DNA of 64,000 nucleotides. It comes from Trogon surrucura (taxonomy: Eukaryota > Chordata > Aves > Trogoniformes > Trogonidae). Position numbers and translations under genes: made by a program. Location: assembly GCA_020746105.1 (NCBI GenBank), contig CM036657.1:4770468-4834467 (forward strand), read 5' to 3'. Positions 1-64,000 of this stretch are shown piece after piece (position 1 is the first letter of the stretch; each line of letters begins with the position of its first letter). The notes under the pieces were generated by a model that was not told the origin of the DNA, searched no databases, and saw nothing but the letters and a program-made list of their open reading frames with translations.

Positions 1-308
1 AAAATTTAAAAAATCACATCATCATGAGGAGTATCATTATTTTAATACTTCATGGTTGAATTAAGAGTTATTCCAACTGCTTATATTTCAAGCAGCAAAA
101 AATCCATAAAAAACACTATACATTATTAAATTATAAAGAAAATTAATTAACATGCTAAGCCCATATTGCTCAGCCTATCAAAATATGGATTAATCAATCA
201 CTTAAAATAAAAAAGACTTCCAACAACTCCAATCTTCTAGTCTCAAATTGTCTCATCTATTAAATTAAAGATAACTTGAAAGCTTGTTCAATGTATAACT
301 GTTCCTTA
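1..308. other. AT-rich non-coding DNA left of provirus copy 1
   Basis: AT-rich sequence without an exon, a recognisable repeat or a plausible reading frame. It lies downstream of the last RASA1 exon seen and is probably intron 8 of that gene. Confidence 0.5.
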
Positions 309-973
309 TAGTCTTGGTTTGAGCTAAACAGAACCAATTCTGTTTAGTGATTTTTACTTTCCAGTTTAGTGTCTTCTAAGAGGCTGCATGTTCTGAAGTC
401 AGCAGCATGTTTCTGCAGACAGTGTGTGCTACTGGCAGTGATAACACCTGATGTTTGCAGTCACTGCCTGGGGCTGGGATGCAGAAAGGCTCTTGCTTAT
501 ACTTATTCCTATAGTGACCAAGGCCACTGTTGGCTCTTGTGTGCCACGCTGGGGGTGCCAGGAAGTAAAAAGTTGCACCTCCAGGAAGGAACAGACAGTA
601 CAGGTGACTGAAACCTGACCAACAAAAGTATTCCATTCCATACATGTCATATTCAGTGTAAAGCTGAGGGATCATGGAGATAAAGCCCTTTTGCTCTTCG
701 GCTTCTTCAGTTGCAACTGTCTGAAGATCTTTTGACTTTCATCTCAGTCCTCAATTCCTGTATCCAGCTCCCCTCTGTTGCTGAGCCTGGGACTTCCCGG
801 GTGCCTGCCTGTTCTGCAGCATCAGTTGTGATTGCTGTGGTAGGGGGAAGTTGGGTTCAATATCAGTTGTGTATATATTTGTAAATATTTCATTATTTTC
901 ATTAGTAATATTATTGTTCATTAGAGCTGGTTTAGTATTTTTTTTCCAGTCCATAAGTCTCTCTGGCTTATGT
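309..973 (+). repeat. 5' LTR of ERVL-like family 1, 3'-truncated
   Basis: It aligns with the LTRs at 41,992 and 48,304 from the first bases (terminal TGTC decayed to TAGTC) through the U3 blocks and into the ccataagtctctctgg segment. There it is cut and followed by a CR1 tail, so the end of U5 and the primer binding site are absent. It is clearly more diverged from the intact LTR than the pol region is. Confidence 0.85.
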
Positions 974-974
974 G

Positions 975-1066
975 TGACTGACTCTAGGTGATCCTGCTCT
1001 GGCAGGGGGGCTGGACTAGATGATCTTTTGAGGTCCCTTCCAACCCCTGACATTCTGTGATTCTGT
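975..1066 (+). repeat. CR1 LINE 3' tail
   Basis: It shows the characteristic CR1 3' end: ggtgatcctgctctggcagg, then gactagatgatc, then aggtcccttccaacccctga, ending in cattctgtgattctgtgtga. It occupies the place where the end of the LTR, the primer binding site and the leader should be. Confidence 0.85.
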
Positions 1067-1405
1067 GTGATGTGTTGTGGTATTGTTTACTTGTTGTTAT
1101 ATTTTTTTTTACGGTTTGTCCATTCCTGGCATTTGACAAAAGCTACCGCCATGCTGTGGTGTTTACTGCTGATTTATGCTGTGATAAATTGGGCAATTAG
1201 TTTACTTGGGTACCTTGGGGACAGGTTGATGGATTCTGTTGCTAATTACACTTTCAATTTCGCCTTGGGAAAGTATACTTTGTTTTCCAAGCTGATTCCA
1301 CTAGATTCTGAGGATAGTGAATGTGGTTATTACAGTCAAACTATTGTGTTTTTCTCATTTATACTGAATTTAATATTGATTCTTTCTAATATCTTTTTGG
1401 CATAG
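1067..1405 (+). pseudogene. Hydrophobic N-terminal module of gag, copy 1
   Basis: An open frame of 112 codons. It holds two hydrophobic stretches (about residues 6-16 and 28-49), then an NYTFNF block shared with the intact gag (residues 81-86 there), an acidic/Cys patch and a last hydrophobic segment of about 22 residues before the stop. The order matches the first ~140 residues of the intact gag, although most residues differ. The stop at 1403-1405 separates it from the capsid remnant. Membrane insertion is predicted from composition only. Confidence 0.65.
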
Positions 1406-2269
1406 CATCTGAGTAAGCATTGGTGCAGGACAACAATGGCTGATACCATAGACTTGGATGGCAGAGAAGTCAGGCAGTTGAGACCCCTGTCCAAAGACAC
1501 AGGTATTGGCAATGCACTTGTGAGAAAGAAAAACAATCTCAGCCTCTGGAGTTGATTCTAGTCAGCTGTAAAGAGCAGGCACCCCTTTACAGGCTATATC
1601 GATTACTGTCTGATCAAGGGGACCCCCATAGAAAAAGGTATTAAGTACCTGAGAGAATTAACTGTGTGAAAGGTGATTTATAGCAACTGGTGAGCAATTG
1701 TAGACCCTGATGAAATGTCATGCCACCGACATGTGCTGCAGAGGTTTGTGCAGAGTGCACAAACAATTTATATGCACACCCTGGCAACAATGGTCTGGAG
1801 AGCCGATGACCAGACACCAACAGTGAGTGAAGTGGCCAATAAAGTACGATAGTACAAAGACAGTGCTGCTAATCCCCAACAGGCCTGCAATGCTGCCATG
1901 GCAAAAATTAATTGAAAACCTGTTTGATAAACTGTCCAAGAAAGAGGATGGACCCGCATTGATGCCATTAGGAGAAGATGTTCCCCTACAGAACTGGCTA
2001 CAGATGAATGGAACATGTCATGACGTGAGTATAGAGATGACACGAGTGGATAGGATGGAAAATCTACCTCTGCTCTACAGGCACAAGTATGTAAGTTATG
2101 AAGTAAAAAAAATTAAAAAGAGCGTTTTCCCAGGAGGAAGATTGCTCTGCTCTACTGTAAGCGGTCCCATGATGGGTGCTCAGATTCATATGTGAGTAGG
2201 GGGAATGAAAATGCAGTACACACAAATCCCGAGAAGCATGTAAGCCCTGTAAACTACCCATGAAATTAG
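1406..2269 (+). pseudogene. Broken gag capsid region, copy 1
   Basis: Several frames hold pieces matching the intact gag: a DLDGREVRQL-like segment near 1,455, NLSLW near 1,535, the ATMVWRADDQTPTVSEVANK segment at 1,790-1,850, and a short stretch before the in-frame TAG at 2267-2269. The Lys/Glu-rich helical repeat present in the intact gag is largely missing: about 120 bp is absent near 1,905-1,925. Stops and frameshifts exclude function. Identity to the intact gag is much lower than in pol, roughly 70% at nucleotide level by eye. Confidence 0.85.
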
Positions 2270-4620
2270 AGGGGCCCTGCCTCCAGCCAGGTGGAGGAGA
2301 GGGACAACTGAGTTTATTGGACTGTGTGGATTCGGTGGCCTGGCACATTAGAACCACGAAAATATAGAGCTCTGGTGGACACCGGTGCACAGTGGACCCT
2401 AATGCCATCGAATCATACAGATACTGAAACTGTTACTATTTCTGGAGTGATGGGCGGTTCTCAACAACTGTCTGTATTGGAGGTCGAAATGAGCCTTACT
2501 GGGAATATGTGGAAAAAGCACCCTATAGTGACTGGTCCAAATGCCCCATGCATCCTTGGCATAGACTTCCTCAAGAAAGGGTGTTATAAGGACCCAAGAG
2601 GGTATCGATGGGCTTTTGGCATAGCAGTTGTAGAGACTGAGGACGCTGATCAGCTGTCTAGCTTGCCCAAACTTTCAGAGGAGTCTAGTGTCGTAGGGCT
2701 GATGAAAACTGAAGACCAACAGGTACCAATTGCTACTAAAACAGTGCATCGACGACAATATCGTACCAACCGAGACTCTGTAGTCCCCATCCATAAGCTG
2801 ATACGTCAACTAGAAAGCCAAGGAGGGATCAGCAAAGCTCGCTCACCATTTAACAGTCCTATCTGGCCTGTCCGTAAGTCTGATGGAGAATGGCGATTGA
2901 CTGTAGACTATAGTGGCCTAAATGAGGTTACCACCGATGAGTGCTGCCGTGCTGGACATGTTAGACCTTCAGTATGAGCTGGAGTCAAAGGCAGCTCAGT
3001 GGTATGCCACAATTGACATTGCTAATGCGTTTTGCTCTATGCCTATAGCAGCAGAGTGCAGGCAGCAGTTTGATTTCACCTGGAGGGGTATCCAGTACAC
3101 CTGGAACCGACTGCCCCAGGGGTGGAAACACAGCCCTACCATCTGCCATGGACTGATCCAGACTGCCCTGGAGAGGGGTAGAGCTCCAGAACATCTGCAA
3201 TACATCGATGACATCATCGTATGGGGTAACACAGCAGAAGAAGTTTTCATGAAAGGTAAGAAAATAATTGAGATTCTTTTAGATGCTGGTTTTGCCATAA
3301 AGAGAAGCAAGGTCAAGGGACCTGCACGAGAGATCCAGTATTTGGGAGTGAAATGGCAAGATGGGCGTCGCCAGATCCCAATAGACGTGATTGACACAAT
3401 ATCAGCTATGTCGCCACCAACTAACAAAAAAGAAACACAATCCTTCTTAGGTACTGTGGGTTTCTGGAGAATGCATATTCCTGGTTATAGTCAGATTGTG
3501 AAACCTCTTTTTGATGTGACTCGAAAGAAAACCAAATTTCAATGGGGCCCTGAACAGCAACAGGCCTTTGAACAAATCAAACAAGAGATTGTGCAGGCAG
3601 TAGCTCTTGGGCCAATCCGAACAGGGCAAGATATTAAAAATTTGCTATACACCGCAGCTGGGGACAATGGTCCTGCCTGGAGCCTCTGGCAGAGGGCACC
3701 AGGAGAAAGTCGAGGTCGACCCTTAGGATTTTGGAGCCGAAAATATAGAGACTCTGAGGCCAACTATACTGCAACTGAGAAAGAAATACTGGTCACATAT
3801 GAAGGAGTTAAAGCTGCTTCGGAAGTGATTGGTACTGAGGCACAGCTTCTCCTAGTATCACGAATATCAGTCCTAGACTGGATGTTCAAGAGTAAAGTTC
3901 CTTCCACACATCATGCCACCGATGCTACATGGAGTAAATGGGTTGCATTAATCACATAGAAAGCTCAAATAGAAAATCTCACTCATCCAGGACTTTTAGA
4001 GGTGATCACAGACTGGCCACAAGGTAAAGACCTTGCAATGCCACCTAAGGAGGTGGTGACATGTGCTGAAGAAGCTCCACCATATAATCAGTTACCAGAC
4101 AATGAGAAGCAGTACGCCCTATTTACTGATGGATCTTGCCGCCTTGTAGGAAATCGTCATAGGTGGAAAGCTGCTGTGTGGAGTCCCACAGGACGCGTTG
4201 CAGAGGCAACTGAGGGACAAGGTGGATCGAGTCAGTTTGCAGAGGTAAAAGCCATCCAGATGGCCTTAGACATTGCTGAACGGGAAAAATGGCCAGTGCT
4301 CTATCTCTATACTGACTCATGGATGGTGGCAAATGCTTTTTGGGGTTGGTTAAAACAGTGGAAGCACAATAACTGGCAGCGCAGAGGTAAGCCTATTTGG
4401 GCTGCTGAACTATGGCAAGACATTGCTGCTCAGATAGAGAACTTAGTTGTAAAGGTACGTCACGTAGATGCTCATGTGCCCAAAAGTCGTGCCACTGAGG
4501 AACATCGACACAACCAGCAAGTGGATCAGGCTGCTCAAGTGTTCCAAATAGACTTGGACTGAGAACACAAAGGTGAACTGTTTCTAGCTCGGTGGGGCCA
4601 TGACACTTCATGACACTTCA
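2270..4620 (+). pseudogene. Truncated pol (protease-RT-RNase H), copy 1
   Basis: Protease (LVDTGAQ at about 2,370), RT (YIDDIIVWG at about 3,200) and RNase H (FTDGSCRL at about 4,120, YTDSWM at about 4,310) are all recognisable and mostly identical to the intact copy. I see four lesions. There is a TGA instead of an Arg codon after GGGACAAC near 2,310. A 2-bp deletion near 2,931 shifts the frame. A TAG lies at 3957-3959. A TGA replaces Trp at 4560-4562. Sequence stops matching at about 4,600, before the integrase zinc-binding region. It cannot make a full Pol, although the RT active-site motif is unbroken. Confidence 0.92.
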
Positions 4621-7200
4621 CCTGGGCACACTGCTGGCTGGTGTTCAGCCACTTAGCTTCTGAGATGAAATACAGCATGTGGCCACAGGCTAGTAAGCAT
4701 ATATTTTCTGTTTCAGATGTAATGATACGCAGTTAGTAAAACCATCCACCCCTACTCCTCCAAACAGACTTTGCCAATTCTTACATGAAAAAGCAGATCT
4801 TACTCCAGTAGACACCTACCTTATCCACAGAATAAACAGAAAGATCACAAGACTTGCATGCTTTATTCAAGTCCATGGGAAAATACTATTTCATTATATA
4901 GTCTAAATAAATGAATATTTAACATTTCCTATATATTAGGACCTTTAATAGATAACTAAAAGACTACAAATTGGGTGTTTTGTAGAGATAAGAAATAATA
5001 TAAGCAGATCTCCGTATGAGGGAGTGGAAATACAGTCTGTTATAAATAGAGGTTTTGAGTAATTTATATACAGAATGGTAGGAGACCATGTAAAGGGAAA
5101 AGGTTAGTGGAAAAAGTAGTCTTCCTATGCATCACAGAACACTAAATTCCTGAGATATATCCAGGAATTTTTCCCCATGATCACAGAGAATAATTTTGGT
5201 TTGCTTTTGAAATACAGGCAGAGACACAGCATTGCTTATATAGGTTGCGGACCTTCCAGTCCCATGTCCAGATATTCAAATTACCTGGGAAATAAAACAG
5301 TAGTCAACTTTTGAGTCGGTTTGCTTACTATTCTCAGGCTCTTACTTTTCTATGGAAAATCTTGGTCTATATTTTATGTGACTATTACTGTAATCAATAT
5401 TCTGCAAACAAAGAACAGATTTGCTTTATTTTACCCATTTTTTAATCCCACTTACAATCACTAAAACAGCAAGAGAAGAATATTAAGAGAAACAACACTA
5501 CTATTGAGGATATTTTTAAATTTCCAGTCTAATACTAGTATCAAGATTTAAAACAGATACCTTCAGAGCATTTAAAGAAATAGTTTATTAAATGGTTTTC
5601 ATTGATCTTTTTATAACAGATGTATTTAAACAAGAAGCACTTCTTCAACCTCTAGTTTTTCCACCTTGAATACAAACTCTATGTTTTTAGATAAGCTAAT
5701 AAAGAAAAACAGATGTTATCTCTGCCCCAAGAAATGCTCATAAATCATTTAATTATTCTACTTCCTGTGTTTCTGTTCTGGATTTAATACCATTTGATCT
5801 TTTTCAGCCACTTTTGACTGTTCCATACAATAATCCACCTTAGTCTCCATATACTTAAAGACCTCTTTTTTCCAGTGTCCATAACAAATAAACCACTACA
5901 AGAACTAAAAAGCCCACAGCAAGTTATTCCTTTTTTCCTGCTTCTTATTTATTGCTCTCTGCAGTAGATCATATGATAAATAATTTGGGGCAGTTATCAC
6001 CTCCATTTTATCAACTTTCAAAAATACTAACTTAAACAGAATTTGAGCTTAGTTGTATATTAGTAATTCAAAAAAAAAATCAACTAAAACTAGAAGTCTT
6101 TCAAAGCCAAGTAGTTCTCTTTCATTGTGGAAGATCTCAGTAACCAAGGTACCAAAATAGTCAAAAACTCCCTAAAAACATATTGTAACTTAGCAATGCT
6201 TGTTTTCCATCCTGTGGCAAGGAAATACTCTTCTCTAGGTAAATGTATTTTATATATACACTTCAAGTGAATCCAGCAGTTGGAAATTAATCTCCTAAAG
6301 TAATAACTTATTGCAGTAAGCTTCTGGAGCTATACTATCTAATGATGCAAAGCCATTTGAGAGTAATAAGACTTCTGCTAATTTGCTAATTAGTTTGACA
6401 TCACCTAGAGTGTGGGCTTTTAGCCTATCATCCTCCTAATAAGCCATGTAACTAGAGAATGGGCAAAATAGGATTTACCTTCATCAAAGGCTGACACTGC
6501 AGCTAGCTTGATTTTCAATGAGGATGTCTGGAGGCCAGACTGATTAATGTAGAAGGTACTCAAGCAGCCTGTATGTGGGATATACATAGGTTAATAAGGT
6601 TCCAATTGCTTAGTCTCAAACCATTGTCCATTTGAAGCCATATGAAGAAGTCCACTGAACTTAGTTAGGAGACCTCAACGTTTTCTCAGACACACCAGAT
6701 GCTGGATCTCTACCCACTCAGAAGCCAAGCTAGAAGTGAGAAAAATTCTCTAATGGGATGAAGAATGCCCTGGTTCTAGGCGAACAAGTTTGGAGAATTT
6801 CTGACTATGTGACAGGAAATGGCCTCAAAGGAGAAAGGTGAGTTTTCACTTCTGAGATGTCTTGATAATCTTATTCATAGAGTTGTCACAGATTCAAGGA
6901 TGGAACTGTATTGATAGCTTCTCCCATGAAAGGGGAAATTTACCTCGTTACTTCATTTTTTACATACTACCATATTTTTATACCCATAGCAAAACAAACC
7001 AATCCCAAGTTTCATCACTCTAAATCAAGTGATCTGCACTTCTGACCAAAGTATCGTTTACGTGTTTTTATAGTGATTAATTTTTTTTTTCAACAAAGAT
7101 AATTTTTTCCTTTCTTGTCAATACTAATTTCTATTATTAATACTTTAAAATCCTTACTGAATGTCTCCAATAAAAATAGCATTTTAATTTTCCCTTTTCA
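4621..7200. other. AT-rich intronic DNA
   Basis: No exon, LTR or CR1 piece recognised. I looked for the next RASA1 exon (the remainder of the second SH2 domain) on the minus strand and did not find it here. Confidence 0.5.
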
Positions 7201-7312
7201 TAGAATCATAGAAATCACTGGGTTGGAAGGGACCTTTAAAGGTCATCTAGTCCAATCCCCTTGCAGTGAGCAGGGACAGCTTTGACTAGATCAGGTTGTT
7301 TCATATAAACAA
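7201..7312 (-). repeat. CR1 LINE 3' tail
   Basis: The reverse complement of the CR1 terminus: tagaatcatagaaatcac, ggttggaagggacc, ggtcatctagtccaatcccc. Heavily 5'-truncated, in RASA1 intron 8 and in the same orientation as the gene. Confidence 0.85.
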
Positions 7313-7615
7313 AACTCCATGTTATAAATAGTAGCTTCCAAGACAACACAACACTCTCCTAATTGCGTGTCACGATACAATTTATAGAGTGAAAAAAGTC
7401 ATTTACAGAAGGAGAAAAATATTTCAGAAGAAACAAACTACACTTAAGCTACTGAAGGCTTTTAGAATGTGCTTAGTTACAACTAACTACTAAGCAAGTT
7501 TGTTAAAACTTAGTATATTAAGAAATACTGAAATCTTATGAACATATCAGTAAGTTAGCAATCTTATACAAATTCTTTACAGAAGTATAAAATACACCCA
7601 ACTACTAAAACTTAC

Positions 7616-7766
7616 CTATTATAATATCTGCCTCCCATCATAAACTGATTGCTTGATGTTGGACATATTTTAAAACGTTGAATATTCTCACTGGTCCGAA
7701 AATAAAGTGAATAATCACCAGGTGTGTTATCTGAAGGCCTCACAAGAAAACTGCACACCTGGCCAA
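7616..7766 (-). CDS. RASA1: RASA1 exon 8 (core of second SH2)
   Basis: 151 bp. It encodes [20 protein letters not shown] and onward to MMGGRYYN, with the phosphate-binding Arg in FLVRPSD. Acceptor is ttttcag, donor gtaag; it starts in phase 1 and leaves AG for a split Ser codon. It is the last exon visible in the window. Confidence 0.95.
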
Positions 7767-10700
7767 CTGAAAAGATATCATAATACAGTGTTATTCACTG
7801 TTACTTAGTGTCATTTATGAACTTTTATCAAAGCTCTTTATGTACAAATTAGCAGGAATTGCACACTTAAAGGAGAAAGTCTGGTGTAAATTTCAACAGT
7901 AATCCCTGTTCTTCACCCAAATGGAAGTAGTACTAAATTGTCAAAGTTAATTTAAAATCATTTGGCTGTAGCTGACAACCTATTCCCACTTTTGCCATCT
8001 CTTTACTAGAGCATATGGTGTGTGTATGGGAGGTTTGACAATGTTTTCACAAAAAAATAAAGATTTTTGTTCTCATATCTAAGGTATGTTATTTAACAGT
8101 ATGTGTTGGAAATCTTGATGTTTTCATTTTAAAAATTATTTCCTCTATGAGACTAAAAAATATTTATAATGCATACTCCCATGAGCACATAACAGTATTT
8201 TCTCCTCAGCATTTTGAAGCCCAAGATATTTTTATTCATATTACAAAAATAAGAAAATAAATTAACTATTTCAATTAGAATTATGAAAATAACTCTACTT
8301 GAGAACATTAAACAAAACATTAAATGCTCAGCCATGAGGTTTTTTTCCAATATAGTATCAACCACAGGTCTGATGTTCATATGTTCGTACAGAATAAACA
8401 GGTTTTGCTGTAGTCTGTTATAAATGGGATTACTTTGTGTCATTCTGCTACCACTGTATTTCCATCTGAAATACAAGTACCTGTCATCAACAAATTGTAA
8501 GCCTCTTGTTTGGAGATCTTCCCATGGAACCATCTTAAAGATGAAGAGGAAAAATTAGAAAGCAAGGCTATCAGCTCTCTTTTTCAGTTCTTATGACATC
8601 TAAGGCTCTGACACCTATGAATTAATCTTTATTTTTAAAAACGTATTACATATAGATTATATAAACAACCATTATGTTACTGAGTAATTCTGTTTTTCTA
8701 CCAACAGAATGAAAAATAAATATCTACAGCTATATAAATAAACTCATTTCAATACAAGTGTTCAACACGAAGTAGATGTTCAAAGCCAAGTGTGTTTAGA
8801 GATGAAAAGGCATTGTTTAAATGCTAGATAATTTGACAGGCATATCTGAAGTCAGTCTCAGATAGAAATTTATTTGAAGCATGAAATGCAAAGCCCAAAG
8901 AGACTAATGGAAGTTAAATACTGTACAGAATAACAAAACCTGAATTTTGCTAGAAGCTGAGGAAATAAAATCTAGCTTTTTTAGACTACTGAATATGAAT
9001 TGCTTTAATCTCACACCTTGCATCTTCCAGAGTCCTGCATCAGAGCATCATCCTAAAAAAAAATACAGCAATCTGTCCAGTCTCAATCTGATACCTATGA
9101 TTATATGAAACAGCTTGATAGTGCATGGCTATTCAGTTTACATGTGGCACACCACACACTACATCTTAAAAGCTCATTCTGTCTTTTAAAAGAAAATTAG
9201 AAATATGGCCTTTCATTGCAGAGTGTGTGTGTGTGTGTGCATGCACATGTGTGTTTAAGTGTGTAAAAGAAAGCCTCTTTTATACATCAAAAAAGATCTC
9301 TAGTTTTAACTTGCTTCCTATATTACCTTTACAGGACATTCTCTGACTATTGGAATATTCACAGAAATCCTTGCTTCCTCCTAGAATCCTCTAAGCAGCA
9401 CGAGTAACTGGACTCCCAGTGTCAGAGCTCTAAGAATCTGCTACAAACTACTTTGTTTAAAAAAGAAAAAAGTTCCCATATTCAAAGACATCCCTACTAC
9501 TGTTATGCTTCTATGCTAAACTGACTAGTAGAACATTAGGAACCAGTAAACTGAAGCCACACAACAATGACTTTCTTTCCCCTATTAATAATAAAACAAA
9601 ACTCAAGAAATGCCTTCTTCAACCATCAGTCCTTTGGAAACTGAAAACTGGGCAATAAACACAGGAAGCAGCAGCTGCAATTATAGCAAGCAAATGGCGA
9701 ACAGATTAAGTTATCCAGCTTGTAGGAATTTTCTGTAACTTTCATTTGCTACTCATTTTTACTACTGCAAATAATATAATACTCACCAGTTTCCCATAAT
9801 ATCAATTCATTATAAATTATATTAGGTTTTGGGGTTTTTTTCAAGTATTTAACTGCAGTATTTCACTGCAAAGATTATTCTACAGTCTCCTGGGTTTTGC
9901 TTTAAGTGCTAGCACATGAGGTCAACACAGAAACACAGAAAGTGTTACTATTATACTACCATTCCTCTAATGATACTTTGTTCCCTCTCCTACATTTAGA
10001 GTTATGCAGACCTGAAAAAAAGGTTACTTCTAGGGCAAACTGTATGCATATAAAAAAAACCCAAACAAACAAAAACCACAAAACACCACACCCTCCATTG
10101 TACATATTCTGGGTAAAGCGATCACACAGAGACTCATCCAAGATTTTATCACTGCAAAACCCATTAACATTAGGCATAACTGATACAAAACTTCATGTCA
10201 ATTACCTATGCATCTTCAACAGCTAGTACAGAAGAAAGGTCTTAACATCAGAAAACAAGTTCACACAGCTTTGGCTCACCTTCTCAATCTAATAGCTAAA
10301 GTTTACAAACAGTTATTTTATGATTTGCTTTTAATAACAAAACAAAAATCCTTACATTTTGCCTTCATGAGGATCTTCTTCTCTTCCCTAATAGGAGAAT
10401 TGACATATTAAGTGCATGACAACAGTATGATTGAGTTTAGAGAAGTAAACTTCATAGGTTAAGACCTTCTGTAGAAATAAATAGCTCTAAGAAGTCCAAG
10501 ACATTTTTGAACTAGATGGCTTATTGCACAGTTCGTGTAAAGAGGTTTTCAACTTCATTCACTAAGTGGAAATTCAGCCATAACGCGTTATTTCAAAAGA
10601 TTGCTTCTATCATTCTTCAGAAGTCTTCCTTTACATGTGGCAACTTAAATCTCAACTTTCCTGAACTTCAACCACTAATGTAAGAAAGATTACAGTTACT

Positions 10701-13700
10701 CTAACACTGCCATTTTAATTTAGCCATTCACATTGTGATATAGATGTGAAAAATAGGTGAAGCAAACTCTACTAATAGCAAAATATATATGCTGCAAAGC
10801 AAACATCATCAGGACTCCAAAGCAATGGAAAACTTCTTAAAAAAAAAAAAAAAAAAAAGCATGTGGGAGGGTCAGGTGGGTGTTTTTGTCTATTAATTCA
10901 TCTCTTCTCCTACAGTAATTCAATTATCTTTAGGTCACCTGGTTATCTTCCTGACTTAACATAAGCCCTTTTAGGTATAATTAACTCATCAATATACTTT
11001 TTAACCCACAGTTGGCCCTAAAAAAAACCCAAAACAAAAAAAAACCACAACAAAAACATACCACAGTGAAAAATTTCAGTCTATACATTTATACATTTCA
11101 TAGCAAACAAAAAAACAACCAACCAAACAAAAAAAAATGCAACTGAATGACTAGCAAGTTCTTTACCAGGACTAGTAAGTTTAGGGAACTGCCTAATAAG
11201 TTCACAGTATCATTCATTTGCACATGATCTTCTTTGGATAACATGTGAATAAGTTGATACTGAATTAGGCTTAAAGGTTTCTTATACTATTTAACTGGCA
11301 GATTCAACTACTGTAGGAAGGTTTAGAAAAGCACATAAAGTCAGAAAGTTAAACACCCCTAGTTTGGGTTTATTTCAATGTTAACTTACACAAAACATAA
11401 AAAAAACCCACATCAAATCTCAGTTCTGCAACAGATTTGAATATAAAAATACTTACCACTTCTTCTACCAGGTCTTCTACAATAAGACCTTGTTCATCTG
11501 TCCGTAGGTTTGTAACCCACATCCACCCATCTTCCAATTCATTATGGACAATAAACATATCTCCTTTAAGGAAACTGAAGAGAGTTACAATAAGATTTGT
11601 GTTAAAAGTACAATCATAATACAAATTTAATGAACACAATGAATTCTTGAGCACAGTTTCAGCAAAACATTTCAGGAAATCTGATAATGAAAGATACATT
11701 TATTGGTATCCCAACAACACCAAGTGCATTTTTCACACAGTTTAAGCAGCTATGATAGATGAATATTTATCCTTCTTTAATTTACATTTAGAATCGAATA
11801 TACTTAAAGTGTGCTAAGGACACATAAACCAAAAAACATCACAACAATATTAAAAGATAATAGCATTCTTTTATAAAGAGGGATCAAATACCAAACACAA
11901 GTAAAACCAAAGATTCCCTTAATAGTCTAATAAAATAATATTTCTGTCAAAACATAATTTTGTATAATAAAGCTTGTGGAATATCCGCTATTTATAGTTT
12001 TGCATATGAAGATAAGTGCTAAAAAGAAGATATAGAATAGTTCCTCGAAAAGACATGCAGTTAGCTACAATTAGAGCATAAACACAAAGCATTAAAATGT
12101 CCAAGGAAACTTCAGTACTGGAAGGTTAGTATAAGTTATTCCTTAAGTGTAATCCCAAACTCAGGTATACTGGTTTGGCTGGAATTAATTTAATTTTCTT
12201 CTTAGTAGCTAGTATGGGGCTATGTCTTGGATCTGTGATGAAAACAGTGTTGAGAGCACAGGTATGTATCAGCTATTGCTGAGCAGTGTTTACACAGAGT
12301 CAAGGCCTTTTCTGCTTCTCATACTGCCCTGCCAATGAGCAGGCTGGGGGCACACAAGAGGTTGGGAGGGGACACAGCTGTAACAGCTGACCCCAACTGA
12401 ACAAAGGGATATTCCACACCATACGACATCATGCTCAGCAATAAAAGCTGGAGGAATGGAGGTTGGCAGGGGGGCAATGGTGTTCAGGGACTGTCTGGGC
12501 ATCAGTTGGTTAGTGGTGAGCAATTATTTTCTTTTGCATCACTTGTTTCTCTTGGGTTTTATTTTCCCTGACTAGAAAACATTGGCTGTTGGGGGTTTTT
12601 TTCCCCCATTACAAAATTTTTAATTTCTTTCTAATTATTGAACTGTCTTTATCTCAACCCATAAGTTTTTCTCATTTTGACTCTTCCAATTCTTTCTTCA
12701 TCCCACTGTGGGGGTGAGTGAGCAGCTGTGTGGTGCTTAGCTGCCAGCTGGGGTTAAGTCACTACAGTCCTTTTTGGCACCCAACATGGGTCTCAAAGAT
12801 TTGACCAGAGCATATTAGAAGGAATTTATAATTACTATAGCTGTTAACAGTTGCTGATTATTGATTTATCTGTTCTCAACATTAGTTTATCTGACCTGTG
12901 CCATGCTCCCTTTTTTGCTGTACATGGTAAAGAGTGGTTTTGGCTTTTGCAGTTTGCTGTGCTCTGTAGTATTTAGTGGCTTTTTCCCTGGGAGATTTGT
13001 TATTACAATACTGGCCTTGAGCTTAATCTGCCCATTACTGTACTTCACGAACCATATAGTCTGCTTTTTTGTGGAGGAAATAAAGAAGAGCACCTTCACC
13101 ACCTTCTTCTGTGATGTTTTCTTCCTCATTATAACAACTCTTCAGTATCTTGAACATCCTTGGATAACCAAAATTGGTATTTATTCAGAATATTGTTTCA
13201 GCTTTTTTCAAGATTAACCAACAATTTAGGAATATTACCCAGGCCCCTTGCAGCAGTGTGGTTATAGGTGGCAAGGCATGTGGGAGAATATGGGCAGGTA
13301 TCTAGAAAGGTTGTCACCTCTGATGGTCTGGGACTTCACTCCAGGATTCTGATGAAGTAACAGAATGTTTGAAAAAAAAAATGCCCCAATAATTCCCCAG
13401 TGGCACAACTTATCACATTGTGCTGGGGCCTGGCCTGCACCTACTGAACACTGCTCAGTACTACTTGGCACCCTCAAGGAAAAGAGAGGGTCTCTGGATC
13501 TGAAAACATACCAACAGACACTATGGCTAAAACAGAGACCCAGCCCTCAACTACATCAGCCACATCTATAATTAAAAAGAATCAATGGACGCAGAAGTCA
13601 ACTCATTTAGTAAGGGATGAAAGAAGCTTCTACTAAGAAGAAGCAGGAGAAAGAATCAGAAGAGGCAGCCTGTTCTGCAGCAGAACAGTCACAAGAAGAG

Positions 13701-16700
13701 GAGGGGAAAGGGACTGAGACCATGAGACAGAAACTATCCAATCCCTAAGTGAGTTGTGAGATATGTGAAGTTGTAAACCAGGCAAGCAAATTCTCAGCTG
13801 GTTACTCCAATGCTGGGAATACTGGAGCCAACAGTCAGGAATTAGAGGGTAAGGAAGTTCAGCAGATGGAATTCCTTGCTAGAGATAAGGCCATTAACAA
13901 AGGGATTGTATGTAAAAGGAGCAGGAGTCCTCAGTCTTTAGAGGTGGCTTATGTCAGCTGTGAAGGACAAGTATCCCTTCTTCAAGGAAGAACTTACAAA
14001 TTCCCAAAGCAAGTGGACCACCGTTGGGGGAGGTATCCAGTATCTGAGGGAATTAGCCATGGTGGAGGTCAACTGTAGCAACTTGGATGACAGCCAGGTA
14101 TCCAAAAACCCAGATGAATTCTGGTACACGCTGTCCATGTAGCCAAAGTTTGTGTGAAGTGCACCGACATTATATGCCAACACCCTGACAATAATGAGCT
14201 GCAGAGACATGGAAGCACCACCTGTGGATGGATTGGCTAGCAAACTCTTAAGAATTCAAAGAGAATCTCACTTCTTCCCTACAGGCCAGGGGATAAACTA
14301 ACCCAAAAATTCTCCCAGAAATTAAAGAAGGATAGGTCTTCTGCACCAATATTGACCAATGTCTTGGCTATTAAGAGTCAGCATTTTTCTGTTTTAGGGG
14401 AGAGGATTACCAGTGATGCACACCACATGTCACCCTGTGGTTCTTCCTGTGTGACCAGGGGGAGGACATGAGGAAACAGAATGGTGAACCTACCTGGAGA
14501 CTAGAACCTCAAGTACAGGAACTATAAGAAAAAACAACAGCCAAAAGACATCCATTCAGGAAAATTACTAGTCGAGCGTCTGTTACAGCCTAGTTGCTGG
14601 CCAGGGTTAAATCATGACATCAAGTCGTATGAAAACCTTTCACTGGAGCACAGAGGGACTTCTCAGTCAAGTCACAGAATCATAGAATTATTTAGTTTGG
14701 AATAGACCTATAAGATCAGCAAGTCCAACCATTAACCTAAAAATGCCAAGTCCACCATTAAACCATGTCCCTAAGCACCACATTTACATGTCTTGTAAAT
14801 AACAGCCTTGGTCTACTGATCCAGTTTGTCCAGTTCCTTCTGCAGAACCTTCCCACCCTCGAGCACATCTATGCTCCCACCTGGCTTCGTGTCATCTGCA
14901 AACTTACTAAGGATACACTCGATCCCCTCATCTAGATCATCGATAAAGTCATATGATGCATCAGGGATACAGGTAATAGCTATGAGGTACTGAAGCTCAT
15001 CAACTACTAGTTCAGTCCAAAATTAGATAGCAATTTTTGAACAGAACATCTCTCAGTTTAGAGGGTGTGACGGATGTACTCACAGTAGTTTGGTTCAAAC
15101 ATTATTGACAAGGAGGTCTGACTAAAATCAGCCTTGCTGTGCAAACCCTGAAAATTGTGCTAGGCCTTATCTGGTGGACCTTGTACTGATAAACAAGGAG
15201 GGATTAGTCAAGGACATGAAGGTAGGGGGCAGTCTTTGCTGTAGTGACCATGAAATGGTGGAGTTCAGGATCATGTGCAGTAGGCACAGAGCAACAAGCA
15301 GGACCACAACCCTGGACTTGAGAAGGGCTAACTTTGGCCTCTTCAAGGAACTGCTTGGAGAAATCCCATGGGATAGGGCACTAGATGGTAGGGGAACCCA
15401 AGAGAGCTGATTAATATTCAAGCACCATTTCCTCCAAGCTCAAGATCAAATAAGGGAGCCAGGAGACCGGCATAGGTGAGCAGGGAGCTACTGAATAAAC
15501 TCAAGTGGAAGAAAGAAGTTTATAGAACATGGAAGAAGGGGCTGACCACTTGGGAGGAATACAAGAATATTGTCAGAGGATGTAGGGATGCAACAAGGAA
15601 AGCTAAGGCCTCCCTAGAATTAAACCTGTCAAGGGAGGTCAAGAGCAACAAGAAAGGCTTCTTCAGGTACATTAGAGGCAAAAGGAAGACTAGAGAAAAT
15701 GTGGGCCCACTGCTGAATGAAGTGAGTGCCCTGGTGACCAAGGATGCAGAGAAGGCATAGTTACTGAATGCCTTCTTTGTCTCTGTCTTTACTGCTAAGG
15801 TTGGCCCTCAGGAGTCCCAGACCTTCAAGACCACAGAGGAAAACAGGAGAAAGGAAGACTTTGCCTCAGTTAAAGAGGATTGGGTTAGAGATCAGTTAAA
15901 CAAACTGGACATCCACATATCCATGGGCCCTGAGGGAATGTACCCGCAAGTGCTGAGGGGAGCTGATAGAAGTCATTGCTAGGCCACTCTCCATCATCTT
16001 TGAAAAGTTCTGGAGAACAGGAGAGGTGCCTGAGGCCTGGAAGAAAGTCGATGCCACTCCAATGTTCAAAATGGCAAGAAACGGGACCCAGGTAACTAGG
16101 CAGGTCAGCCTCACCTCCAGCCCTGGAAAGGTGATGGAACAGCTTGTTCTTGTCTCCATGTTGAGGAAAATAAGGTTATCAGGAGTAGTTAATATGGATT
16201 CACCAAGGGAAACTCACATGCTTGACCAATCTGATAGTTTTTTATGATGGTATAACTGGATGGATAGATGAAAGGAGGGCAGTGAATGTGGTCTACCTTG
16301 ACTTCAGCAAGGCTTTTGACACTGTCTCCCACAGCATCCTCACAGTCAAGCTTAAGTGTGGATTGGATGATTGGGCAGTGAGATGGATTGGGAACTGGCT
16401 GAAAAACAGAGCTCAGAGTTGTGGTCGGTGGAGTAGAGTCTATTTGGAGGCCTGTGGCTAGCGGTGTTCCCCAGGGGTCGGTACTGGGTCCTGCCCTATT
16501 CAATATATCTTCATCAATGACCTGGGCAAATGGGACAGTGTGCCCTCAACAAATTTGCTGATGATACAAAACTGGAAGGAGTAGCTGATATGCCAGAAGA
16601 CTGTGCTGCCATCCAGCGTGGTCTGGACAGGCTGGAGAGTTGGGCAGGGAGAAACTTAATAAAATTCAACAAGGGCAAGTGCAGAGTACTGCATCTGGGG

Positions 16701-19700
16701 AAAACCAATCCCATGTACCAGTACAGTTTGGGGGCTGACCTGCTGAAGAGCAGCTCTGGAGAGAAGGACCTGGGAGTCCTGGTGGACAACAGGTTGCTCA
16801 TGAGCCAGCAATGTGCCCTCATTTCCAAGAAGGCCAATGGCATCCTGGGGTGTGTTAGAGAAGAGTGTGGCCAGCAGGTCGAGGGAGGTCATCATCCCCT
16901 TCTACTCTGCTCTGGTGCAGCCACATTTGGGGTACTGTGTCCAGTTCTGGGCTCTCCAGTTCAAGGACAAGGAACTACTGGATAGAGTCCAGTGCAGGGC
17001 CACTAAGATGATGAGGGGACTGGAGCATCTCCCATATGAAGAAATGCTGAGAGAGTTGAGTCTTTTTAGTTTGAAGAAGAGGAAGCTGAGGGGGGATCTC
17101 ATCAAGGCTTATAAATATCTCAAGGGTGGGTATCAGGAAGATGGGACCAGACTCTTCTCAGTGATGTCCAGTGACAGGACAAAGGTCAGTGGGCACAAAC
17201 TGAAAAACAGGAGGCTTAACCCAAACATAAAGAAATAGTTCTTTACTGTGAGGGTGACAGAGCACTGGAACAGGCTGCCCAGGGAGGTTGTGGAGTCTCC
17301 TGCTCTGGAGACTTTCAAAATCCGCCTGGACGTGTTCCTGTGTGGCTGCCCTGGGTGATCCTGCTCTGGCATGGGGGTTGGACTAGATGATCTCTAGAGG
17401 TCCCTTCCAAAACCAAACATTCTGTGCTTCTGTGGTATCTTCTCAGGAACTAAGGAGTCTAGGCCATGTCTTATTAGGAGTTAACAGTACCAGTCTGGTC
17501 TGGGACTAGACAAAACTAAAATTGCTACAGCTGCACAACTGCACATACACCAAAAGGCAGTTTGACTATGAGTCAATCACTTTCCACTATAAATATCTAT
17601 AGCTCCTCCCCCAAGCCCATTGTGCTCTCCTGTATGGCAGCAGGCTGCACAGTAATGATATTCCCCTTGAGAAGAGATCTCTCGAGGTTAGTCCTCGAGG
17701 TTGAGAGACCCCTTACTTGGTATCTGATATCTACAACAAAGTAAGCAACATTTTACATTAGGCCTAAGAGTATATTGTATGCTAGCAACATTTATATATC
17801 CAGCTATAGCTTAATTATTACAAGTGCAGTAAGTAGTAGAGTGTTAAGAATGCTGTCTAAATTGTCTAATCACCAACTGAATTCTGATTTAAATGTCAAT
17901 TTAAATAATTTAAATAATTGTCAAATTACTGTTTAATTACTATTCAATTATTGCTTAATCACCATTTGATTATAATTTGATTTTCATTCACTCATCAATT
18001 AATTACCATTTAAAAATCATTGAATCATTAATAAACTCCTTTTAGTTAATCCCAGTGATGACTTCTCACTGGAGGGTAACAGAAAATGCATTAACTTGAG
18101 CACAAAGCAAACAGTAAGAATAAAAAAAATACTTAGAATAACTTCAGCTACTAATGAACTTAAATCTTAAAATAAATAGCAAGGCCATTCGACATGAGTT
18201 CTATTACAAAAAAAGTTGACAGTAAGTTATTGGATGGAAAATTGGTTGAAATTCACCCTGAAATATTTCAAGCTTTTAATATCTTTATTATAACATTAAA
18301 ATTGAGTCAAGATTCCCTGAAATACATAAAATCTTCAAGAGTACATTACAGTACAAGAGTATAGCACATTAATTTGACCTAAAAGAAGTACTTTGTCACA
18401 GCTTTGCTATGAACATAACTATTTTACCATGCAGATCTCAGAAGCCTAGCCAGAGACACAGAACTTAAAATTTCAGTTGTATCCTACAAGAGGGATAAAA
18501 ACATCATTTCCTACAATAAAAGTTATCAAGGTATCTCTATAATCTTAGGTTAATAGTTCTATCAAGTGGCCAGCCCAGCCCTAACCCACGACAAGAACCC
18601 AATTCCCAATTCAACAAGCATACTCTATCAACCTGTGAAATCAAGATGGTCTCATTAGAAATCACTACAAACCTTTTCCGAATATTCCTTTTTTTTTTCC
18701 TCCCATATGGAAAAAAAATTGACATCTCACAAAACCAGTATTAATTCCAAGTAACTAGCATGTTCGTCTATTAGATGTAGGACTGTTGGTTTTGCATCCT
18801 TTCCACATAATATATATCGTGAAAATGAAAATAAAAGTGGAGAGTAAAGACAATCCCACACATTTTCTTGATACATCAATGTTAGAAAGAAAATGAATAC
18901 TAGTTCACGGAAAAAAAAATGTATGAGGTAGCATGTATTGGGTTTACGTGGTAAGGTTTTGGTAGTGGGTGAGGCTAGAATAAGCCAATCAGCAATGGTG
19001 GTGACACCTCTGTGATAACATATTTAAAGAGGGGGAAAAAAATTACCTGCTGCACAACAGCAGTTGAAACAGAGAGAAACAACTCTGAATATCAGCAAGG
19101 CATTTGACACTGTCTCCCACAGCATCCTCATAGGTAAACTGAGGAAGTGTGGTCTGGATGACCAAGTAGTGAGGTGGGTCGGGAACTGGTTGAAGGGAAG
19201 AAGCCAGAGAGTTGTGGTCAATGGGGCAGAGTCTGGCTGGATGCCTGTGTCTAGTGGGGTCCCTCAAGGGTCAGTGCTGGGGCCGGTGCTGTTCAATATA
19301 TTCATCAAGGACCTGGACGAGGGATTAGAGAGCACTGTCAGCAAGTTTGCTGATGACACAGAACTGGGAGGAGTGGCTGACACCCCAGCAGGCTGTGCTG
19401 CCATTCAGAGAGACCTGGACAGGCTGGAGGGCTGGGCGGGGAGAAATCTGATGAAGTTCAACAAGGGCAAGGGTAGAGTTTTGCAATTGGGAAAGAATAA
19501 CCCCATGTGCCAGTACAGGTTGGGGACTGCCCTGCTGGAGAGCAGCGCAGGGGAAAGGGACCTGGGGGTTCTAGTGGACAGTAGGATGCCCATGAGCCAG
19601 CAGTGTGCCCTCGTGGCCAAGAAGGCCAAGGGCATCCTGGGGTGTGTTAGAAGGGGAGTAGCAAGTAGGTCAAGAGAGGTCCTCCTGCCCCTCTGCTCTG

Positions 19701-22700
19701 CCCTGGTGAGACCGCATCTGGAATATTGTGTCCAGTCCTGGGCCCCTCAGCTCAAGAGAGACAGGGAACTGCTGGAGAGAGTCCAGCGCAGAGCCACAGG
19801 GATGATGGAGGGAGTGGAACATCTCCCTGATGAGGAAAGGCTGAAGGAGCTGGGTCTCTTTAGCTGGGAGAAGAGGAGGCTGAGGGGTGACCTCATCAAT
19901 GTTTATAACTATGTCAAGGGGGAGTGTCAGGAGGACAGAGACAGGCTCTTTTCAGCAGCGTCCACTGACAGGACAAGGGGCAATGGGTGGAAGCTGGAAC
20001 ATAGGAGGTTCCACAAAAATATGAGAAAAAACTTTTTCCCTGTGAGGGTGACAGAGCCCTGGCACAGGCTGCCCAGGGAGGTTGTGGAATCTCCTTCTCT
20101 GGAGACATTCAAAACCCACCTGGACGCGTTCCTGTACTGTAGGTGGTCCTGCTCTGGCAGGGGGGCTGGACCAGATGATCTTTTGAGGTCCCTTCCAGCC
20201 CCGAACATTCTGTGATTCTGTGAACTCTGCAGACACCGAGGTCAGTGAAGAACAACGGGGAGAACATGCTCCAAGCACCAGAGCAGAGATTCCCCTGCAG
20301 CCCATGGTGAAGCAGGTTGTCCTGCAGCTCATGGAGGTTAACGATGGAGCAGGTATCCACCCTGCAGCCCATGGAGGACCCTATACCAGAGCAGGTGGAT
20401 GTGCCTGAAGGAGGCTGTGACCCTGTGGAGAGCCCACAGTGGAGCAGATTTGTGGCAGGACTTGTGACCCCATCACAGGGCCACACTGGAGTAGTCTGTT
20501 CCTGAAGAACTGCACCTTCTGGAAAGGGCCTATATTGGAGAAGTTCATGGAGGATTGTCTCCTATGGGTGGGACCCCACAGAGGAGCAGGGGAAAAGCAT
20601 GAGGAGGAAGGGTGGTAGAGACCATGTATGACGAACTGATTACAGCCCCCATTCCCCTGCACTGCTTGGGGAGAGGAGGTAGAGAAAACAGAGTGAAGTT
20701 GAGCCTGGGAAGAATGGAGGGGTGAGGAAAAGGTATTTTTATAGATTTGTTCTCATTTCTCATTATCCTACTCTGGTGTCAATTGGCAATAAATGAAATT
20801 AATTTCCTCAAGCTGAGCCAAGACAATGGTAACTGCTGAGTGATCTCCCTGTCCAGTTGAGGATGGGGAGTGATAGAGCAGCTTGGTGGGCACTTGGCAT
20901 CCATAGAGGCAATTCAATAACCTTTTAAGTGTATAATCTTAATATTTTTAAAGTATCATTTGTTCAATACAGACTCTTTCCAAAAGAGGGGAGAGGGAGA
21001 AGGAAAGGGAATAATTTTTGCTCCATTTTAAGGACAGAGTTTTTAGGCACAGGCCACAAAATTAGTGCTAGAACATTAAAGACAAGTATTTTTGGCAGTC
21101 TCTCTTTTCTTTTTTTCCTTATTTCAAGGAAGACACTAAAAATATTGTTCTTAATTTTATCAGAGACAATTCTCACATTCTCTTTCTAGTAGTCAGGATT
21201 GGTTTGGCTTGAACTATTTATCTGTTACTACTTCTGCAGGTAAATTCAGAGCCAATTTATTTCAAACCCTCACAAGACACTTTTGCACAGAACTCCTTCA
21301 TGCACAAACTTAAATTTTTCTCAAAGTGGGTAAGCCTTTGAAAATAGTAATGCTCTACTTACAAACTAAGTTTCATAGTTCTAGCAATTAAATGCAACTC
21401 CCCTTACAATTAATAGAAACAGTATACCCAGAATAAAAGTGTTATTGCTATATCCATGGGGGGGAGAAAGAGAAAGAAAAAAGAAAAAGACAAGGAGAGA
21501 GATGACAAGACACAAGGAGAAAAAAAAAAGGAAAAAAGCATCATACCTTTAACCTCCCAGAGCATTAAGTCAAAGATGCAATTGAAAAGTATTTGCATAG
21601 TGAACATATACAAAAATAATATTCATAAATACTCCATGAATTTTCCAACTGCTTTATCTATTATTAAAACATACCTTATTTCATCAGTTTCTGGCACTTT
21701 GGTATAAGGTAGAATTGCTCGAACTCTCCTTCTGTCCTCCACAGGCTACAATTTTAGAGAAGAGTGCAAAGATATTAATTTTCTCTTTCATTCTAGTGTA
21801 AACTTCCTCTCCCCAACATTATGCTATTCTAAGGCAAAAGACTGGTAATAGCCATTTGTATCCCTTGGTTAGTTTTAAGTTTTCAAAGAGTCAAAAACAG
21901 TAAGAACTGAAAATGCTTAATTCATAAAGCTCTCTTTTTTTTTTTTCTAGCTTTTTAACATTATTTATCATGTTATCACGAAAATGAAATTACCAATAAT
22001 GTAATTTCCATGAAAGAGTACTTCAGAACTTTCTTCCACTTAATAGAAATTCATGGAAGTTTAACATTCAGAAACATCTTTATTTGAGGGGGCACAGTCT
22101 ACAGGTGTTGGGGGAGGGATGGTGTTCATTTGGGATTTTCTTCATTACTAATATTGTCTAAAGGATAGTCACTTGAAAGAAGGCCAACTTTCAGGAACAT
22201 AGGGTTTTTCAAGGATACTTATTTTGAGATCTTTGCTACAAAATATTAATATCATTTTGAAATACTTCAAGTCAGCATAAAACCCTAGATGCTAACTATG
22301 TTACAATGATGCTCTTTACTAAGAATCACACATTTTCTTGTTGTTTTGGGTTGGCCTGGCTGGATTTCGGCGGCGGGGGGGGGGAGCTGCAGGGTGGCTT
22401 CTGCAAGAAGCTGCTAGAAGCTCCCCGACTTTGATAGAGCCAATGCCAGCCGGCTCCAAAGAGGGACCCGCCACTGGCCAAGGCTGAGCCTATCAGTAAA
22501 GTGATACGGGAGGAACGCCTCTGTGAAAACATATTTAAGAACGGGGAAAAGAACTGTGCCATAACAGCTGGCACAGAAATCTGTGCAGACACCAAGGTCA
22601 GTGAAGAAGGAGGGGGGGAGGATGAGCTCCAGGCGCCGGAGCAGAGAGAGTCCCCCGGGTCTGTGGTGAAGACCATGGTGAAGCGGGTTGTCCCCCTGCA

Positions 22701-25700
22701 GCCCATGGGCGAGGTGCAGATGTCCACCGTGAGGATCACCGCGTAGATGTCCACCGAGGACTCCACGCCGTGTGGGTGGATGCCTGAAAGGGGACTGTAG
22801 CCCGTGGGAAGCCCGCATCAGAGCAAGTTGCTGCCGGAACCTGTAGCCCGTGGAAGAGGGAATGCCCACGCTGGAGCAGGTTGGCCGGTGGGACTTTTGG
22901 GACGCTGCGGGTGGCTCACACCGGAGCAGTTTCCCCTGAAGGACTGCGCCTCAGACTCACGAGGGGTGGGCTGCCCCTCGTGAGGTGTCTCCCGTTGGGC
23001 AGTTTGGGATGAATTGCCCTTCGTGGGACGACTCACGCGGAGAAGAGAGCGTGAAGCTTGTCTCCCGTGAGAGGGACCCCACAATGGCCCTGGGGAAGAG
23101 TGAAGAGTCCTCCCCGGGAGTGAAGAAGCGGTGAAACCAACGTCGGATGAACTGACCGCAACCCCCATTCCCTGTCCCCCTGCGCCGCTCGGGGGGAGGA
23201 GGTGGAGAAACCGGGATTGATGTTAAGCCCGGGAAGAAGGGAGGGATGGGGGGAAGGTGTTCTGTTTGTTAAGATCTGTTTGCTTTTTTTCTCACTTCTC
23301 ACTACTCCTCTCTGATTGGTTCTTTTAATAAATGTACCTAATTTCCCCAAAACTGAGTCTGTTTTGCCCGGGATGGTAAATGAGAGTGATCTCCCTGTCC
23401 TTATCTCAAACCCTGAGCCCTTGGAAATATTTTCTCCCCCTGTCTAGCAGAGAAGGGGGAGTGAGTGAGCGGCTGTGTGGGTACCTGGTGGCCGGCCAGG
23501 GTCAAACCATGACACTTGTTTATCTCAATTTACATAAAACATTATTACCACATTTGGAGATAACTGCAGTACCCGATATCTAGTTTTCTCATTACATATT
23601 TTCATTAAAAGCAATTTTTTATCATTACTTTCTATCAGTAAAAACATGTTTACATATATCTTGTACTTCACCATATACTGAGACATCTCTAGAACTAGGG
23701 GAAGATGTCTACAATGCTTTTTTCATAGAAAACTATGACTATCAAGTGCAAGATAATGTCATTAAAAATTTTACTACTTGCCTCTGGAGGTGCTACTGGA
23801 AAGAACAGTTTTTCCCCCTTCAGCAAACATGACACATGACTGTAATAACCAATCAGGTCGGAGAGTGAAGCAAAGCGACGACCACCAATGTAATAGTCTC
23901 CACACATGGCAATAATCCTGTTAATAAAGACAAAGAAGCTTGACAGAAGAAAATCTTTTGCTACAAATGATTGGGGTGATTTTTCGGTGGTGTTCTGATT
24001 TTTATTTCTTTTTTAAAGGAAGATAGGATAACATCGAGTTTTTAAAGCAAGTTGTCTATGTTCAACAAAATAAAATATTACAAAATCACTCTCATATATA
24101 CATATGCACACTCTGAACTAATTAATATCTCATCAGCAATTATTGATAAACATCACAACATAAGAATATTTGAAGATGGTAAAGGAGAGGTAGATTTACA
24201 AAACAGTAAGCAGATTTACTACAAGTAAATGAAATTAAACACAAACACGTAATTACCAGCTTCCTGGACAAATTACATACTACATTAGTAGAGGTAACAG
24301 CATTAATTAATTAATTAATCTATCATGCAGGCCTGTATAAATTTGTCAAAAAAAAATTTGGTAACAAATACCTGCATTTAATTATACAGTGCAGAAAACT
24401 GAAATACCTTCAAAAATTAGTCACTTTTCTACAGCTAGTCTAGTATCTATGCTAAAAAATAAGAAATAACTTCGTAATAATAATGTAGTCAATTTAAAAG
24501 CCTGCTAATAAATAGAAAAAATACTTCAAAAAAATCAGTAATTTAACACAAAAGAACATTCTTACAAAATTTCTCATCTTACTAACTTATGTAGATGGAG
24601 AGTACATCTGTGTGTTTGTTTTGGGGTTGATTTTCTTTTTTGGAAGGGAAGGTATTCTACTATGCAGATTTGTGAATGCACTGGAAAAAATCATGTCTGT
24701 TCATATTGCCATGTAATACAAGTTTTAAAAGCAGTCAGAAATAAGTGAGGAAAGACTTAACGGTTGTAAAAACATTTGTATTACACAATAGTCGTTTGAA
24801 AAAAAAATTACACAAGTTGAAAAAATATTTTGACCAGACTATCCCAAGAAAAAATCAGGTATGTAAATTGATAGCATCTGCAATGCAGAAATTTTAGGGC
24901 AGTCCTGATTAATAGTACTTCTTTAAAAATGTGAAGAGCTACAGTTGCAAGAAAAAGTATGTGAACTCCAGTCATCTGGGGCACCCCAGTTAGCCAGGAC
25001 TGCTGACAAATGATGGAAAGTGGTTTGGTGAGCACTTCCACCAAAAGAGAAAGTCTTATGATATGCCTTCATGAACTGAAGTCTAAGAATATATAATGTC
25101 ATTGATAAGTGTAGATCAATAATATGTATTAAATATGCAATAAAATACAAGAAATTGAGAAAAACTATTAGTCAACTAATAAAACTTAAAGAAAAAAAAA
25201 CATAACGTCTAACATCATGTTACCTCTCCAGTTTCCAGAAGAAGTTATTTTAAAAATATTTCAAAACAGATTACAGTACAAAAGCTTAAACGTGTCTGAC
25301 TACTTACTTTTTTACTTCACATTTGATTTGTTTACAAAGCTCATGAACAATTCAGAAACAAAAGGAAAAACAAATTTAACTGCTGAGAAATGCAGATGAG
25401 TATAATATTTATATGTAGTTGGTTTCTTACACTTAGATTCTTTTTTCTTTAACTGGTCAGTATTCTGATATATTTTTGCTTTTAAAAAAAATCTTCTCAG
25501 GTCAGTTTATATTTTTTCTCCCACACGGGAGTGTAAAACATATACTAAGAATAATCTTCAGAGATGAAATTTGAACTTTTTAAGCATATAGCACTGCAAG
25601 GGGAGTCAGAAAATAATATAATTTTATGATCTAGACTAGATCTCCTGGCATATTTTCTACAAGATTCCTTATTAAATTCATGGTAAATTATTCAGAGATT

Positions 25701-28700
25701 AGGCTTCTAAATGAAATTTAGTGTTTTACATTTTATTTTTAAATCAAGCTCAAATGAAATGTTTCTTCAGAACACAAGACTAGCAAATATAAAGACTTCT
25801 GTAATCACAGAAAACTCTGAAGGACACAGTGAAAAGACAAAGATTTTTCTTCCTAATATTTTATATCACTCAGCAACTCGCCAAAAAACATACTACTACA
25901 GCCCAAAAGAATTTAGTTTTGATGGACTTGTGCACTGTCTATCATATACTGCATGAACATATGCCCATATCCAACTTTGGGAAGGGGGATTTGGAGAACT
26001 TTCACCTAAAATATTAGTATTTTAGTCAAACAGAAATATGTAAGGAAAGTTTAATCCTAAAATTATCACTGTTAGGAAACAAAATATCAGTGAGATTGTT
26101 GAGCAAGGGAAATTTCACCCATTTTTGGAAGGCTACAAGTGGCAAAGAACAAGCTTTGGTGAAAGTGACACTTCCAGTCTGTGAGACCCAGTGGACCCAT
26201 CCTTGTATTTGGCTGAAAACAAAAAATGTTTTAGTGTAGCATCTACTCTTCTAATAACAAAAACATATACACTTTGCAGTCAACAACCGAAACCAAAAGC
26301 ATGTCTATTTTATGAAGAACAGTATCAGCCAACAAATTAGTTTCCATTGAATACTTCTCTCTTCACATATTTAATGGATCCGAGAAGGAAAGATTCTTTA
26401 AAATATGAAAAGATAACCAGTAAGATAACCAGTTTCCAAACAAGCCAAGAAGCATGAATTGTTTAGCTCAGACAAGATGCAAAAATGAGCATGCTATTTC
26501 TGTTTGCCTTTTATGTAAATTTGCTTTGTTTATTTCTTGTTATCTAGATAGTTGACAAAGGTTTTCTCTACTGCTGAACGATGCACTATTTTGTGAAGAT
26601 GAACATCACACTGCAGCACACTACTTGCTGACTAACATTCAGGTGCCTCCCAGAACATCTCATTTGCACTAAATGTGAATAAATTAACGTATATAACTCG
26701 CTAATAGTAAAATAATCCTGGTTACAGTTTTGGATAAAGGGTTATTTGTATTTAGAACAACTAAAGAATACTGAAAGCCGATTCCAGCAAATCCTTATAT
26801 TATTAAATACATAACTTGTTTCTCCTTGTTATTTCTTTCTTATAAAGGAAGCACACAGATTTGTTATGTATGTCCCGTGAGCTACAATAATTGAGAAATA
26901 GACTCAAAACAATCTCCTCAGATTACTAATAAAGAACTTGCATGTTACTATAAAATCAGTCACAACAGCTTTAGACAAGCTTCTCTATTCTGATGATGTT
27001 GGTTTCCGCACATTTTCATTCTTTAGCCTGTAAAGGAATTTTTAAGTAGCATGGTTTAAAACAATTAAACCATAGCAAAGAGCTATAACATATATGGATA
27101 AAAAGTAAAAAAATATTCAATTTATAATACAATTTTTTCTATACTGTATTAAACAGATTACAGTGTTGTAAAAGTAAATATTTAATTCTCACCTAAAATG
27201 ATTGACATTTGTTTTACTAAGGAATGAAAGCACAAATGAACCCGGTCTCCGATCACTCTCTCGAATAAGGTAACTTCCAGGTTTTCCTGCTTGCCGAAGA
27301 CGTTCTTCTGCAATTGCCCTGTCAAGTTTTCCATGATACCACCTAAAAAACAATGTGACAATGGGTGTCCTCAGAATTCAAGGCTTCTGTTTATTCTCAC
27401 AGAACAGACCTATGAAATTAATGAAAGTTCTCAGTTAAAACTGATGCAATTCCAAACCTTAGTTTCTAATAAAGTTATCAGATGTTTGCATGTGCAATCT
27501 CTCTCAAATTACTTATTTCCAATACACAGAATTTTTAAAGCTTCACAGGTTCAAATAACCCGTTTCCCCAAATAACTCACCCTGGAGGAAAGCACTCCGA
27601 ACCATCCAAAGGGGACAAAGGCTCTCTGTAACCAGCTTTTTCTTTCCTCCCCAGTTTGCTCATTTTCAGTAAAGGAGCAGAACCAGAGGTAACTGATATG
27701 ACTCAAACAGTTGTATTTTAAGCCTACTCAAGGTTTTAATTCAGGCTATAACCCGTTTCTCAAACAACAAACACAGATCACGGTATCAAAGCCTGCACCT
27801 AAACAAAATTACAGTAGTCACCATATTTCAGCCAAAAAAAGTCTTCCCAAAACACAACAAGCAGCCTATAAAAAGCAAATACAGATGGACAGCAACTCAC
27901 TGATTGCAAAACATGACAAAAGAACACTTCGGTTTAAGGCAAAGGTTAGACTCATCATTCAATTTTTATAGGTCAGTATCAATAACTTAAATTTCATGCT
28001 GTTCTGACTGCCAAATGCTTAATGCACTCAGAAGCAACGCTTAACATCTCTCAACTTTAAATCAAATATTTTTTTTTTCCTGAAGAGATGCAAAATGTTG
28101 TCTTACCTACAGTGCACTATACTATTAGTCTCATGAAAAGAATTAGTTTGGATAGGAGAGTATCAAAGTAAAAAAACTTGCCTATCTATTCATAAAAAGA
28201 AAGCTGCCCCTTTAGCCATGACTTATCAAATGTATTCATTTCAAACACTACTACCAAGATTTATACCCTTCATCCCTGCCAATGAAAATATCTCTATAAT
28301 TTCTAGTCACCTCTTATTTTCTTGCTTAGTCCTAACTAGGAATGCTTTTGTATTTCCAACATTAACTTTGCAAGTTTTAAGTGATGACAGTTACACTGTT
28401 TTTGGCTGGAATTAATTTAATTTTCTTCTTAGTAGCTAGTATGGGGCTATGTCTTGGATCTGTGATGAAAACAGTGTTGATAACACAGGTATATATCAGC
28501 TATTGCTGAGCAGTGTTTACACAGAGTCAAGGCCTTTTCTGCTTCTCATACTGCCCTGCCAATGAGCAGGCTGGGGGCACACAAGAGGTTGGGAGGGGAC
28601 ACAGCTGTAACAGCTGACCCCAACTGAACAAAGGGATATTCCACACCATACGACATCATGCTCAGCAATAAAAGCTGGAGGAATGGAGGTTGGCAGGGGG

Positions 28701-31700
28701 GCAATGGTGTTCAGGGACTGTCTGGGCATCAGTTGGTTAGTGGTGAGCAATTATTTTCTTTTGTATCACTTGTTTCTCTTGGGTTTGGTGGTGGTTTGTC
28801 CCATTTCCCTCCTCTCCCACTGTTTCTTTCTCTTCCTTTTTCATTCTTAAACTGCCTTTATCTCAACCCATAAGTTTTCTCATTTTTACTCTTCTAATTT
28901 GCCCCCCATCCCACTGAGGGGTAGCGGGTGAGCAGCTGTGTAGTACATAGTTGCCAGCTGGGGTTAAATAAGAACAATAAACCACTATTTTCACAGTGTT
29001 TTTAGCAAATATAATTAAACAACATTCTTAATCACAAAGCTAGTGCCCTGACAGTACAGTAGCTATTATCAGATGCATCAAAAGAGAAAATGTAAGTAGC
29101 CTTGCAACAAAAGGTTATGAAATGATCCAACTACAAGATGTCTTACTAATTATAGACCGTAGTTTTTGGTAGTTGTTTCCATGACCAGCTGTTTAACCAC
29201 TGCTACAAAAAAAATTGCAATATAGGTTCCAAGCTAATTTGTTGTTTGGTTGGTTTTTAATTCCAAAAATATCAATAATAGACTTCCATGCTTTGCAAAG
29301 CAATCAGATGCTGTGCAAGGAAATATTACCATCTGGTAGTTTAATTCAAAAGCAGCATGTTCAAAAAATTCAACCCTATGCATCACAACCTTAATTACAG
29401 TAAAGAAACAGAATAAAGACACAACTATGAAATCATAAACAGTTTGGATTCTGTGCATTGTGACACGTAGTCAAGCAACATACAGCTGCATAAGAGACCA
29501 TTCCTGTTACTCCAGCCACTTCATGTAGTTGAGAGCCATAAGCCAGGTCATTAATTTCACAAAACGAGTTGCACAGGGAGTTAAGAGAGTTGTTATTGCT
29601 AGCCCACAATCAAGAGCTCCTTAGTTTTCCACTGTCTCACTGAAGAGGCTAGGTATCAGAAAACTAGTCACACCAGTCTCATAAGGCCCAGCTAACAGAT
29701 CTTCTACTGTGAGCAGGAATGTTATTACACTACAGTCCTTTAGCAAGCTCATGGGATGATCACAGGACACTTAGCCTCCAACACTGAAACACTACAAGTT
29801 TGTACATTGTCCTGGTATGAGAGCACTAGGATAAAAGTTCTCTGGGGTTGCCTGACACTGGTGGCAATCACAATGAAGGAGGGGGGGCAGCTGTGCCTAT
29901 GGGGAGAAGAGGATGGGTCAGGTGACCCAAATGGACCAATCATGGTATTCCTTCCCATGGTGCTCACTATATAAGGGCCCCTAAGAAACACTCTAGGGCC
30001 TTTTGTGTTGGGAGGATTGCTATTGGCTGTTTGTTTATCTCTCCCTGTGTTGCTGGTGTTCCTGCCTTGTTTCAACACTGCACAGGAGCGCTATTTGATG
30101 GGGTGTGCTGTCTTCCCCTACCCCCCACACCAGGTGGGAAAGGTACAGCTCCAAAAGTCTTTTGGACTATCATCAGGACTCTGTGTTCAGGCGCTCCAAT
30201 CTGCTGCCGAGTACAGTCTGGGAGCAATGTGACGATTGACCGTAATCTGAAATCTCTAAGAGCATATTATAATATTTCACTTGGAACCATATTAATAACT
30301 TCTGAGTTAGAAACAATGCATAAATTGATAGATGTCCAATGCTTCATACCTGCAACAGGGACAGGCAGAAATTGCCTATAGGGTACAATCCATATATGCA
30401 CTGAATCCCACAGTCTGATGTAAAAGAACTGCATGTAGAACCAAGAAAAGAACAAATAGGATGTGAACTATCCAACTCATAGTGCTTGTTTTGAATGACT
30501 TGCAACTTCACAATTATTAATTGTGTGTGTGCATGGGTATAAAGAAAACAATGTTTTTAGACTTGCATATAGAAAAAGATGATTACTAGAGAGGTTGTTA
30601 AGTTCTGCTTTCACAAAGACATTTCTCTAGCATCCCTTAGATTGCCAAAGAGTAGAAAGAATAATGACAAATACCCTCTCTCCACAGATGTTCAAGTACA
30701 GAAATCTTTTTAATAAGTAAGGGTGTAGATATTTGGCTGTAGTTTGAACAAGACAATGCAAGCCATTCCTTAATCTTCTGAACTAAGCAAATATTCAAGC
30801 TTGGATCTTGCAAAGTCTCCAATGTTATTTATTCTACTAACAGATAGATATATTGAAAAGGAATTAATTGATTTATGATTCCTCTTAAATTGCACCAAAC
30901 TTTCGATATATAAATGTTATCTATAAAATAAACAAACAAAACCCAACAAGTAAGTCACAGACACAATATCCTTTTGGTGACATCCAACATATGGGAGAAC
31001 ATGTATATACATATGCATAATTTAAAAAAAAAAAAACCACAACACACAAGTAGACTTATTTATTTATAGAAAAACTGCTTATACAAACTACACAGAATCA
31101 CCATAGACTCACAAGATGTTTATCAAATGTTAGCTAAATCTAAGCACATAATTAACCTCAGTTTCTGGAAACTATCCCAGAAAAATAAAGCAACATATTC
31201 TGCATGATGAAGTTCATAGAACAAACCAAAGCGTTTCTTCTGGGGAAAAAAAAAAAAGTCCAAATACCTAAAACTAGGTATTAACAAGAGAAAATCATAT
31301 ACCCACTCCTGCTGAGCCAGTGACAGGATTCCTTAACAGCAAACTAAGATTTTGAATATTTCCACTTAGTTACTCAACTTCTTTAGATACAATTACATAT
31401 AGCTAAAATACCTGTCATGGTTTGACCCTGGCCAGCCGCCAGGTACCCACACAGCTGCTCTCTCACTCCCCCTTCACTGCTAAATGGGGGGAGAAAATAT
31501 TTCCAAGGGTTCAGGGTTTGAGATAAGGACAGGTAGATCACTCTCATTTACTGTCCCAGGCACAACAGACTCGATTTTGGGGAAATTAATTACATTTATG
31601 TTTTGGTATGACCTGGCTGGATTTTGGCGGCGGGGGGGGGGAGCTGCAGGGTGGCTTCAGCAAGAAGCTGCTAGAAGCTCCCCGAGTTTGATAGAGTCAA

Positions 31701-34700
31701 TGCCAGACGGCTCCAAAGAGGGACCCGCCGCTGGCCAAGGCTGAGCCTATCAGTAAGGTGATAGCAGAGGAACGCCTCTGTGAAAAACATATTTAAGAAC
31801 GGGAAAAAGAACTGTGCCATAACAGCTGGCACAGAGATGGAGGAGTGAGAATCTGTGCAGACACCAAGGTCAGTGAAGAAGGAGGGGGGGGGTAGGATGA
31901 GCTCCAGGTGCCGGAGCAGAGAGAGTCCCCCGGGTCTGTGGTGAAGACCATGGTGAAGCGGGTTGTCCCCCTGCAGCCCATGGGTGGGGTGTAGATGTCC
32001 ACCGTGAGGATCACCGCGTAGATGTCCACCGTGGGGCAGAGGACCCCACGCCGTGTGGGTGGATGCCTGAAGGGGGCTGTAGCCTGTGGGAAGCCCGCAT
32101 CAGAGCAAGTCACTGCCGGAACCTGTAGCCTGTGGAAGAGAGGAATGCCCATGCTGGAGCAGGTTGGCCGGTGGGACTTTTGTGCCACTACAGGGAACTC
32201 AGGCTGGAGCAGTTTCCCCTGAAGGACTGCGCCTCAGACTGACGAGGGGTGGGCTGCCCCTCGTGAGGTGTCTCCCGTTGGGCAGTTTGTGATGAATTGC
32301 CCTTCGTGGGACGACTCACACCGGAGAAGAGAGCATGAAGCTTGTCTCCCGTGAGAGGGACCCCACAATGGCCCTGATAGGCTGATAGGCTCAGCCTTGG
32401 CCAGCGGTGGGTCCCTCTTTGGAGCTGGCTGGCATTGGCTCTATCAAACTCGGGGAGCTTCTAGCAGCTTCTTGCTGAAGCCACCCTGCAGCTCCCCCCC
32501 CGCCACCAAAATCCGGCCAGGCCAACCCAATACAATACCTTAACATACATATTCTAATTCGAGGAAACTTTATAAACTCAAATCCCACTTACAGAATCAC
32601 AGAATGACAGAATCAATGTTAGGGATTGGAAGGGACCTCGAAAGATCATCAAGTCCAATCCCCCAGCCAGAGCAGGAACGCCTAGATAATGCTACATAAG
32701 AACTTGTCCAGGCGGGTCTTGAATGTCTCCAGAGAAGGAGACTCCACAACCTCCCTGGGCAGCCTGTTCCAGTGCTCTGTCACCTTCACTGAGAAGAAGT
32801 TTCTTCTTGAGTTTAAGCGGAACCTCTTATGTTCCAGTTTCAGCCCATTACCCCTTGTCCTATCATTGGTTGTCACCGAGAAGAGCCTGGCTCCATCCTC
32901 GTGACACTCACCCTTGATATATTTGTAAACATTAATGAGGTCACCCCTCAGTCTCCTCTTCTCCAAACTAAAGAGCCCCAGCTCCCTCAGCCTTTCCTCA
33001 TAAGGGAGATGCTCCACTCCCTTCATCATCCTAGTTGCCCTGTGCTGGACTCTCTCCAGCAGTTCCCTGTCTTTCTTGAACTGAGGGGCCCAGAACTGGA
33101 CACAATATTCCAGATGGGGTCTCACCAGGGCAGAGTAGAGGGGAAGGAGAACCTCTCTTGACCTACTAACCACCCCCCTTCTATTACACCCCAGGATGCC
33201 ATTGGCCTTCCTGGCCACAAGGGCACAGTGCTGGCTCATGGTCATCCTGCTGTCCACCAAGACTCCCAGGTCCCTTTCCCCTACACTGCTCTCTAATAAG
33301 TCATTCCCCAACTTATACTGGAACCTGGGGTTGTTCCTACCCACAGGCAAGACTCTACACTTACCCTTGTTATATTTCATTAAATTTTTCCCCGCCCAAC
33401 TCTCCAGCCTGTCCAGGTCTCACTGGATGGCAGCACAGCCTTCTGGCGTGTCAGCCACTCCTCCCAGCTTGGTGTCATCAGCAAACTTGCTGATAGTACT
33501 CTCTAGTCCCTCATCCAAGTCATTGATGAATATATTGAATAATACTGGTCCCAGTACCGACCCTGGAGGGACTCCACTGGATACAGGCCTCCAACCAGAC
33601 TCCGCCCCATTGACCACAACTCTTTGGCTTCTTCCCCTTAGCCAGTTCACAGTCCACCTCACTACCCAAGAGTCTAGACCACACTTCCTCAGTTTAGCAG
33701 CAAGGATGCTGTGGGAGACTGTGTCAAATGCTTTACTGAAGTCAAGGTAGACCACATCCACTGCTCTGCCATCATCTATCCACCTTGTTATATCCTCGTA
33801 AAAGGCTATGAGGTTAGTCAAGCACGACTTCCCCTTGGTGAAGCCATGTTGACTGTCTCTAATGACCCTCTTATCCTTGATATGCCTTGAGATGGCAACA
33901 AGGATAAGTCGTTCCATCACTTTCCCAGGGATGGAGGTGAGGCTGACCGGTCTATAGTTTCCCGGGTCCTCCTTCTTGCCCTTTTTGAAGACTGGAGTGA
34001 CATTTGCTTCCCTCCAGTCCTCAGGCACCTCTCCCGTCTCCCAAGACTCGGCAAAGATGATGGAGAGTGGTCTAGCAATGACATCAGCCAGCTCCCTCAG
34101 CACCCGTGGATGCATCCCGTCTGGACCCATGGATTTATGGATGTCCAGATTGCTTAATTGGTCCCTAACCCAGTCCTCATCGACTAAAGCAAACTCCTCC
34201 TCTGCCCTGACTTCCTCTGGGGCCTCAGGGGTACGGGGCACCTCAGGACAGCCTCCGGCAGAGTAGACAGAGACAAAGAAGGCATAGACAAGTATTACAA
34301 TTTCAGTGTTAACAAAGTGAAACAACCAATGTTTAATGAAAAAAATAAAAATTGTTCCTATGTGAAATTGGTCCCAAATAGTTGTTGAAAATATAAAGTT
34401 GAACATTATGATGAAAATTACTTTTTTAGAACCGAATCATTGCAAAAATCAGACTTCTAACTAACTTATTAGAATGCTGAATGGGTACAGAATGCCCTAG
34501 CAACCTGGCTACACCATTCCTCAAATGTTACTGAAGCTAACAAGTTTGTTTAGCAACATTGGTTTCTATATATTAATTATTAATAGAAAGATAAATATTT
34601 AATCATTTTTTAATGTGTACCTTTTTAAAGTTAAGCAACACTGTTAGCTACCTTAGAAAGAATTTTAAAAAGCCAAGATGAATTCTTGTGCTTCTATAGA

Positions 34701-37700
34701 AGAAATTAGGAGGAAAGTTGTCTACGTAGAAAATAATAAAATACAGTTGCAAGAAAAAGTATGTGAACTTTTTGGAATCTCATGGTGTTCTGTATTAATT
34801 TGTCATAAAATGTCATCTAACCGTCATTTAAGTCAAGAGTATTGACAAATAGCATGTGCCTAAAATAATAACACAAAAACAATTCTCATCCTCCATATCT
34901 TTATTGAACGTGCTCATTCAACATTCAAAATGCCAGTGGAAAAAGTAGTTGTGTTTTTTGGTAGCAGGGGAGCTGTGGGGGTGGCTCCTTGCAAAACTTC
35001 CAGAGCCTCCCCCAGCCCAGGTAAAAGTCAGACCCACCTCTGGCCAAGGCCAGCCCAGTCAGTGCCTCTGTGATCGATGTATTTAAGAGGGGAAACCTAT
35101 TAGGCTACTCTCTTTATCCTGTCTTTTGTGTTGGGGAGTTGATTGTTTTGGAGAAGAGGGGGAGGTGAAGAAAGCAACCATGCAGCGAATCTGAGTCATT
35201 GTCCTGAAAGCTCAGGATGGACATTTTAATTGGCATAGTCGGCAGAATTCCCTGAGTTTAGGAGGATCCAGCAGGTAAAGAGTTTCTCTATCTGATGAAC
35301 TTGGATGGGGAGAAACAGGAAGAAGCCTTTCAGCTATAAGCTGGGAAGGGCTTAAGTAGAATACAATTCCATGGTTGTTGGTATGTGACCGCTTCCCAAT
35401 TTTTTGAGTTTAAAGGATACTATTTCTCTATCTGGTGAACATAGACAGGAAGAAATAGGAAGTGACCTTTCAGCGATAAGCTGGGAGAGGTTTGAGCAGT
35501 GGCAAGCCATGGCTGCCCAGGAAATGCTGGTGCTTGACTGCTCCCCTATTCTTGGGATATTGGATGAATATAAGGCGTGCCTTTTCCTACTGGGAATGGT
35601 ATGGGTTCTAGTGTGTGGAGTATTAAGAGCCACCATGATGGCAGTCCAACAAAAGAGGACAGCAAAAAAGGTTGGATGAGGGAGAAAATATAGGGTCTCT
35701 TAAAGATCTGGTGAAGGAATTGCAAAATCAGCTAGTGAAAGAATGGGCTATAAGGGAAAGAGCAGAGATTCTGTTAGATATGAAACATAAGGTGAATCAC
35801 CAACTTCACACTGACCAGCTTAAGTCACAAGAGAAGAAGTGTTGAGTGAGGTGCTTAAAGATCAGAGCTAGCGACTCCAATTCTGAAAATGAGGGGTTTT
35901 GTCATAGAATCATAGAATAGTTTCAGCTGGAAGAGACCTTGAAGACCATTGAGTCCAGCCTTTGTCCCAGCCCTATCAACTGGCTAAATGATGCCCCCCC
36001 AAAAGCAACACCCACCTATCTCTTAAACTCCTCCAAGGACAGTGACTCAAGCCCCTCCCTGGGCAGCCTGTTCCAGTGCCTGACAACCCTCTCAGTACAG
36101 AAATTCTTCCTGATATCTAACCTGAACCTCCCCTGGTGCAATTTAAATCCATTTCCCCTCGTCCTATCACTCTCCACTAGGGAGAACAGACCAACTCCCG
36201 CCTCCCTACAACCTCCCTTCAGGTAGTTGTAGAGAGCGATGAGGTCTCCCCTCAGTCTCCTCTTCTCCAGCTGAACAGAGAGGTGCACTTTACGTGGCAA
36301 ATTGATTCGATCCAATCAGATAACGGTAGCCACTTTACTGCTGGGGTGGTTCAGGAATGGGCAAAAAGTGATGGAATAAAAGCTAAGTCAACCATTCTCA
36401 ACCCTGCCCCCTACTGTGGCCATCACACTCTGTACCTGTACTTGGAGTGCCACAGAAGCACATGGTAATGAAGATAAAATCATTGACCCTATGGATAATA
36501 CTGTCGTTTTGACTGACCAGTTCAGACAAACTAGATGTCCTCTTTGTATCTTTCAGGAATTTAAGGGCAGACATTTCCATCATTTTATCAGAAGGGTAAC
36601 ATGAATATGTTAGTGTTGTGAATCCTCCTTATTTGCTGTGTCTTTTGTTTGATAATTTTTTATTGTTTGTATATATCATAATCATCAGGGATGTTTTGGA
36701 AATACATACCCCTAGTGATTATTTGTATTATCTGCGCAATTTTGTTTGTTTTTTTGTGTGCTATAACAGGGCATTGATCCAAAATGACAAGTGATCTATG
36801 CTACTCTTAACAGTTTCAATAGTTATATGTATTTTAATTAATATTCAGTCTTAAGTTTGAAGGGTCAATAACCAAGGAGTTTGTCTACCAATCCCCAAGT
36901 CTTTAGGAGAAGGTACTGGCTTTTCTATGGTTAATCTTAAACTCTCCAAATTGTGGGAAAGTAAATTGTATACAATCACTAATAAATGTACCACTAATTG
37001 CACTTGGAGCAGAGTATAAGCTCCATTTGAGTATCAAAATTGGGATAGGGCCTGGAGCTCCATTTAAAGTGGAATCTCCTTGTCCTGAAGATTTTTTTAC
37101 ATACTTCCTGAATGCTCTATCCAGTCTTAAAATTGCTTTTTACAAGTGTCCAACATGTTTTATTGCTATTTAATATAGAATTAGTTGTGTGATACTGTAC
37201 CATGTACTTGATGAGAAAAAAATTGAATTATTTTACTAGATATGCATTTGGAGAATTAAATCTACAGGTCCAGCAAGTCTCCAAGATGACCTTGCAAAAC
37301 TGACTGGCGATGGACACATTACTGCTAAAGGAACAAGGAGTATGCGGTATGCTCAACCTAATGGAGGGAGAACACTGCATCACCATCCATAATGCTACCA
37401 CCTCTATTGAGGAAGCCCATGCCAAGATGAAGGAAGTTATGGACAAAACGAGGGATTTGCCACTGGTTTAATGGACTTTGCCCCACCTCCTGCATTGCCT
37501 CTCTGCTTCGCTTCTAGGGACCGTCAGGGAGGGGAAAATGGCTAGCACAACTAGGAATGATGGTGTTAATAGGTTTTGTGTTTTTAATGATTGGAATTAC
37601 CATAGTTTGCTGTATGATTACTCAATTGCTTTCCTCTGCTGCTTGTCTTCTCTCTCCTTCTCACCACCCTAGAAGACCTTGGAGAAGAAGACACCTGACC

Positions 37701-40547
37701 AACTGTGTGAGCCATGGGGTGGTGTGAGAGACTGATAAACTGATGTCTCAAACAGTCCGGGCCTTTTCAGAACCAAAATTGGCCACAGCCACTCATCTGG
37801 TGCTTAACCGTGTTTGTGCAGAGGTAATTCAGCACCTTTCTGAGCCAACTGCCCAATCAGTGCCCTGGTGGAGGTGTGGGGGCAGGTAGAGTTTAGAACT
37901 ACAGCTACAAAAACAAAGAGGTCCATAGCAAGAGGGAGGGGTAATCCCCTCAGGGGCTCCCACCATCCCCCAGACCTCAGTAATTTTCCACAAGGGGGTA
38001 AACTGCACAGCAGGGCAGGGACTTGAATGTATAAAAGGCAATAAGCCTCACCAGTCAGGTGCGTGCTTGCCCACCACCAGAGGATTGCCACGTCTGTCAT
38101 CACTGTCGCAGGATCCAAGGGTGGTGATCTCTCTTTCTTTCTGTATATCTTTCCTTTTCACGCTATTTTGCTTCTTCTAACAAAGAAAGGTGATCTATGG
38201 CAAGGCCTGTTGACACAAGTGGTTCTCTGTTGGGAGGCTCATAGATGTGAGCGCAGAGCCACAGAGATGATGGAGGGAGTGGAACATCTCCCTGATGAGG
38301 AAAGGCTGAAGGAGCTGGGTCTCTTTAGCTTGGAGAAGAGGAGGCTGAGGGGTGACCTCATCAATGTTTATAAATATGCCAAGGGGGAGTGTCAGGAGGA
38401 CGGAGCCAGGCTCTTTTCAGCAGCATCCAATGACAGGACAAGGGGCAATGGGTACAAGCTGGAACATAGGGGGTTCCACAAAAACATTAGGAAAAACTTT
38501 TTCCCTGTGAGGGTGACAGAGCCCTGGCACAGGCTGCCCAGGGAGGTTGTGGAGTCTCCTTCTCTGGAGACATTCAAAACCTGCCTGGACATGTTCCTGT
38601 GCGATCTACTGTAGGTGATCCTGCTCTGGCACGGGGGCTGGACTACAGGATCCTTTGAGGTTCCTTCCAACCCCTGACATTCTGTGATTCTATAAGTGGG
38701 CAATTGAGGTCCATCCTCGTGAGCTATAAAGATTCCTAACATCACTTTTATTTATTCACAACAAGGATCTCTGCTGTCGTTTCACCTTAATCCTGGCCTG
38801 GGAATCAGCAAATCTGAGTCATCATCCTGAAAGCTCGGGACGTGACAACTGTCTCCCATGAGACAGGCATCACATGGCAGAAAGGGAAGACTGTGAGGAC
38901 TTAGTATCAAATACATGATCATTCATCAAGAATTACGCCTCTCCCTGAAAATATTTTTAAAAAAAAACAACAAAAAAAAAACAACAAAAAAAAACCTCCC
39001 CCCCCCCAAAAAAAAACAACACCTACTTTCGGAGAAACATAATAACCAGTTCTAACAGAAAAAGCAGTCTGATCTTTCAGAGAGAAAACCAGACGACCAC
39101 AATTCTGGGCCTCTCTGACTTAATACACAATGTTGAAGAAGTAACTTCACCTTTATGTGCTTCTAGTTCCCTCCTCAGTCTGATAATATTTCTAGTTCTT
39201 TATGGAAGTGTACAACTTTAAGAGTATTCAAATACTGCCTTCACAAAACCAAGTCTTATCCTTTACTAACTTCCACAAAAAGCCAAGAATTTAAAAGAGG
39301 AAAGAAAGCCTGTCCAGGTTAGAGAGACTATTTAAAAACAAACAAACAAAACCACAACAACCAAATAATTTACTATTACAGTTTACCTCCTCCATACAAC
39401 TGCAATGGCTTCCAAGATCTTGGAAATACCTGAAACCAAGTACAAGTTAACTCTCTGACACTGGAGTTATGAGAGAAGGTAAAAATACACCCAAATTTAG
39501 ATGGGTTTTCAGATGAACTTTGACCTATATCTTGAACATATCTGCATCCTGTATCTTGAAACCCTGCTATTCGCTATACTTACTATAACTTCAGGGATAA
39601 CATATTTCTAGATACCAATGTAAGCAATTTAAGCCTTTGAAACAGTTTCATTTTGGGGAGAATATGGTACCTGCTTGAGAGCTGTTCCAATACAAGCCTT
39701 GCAACTTTTTTTATGTAAATCTGCAGACTTCCTGGAGTTAGTTGGTTGTTAAATCCAAAGGTTGCGTTTAGAGCACTTACTAGTTATGTGAACTCTATAT
39801 AACATTTCCCGATGTAGTTTTTTTTTTATTTCACAAAATATAAACACGGAACTGCTCTACCTCTAGTGCAAGATTCTTTACATAAATAGCACTCTAGGAA
39901 TCCCGATTAACCTAATGGAAGGATAAATATAATAAAAACCTTAATGAAGAAGTGCAGTTTCTTTTTTTTCAATTGCCTCTTCTCCCCAAACATAACCCAA
40001 TTAAAAACTTCGACACTTTCACAGGAGCTTGACACACGCTTTCCACTGAGAAAATGTAGGGGCCCGATGCCGCGCTCCCCGCCGAGGAAGAGCCCAAAGG
40101 TGGCGGGCGCCTGGCGGGGCACGGAAGCACTGCTACTCACTGGTTCGTGGGGGGAGCGTTCAGCGGGATGGCCACCTCCTCCTCTTCATACTCTGGCCCA
40201 TCCAACGAGTCGCCTTCGTCCACGATCCCCAGCCCCCCCGCCAAGGAAGGTGGCTGTAGCGGCAACAGCGGGGGAAAGGCGACAGTGCTGGATTTGGGTG
40301 GAAGCAGCACCCCTCCGGACACCTCCGGTCCCGAGCCTAGCGCCAGGAGCCCCAGCGCCGAACACAAAGCCGGACCGCTGGCGCCCGGGCTGTCCCCACC
40401 AGAGCCCACCAGGAAGGGGCCCTGCGGCCCCAGCTCCTTGCCCCGGCATAAGGTGGAGTAGTGCTCCGATTCAGCTCCGCCAACAGCTTCCGCCATCCCG
40501 GCGGAGGTAACCGAACCGCCGTCCTCAGTGCCGACCTCGGCCGCCAT
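7616..40547 (-). CDS. RASA1: RASA1 (p120 RasGAP), exons 1-8 of a longer gene
   Basis: RASA1 encodes the Ras GTPase-activating protein that binds phosphotyrosine proteins through two SH2 domains flanking an SH3 domain and switches off Ras. I assembled eight exons: 40547-40141, 27342-27193, 23917-23782, 21745-21675, 11574-11457, 10387-10356, 8533-8481 and 7766-7616. They total 1118 nt, or 372 codons plus 2 nt. All junction phases agree, there is no stop, and the protein follows human RASA1 closely from the conserved [14 protein letters not shown] segment onward. SH2-N is about residues 137-231 (Arg163 in YLIRESD), SH3 about 236-292, and SH2-C begins at about 306 (Arg332 in FLVRPSD). PH, C2 and GAP exons lie beyond the left edge. 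Seven acceptors are AG; six donors inside the window plus that of exon 8 are GT and one is GC. Confidence 0.96.
8481..8533 (-). CDS. RASA1: RASA1 exon 7 (start of second SH2)
   Basis: 53 bp encoding [17 protein letters not shown], the opening of the C-terminal SH2. The Ile before it is split with exon 6 (AT|A) and the Val after it with exon 8 (G|TT). Acceptor tctttaag, donor gtactt. A longer open frame across this exon (8153-8533) is in another frame and is not the coding one. Confidence 0.95.
9222..9256. repeat. (GT)n microsatellite
   Basis: A run of TG dinucleotides interrupted by gcatgcaca, in RASA1 intron 6. Confidence 0.9.
10356..10387 (-). CDS. RASA1: RASA1 exon 6, 32-bp microexon
   Basis: Encodes [10 protein letters not shown] plus the first two bases of an Ile codon, the linker between SH3 and the second SH2. 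Acceptor ctattag, donor gtaagg. It is too short for ordinary gene finding; the frame closes exactly with exons 5 and 7. Confidence 0.95.
11457..11574 (-). CDS. RASA1: RASA1 exon 5 (most of SH3)
   Basis: 118 bp encoding [20 protein letters not shown] and onward to [11 protein letters not shown], the main body of the SH3 domain. It appears unchanged from the mammalian protein as I remember it. Acceptor tcttcag, donor gtaag. Intron 4 upstream of it is 10.1 kb and full of transposons. Confidence 0.96.
12166..12766 (+). repeat. 5' LTR, family 3
   Basis: Starts with a decayed TATACTGGTTTGGCTGG (family start TGTRCTGG) and ends in cactaca. A TATA-like caataaaagctgg lies at about 12,438. The first ~380 bp are almost identical to the LTR at 28,392; the last ~200 bp are not. 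Confidence 0.85.
12775..12792 (+). promoter_or_regulatory. Primer-binding-site remnant
   Basis: TGGCACCCAACATGGGTC differs at three positions from the TGGCGCCCAACGTGGGGC site of the intact provirus, and lies 8 nt after the LTR end (7 nt there). This suggests the same tRNA-Lys1,2-type primer. Confidence 0.7.
12861..13217 (+). pseudogene. Hydrophobic leader frame of family 3 ERV
   Basis: An open frame of about 118 codons (first ATG at about codon 15). It is rich in Leu/Ile/Phe/Val, with roughly four hydrophobic segments (around residues 9-22, 27-42, 45-63 and 84-95). It occupies the same place, just after the primer binding site and before gag capsid homology, as the hydrophobic modules at 1,067 and 43,002. 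I recognise no known domain. It could be a gag leader or a chance open frame in T-rich DNA; its matching position in three proviruses favours the former. Confidence 0.5.
13749..14560 (+). pseudogene. gag capsid remnant, family 3 ERV
   Basis: The [20 protein letters not shown] segment near 14,010-14,070 and [13 protein letters not shown] just before it align with NWTSMEKGIKFLRELAVREV and LTAIKNRYTHKDD of the intact gag. The upstream frame near 13,790-13,860 contains gagccaacag..gaattagagg, matching the LRCWDKGAETINLNGKEAKQ region. Stops and frameshifts are numerous. Confidence 0.75.
14673..14952 (-). repeat. CR1 fragment, internally deleted
   Basis: The CR1 terminus (cagaatcatagaatt..) is joined at about 14,810 to an internal RT piece (tccagttccttctgcagaac...gtgtcatctgcaaactta). 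The intervening ~700 bp found in other CR1 copies is missing. Confidence 0.75.
15160..17435 (+). pseudogene. 5'-truncated CR1 LINE with broken ORF2
   Basis: It starts within the endonuclease domain ([23 protein letters not shown]) and runs through the linker ([20 protein letters not shown]), the RT ([17 protein letters not shown] near 16,300; [13 protein letters not shown] near 16,560) and the C-terminal part, to the 3' tail cattctgtgcttctgtgg. At least five stops or frameshifts break it, so it is an old copy. It is in RASA1 intron 4, opposite to the gene. Confidence 0.9.
17437..18081 (+). repeat. Probable solo LTR, family not recognised
   Basis: It has a TATA box (TATAAAT, 17588-17594), a downstream C-rich stretch, a paired ctcgaggtt block near 17,690, a long AT-rich segment with degenerate aattactatttaatta-like units (17,875-18,010), AATAAA at 18030-18035 and a terminus ggagggtaaca. 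The ends and any target duplication are unclear. It could also be part of a larger unrecognised ERV. Confidence 0.4.
18936..20905 (+). mobile_element. Family 2/4 LTR split by a CR1 insertion
   Basis: The left part (about 18,936-19,087) has tattgggtttacgtggtaag, ggttttggtag and an ataacatatttaaag TATA-like block. The right part (20,223-20,905) has gcagacaccgaggtcagtga, the ctgcagcccatggag repeat array and caataaatgaaattaatttc. A CR1 sits between them, flanked by the duplicated target AACTCTG. Right end uncertain. Confidence 0.75.
19088..20222 (+). CDS. Young 5'-truncated CR1 LINE, uninterrupted RT C-terminal frame
   Basis: From [12 protein letters not shown] to the stop (frame ends 20215) there is no break. 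It includes the RT catalytic block [16 protein letters not shown], then the conserved C-terminal region ([43 protein letters not shown]). The 3' tail is gaacattctgtgattctgtg. The endonuclease and N-terminal RT are missing, so it cannot act alone. The flanking 7-bp repeat AACTCTG (19081-19087 and 20223-20229) marks target duplication. Confidence 0.85.
21675..21745 (-). CDS. RASA1: RASA1 exon 4 (start of SH3)
   Basis: 71 bp encoding [20 protein letters not shown] followed by DEI and a split Ser. Acceptor attgtag, donor gtatgt. It contains the ALPYT-like first strand of the SH3 domain. Confidence 0.95.
22342..23514 (+). repeat. Complete solo LTR, family 2 (1173 bp)
   Basis: Begins TGTTTTGGGTTGGCCTGG and ends CAAACCATGACA, flanked by the 5-bp target duplication CTTGT (22337-22341 and 23515-23519). 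Inside are ataTTTAAGAacgg as the likely core promoter, a degenerate tandem array (about 22,590-23,130) and aataaatgtacctaatttcc. It is in RASA1 intron 3, opposite to the gene. Confidence 0.92.
23782..23917 (-). CDS. RASA1: RASA1 exon 3 (rest of first SH2), GC splice donor
   Basis: 136 bp encoding [20 protein letters not shown] and onward to [10 protein letters not shown]. The acceptor is ttaacag. The donor reads GAG|GCAAGT, so intron 3 is of the GC-AG class. The frame continues exactly into exon 4, which supports this over any nearby GT. Confidence 0.95.
24940..24967 (+). repeat. DNA-transposon terminal fragment
   Basis: The 28 bp starting tacagttgcaagaaaaag are identical to 34742-34769. They begin at TA, as Tc1/mariner insertions do. 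The sequence after it differs from the second copy. Confidence 0.5.
27193..27342 (-). CDS. RASA1: RASA1 exon 2 (first SH2)
   Basis: 150 bp encoding [20 protein letters not shown] and onward to NVNHF, with the phosphotyrosine-binding Arg in YLIRESD. The Gln before Trp is split CA|G with exon 1. Acceptor tttttag, donor gtgaga. The segment SKTNVNHF appears one residue shorter than the human SQMNVVNHF as I remember it. Confidence 0.96.
28392..28976 (+). repeat. Solo LTR, family 3
   Basis: From tacactgtttttggctgg to ggttaaataagaaca, with decayed termini and no clear target duplication. Its first ~380 bp differ from the 12,166 LTR at only a few positions, while the last ~200 bp are different sequence. 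RASA1 intron 1. Confidence 0.85.
29808..30232 (+). repeat. Probable solo LTR, family not recognised
   Basis: Begins tgtcctggtatgagagcac and has a strong TATA box (TATATAA, 29968-29974) preceded by aaatggaccaatcatgg, a CCAAT element. The right end is not defined and no target duplication was found. Confidence 0.5.
31413..32534 (-). repeat. Family 2 solo LTR with an opposite-strand LTR piece nested inside
   Basis: The outer ends are minus-strand LTR termini (TGTCATGGTTTGACCC on the left, ggccaacccaatacA on the right) with the duplication ATACC at 31408-31412 and 32535-32539. From 31,599 to about 32,377 the sequence is the plus-strand first ~780 bp of the same LTR family, starting exactly at TGTTTTGG. 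The remaining right part repeats the first ~150 bp in inverted orientation. Confidence 0.8.
32593..34290 (-). pseudogene. 5'-truncated CR1 LINE with nearly open ORF2
   Basis: The 3' tail is at the left (cacagaatgacagaatcaat). The RT runs leftwards from about 34,290 ([20 protein letters not shown]) through the finger/palm ([17 protein letters not shown]), [31 protein letters not shown] and the C-terminus. Two long frames (34406-33420 and 33380-32682) are separated by a break near 33,400. It is closely related to the copy at 53.4-55.8 kb. Confidence 0.9.
34742..34952 (+). repeat. Non-autonomous DNA transposon fragment (Tc1/mariner-like)
   Basis: It starts TA-CAGTTGCAAGAAAAAGTA and carries atgtgaact..ttggaatctc, a ttaatttgtcataaaatgtc block, aataataacacaaaaacaat and tctttattgaacg, ending in gtggaaaaagta. 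From memory this resembles a vertebrate Tc1/mariner-type element whose ends read ..AAAAAGTATGTGAAC. Its right end is cut by the ERV at 34,953. Confidence 0.5.
35404..35679 (+). pseudogene. Hydrophobic N-terminal frame of the env-bearing ERV
   Basis: 91 codons. The part from [16 protein letters not shown] carries one hydrophobic helix ([17 protein letters not shown]) and a basic end (QQKRTAKK). It is followed in another frame, to about 35,850, by a Lys/Glu/Leu-rich stretch ([20 protein letters not shown]) that could form a coiled coil. The function is not recognised; by position it is the gag region. Confidence 0.4.
35903..36282 (-). repeat. CR1 LINE 3' fragment
   Basis: From tcatagaatcatagaatagt to ctcagtctcctcttctccag; encodes the CR1 C-terminal segment in reverse. 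It separates gag-region and integrase remnants of the surrounding ERV. Confidence 0.85.
36283..36400 (+). pseudogene. Integrase core remnant
   Basis: [20 protein letters not shown] and the following EWAKSDGIK match the region around the second catalytic Asp of retroviral integrase (SDNGSHF). Homology ends soon after, and the rest of pol is missing. Confidence 0.75.
37249..37677 (+). pseudogene. env transmembrane-subunit remnant
   Basis: One frame has a [19 protein letters not shown] segment followed by VCGMLN, matching the immunosuppressive-domain region of gammaretrovirus-type TM proteins (LQNRxxLDxLLxxxGGxC). It continues with a short helix to DLPLV. A frameshifted piece at about 37,539-37,650 gives a membrane-spanning segment ([20 protein letters not shown]). 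It contains a stop and at least one frameshift, so it is non-functional. Confidence 0.7.
37740..38860 (+). repeat. 3' LTR of the env-bearing ERV, interrupted by CR1
   Basis: Sequence from about 37,740 onward has a tataaaaggcaataa promoter block near 38,030, then after the CR1 a tail (aaatctgagtcatcatcctg .. gggacgtgaca) matching the 5' LTR end. The left boundary is uncertain. Confidence 0.5.
38250..38693 (+). repeat. CR1 LINE 3' fragment nested in the 3' LTR
   Basis: An open C-terminal CR1 segment ([34 protein letters not shown]) ending in tgacattctgtgattctata. Very similar to the end of the copy at 19,088-20,222. Confidence 0.9.
38943..39020. repeat. A-rich/C-rich low-complexity tract
   Basis: Runs of A broken by caac, followed by a run of about 11 C and then more A. 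No gene signal. Confidence 0.9.
40141..40547 (-). CDS. RASA1: RASA1 exon 1 (coding part)
   Basis: The start ATG at 40547-40545 has A at -3 and G at +4 and gives [11 protein letters not shown], like the mammalian MAAEAGSEEGG. There is no other in-frame ATG in the open stretch upstream. The exon encodes 135 codons plus CA. The Gly/Pro/Ser-rich N-terminus diverges from mammals but ends in the conserved [20 protein letters not shown] and NAPPTNQ. The donor is CA|GTGAGT. It appears about 45 residues shorter than the human exon as I remember it. Confidence 0.95.
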
Positions 40548-40930
40548 CGTGTTGAGCCTCACCCCCCCGCCGACCGCCAGGGAGGTGGTGACGACTTCCT
40601 CCTCTCCGCGCTTCCGCCTGTAGGGAGCAGAACCGCGACGAGGGGAAGATCTCTCCAGCAGACAGGCTGCGAACAATAGCCGTCTAAGCGCCTAAAGCAA
40701 CTCCACAAGGCCCCGGTGCTGCTGCCTTATCCCCCTACGGCTGCGAGGGGAGCAACTCTTGCAGAGACAAGTTCCACACTCTCCCGCCCTCGCCTCCACC
40801 TCACCCTCGAGAGCCAGCGAGGACGCGCGACTGCATCGGGTGGGACAAAGAAGAAAAAAAAAAAGAGAGAGGGAGGGAACTAGCTAGCTAGCGACAGAGA
40901 AAAGAACTGATTGGTGAGCTGCACTTGTGT
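40548..40930 (-). promoter_or_regulatory. RASA1: CpG-rich RASA1 promoter and 5' UTR
   Basis: CpG dinucleotides are dense from about 40,060 to 40,840, unlike the AT-rich surroundings, as expected for a broadly expressed vertebrate gene. On the gene strand a CCAAT box (reverse of attgg at about 40,909) lies ~365 bp upstream of the ATG. No TATA box was seen. Confidence 0.7.
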
Positions 40931-41538
40931 GTTTAGTGGCTCGTCCCATCTCTTCTCATCTCATGCAGGGAGTAGGCAATAGCTCACGCGGTAGCTGAGA
41001 GAGAGGATGGGGACAGGTTCCCTGCTCCCTCCTGAGGGATGTAAGGGATACAGGGAGGGAAGAGAAGAATAAGGAGTTGCCCATCATCCCCACTTCGGGA
41101 AAGAAAAAAAAAAGCAAAATAACGCCACAACAACCAAACAGGAAAAGGCAGATTTCCCCAGATTGTGCCAAAATTTAATTTCTCTCCCGAGTTAAGGCAT
41201 CGAAGTTGAGAATAACTGTGCAAGCCTCTTGCACTACCAAAGCGTGAAGCAGTAAATACCCACGTAGGTCTGTAGGGAAAGCAGGATGGCTCGCAGGTCA
41301 TTCCAGCATGAGAAAAAAAATAATAAAAGCAGAAATTTCCTCACTGCTGTGCTGCTTTCTACAGGGAGAACAGGTCTAGTGAGGCACCATAGTGTGGATG
41401 CTGCAAGTGTGGGGGCTGGGGAGAGGGGAGAAGATATGGGCGGGGGGCAGTGCCACAGGCTCTGGCCATTAGGGGATCAAGTGGAAGTCGTGTTTCATGT
41501 CGGGCCACTGTATACATGGTGATGAAGGTCTCACAGGG
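40931..41538. other. Upstream flank of RASA1
   Basis: No recognisable coding sequence or repeat. Short A-rich runs and moderate GC. It lies between the CpG island and the first upstream LTR. Confidence 0.5.
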
Positions 41539-41892
41539 TGTGGGGATCCATGCGAGGGCAGACGACATGACACCAACATGATGTTCCAAAGATCGCCGCT
41601 TTATTGCAAAAGTAGCACACATTTATACTGTTCTTGCTTTCCTTAGCATGCATCATGCATATTGTGGTTGGCTACAGGCTGCCCAACACGAGCTGTTCAC
41701 GCGCCGCTCTGACTCCATTGATTGGTAGCTGCCTAACAAGCACGCATATTCTGTTTCATACAACTGCCTCCTTAAAGTTGATAATTTTGCAGTTTCAAGG
41801 TCTTGCCATATCAACGCTTTTTCCTTTGCATGACTCCTACTTACTGACTTGTTTAGTTCTTTACTAGCGTATCCAAATAGCAGGACACAACA
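41539..41892 (-). repeat. Solo LTR, class II (ERVK/alpharetrovirus-like)
   Basis: 354 bp, TG...CA ends, with the 6-bp target duplication ACAGGG at 41533-41538 and 41893-41898. On the minus strand it has a TATA box (TATAAAT, about 41,627-41,633) followed at a short distance by AATAAA (about 41,600). The short length, compact R and 6-bp duplication fit class II elements. It points the same way as RASA1, 1.0 kb upstream of its ATG. Confidence 0.8.
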
Positions 41893-41991
41893 ACAGGGTT
41901 ATTCACGTGCTTATTCAGACGATGGTGCGCTTCGAGCCACAAGTGGGGCCTTCCTGGTGGGTTACCTTCTGGATAGTATTGGGTAGTATTG

Positions 41992-42803
41992 TGTCCTGGG
42001 TTTAGCTAAAAAACCCAGTCCTGTTTAGTGATTTTTACTTTCCAGTTTAGTGTCTTCTAAAAGGCTGCACGTTCTGAAGTCAGCAGCATGTTTTTGCAGA
42101 CAGTGTGTGCTACTGGCAGTGATAACACCTGATGTTTACAGTCACTGCCTGGGACTGGTGTGCAGAAAGGCTCTTGCTTATACTTATTCCTATAGTGACC
42201 AAGGCCACTGCTGGCTCTTGTGTGCCACGCTGGGGGTGCTGGGTAGTAAGAGGGGGGCACAAGGAAGTAAAAGGTGGCACCTCCGGGGGGTAATAGACAG
42301 GACAGGTGACCAACGAGAGTATTCCATCCCATATACGTCATATTTAGTATAAATTGAGTGATCACGAGAGTTTCGGCCCTTCTTTTCGCCCTTTCTTTTC
42401 TGCAATGGCCGGTGTCCAGAGAGGACTCCATCTGACCTCCTGCTTTTGATCCGGATCCTGAGTTCCCGAATCCAGCTCCCTGCATCCAGCTCCCGCCGCC
42501 GCCGCTGAGCCTGGGGTTTCCCCAGTGCCTCCTGCTCTGCAGCACCAGTGGTGATTTCTATTGGGGGAGGGAGTCGGGTTTGATATCGGGCTATTATCTA
42601 TAGTTGTATATAGTTCTTTACTTTTATGTTTTTACCATTATTCCTATTACTTTCATTAAAGCTGTTCTAGTTCTAGTTTTTTTCTTCTCTCATCCGTAAA
42701 GTCTCTCTGCCTCATTCCCTTTTCTCTTCCTGTTTGGGGGGGGAAGAGGGGGTTAGAGAGCGTCTGTCCGCGTTAGTGGCCGGCCCAGCCCTAACCCGCG
42801 ACA
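41992..42803 (+). repeat. 5' LTR, family 1 (812 bp)
   Basis: TGTCCTGGGTTTAGCTAAAA to CCCTAACCCGCGACA. A TATA box (TATAAA) lies at 42348-42353 and a poly(A) signal (ATTAAA) at 42655-42660, so R is about 42,380-42,680. A 100-codon frame and its 162-codon antisense frame inside the LTR are not credible genes. Confidence 0.95.
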
Positions 42804-42810
42804 GATTTAT

Positions 42811-42828
42811 TGGCGCCCAACGTGGGGC
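42811..42828 (+). promoter_or_regulatory. Primer binding site (tRNA-Lys1,2 type)
   Basis: TGGCGCCCAACGTGGGGC, 7 nt after the LTR. This 18-mer is the site known from foamy viruses and some betaretroviruses that prime with tRNA-Lys1,2, rather than the Leu site for which ERV-L was named. Confidence 0.9.
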
Positions 42829-43001
42829 AGGAAAACAAACACCAATCAGGCTCAGACTATTTTACCAGTTATTTAGACACAACTGGGCTCTGATATATTG
42901 CCCGCATAGTTTAAATTCCATCCGGCGCATTTGAGAGTGTATCAGATCTTTTCTTTGAGAGTTCTGAAGGGTTAGAGGAGAAAAACCGGACAGCTCACAT
43001 C

Positions 43002-44792
43002 ATGTTATCGGTCGGTGAAATGTTATGTCATGTTCTTTTAAATGTGGGTTCCTCCCTGGGTGTCAAAATTTTGTCCAAACTCTCGAGTGTGATTTGGTAT
43101 ATCGTTCTGTGGTTTGCCTGTTCTGGTTTCATGACAAGATTTCTCACTGTACTGGGTTTCTTTGGGTCGGTGTATTCTGCAGTAATTTGGGTGATCGGCA
43201 TACCTGAATACCTTAAGAGCACAATGATGAATTTTGTTTTTAACTACACTTTCAATTTCACCTTAGGAAATTATACCAATTTGTTTGCTAATCTGAGTAT
43301 ACCAGGTTTTGGGGATTGTGATTGTGATTGCGAATGCAGTTATTTTAATCGAAAGATTGAGTTGTTATTGATTCTGATGTTAATGCCCATGAATCTCTTG
43401 GCATTGTGGCGTTTCTGTAGGAATTTGTGCAAGTCATTGAGTATCACTGTGTCCTTTAACACTCAGTGTGTATCAGCAAATGTCGCCCCTGTGACTAGAA
43501 AGAAACATCGGAGAAAGTCAATTGCCCTACCAACAGATAACACAACTCCAGGACAAAGCCCTCCTAAAGTAGCACCATCAGATGACTCAGATTCAGACTC
43601 AGGAAAGAAGGCTGGTCCCCCAACCGATTCAGTATTAGAAAGGTTAGTTACGGCCTGGAAGGCAAGTCATCCATCATCAGATGATTCTGATCCAGGACAG
43701 GGTCCTTCCCAACCGAAGTCATCAGATGGTTCGAAGCCACAAACGGACGTAACTGTCAAACCTTTAACTCTGAGGGACATGAGAGATGTGAGAAAGGACT
43801 TTGGCCGTCGTGAGGGTGAATCATATTACAAGTGGTTACTCCGGTGCTGGGATAAAGGAGCCGAGACCATTAATCTGAACGGTAAAGAAGCCAAACAGCT
43901 GGGATCCCTGTCTGGAAACGCAGGCGTTGACACGGAACTTGCAAAAGACGACAACAGTCTCAGCCTCTGGAGACGACTCTTGACAGCTATTAAGAACCGT
44001 TATACCCACAAGGATGATATTCCTATTCACACAACCAACTGGACCAGTATGGAGAAAGGCATTAAGTTCCTGAGAGAACTAGCAGTGAGAGAGGTGATTT
44101 ACAGTGATCCACAAACAATCTTAAACCCTGATCAAATGCCCTGCCACAAACACGTTATTCAGATGTTCGTGAGGAGTGCCCCACCAGTGTATAAGCACAC
44201 CTTGTCAACAATGGTCTGGGCATTAGATGGAGATGGTCAGGTACCAACAGTGAGTGAAGTGGCCAACAAAGCACGACAGTATGAAGACAGTACTGCCAAT
44301 CCCCAACAAATTCAGATTGCTGCCATGGAAAAAATAATTGAGGAAAACAACAGATCACTGGAGAAATCAATTGGGAAAGCGATTGAGATAACAATGGAGA
44401 AAACCAATGAAGCAATCGAGAAAGCAATGGAGAAAAATAGTGACTCATTTGAGAAAACCAATCAATCATTAGAGAAGCTGATTGATGCATTGTCCAAGAG
44501 AGATGACAGACCTCAATGGAGCCGCGTTGATGCTGTTAGGAAATACAGACCTTCAAGATCAACTAAAAATGATGGCAACTTGTCACGGAATGACTTGTGG
44601 ATATTCCTACGTGGATATGGTGAGGACATGAGAAACTGGGATGGAAAACCTACTTCTGCTCTACGAGAACGAGTATCCAATTTGCGAAACACCAACAGAA
44701 GACAACAATCTGCCACGAGAAGGAATAATCGGAATGTAAATGTAGTTAATACTGTGAATCAGGTAAACCCCGTGAATCAACCTCAAAATTAG
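43002..44792 (+). CDS. gag: gag of ERVL-like provirus with membrane/glycosylated N-terminal module
   Basis: 596 codons; the ATG at 43002 is the first after the primer binding site. Residues ~29-67 are two hydrophobic segments. Sequons follow at N81, N85, N90 and N97, then a Cys/Asp patch (DCDCDCEC, 105-112) and a third hydrophobic segment at 119-136. A basic stretch (RKKHRRK) and an acidic Ser/Pro-rich linker lead to capsid homology at about 257-432 (YYKWLLRCWDKGAETINLNG, SMEKGIKFLRELAVREV), typical of ERV-L Gag. A Lys/Glu helical repeat spans ~440-493 and an Arg/Asn-rich tail ends the protein. No CCHC zinc knuckle is present. It ends in TAG, in frame with pol. Capsid assignment is firm; membrane topology is inference. 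Confidence 0.93.
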   Translation: MLSVGEMLCHVLLNVGSSLGVKILSKLSSVIWYIVLWFACSGFMTRFLTVLGFFGSVYSAVIWVIGIPEYLKSTMMNFVFNYTFNFTLGNYTNLFANLSIPGFGDCDCDCECSYFNRKIELLLILMLMPMNLLALWRFCRNLCKSLSITVSFNTQCVSANVAPVTRKKHRRKSIALPTDNTTPGQSPPKVAPSDDSDSDSGKKAGPPTDSVLERLVTAWKASHPSSDDSDPGQGPSQPKSSDGSKPQTDVTVKPLTLRDMRDVRKDFGRREGESYYKWLLRCWDKGAETINLNGKEAKQLGSLSGNAGVDTELAKDDNSLSLWRRLLTAIKNRYTHKDDIPIHTTNWTSMEKGIKFLRELAVREVIYSDPQTILNPDQMPCHKHVIQMFVRSAPPVYKHTLSTMVWALDGDGQVPTVSEVANKARQYEDSTANPQQIQIAAMEKIIEENNRSLEKSIGKAIEITMEKTNEAIEKAMEKNSDSFEKTNQSLEKLIDALSKRDDRPQWSRVDAVRKYRPSRSTKNDGNLSRNDLWIFLRGYGEDMRNWDGKPTSALRERVSNLRNTNRRQQSATRRNNRNVNVVNTVNQVNPVNQPQN

Positions 44793-44867
44793 AGGGGCCC
44801 TGCCTCCAGCCAGGTGGAGGAGAGGGACAACCGAGTTTATTGGACTGTGTGGATTCGGTGGCCTGGC
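44790..44867 (+). promoter_or_regulatory. Candidate gag-pol UAG readthrough signal with pseudoknot
   Basis: After TAG (44790-44792) comes a 10-nt spacer, then the stem CCTCCA (44803-44808) pairing with TGGAGG (44815-44820). The 6-nt loop GCCAGG (44809-44814) is fully complementary to CCTGGC at 44862-44867. Gag and pol are in the same frame and pol has no ATG near its start. All these elements are also present in copy 1 (TAG at 2267-2269). Confidence 0.6.
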
Positions 44868-47800
44868 ACATTAGAACCACGAAAATATAGAGCTCTGGTG
44901 GACACTGGTGCACAGTGCACTCTAATGCCATCGAATCATACAAGTACTGAAACTGTTACTATTTCTGGAGTGACGGGTGGTTCTCAACAATTGTCTGTAT
45001 TGGAAGCCGAAATGAGCCTTACTGGGAATATGTGGAAAAAGCACCCCATAGTGACTGGTCCAAATGCCCCATGCATTCTTGGCATAGACTTCCTCAAGAA
45101 AGGGTATTATAAGGATCCAAGAGGGTATCGATGGGCTTTTGGTGTAGCAGCTGTAGAGACTGAGGACATTGATCAGCTGTCTAGCTTGCCCAAACTTTCA
45201 GAGGAGTCTAGTGTTGTAGGGCTGATGAAAACTGAAGACCAACAGGTACCAATTGCTACTAAAACAGTACATCGACGACAATATCGTACCAACCGAGACT
45301 CTGTAGTTCCCATCCATAAGCTGATACGCCAACTAGAAAGTCAAGGAGTGATCAGCAAAGCTCGCTCACCATTTAACAGTCCTATCTGGCCTGTGCGTAA
45401 GTCTGATGGAGAATGGAGATTGACTGTAGACTATCGTGGCCTAAATGAGGTTACACCACCGATGAGTGCTGCCGTGCCGGACATGTTAGATCTTCAGTAT
45501 GAGCTGGAGTCAAAGGCAGCTAAGTGGTATGCCACAATTGACATTGCTAATGCATTTTTCTCTATTCCTATAGCAGCAGAATGCAGGCCGCAGTTTGCTT
45601 TCACCTGGAGGGGTATCCAGTACACCTGGAACCGACTGCCCCAGGGGTGGAAACACAGCCCTACCATCTGCCATGGACTGATCCACACCGCCCTGGAGAG
45701 AGGTGGAGCTCCGGAACATCTGCAATACATTGATGACATCATTGTATGGGGTAACACAGCAGAAGAAGTTTTCACAAAAGGTAAGAAAATAATTGAGATT
45801 CTTTTGGATGCTGGTTTTGCCATAAAGAGAAGCAAGGTCAAGGGACCTGCACGAGAGATCCAGTTTTTGGGAGTGAAATGGCAAGATGGGCGTCGCCAGA
45901 TCCCAATAGACGTGATTGACACAATATCAGCTATGTTGCCACCAACTAACAAAAAAGAAACACAATCCTTCTTAGGTACTGTGGGTTTCTGGAGAATGCA
46001 TATTCCTGGTTATAGTCAGATTGTGAAACCTCTTTTTGATGTGACTCGAAAGAAAAACAAATTTCAATGGGGCCCTGAACAGCAACAGGCCTTTGAACAA
46101 ATCAAACAAGAGATTGTACAGGCAGTAGCTCTTGGGCCAATCCGAACAGGGCAAGATATTAAAAATTTGCTATACACTGCAGCTGGGGACAATGGTCCTA
46201 CCTGGAGCCTTTGGCAGAGGGCACCAGGAGAAACTCGAGGTCGACCCTTAGGATTTTGGAGCCGAAAATATAGAGGCTCTGAGGCCAACTATACTGCAAC
46301 TGAAAAAGAAATATTGGCCGCATATGAAGGAGTTAAAGCTGCTTCGGAAGTGATTGGTACTGAGGCACAGCTTCTCCTAGTACCACGAATACCAGTCCTA
46401 AACTGGATGTTCAAGAGTAAAGTTCCTTCCACACATCATGCCACTGATGCTACATGGAGTAAATGGACTGCCCTAATTACACAGAGAGCTCGAATGGGTC
46501 ATCACAATCGTCCAGGACTTTTAGAGGTAATCGCAGACTGGCCACAAGGTAAAGACCTTGCAATGCCCGCTAAGGAGGTGGTGACACGTGCTGAGGAAGC
46601 TCCACCATATAATCAGTTACCAGATAATGAGAAGCAGTATGCCCTGTTTACTGATGGATCTTGCCGCCTTGTAGGAAATCGTCGTAAGTGGAAAGCTGCT
46701 GTGTGGAGTCCCACACGACGAGTTGCAGAGGCAACTGAGGGAGAAGGTGGATCGAGTCAGTTTGCAGAGGTAAAAGCCATCCAGCTGGCCTTAGACATTG
46801 CTGAACGGGAAAAATGGCCAGTGCTCTATCTTTATACTGACTCATGGATGGTGGCAAATGCTTTTTGGGGTTGGTTAAAACAGTGGAAGCACAATAACTG
46901 GCAGCGCAGAGGTAAGCCTATTTGGGCTGCTGAACTATGGCGAGACATTGCTGCTCGGCTAGAGAACTTAGTTGTAAAGGTACGCCACGTAGATGCCCAT
47001 GTGCCCAAAAGTCGTGCCACTGAGGAACATCGACACAACCAGCAAGTGGATCAGGCTGCTCAAGTGTTCCAGATAGACTTGGACTGGGAACACAGAGGTG
47101 AACTGTTTCTAGCTCGGTGGGCCCACGACACTTCAGGACATCAGGGAAGAGATGGAACATACAGATGGGCTCGTGACCGAGGGGTGGATTTAACTATGGA
47201 CGCTATTGCGCAGGTTATCCATGATTGTGAAATATGCGCTGAAATTAAGCAAGCTAAGCGATTAAAACCTTTGTGGTATGGGGAACGATGGTTAAAATAT
47301 AGGTATGGGGAGGCCTGGCAGATTGATTACATCACACTTCCTCTAACTCGCCAGGGTAAGCGCTATGTGCTCACTATGGTGGAAGCAACTACCGGATGGT
47401 TAGAAACGTATCCTGTGCCTCACGCCACTGCCAGAAACACTATCTTGGGCCTAGAAAAGCAGATCCTGTGGCGACATGGCACTCCAGAAAGAATTGAATC
47501 AGATAATGGGACTCATTTCAAAAACAATCTTATAGACAATTGGGCTAAAGAACATGGTATTGAATGGGTATATCATATCCCTTATCATGCACAAGCCTCT
47601 GGGAAAATTGAACGATACAATGGACTGTTAAAAACTACTCTGAAAGCAATGGGAGGTGGAACTTTTAAAAACTGGGACAAGCATTTAGCACAAGCCACCT
47701 GGTTAGTTAACACCAGAGGATCCATCAATCGTGCTGGTCCTGCCCATTCAGAACCTTTACATACAGTAGATGGAGATAAAGTCCCTGTGGTGTATGAAAG

Positions 47801-47987
47801 GAATTTGTTGGGGAAGACTGTCTGGGTATTTCCTGCTTTGGGCAAAGGCAAACCCATTCGTGGAGTTGCTTTCGCTCAAGGACCTGGAACTACTTGGTGG
47901 GTGATGATGAAAGATGGTGAAGTTCAATGTGTACCTCAAGGAAATTTAACTCTGGGTGAGAATACTCGATTTAATCCTATATGATGT
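44793..47987 (+). CDS. pol: pol (protease, RT, RNase H, integrase) of ERVL-like provirus
   Basis: Open from the gag TAG to TGA at 47985. Numbering from the GTG at 44814, which gives 1056 residues: protease D30 in LVDTGAQ; RT D243 (TIDIANAFF) and YIDD at 305-308; RNase H D614, E652, D676 and a probable D746; integrase zinc-binding H771, H776, C805 and C808; catalytic D838, D897 and E933 with the classical 35-residue D-E spacing. No catalytic residue looks lost. There is no dUTPase domain after integrase, unlike mammalian ERV-L as I remember it. The first in-frame ATG lies inside protease, so expression most likely needs readthrough of the gag stop. Reverse transcription and integration are the known roles of these domains. 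Confidence 0.95.
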
Positions 47988-48303
47988 TGTTACATAATAC
48001 TAACAGTGTTCAATAAGTGTTTTTCAGAATAATAACCAGTGATGACCAGAGCTGACCTCATCGAGTGACATCCAGCAACTGAGCTAGCCTTGTTGAGTGA
48101 CATCCAGTAACTTCTTCGAAGTGAACCTACAAACTATGGACATGAACTGTAACGAATCCCACATGAACTTTCCTGCCCTGAGAGACTGCTATGACGGATA
48201 GAACCCACGATTATGAACTTTATGAACTTACTGAACTTTTCCTATAAGTAGATCATTAGCTCGTGATCAGTATGACGTAAATGGTATGGAATAAGGGGTG
48301 GAA
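47988..48303 (+). other. 3' internal region and polypurine tract, no env
   Basis: 316 bp without a meaningful frame. It holds a repeated gagtgacatccag(c/t)aact unit (about 48,064 and 48,095) and three tatgaact/ctgaactt-like units near 48,215-48,240. AAGGGGTGGAA at 48293-48303 abuts the LTR and is the likely polypurine tract. Confidence 0.8.
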
Positions 48304-49115
48304 TGTCCTGGGTTTAGCTAAAAAACCCAGTCCTGTTTAGTGATTTTTACTTTCCAGTTTAGTGTCTTCTAAAAGGCTGCACGTTCTGAAGTCAGCAGCA
48401 TGTTTTTGCAGACAGTGTGTGCTACTGGCAGTGATAACACCTGATGTTTACAGTCACTGCCTGGGACTGGTGTGCAGAAAGGCTCTTGCTTATACTTATT
48501 CCTATAGTGACCAAGGCCACTGCTGGCTCTTGTGTGCCACGCTGGGGGTGCTGGGTAGTAAGAGGGGGGCACAAGGAAGTAAAAGGTGGCACCTCCGGGG
48601 GGTAATAGACAGGACAGGTGACCAACGAGAGTATTCCATCCCATATACGTCATATTTAGTATAAATTGAGTGATCACGAGAGTTTCGGCCCTTCTTTTCG
48701 CCCTTTCTTTTCTGCAATGGCCGGTGTCCAGAGAGGACTCCATCTGACCTCCTGCTTTTGATCCGGATCCTGAGTTCCCGAATCCAGCTCCCTGCATCCA
48801 GCTCCCGCCGCCGCCGCTGAGCCTGGGGTTTCCCCAGTGCCTCCTGCTCTGCAGCACCAGTGGTGATTTCTATTGGGGGAGGGAGTCGGGTTTGATATCG
48901 GGCTATTATCTATAGTTGTATATAGTTCTTTACTTTTATGTTTTTACCATTATTCCTATTACTTTCATTAAAGCTGTTCTAGTTCTAGTTTTTTTCTTCT
49001 CTCATCCGTAAAGTCTCTCTGCCTCATTCCCTTTTCTCTTCCTGTTTGGGGGGGGAAGAGGGGGTTAGAGAGCGTCTGTCCGCGTTAGTGGCCGGCCCAG
49101 CCCTAACCCGCGACA
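48304..49115 (+). repeat. 3' LTR, family 1 (812 bp)
   Basis: Same length and, by direct reading, the same sequence as 41992-42803, followed by the TATTG duplication. Confidence 0.95.
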
Positions 49116-49355
49116 TATTGTGACAGGATTTAGTCAGGGATAGTTTTTGGTGATGCTCTGGTACTTGAATCCAGACTTTCTCAGCACACTGGAAGTTGCT
49201 GTGCTTGTACAGTGGTTTGAAAATACTGCACAAGAGCCTAGATGCAAAAAAAATCCAGAACGATTCAAAAGATCTATCATTAATTGACCACTTCTGGGCC
49301 TGTCTGTCTTTACACAGGATGACAACACTGCTCACTGAGATGGGGTTTTGTACAG

Positions 49356-49624
49356 TGTGGTGGGTTGACATTGTCTGGCCACCAGATGCCTACCAAGCTG
49401 CTCTTATTGCCCCCTCCCTTATTGCTCCCCCTTATTGCCAGGGAGAAAATACAACAAAAACCTTGTGGGTCAACATAAGGACAGGGAGATCACTCAGCAA
49501 TTACTGTCATGGGCAAAACAGACTTGACGTGGGGAAATTAACTTAAGTTATTGCCAGTTAAACAGAGAGTAGGATAATGAGAAATAAGAACAAATCTTCC
49601 CCCCATGCCTGCCTTCTTCCCAAA
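49356..49624 (-). repeat. LTR fragment, family 2
   Basis: tggtgggttgacattgtctg, cagggagatcactcagcaat and aacagacttgacgtgggg match the terminal part of the family 2 LTR in minus orientation (compare 55,823 onward). Confidence 0.75.
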
Positions 49625-49768
49625 CTGTTGTGGTTTAACCCCAGCTAGCAGCTAAGCCCCACACAGCTGCTCGCTCACTCCCACCTCCCCCTCCCCCCAG
49701 CGGTGGGATGGGGGGGAGAACTGGAAGAATAAAAGTGAGAAAACTCATGGGTTGAGATAAAGACCATG
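49625..49768 (-). repeat. LTR fragment, family 3
   Basis: tgttgtggtttaaccccagc and gggttgagataaagac match the reverse of the family 3 LTR end (compare 12,640-12,766). It joins directly to CR1 sequence at about 49,769. Confidence 0.75.
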
Positions 49769-51150
49769 AAGTCCTTGGTGACTGCAAGAAGGGAAAGATT
49801 GCACCCATTTTTAAAAAGGGTAGAAAGGAGGACCCTGGGAACTACTGACCTGTCAGCCTCACTTCCGTGCCTGGGAAGATCATGGAACAGATCCTCCTAG
49901 AGGCTCTGCTAAGGCACATGGAGGACAGGGAGGTGATTTGAGATAACCAGCATGGCTTCACCAAGGGCAAGTCCTGTCTGACCAAACTAGTGGCTTTCTA
50001 TGATGGAGTGACTGCATTAGTAGACGAGGGAAGAGTAATGGATGTCATCTATCTGGACTTCTGCAAGGCCTTTGACACGGTCCTCCCAAACATCCTTCTC
50101 TTTAAGTTGGAAAGATACAGATTTGGTGGGTGGGCTGTCTGGTGGATAAGGAATTGGTTGGATGGTCGCATCTAGAGGGTAGTGGTCAACGGCTCGACGT
50201 CCAGATGGACATGGGTGTCAAGTGGTGTCCCTCAGCAGTCCGTACTGGGACCAGTGCTGTTTAATATCGTCATGGGTTAGGGCTGGGCCAGCCACTAAAC
50301 GTGGACAGACGCTCTCTAACCCCATCTTCCCCTCCCCAAATGGGAAGGAAAAGGGAATGAGGCAGAGAGACTTACGGCTTAGAGAAGAAAAACTAGAACA
50401 GCTTAAATGAAAATAATGGAAATAATGGTGAAAAGATAAAAGTAGAGAACTATATACAACTATAGATAGTAGCCCGATACCAAACCCAACTCCCTCCCCC
50501 GATAGCAATCCCCACTGGTGCTGCAGAGCAGGAGGTACTTGGGGAAACCCCAGGCTCAGCGGCGGCGGGGAGCTGGATACAGGGAGCTGGATTCGGGAAC
50601 TCAGCATCCGGATCAAAAGCAAGAGGTCAGATGGAGTCCTCCCTGGACACCGACCATTGCAGAAAAGGGGCGAAACTCTCGTGATCACTCAGTTTATACT
50701 AGATATGATGTATATGGGATGGAATACTCTCGTTGGTCACCTGTCCTGTCTATTACCCCCCGGAGGTGCAACCTTTTACTTCCTTGTGACCCCTCTTACT
50801 AGCCAGCACCCCCAGCGTGGCACACAAGAGCCAGCAGTGGCCTTGGTCACTATAGGAATAAGTATCAGCCAGAGCCTTTCTGCATCCCAGCCCCAGGCAG
50901 TGACTGCAAACATCAGGTGTTATCGCTTCCAGTAGCAGACACTGTCTGCAAAAACATGCTGCTGACTTCAGAAAGTGCAACCTCTTAGAAGAGACTGAGC
51001 TGGAAAGTAAAAATCACTGAACAGAATTGGGGTTTCTAGCTAAAATCAGGACAAATATCTTCATCAGTGACAGAGACAAGGGGATTGAGTGCACCCTCAG
51101 CAAGTTTACAGATGACACCAAGCTGAGTGGTGCGGTCGATATGCCAGAGG
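49769..51150 (+). pseudogene. CR1 RT fragment split by a solo LTR
   Basis: RT pieces ([20 protein letters not shown] near 50,045; [17 protein letters not shown] to 50,267) resume after the LTR at 51,054 with [20 protein letters not shown] and [11 protein letters not shown]. Several stops. It is from a more diverged CR1 subfamily than the 32.6 and 53.4 kb copies. Confidence 0.85.
50268..51053 (-). repeat. Solo LTR, family 1 (786 bp)
   Basis: Minus-strand family 1 LTR (cgtcatgggttagggctggg to tagctaaaatcaggaca), flanked by the duplication AATAT (50263-50267 and 51054-51058). Its first base has mutated from T to C. It is diverged from the provirus LTRs, so it is an older insertion. Confidence 0.9.
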
Positions 51151-53372
51151 GACGGGAGAAGCATAAGGGAGTTGACAAGCATAAGGGAGTGCGAAAGTGA
51201 AACAGGCTGGTGGAGAAACGCCCTGAGACAAAGACAGCAGGAAGAGGCTCTACAAGAATTGGAGGAACCCCTCCCCTCCTGTCACTAGGCAAAAGGAGGG
51301 GACCTAAGGGACAAGGGGGAGTGGAGAGAGGTCCCTTGTCGGAGAGGCAAACGAAAACCGTCCCACCCATCTCCCTCACCTTCCCAGATGCCCTTGCATA
51401 ATAGGTATGGGGCTTTGGGACTTGAGGACCATGCAGGTGGAGATGGAGATGCAGATCCACCCAGTGAGTTGCCCAGGGCTTATCTCTCACCCCCATGCCT
51501 TAGAACTTCCTCGATTAAGAAGAAAAGGAGGGTAACTGTAATAGGCAACTCCCTCCTGAGGGAAACAGAGGGCACCATCTGTCGACCAGACCCAACCCAC
51601 AGGGAAGTCTGCTGGCTCTCTGGGGCTCGGGTCAGCGAAGTGAAGAGGAAGCTGCCTGGTCTGGTGCAGCCCTCTGGTAAAAACCCTTTGTTAGTTGTCC
51701 AGGTTGGTAGTGATGAAGTTGTAGAGAGACGTCCAAAGGCGATCAAAAAGGACTTTAAGGCATTGGGGCAACTAGTACATGGATCAGGTGTGCAGGTGGA
51801 GTTTTCATCAATCCCTCTAGTGGAAGGGAAAAACACTGAAAGAGGGTGGAAAACACACCTGATCAACGCATGGCTCAGAGACCGGTGCCACCGTTGGAAA
51901 TTCGGATTCTTTGATCATGGGGAAGTTTACATGGCACCGGGTATGCTAGCGACAGATGGAATACATCTGTCCCAAAGGGGGAAAAGGATCCTAGGACAGG
52001 AGTTGGCAGGGCTCGTTGAGAGGGCTTTAAACTAGGCTCAAAGGGGGAAGGGGATAAAACCAGGCTCACTAGAAATGAGCCTAAGGACAGCCTTCAGTCT
52101 GCCATCCCACTTGAGGTGGATAGTGGTGTCATATGTAACAAACCCAGGGCTGCTAGGGATAAGACTCGGGATGACGTACCGGTGTTGGAGGTGGTGTCTG
52201 TACCATGGCTCAAGTGCATATATGCCAATGCCCAAAGCATGGGAAACAAGCAGGAGGAATTAGAAGCTATTGTACACCAGGGAAACCATGATGTAATTGC
52301 CATCACAGAAACGTGGTGGGGTGATTCGCATAGTTGGAGTGCCACAATGAATGGCTACAGGCTCTTTAGAAAGGATAAGCAAAGAAAGAGAGGTGGTGGG
52401 GTAGCATTACATGTTAAGGAGTGCTTTGACTGCCTATAATTCAATGTCAGGCACACCAAGGTGGAGTGTTTATGGGTAAGGATAAAGGGGAAGGCCAATG
52501 AGGCTGATATCCTAGTGGGAGTCTGCTACAGACCACCTGACCAGGATGAAGACACTAATGAGGCATTCTTTCAACAACTTGGAGATGTCTTGTGTTCACT
52601 AGCCCTAGTTCTCGTGGAGGACTTCAATTTACCAGATGTCTGCTGGAAGTACAGCACAGCAGAGAGAGGGCAGTCCAGGAGGTTTCTGGCATGTATGGAT
52701 GATAACTTCCTGTTGCAACTGGTCAGTGAGCCTACCAGGGCTAGTGCCCTGCTAGACCTACTGTTTACGAACAGGGAAGGGCTGGTGGAAGATGTGGTGG
52801 TCGGAGGTCGCCTTGGCCACAGCGACCATGATATGACAGAATTTTGAATATGTGGTGAAGTTAGGAGGGTCGTCAGCAAAACTTCTACCTTGGACTTCCA
52901 GAGGGCTGACTTTGGAGTATTCAGGATGCTGGTTCAGAGAGTCCCTTGGGAATTAGCCCTTAAAAACAAAGGGGCCCAGGAAGGCTGGGCTTACTTTAAG
53001 AATGAAATCATGAAGGCATAGGAGCAAGCTGTCCCTATCTGCCAAAAAATGAGCTGGCAGGGAAGAAGGCCAATATGGTTGAGCAGGGAGCTTTTGCAAG
53101 AACTCAGGGGAAAAAAAAAGAGTGTATCAACTCTGGAGAAAGGGGCACGTGAATCAGGAAGCATTTAAAGATCTTGTAAGGTCATGCAGAAAGAGAATTA
53201 GAGAAGCAAAAGCTCAGTTAGAAATTAATCTGGCTATCTCTGTAACGGATAACAAAAAGTGCTTTTATAAATACGTTAATAACAAAAGGAGGGTCAGGGA
53301 AAATCTCTATTCCTTATTGGATGAAGGGGAGAACATAGTAACAGAAGATAAGGAAAAGGCTGAGATACTTAA
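51151..53372 (+). pseudogene. CR1 LINE: ORF1, endonuclease and linker, cut at 3' end
   Basis: The ORF1 C-terminal part (51388-52035) carries an esterase-like block (RVTVIGNSLLRETEG, then VVQVGSDEVVER and DGIHLSQRGKRILGQEL). ORF2 starts near 52,100 with an endonuclease (CIYANAQSMGNKQEELEAIV, ITETWWGDSHSW, SDHDMTEF), with a stop at 52,437 and another at 52,847. The linker follows (LVRSCRKRIREAKAQLEINL) and stops at 53,372, where an oppositely oriented CR1 tail begins. The RT is missing. Confidence 0.85.
51388..52035 (+). pseudogene. CR1 ORF1 C-terminal esterase-like domain
   Basis: 215 uninterrupted codons ending at the natural ORF1 stop (GLVERALN). It has a GNSLL block in place of the GDSLL nucleophile motif seen in the sibling ORF1 at 57.4 kb, so the catalytic-type Asp is changed to Asn. 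The N-terminal zinc-finger/coiled-coil half is missing or broken upstream. Confidence 0.75.
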
Positions 53373-53445
53373 TCACAGAATGTTCGGGGTTGGAAGGGAC
53401 CTCAAAAGATCATCTAGTCCAATCCCCCAGCCAGAGCAGATTCAC

Positions 53446-55830
53446 CTACAGTAGATCACACAGGAACGCGTCCAGGCAGGTTTTGAATGTCTCCAGAGAA
53501 GGAGACTCCACAACCTCCCTGGGCAGCCTGTTCCAGTGCTCTGTCACCTTCACTGAGAAGAAGTTTCTTCTCGAGTTTAAGCGGAACCTCTTATGTTCCA
53601 GTTTCAGCCCATTACCCCTTGTCCTATCAGTGGTTGTCACCGAGAAGAGCCTGGCTCCATCCTCGTGACACTCACCCTTGATATATTTGTAAACATTAAT
53701 GAGGTCACCCCTCAGTCTCCTCTTCTCCAAACTAAAGAGCCCCAGCTCCCTCAGCCTTTCCTCATAAGGGAGATGCTCCACTCCCTTCATCATCCTAGTT
53801 GCCCTGTGCTGGACTCTCTCCAGCAGTTCCCTGTCTTTCTTGAACTGAGGGGCCCAGAACTGGACACAGTATTCCAGATGGGGTCTCACCAGGGCAGAGA
53901 AGAGGGGAAGGAGAACCTCTCTCGACCTACTAACCACCCCCCCTTCTAATACACCCCAGGATGCCATTGGCCTTCCTGGCCACAAGGGCACATTGCTGGC
54001 TCATGGTCATCCTGCTGTCCACCAAGACTCCCAGGTCCCTTTCCCCTACACTGCTCTGTAATAAGTCATTCCCCAACTTATACTGGAACCTGGGGTTGTT
54101 CCTACCCAGATGCAAGACTCTACACTTACCCTTGTTATATTTCATTAAATTTTTCCCCGCCCAACCCTCCAGCCTGTCCAGGTCTCGCTGAATGGCAGCA
54201 CAGCCTTCTGGCGTGTCAGCCACTCCTCCCAGCTTGGTGTCATCAGCAAACTTGCTGATAGTACTCTCTAGTCCCTCATCCAAGTCATTGATGAATATAT
54301 TGAATAATACTGGTCCCAGTACCGACCCTGGAGGGACTCCACTGGATACAGGCCTCCAATCAGACTCCACCCCATTGACCACAACTCTTTGGCTTCTTCC
54401 CCTTAGCCAGTTCGCAGTCCACCTCACTACCCGAGAGTCTAGACCACACTTCCTCAGTTTAGCAGCAAGGATGCTGTGGGAGACTGTGTCAAATGCTTTA
54501 CTGAAGTCAAGGTAGACCACATCGACCGCTCTGCCATCATCTATCCACCTTGTTATATCCTCGTAAAAGGCTATGAGGTTAGTCAAGCACGACTTCCCCT
54601 TGGTGAAGCCATGTTGACTGTCTCTAATGACCCTCTTATCCTTGATATGCCTTGAGATGGCACCAAGGATAAGTCGTTCCATCACTTTCCCAGGGATGGA
54701 GGTGAGGCTGACCGGTCTATAGTTTCCCGGGTCCTTCTTCTTGCCCTTTTTGAAGACTGGAGTGACATTTGCTTCCCTCCAGTCCTCAGGCACCTCTCCC
54801 GTCTCCCAAGACTTGGTAAAGATGACGGAGAGTGGTCTAGCAATGACATCAGCCAGCTCCCTCAGCACCCGTGGATGCATCCCGTCTGGACCCATGGATT
54901 TATGGATGTCCAGATTGCTTATTTGGTCCCTAACCCAGTCCTCATCGACTAAAGCAAACTCCTCCACTGCCCTGACTTCCTCTGGGGCCGCAGGGGAACG
55001 GGGCTCCTCAGGACAGCCTCTGGCAGAGTAGACAGAGACAAAGAAGGCATTCAGTAACTCTGCCTTCTCTGTATCTTCTGTCACCAAGGCACCCACCTCA
55101 TTCATCAGTGGGCCTACATTGTCTCTGGTGTTAGTTTTATCTGCCACGTATTTGAAAAAGCTCTTCCTGTTGTCCTTGACCCCTCTCGCCAGGTTCAATT
55201 CTAGGGAGGCCTTTGCTTTCCTAGTTGCCTCCCTACATCCTCGGACAACAGCCTTATATTCTTCCCAAGTGGCCAGCCCCGCCTTCCAGGATCTGTAAAT
55301 TCTCCTCTTGCACTTGAGCTTACACAGAAGATCCCTGTTTAGCCACGCAGGTCTCCTGGCTCCCTTCCTTGACTTCCTACGTGTCGGGATGCTCTGATCT
55401 TGAGCACGGTAGAAGCAGTCCCTGAACGCTAACCAACTATCTTGGGCCCCTTTACCTTCAAACAGCCTTGCCCATGGGATTTTCTCTAGTAATTGTTTGA
55501 AAAAGCCAAAGTTTGCCTTGGCGAAGTCCAGGGTTGCAATTCTGCTTGCTATTTTGTTTCTGCTACATGAGATCCTGAACTCCACCATTTCATGGTCACT
55601 GCAGCCAAGGCAGCCCTCAACCTTTACTGCTTCAACCAGATCCTCCTTGTTAGTGAGGATGAGGTCCAGCAGTGCTCCTCTCCTAGTCAGCTCCTCCACT
55701 ATTTGCATCAGAAAATTATCATTGATGCACTGGAGGACCCTCCTGGACTGTGGCTGTCTGGCTGAGTTGTCCTTCCAGCAAACATCAGGGAAGTCAAAAT
55801 CCCCCATGACAACCAGGGCCTGTGTTGTGG
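53446..55830 (-). pseudogene. CR1 ORF2 (partial endonuclease, RT), one frameshift
   Basis: The CR1 part of the frame (55,830-53,930) begins [20 protein letters not shown] (endonuclease), then [14 protein letters not shown], the linker, and the RT with [17 protein letters not shown] and [16 protein letters not shown]. Near 53,935-53,942 a run of C shifts the frame. The rest of the C-terminal domain follows in the second frame to 53,446. The sister copy at 32.6-34.3 kb has a shorter C run there. The endonuclease N-terminus is missing. Confidence 0.9.
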
Positions 55831-56755
55831 GTTGACCCTGGCCAGCCGCCAGGTACCCACACAGCCGCTCTCTCACTCCCCCTTCACGGCTAGACAGGGG
55901 GAGAAAATATTTCCAAGGGTTCAGGGTTTGAGATAAGGACAGGGAGATCACTTTCATTTACCATCCCGGGCAAAACAGACTCAATTTTAGGGAAATTAGG
56001 TACATTTATTAAAAGAACTAATCAGAGAGGAGTAGTGAGAAGTAAGAAAGAGCAAACAGATCTTAAACAGAACACCTTCCCCCCATCCCTCCCTATCTTC
56101 CCGGGCTTAACATCAATCCCGGTTTCTCCACCTCCTCCCCCCGAGCGGAGCAGGGGGACAGGGAATGGGGGCTACGGTCAGTTCATCCGACGTTGGTTTC
56201 ACCGCTTCTTCACTCCGGGGGAGGACTCTTCACACTTCCCCAGGGTTATTGTGGGGTCCCTCTCACGGGAGACAAGCTTCACGCTCTCTTCTCCGCGTGA
56301 GTCGTCCCACGAAGGGCAATTCATCACAAACTGCCCAACGGGAGACACCTCACGAGGGGCAGCCCACCCCTCGTGAGTCTGAGGTGCAGTCCTTCAGGGG
56401 AAACTGCTCCAGCGTGAGTCCCCCGCAACGTCCCAAAAGTCCCACCGGCCAACCTGCTCCAGTGTGGGCATTCCTCTCTTCCACGGGCTACCGGTTCCGG
56501 CAGCGACTTGCTCTGATGCGGGCTTCCCACGGGCTACAGTCCCCTTTCAGGCATCCACCCACACGGCGTGGAGTACTCGGTGGACATCTAAGCGGTGATC
56601 CTCACGGTGGACATCTGCACCTCGCCCATGGGCTGCAGGGGGACAACCCACTTCACCATGGTCTTCACCACGGAGACGGGGGACTCCTTCTGCTCCGGCG
56701 CCTGGAGCTCATCCTCCCCCCTCCTCCTTCTTCACTGACCTTGGTGTCTGTATAG
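55823..56755 (-). repeat. Family 2 LTR, 5'-truncated, inside CR1
   Basis: From tgttgtgggttgaccctggc to cttcactgaccttggtgtct, it matches the 22,342-23,514 LTR in reverse but lacks its first ~250 bp. The matching part of CR1 ORF2 is also missing, suggesting one deletion across both. Confidence 0.85.
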
Positions 56756-56878
56756 ATTTCAGGGAGCAAGCTGAGCACACTGATCTCACCCTAGGGGGGT
56801 GGGAGGCCACCCGGTCCTCATAATTTCTAGACCACTGCCCCGCTGCAATCCCAGCTATAACCCCATCCCCCTTCATAT

Positions 56879-57946
56879 CTAGTTTAAAGAACGCTCTATG
56901 AGTCCCGCCAGCTTGTGACCAAGGATCCTTTTTTCCCTTTGTGTAATTTGAACCCCAGCTTGTTTCAGTAGATCAGGTGCCCTGTAGATCTCCCCATGGT
57001 TAAAAAATCCAAAGCCAGACCGCTGGCACCACCCCTTTAGCCAAGTATTAATCTGCTGCACTTTGTCAAACCTTCCACTATTTTCCCTCATAACTGAAGG
57101 AATAGAGGCAAACACAACCTGTGCGCCTGATCCTTCTAGCATCCGCCCCAGTGCCCTAAAGTCCTTTTTGATTGCTTCTGGCATCTCTCTACTATCTCAT
57201 CATTACCGATCTGCATAACCAAAAGCGGGTAATAGTCCGTGGGTTTAACCAGACCAGGAAGCTTCTTGATAACATCCTTAACTCGGGCCCCAGGGAGGCA
57301 GCAGACTTCCCTGTGGGTCGGATCGGGGCGGCAGATAGGGCCCTCTGTTCCCCCTCAGGAGGGAGTCTCCAATTACGATTACCCTCCTTTTTTTCTTAGA
57401 TGAAGAAGTCCTAATGCGTGTATCCGAGCGACTTACCCTAGACAGCCCTATGGGTGAACCCTCCACTGACTCTTCCTTTGCCTGGCTCTCATTGTCTAGA
57501 GCCCCATATCTGTTTTGCAGGGGCAACCGGGCAGGTGAGGGAGGCCGGGCAAGGATTTTCCTTTCTCTCCTGGCAGGCACCTGCTTCCACTCCTCCCTAT
57601 CCTTTAGGTCCCCCCCTTTTGCCTGATGGCCAGAGGTGGGGGAATATTCTGCTCTTTGCGGAGCTTGCTGCTCGCCATTCAGGACCTGACTCCACCGATC
57701 TATCTCTCTCTCCGACTCCCTAATGCTCCTCAGCCTTTCTACTTCCTCCTTCAGCTCAGCCACCAGGCTGAGCAGATCGCTCACCTGGTCACATCGGACA
57801 CAAGTGTCGCTTCCACTACCCTCCATGGCAAGTGCCAGGCTCCGGCATTCTCTGCAGCCCGAGGCCTGAACACCCACATGCTTACGTGGGGCTTCTGTCT
57901 GGGTGCCCACAGTTTTTCTAACAACCAATGATCTGGTGGCAACCAT
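56879..57946 (-). pseudogene. CR1 ORF1 (zinc-finger/coiled-coil plus esterase-like), one frameshift
   Basis: The first 222 codons (57946-57278) include CRECRSLALAMEGSGSDTCV with a following CDQV (Cys-rich, PHD-like), a coiled coil (LLSLVAELKEEVERLRSIRE), a basic region and VIVIGDSLLRGNRG, the GDSL-type block. A frameshift near 57,330 is followed by the rest (RVKDVIKKLPGLVKP; then GVQITQREKRILGHKLAGLI) to the stop near 56,882. Confidence 0.85.
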
Positions 57947-58321
57947 AGTTGGCTCTACAATACAAGACTCTCCGGAAAGCTGTGCACAGAATAGTTTACA
58001 ACTCTTTTAAGTATTTGCCTTTTAACAAAGATTTACCCTTTTGAGCCTTTTGTTCAGTGAACAGGGACTAGTCCCTGCCCTCCCCAAGGCTTCTTATACC
58101 CTGAGGGCAGAGTTAACAGCTGATCACCGTGTTTAAAATCCCCTCGCCGCTGAGGGTGGCTCCGCCCACGCTATCTCGGGTGTCCGCCGGTGCTGGCTCA
58201 GGTTTGGTTGCTGTAGCCGGCTTAAAAAAAGCCCCCCAAAGAGCTTTTTGTCAGCCTTTTTTTTTGCTTAGATTCCTTCCCCAGTGCAGTCTTACCTGCT
58301 CTGAAGCTGGGCTCGACAGCA

Positions 58322-58650
58322 AACCTCTGAGAAAGATGGGAGCAATCTTTTTAGCAAGGCCTGTTGTGACAGGGCAAGGGGTAATGGTTTTAAACTAAAA
58401 GATGGTAGATTTAGACTGGATATAAGAAAGAAACCTTTTACAGTGAGGGTGGTGAAACACTGGCACAGGTTGCCCAGAGAGATGGTGGAGGCCCCATCCC
58501 TGGAGACATTCAAGGTCAGGCTGGATGGAGCTCTGAGCAACCTGATGCAGTTAAAGCTGTCCCTGCTCACTGCACGGGGGTTGCACTAGATGGCCTCTAA
58601 AGGTCCCTTCCAACCCAACGCATTCCATGATTCTGTGATTCTAATAAGTA
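58322..58650 (+). repeat. CR1 LINE 3' fragment
   Basis: gacagggcaaggggtaatgg, then agggtggtgaaacactggca, ending in gcattccatgattctgtgat. It is opposite in orientation to the CR1 on its left. Confidence 0.85.
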
Positions 58651-58825
58651 AAGCAAAAGCCACGCGTGCAAGCAAAGCAAAAGAAGGAATTCAGTTGCTA
58701 CTTCCCACTGGCAGTCAGGTGTTCAGCTGTCTCCAGGAAAGCGGGGTTCCATCACACGTAATGGGTGCTTGGGAAGACAAAATGCCATCACTCCGAATGT
58801 CTCCCTTTCCTCCTTCTTTCCCCAG

Positions 58826-59108
58826 CTTTTATTGCTGAGCATGATGTCGTATGGTGTGGAATATCCCTTTGTTCAGTTGGGGTCAGCTGTTACAGCTGTG
58901 TCCCCTCCCAACCTCTTGTGTGCCCCCAGCCTGCTCATTGGCAGGGCAGTATGAGAAGCAGAAAAGGCCTTGACTCTGTGTAAACACTGCTCAGCAATAG
59001 CTGATACATACCTGTGTTATCAACACTGTTTTCATCACAGATCCAAGACATAGCCCCATACTAGCTACTAAGAAGAAAATTAACTCTATCCCAGTCAAAC
59101 CCAGCACA
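58826..59108 (-). repeat. Family 3 LTR, partial
   Basis: Minus-strand LTR start CCAGCACA at 59101-59108. It contains the same U3 block (tgagcatgatgtcgtatggt; cctgctcattggcagggcag) as the copies at 12.2 and 28.4 kb. Confidence 0.85.
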
Positions 59109-59560
59109 TTCTCCCCCTCCCTTATTCCACACCATTTATGTCATGCTCAAGTCCCACACTACCCAATAGATCCTCATTAATCATCTCCCAGCCCTTCCCA
59201 TCCTTTGATACAACACACAGATATCATTCCCTTAGTCTATGGGCCACCCCTGTAAAATGTCTGTAAAATGCCCAGAAATGTCCACCGAGTTCATTTAGTC
59301 CATGACTTTGGGCTCCATCTGTTAAGGTGGTCACTCAGGACAGGAGAGGTGATTTGTTGCGTGGAGTTACTGAGCACCAAAGCCAGGTCAGGTCACTGCT
59401 GCACTTGCACTGCTTCTTGTAAGGCATTGTAACTATCTTCATTGGTTCAGGTGGTTCCTGCTATAGCAGTCCCTGTAATGTGCAACTCAAAACATGGATT
59501 ACAACAATTTAAAGGTATATCTGTTACAATCTCCACCCCTGGTCTCTTTGGGCCAGGTTA
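59109..59560 (-). repeat. 3' internal end of a family 3 ERV
   Basis: On the minus strand AAGGGAGGGGGAGAA directly precedes the LTR start, a polypurine tract like that of the intact provirus. The next ~430 bp have no frame and are probably the ERV's post-pol region. Confidence 0.55.
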
Positions 59561-60351
59561 TAGGGTTGTCCTGGTTTTGCTGGGATAGAAATCCTGTAAA
59601 CTGAGGACTTGAGCCTGGTTCTGCTTTTGTTGACGCTGGCACAAATCCAGCATAATTCCACTGATATTAGTGGCATAATCAGAAGTAATTTTTGCCTTTA
59701 GTAGGCAAGAAATGAAACTTCATTTTAAAATATAAAAGGATGCTGGCCAGAAAGCTGTGAAAGTGGGAGTATTAGTTTGTTTTTGTGGCCTCAGGAGAAA
59801 TACACTTAATACTTTTGGGTAATACAATGTTTAGATGCAAAATACAAAGCTTAGAAAACCTGAATGTTTAGATGCCTTCTGAGAATTCTTGTGAGACATG
59901 CAAGTGTCAACATGCTATTCTTTGTTATCTCTTTTAATAATGGAAAAAAAAATAAAGTCAGAAGATGATATTTGCATGTTATATTGCCTGGTAATGTGTC
60001 ACACAATGTCTTGATCATGCAGGTACTTACATATGAGGTGAACCTAATGTATCCAAGTGAATCCACTGAAGTTAGCAGAATTAACAAATGACAAAGATAA
60101 GCTTGGGTGTGAAAGCTCATGGTCTTGGGCAATAAGAAAAAAACATGATAATTATGGGAAAGTTCAGATTAAAAACATCTTTAGTAGCAATGTAGTTGCT
60201 ACTCTTACGAGATAAAGAATATCTTGTAGACTGTGGTATGTATTTTTACTCTTACTGCTAGAATACCAGACCTATGTAAATTTTTGTAATCGTTTACAAA
60301 GGAAAGGATCCCTTTTTTTTCTTTTTTTTTTTTTTAAAGTGGATTTCTTTA
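59561..60351. other. Mostly unassigned AT-rich DNA
   Basis: Starts with an LTR-like gttgtcctggttttgctggg (59,567-59,600); the rest shows no gene or repeat I recognise. Confidence 0.4.
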
Positions 60352-62001
60352 TGTACTGAGTTTATATGGCAAGATTTTGGTAGCGAGGGGGCTGCAGAGC
60401 TGGCTTCTGTGAGAAGATGTCCATGTGAGAAGATGTCTCCATGTCAGGCAGAGCCAGCTCTAGCCAGCTCCAAGAGAGACCTGCTGCTGGCAAAAGCTGA
60501 GCCAATCCGCAACATTGACAGACAGATTCTCTGTGATAATATATTTAAAAAGGGACCTGTAGTGCTAGGGCCTGAATTGTAGGCCCTGAACTGACATTGA
60601 CCTCTAGATGAACCTCTCAACCCCACGCTATATAGTATTAATCACATATGTGATGTATTGATAATCTATTGTAGCATGTATGTATATATATTCCAATGCC
60701 AATCTGTGAAAGCTTTGCTGTAACACTAACTGTGCGGTGGGAACCAGCAGGGTGATCTTTCTTTAGCTAAAGGCCAGGTGCAAGGCTGCAAAACTGGCTG
60801 CCTCTTGCTTTGTTAGAAGCATGTCACAAGACCGTGAGACCAGAGGCCTGGCTTGGGTGAGAAATATGTGATTAAGGACCGAAATAGATCGGGAGGCTCC
60901 CTTGTATTCTTCCTTTAGCCCTGGCCAGGCTGTGGGAGGAATCCAACAGAGTGGACAACACCCGATGTTCCCACGCTCGAAGTTATGTAAGGTTGTTTAC
61001 TTAATAGTGTAAAAGCTGGACCCTCTTGCAGCGATGCTTGGAGCCCTCCCCTATGAGTGGACGCACTGCGTAGGACTTCCCAGTTGCCGGGACGGTTCTC
61101 CAGAATCCTCGCTGCAACAGGGGCTCCCCAGCGACTGCGGATCTGGATGATGGTATTAGGGCGATTGGTGATGGATCTGTCTTAATCGCTATCGCTAACC
61201 CTGTATAGTACTGATCAGGTGCATTACCCTGCTTGTTCTCGCTGCTTAAAACTGGAGTATAATAAGCTTGCATTGCCTTGTTCTTGTAATACTTTGAAAT
61301 AGACAGTAAAATAAGCCGACCCTTCTGTTGGTACCTGTGTCCCTTTTCTGTGGGACCCCCCCCCCCCCCTTCCCAGGCTAATTAGAAAAACAGGACCAAA
61401 GCTGCTGTTAAACAGCATCTGGGAGAGAGGAGTGAGAGAAAGAACTCTGCAGACACCAAGGTCAGTGAAGAAGGAGGCAGAGGAGGTGCTGCAGCTGCCA
61501 GAGCAGAGATTCCCCGCAGCTCGTGGAAAAGATCGTGGAGACACAGGCTGTCCCCCTGCAGCCTGTGGAGGTTCACAATGGAGCAGATTTCCACCCTGCA
61601 GCCTGTGGAGGACCTCACGCCGGAGCATGTGGATGTGCCCTGAAAGAAGCTGCAGCCCATGGAGAGACCACACTGGAGCAAGCTCTTGACAGGAACTACA
61701 GCCCATGGAGAGCAGCCCATGCTGGAGCAGGTTTTCTGGCAGGACCTGTGGCCCCGTGGAGGAACCACTCTGGAGCAGTCTGTTCCTGAAGGACTGCAGC
61801 TTGTGGGAAGGACCCACACTGGAGAAGATTGTGAAGGACTGTCTCCCATGGGAGGGACCCCGCGCTGGAGCAAATGAAGACCATGAGGAGGAAGGAGCGG
61901 CAGATACAACGCATGATGAGCTGACCGCAACCTCCATTCCCCATCGCCCTTTGCTGCTTCAAAGCAGGGAGGTAGAGCAGTCGGGAGTGAAGTTGAGCCT
62001 G
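60352..62001 (+). mobile_element. Family 2/4 LTR with an inserted element
   Basis: The left part (60,352-60,575) starts TGTACTGAGTTTATATGGCA and has ataatatatttaaaaagg. The right part (about 61,385-62,001) has aactctgcagacaccaaggt and the degenerate ctgcagcccatggag array. Between them lies a foreign ~800-bp block. Confidence 0.7.
60578..61385 (+). repeat. Inserted LTR-like block, family not recognised
   Basis: Starts tgtaggccctgaactgacat and contains tatatatattcc, then agacagtaaaataagccgac, a poly(A)-signal-like block followed by ctgtgtcccttttctgtggg and a run of 13 C. The order suggests U3-R-U5, but the ends and target duplication are unresolved. Confidence 0.4.
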
Positions 62002-62094
62002 TGTGCTGGTTTTGGCTGGGATAGAGTTAATTTTCTTCATAATAGCTAGTATGAGGCTATGTTCTGGATTTGTGCTGGAAACAGTGTTGATAAT
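62002..62094 (+). repeat. Family 3 LTR 5' end fragment
   Basis: TGTGCTGGTTTTGGCTGGGA to aacagtgttgataat, directly joined to a family 1 LTR. Confidence 0.8.
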
Positions 62095-62492
62095 TGTCCT
62101 AGTCTGAGCTAAACAGAACCAATTCTGTTCAGTCATTTTTACTTTCCAGTTCAGTCTCTTCTAAGAGGCTGCACATTCTGAAGTCAGCAGCATGTTTTTG
62201 CAGACAGTGGCTGCTACTGGCAGTGATAACACCTGATGTTTGCAGTCACTGCCTGGGACTGGGATGCAGAAAGGCTCTTGCTGATACTTATTCCTGTAGT
62301 GACCAAGGCCACTGCTGGCTCTTGTGTGCCACACTGGGGGTGCCAGCAACTAAAAGAAATCACAAGGAAGTAAAAGGTTGCACCTCTGGTGAGCAACAGC
62401 CAGGACAGGTGATCAACGACAATATTCCATTCCATATACATCATATTCAGTATAAAACCTGTATACCAGTATAAACCTGTAAACCAGTATAA
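62095..62492 (+). repeat. Family 1 LTR U3 fragment with triplicated TATA block
   Basis: TGTCCTAGTCTGAGCTAAAC through the family 1 U3 to the promoter, where cagtataaa occurs three times (62,449-62,493) before CR1 sequence begins. Confidence 0.85.
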
Positions 62493-62996
62493 AGCTCGGG
62501 AGCCCTCAGCACAAGGATATTGACCTGTTGGAGTGAGTCCAGAGGAGGATCACAAAGATGATCAAAGGGCTGGAACATCTCTCCTACAAGGTCAGGCTGA
62601 GAGAGTTGGGGTTGTTCAGCCTGGAGAAGTGAAGGCTCCGGGGAGACCTTGTTGCAGCCTTCCAGTACCTGAAGGGGACCTCCAGGAAAGCTGGGGAGGG
62701 ACTGTTTACAAGGGCATGTAGCAACAGAACAAGGGACAATGGTTTTAAACTGGAGAAGGGTAGATTTAGAATAGATATCAGGGAAAGGTTATTTACAATA
62801 AGGGTGGTAAATACTAGAACAGGTTGCCCAGAGAGGTGGTGGAGACACCATCACTGGAGGCATTCAAGGTCAGGCTGGATGGGGCTCCGAGCAACCTGAT
62901 CCAGTTAAAGTTGTCCCTGCTCACTGCAGGGGGGTTGCACTAGATGGCCTCTAAAGGTCCCTTCCAGCTCAGCACATTCTGTAATTCTACATGGCA
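62493..62996 (+). repeat. CR1 LINE 3' fragment
   Basis: ggagtgagtccagaggagga, then ctggaacatctctcctacaa, with broken C-terminal ORF2 and the tail cattctgtaattctac. Confidence 0.85.
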
Positions 62997-62997
62997 T

Positions 62998-63095
62998 AGC
63001 CACAGCAGATATACCTCTGGAGAGACTGTGGCTCATAGATAAGGCTCCACTTGGAGCAGGTACACCGTCCTAAGGGACTGCAGTTCATAGTTAAT
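62998..63095 (+). repeat. LTR fragment of family 2 repeat array
   Basis: ctctggagagactgtggctc and aagggactgcagttcatagt resemble units of the array in the family 2/4 LTRs. Confidence 0.5.
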
Positions 63096-63096
63096 C

Positions 63097-64000
63097 ATAG
63101 AATCCTAGAATGGCCCAGGCTGGAAGGGACCTTAGAGATCATCTAATCCAACCTCCCTGTCATGGGCAGGGACGCCTCTCAACTAGATCAGGCTACTCAA
63201 GGTTCTGTCCAACCTGGCCTCGAACACCTCCAGGGAGGGGGCAGCCACAACATCTCTGGGCAATTTATTCCAAAGTCTTGCCACCCTCGGACTGAAGAAT
63301 TTCTTCCTAAGATCTAATCTAAATCTATTCTCCTTCACCCTAAACCCTTCCCCTTGTCCTATCAGTGGACGCTCTTGTCAAAAGTCCCTCCCTGGCCTTC
63401 CTGTAGGTTCCCTTCAGGTATTGGAAGGCAGCTATTAGGTCCCCCCAAAGTCTTCTCTTTTCAGGACTGAACAATCCCAGCTCCCGCAGCCTTTCCTCGT
63501 AGCAGAGGTGCTCCAGCCCCTGGATCATCTTTGTGGCCCTTCTCTGAACGCGCTCCAACAGTTCTATGTGCCTCTTATGGTGGGGACACCAGAACTGGGC
63601 GCAGTATTCGAGGTGGGGTCTCACCAGAGCAGAGTAAAGGGGGAGAATCCCCTCTCTTGACCTGCTGGCTACACTTCTCCTGATACATCCCAGGATGGGG
63701 TTGGCCTTCTGGGCTGCATGAGCGCCCTGCCGGCTCATGTTGAGCTTCTCGTCTGTCAACACCCCCAAATCCTTCTCTTCAGGGCTACTCTCAACCCACT
63801 CTGTGCCCAGTTTGTATTTGTGCCTAGGATTGGCCCGACCCAGGTGAAGGACCTTGCATTTTGACTTGTTGAAGCTCCTGCAGTTTGCACTGGCCCATTT
63901 CTCAAGCCTGTCCAGGTCCCTCAGGATGGCATCTCTTCCCTCAAGTGAGTACATGGCACCACACAGCTTGGTGTCGTCGGCAAACTTGCTGAGGGTGCAC
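63097..64000 (-). pseudogene. CR1 LINE, runs off the right edge
   Basis: The tail is at the left (tcatagaatcctagaatggc). ORF2 C-terminal sequence reads from the right edge ([40 protein letters not shown]) to a break near 63,340. A different subfamily from the 53-kb copy. The RT catalytic block begins at the window edge. Confidence 0.9.

Follow-up and report, generated by a model that had tools for sequence, protein, structure and literature searches.

A predicted membrane-spanning module with clustered sequons at the Gag N-terminus of an env-less, ERVL-like provirus

The provirus and its classification

The window (the whole stretch of 64,000 nucleotides that was analysed) lies on contig C60 (9.3 Mb), and the genome searched comprises 1.17 Gb. 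It contains a provirus on the forward strand, flanked on both sides by the 5-bp target-site duplication TATTG (41987..41991 and 49116..49120). The 5′ LTR (41992..42803) and 3′ LTR (48304..49115) are identical over their 812 bp, and the insertion is therefore young, as the original prediction had stated. A primer-binding-site-like sequence, recognised from the letters themselves (TGGCGCCCAACGTGGGGC; 42811..42828), follows the 5′ LTR; we take it to be of the Lys1,2 type. The gag ORF (43002..44792) encodes 596 aa and ends in TAG, and pol (44793..47984; protease, RT, RNase H, and integrase; 1063 aa) continues in the same frame with this one TAG between them. The first ATG downstream of the 5′ LTR is the start of Gag, and its frame is closed upstream by a stop at 42912. 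The 319 bp that separate pol from the 3′ LTR (47985..48303) are interrupted by stops in all three forward frames, so the provirus has no env, which agrees with the earlier claim. An Rfam search gave no matches.

Target-site duplications of 5 bp are typical of ERV-L, and TATTG on both sides of the provirus conforms to this. A dUTPase is not obligatory for all class III elements; by Pfam only protease, RT, RNase H, and integrase were detected here, and because no dUTPase was found we call the provirus ERVL-like. The best matches of its RT among solved sequences were p80 RT and Pr125Pol entries, which we presume to be of murine and foamy type, respectively, and their scores were close. The zinc knuckle C-X2-C-X4-H-X4-C is absent from the window Gag, and Gag proteins without a zinc knuckle are described for spumaviruses, HERV-L, and MuERV-L in the available text of one source (PMC2717909). 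The same text assigns a dUTPase to MuERV-L (PMC2717909), in contrast to the window provirus.

The N-terminal module of Gag

Membrane spans were scored with a simplified, centre-weighted biological hydrophobicity scale, with a weighting of our own choice. On this scale, three segments at the N-terminus of the window Gag reach membrane-span grade: TM1 (residues 27-43; 43080..43130; insertion score -1.5), TM2 (residues 47-67; 43140..43202; -1.0), and TM3 (residues 119-135; 43356..43406; -2.0), which is followed by basic residues. No segment of this grade occurs in the remaining Gag or in Pol on the same scale. Three span segments were reached in none of 300 whole-Gag shuffles (19-residue windows), and when only the module was shuffled, three or more appeared in 68 of 500 cases; the span signal therefore reflects the hydrophobic composition of the module and not the order of its residues.

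Between TM2 and TM3 lies a loop (residues 68-118; 43203..43355) that the charge pattern predicts to be lumenal. It carries a cluster of four sequons (NYT81, NFT85, NYT90, and NLS97; 43242..43298) and the motif DCDCDCEC (residues 105-112; 43314..43337). Hydrophobic segments, four clustered sequons, and this cysteine patch had all been named in the original prediction, and all are present. The probability of four sequons was 0.0026 by whole-Gag shuffle, 0.0032 by loop shuffle, and 0.024 by module shuffle, values that are uncorrected for a feature picked after being seen; conservation of the sequons counts for more than these values. In Pfam, with E up to 10, the window-type module and the two other module types described below (L055 and L053) had no match, and the module of one relative (L091) matched TMEM9 at E 0.2, under the cut-off for that family.

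Charged residues bear on the topology of the module. Within 40 residues past TM3 there are 8-9 Lys or Arg residues in the window and in seven aligned members of a young subgroup of relatives (see below); in the window they comprise R137, R140, and K144, and then the basic run RKKHRRK (residues 166-172; 43497..43517), which is predicted to be cytosolic. The loop is net acidic in the same Gags. The turn between TM1 and TM2 has one or two Lys or Arg residues (one Arg in the window, two in most aligned subgroup copies), and since the window N-terminus carries two Lys against this single Arg, charge alone leaves the orientation of TM1 and TM2 unfixed. The basic side past TM3 favours a cytosolic capsid and therefore a lumenal loop, which is also the arrangement that assembly requires. 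N81 is 14 residues from the end of TM2, a distance that suffices for N-glycosylation. Every Met codon ahead of residue 260 falls inside the module, and translation that initiates at an AUG and retains the linker must therefore begin there. By reasoning only, TM1 was considered unlikely to be a cleaved signal peptide; TM2 would then place the loop in the cytosol.

Downstream of the linker, a capsid-like region (residues 251-437; 43752..44312) is common to the L055- and L053-type Gags, with residues 251-430 covered by the comparison. The label "capsid" is based on position and conservation because Pfam and solved structures gave no match for this region. It is followed by a long-helix, coiled-coil-like region (residues 438-498; 44313..44495) in a low-confidence AlphaFold model; in this interval, a repeated EK-rich stretch resembling a coiled coil varies in length among copies. 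The whole Gag has no family in Pfam (DUF2229 at E 0.22 is far under its cut-off) and no relative among solved structures (two matches at E 0.5-0.7), and a search of viral contigs with Gag and Pol gave no relative. AlphaFold without an alignment returned low-confidence models for the whole Gag (mean pLDDT 42.6) and for residues 1-146 (mean pLDDT 51.5), and structure prediction of the N-terminus, which had been proposed as a check on the module, gave no structural support.

Copies, relatives, and parallel lineages

Copies of the window-type element were collected within the one genome. Their number is a lower bound, as 40 of 376 candidates were scored, all 99-100% identical over the module. Among these 40 copies (39 fetched plus the window), which were ranked by module similarity so that conservation is flattered, gag is open for at least 580 codons in 28 and the module is open in 35. 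All 35 open modules have the four sequons, and 33 have exact DCDCDCEC. Loss or decay of the module in most copies, which would have spoken against the original prediction, was not seen, but picking copies by module similarity makes this an unfair test.

Pooled over the 28 open gags, pN/pS was 0.375 for the module, and by part it was 3.76 in TM1 (on few changes), 0.80 in TM2, 0.136 in the loop, and 0.083 in TM3. Corresponding values were 0.757 in the linker (residues 141-250), 0.101 in the capsid, and 0.182 in the C-terminal part of Gag. The module looks to be under purifying but moderate selection by these ratios. Purifying selection on spans and sequons had been named as what would support the original prediction, and among copies within one genome it is apparent for the loop and TM3 and not for TM1, where four replacements and no silent changes are shared. 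Replacements in the three spans gave no clear signal of avoiding polar residues (P 0.31, 0.049, and 0.24). The N/S ratio among the 35 open-module copies was 0.40 for shared variants and 0.32 for single variants, and because the two are similar, selection during spread is inseparable from decay after insertion. An unconstrained TM1, span replacements that are not clearly conservative, and the likeness of shared and single variants would all suit Gags whose N-terminal segments go unused, with help in trans or another start and a neutral hydrophobic stretch. We consider this improbable, given the pN/pS of 0.14 in the loop and 0.08 in TM3, the position of the module start at the first AUG after the LTR, and the presence of modules that older lineages have kept and that have parallels elsewhere among the related lineages.

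A query with the module of another element, L048, retrieved 30 loci. Fourteen of these (L082 and L085-L097) form a young subgroup with 78-85% identity across the N-terminal 300 residues of Gag, and 13 of the 14 have four sequons. Seven older, decayed relatives (L069, L070, L073, L074, L075, L079, and L081) are 33-57% identical over their main in-frame pieces, with a short piece reaching 74%. They retain N81 in five cases, N85 in six, N90 in three (one only with an alignment gap closed), and N97 in three, and most have some form of the DC/EC motif. In the reading frame examined, TM3 could not be recognised in L074 and L075, nor TM1 in L073. Among the other loci, L068 is L048 itself, L077, L078, and L083 overlap L075, L073, and L069, respectively, and the matches to L071, L072, L076, L080, and L084 began no earlier than residues 70-123, so that these loci were left out of the counts. 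Module dN/dS was 0.41-0.55 between the window and seven of the 14 subgroup copies. Against the seven decayed relatives it was 0.63-0.96, as expected because much of their change is neutral decay. The L048 Gag itself is open (497 aa) and has TM1 and TM2 without the loop and TM3, so its span parity is altered. As a separate observation, dS between the window and subgroup copies is about 1.6 in TM3 (20 codons, noisy) and 0.02-0.17 in the linker (residues 147-250), in a comparison of 43353-43751 with L082, L085-L087, L089, L091, and L096; this unevenness looks like exchange of part of the module.

Related elements outside the window family were sought with two RT patterns that avoid its commonest codons, which gave 5 and 16 places; 20 of these 21 were fetched, and the remaining one adjoins a copy already in the set. 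A clear capsid match was present in 16 of the 20 loci, and 14 of the 16 carry one of three hydrophobic modules (two window-type, ten L055-type, and two L053-type). In L052 and L054 the capsid is present and no module was found. The L055-type module has hydrophobic segments, a basic turn, and a strong span at about residues 118-136. Six of the ten L055-type modules were read; all six have a sequon at N79, and their pN/pS is 0.47 overall, 0.98 in residues 1-53, 0.23 in residues 54-117, and 0.62 in the last span. The L053-type module has two spans and no sequons. Capsids of the L055 and L053 types are 49% and 38.5% identical to that of the window, and by hhalign the window-type module has no detectable homology to either of the other modules. 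The last span and the following WQGVW stretch look related between the L053 and L055 gags (blastp E 0.001), and apart from these their modules show no apparent relation.

Modules that differ beyond recognition across lineages with homologous capsids could also be small polytopic membrane proteins, of a channel or remodelling type, that are cleaved off Gag and serve as no assembly anchor. The variable linker (residues 141-250; pN/pS 0.76) would bear such a cut, but open copies encode module and capsid in a single frame, and we regard cleavage to a separate protein as unlikely.

The parallel lineages also bear on env. From the end of the pol match to the 3′ LTR there are only about 430 bp in L055-type L098 and about 310 bp in L053-type L101 and L102, so these elements have no room for env. 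L099 and L100 have neither a pol nor an LTR match and are hence uninformative on env. Four open stretches in other lineages gave no Env in Pfam (E 0.21 or worse). The original prediction had suggested that the module possibly replaces Env, for release, uptake, or intracellular budding. Particles would then leave the cell or spread from cell to cell with the glycosylated loop as their surface protein. A lumenal loop would indeed be exterior on a budded particle, and four sequons could shield it. The suggestion went unsupported and seems to us very unlikely, since L053-type elements are env-less with no sequons in Gag, L048 has an open Gag (judged on gag alone) that lacks the loop and TM3, the window module has no Pfam match, and the loop is short, at about 50 residues.

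Two further differences were seen between the window and L055-type lineages. The first third of Pol is about 80% identical and the capsids only 49%, which suggests recombinational exchange of gag or fast gag evolution. The gag frame of L055 runs into protease without a stop, whereas the window has a stop between gag and pol.

Proposed intracellular assembly and known systems

We lean towards reading the first 145 or so residues of Gag as a polytopic ER-insertion and anchor module for intracellular assembly. TM1 and TM2 would be taken up by the ER translocon during Gag synthesis, and the loop (residues 68-118) would face the lumen, where it could be N-glycosylated and its cysteines oxidised. 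TM3 would bring the chain back to the cytosol, and the linker, capsid, and Pol would stay there with the RNA. Gag anchored in this way may assemble on the ER membrane and bud into its lumen, for an intracellular life cycle without Env. In favour of ER routing and a lumenal loop are the spans, the basic residues past TM3, the 14 residues that separate TM2 from N81, the persistence of the module in copies and older relatives, and the parallel modules. To this extent the predicted passage of Gag through the ER with an exposed glycosylated loop is partly supported, while membrane insertion and glycosylation are steps that we infer. TM1 and residues 1-53 of the L055-type module show no constraint, which argues against an anchor. 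Because env is missing, the spans accompany a sequon-bearing loop, and such front ends occur in relatives, env-less elements of this kind probably assemble on internal membranes rather than leave the cell.

Gag of the mouse intracisternal A-particle (IAP) carries one N-terminal signal, and its SRP-mediated transport was reportedly described by Fehrmann in 2003. IAP, which is related to betaretroviruses (PMC3758190), is described in the available text as an env-less ERV in which the Gag N-terminus directs particles to the membrane of the ER (PMC2791754). The window element is likewise env-less and its Gag is predicted to be addressed to the ER, but it has three spans and a sequon- and cysteine-rich loop in place of one signal. 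MuERV-L, the source of epsilon particles in the mouse two-cell embryo, is an env-deficient ERV-L with particles in the ER, according to the portion available (PMC5930517). It shares the lack of env with the window element, for which particles in the ER are a prediction. Our best reading is that the window Gag acts in the manner of the ER-directed Gags of IAP and MuERV-L, with a module that is larger and polytopic. The claim that there is no described equivalent was consequently too strong in general, given these env-less mouse ERVs with ER-addressed Gag (PMC2791754, PMC5930517). For avian ERVL it stood, as no description of a polytopic or glycosylated Gag was found in the openly licensed literature as available, which is weak evidence of absence. 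What seems new is the combination of three spans, a glycan-prone loop, and differing modules on related capsids; the mechanism is known in kind.

The same spans and sequons would also fit a plasma-membrane anchor reached by the secretory route, a transmembrane stand-in for myristoylation, with budding at the surface and the glycosylated Gag loop outside. We think this rather unlikely for an env-less provirus, and the particles of described env-less mouse ERVs are intracellular in the text available (PMC2791754, PMC5930517). Assembly on the ER remains the reading that we prefer. To our knowledge, foamy virus Gag has no membrane spans; like the window Gag, it lacks a zinc knuckle. Foamy virus budding is reported to need the cognate glycoprotein (PMC2887381), in contrast to the env-less window element with its three predicted spans. 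In yeast, Ty1 Gag is made through SRP and translocated into the ER, with folding in the lumen and a later return to the cytosol as the proposed sequence of events (PMC3945221). This ER entry resembles what we propose for the window Gag, but the accessible part of that source describes no polytopic anchor. In murine leukaemia virus, glyco-Gag is described as an additional, longer form of Gag whose start lies in the leader (PMC3423011). The window module is encoded from the main gag start, and with ATG starts considered, there is none between the end of the LTR and 43002 that could serve as a separate upstream start; its Gag is only predicted to be glycosylation-prone.

A Gag that itself spans the membrane would explain, in specific terms open to experiment, how env-less ERVs of this kind may assemble. 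The three different hydrophobic front ends that accompany related capsids within a single genome form a natural series in which to study the passage from retrovirus to intracellular element. Should the loop prove to be glycosylated, the main gag start would yield a glycosylated Gag, in contrast to the glyco-Gag of murine leukaemia virus. A bolder idea, to which we give little credence, is that Gag is the glycoprotein of an ER-budded, vesicle-borne enveloped particle, with the loop facing outward and taking over some functions of Env, and that different membrane modules have repeatedly been fitted to one kind of capsid in ERVL-like lineages.

The distribution of copies among contigs is uneven. 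Among the scored copies, 10 of 40 of the window type (15-fold) and 7 of 40 of the L055 type (11-fold) lie on contigs C60-C64 and C86, which were chosen after the hits were seen and make up 19.2 Mb (1.6% of the genome). The W chromosome is described as a refugium for ERVs in the text available (PMC8310711), and our guess is that these contigs may belong to it.
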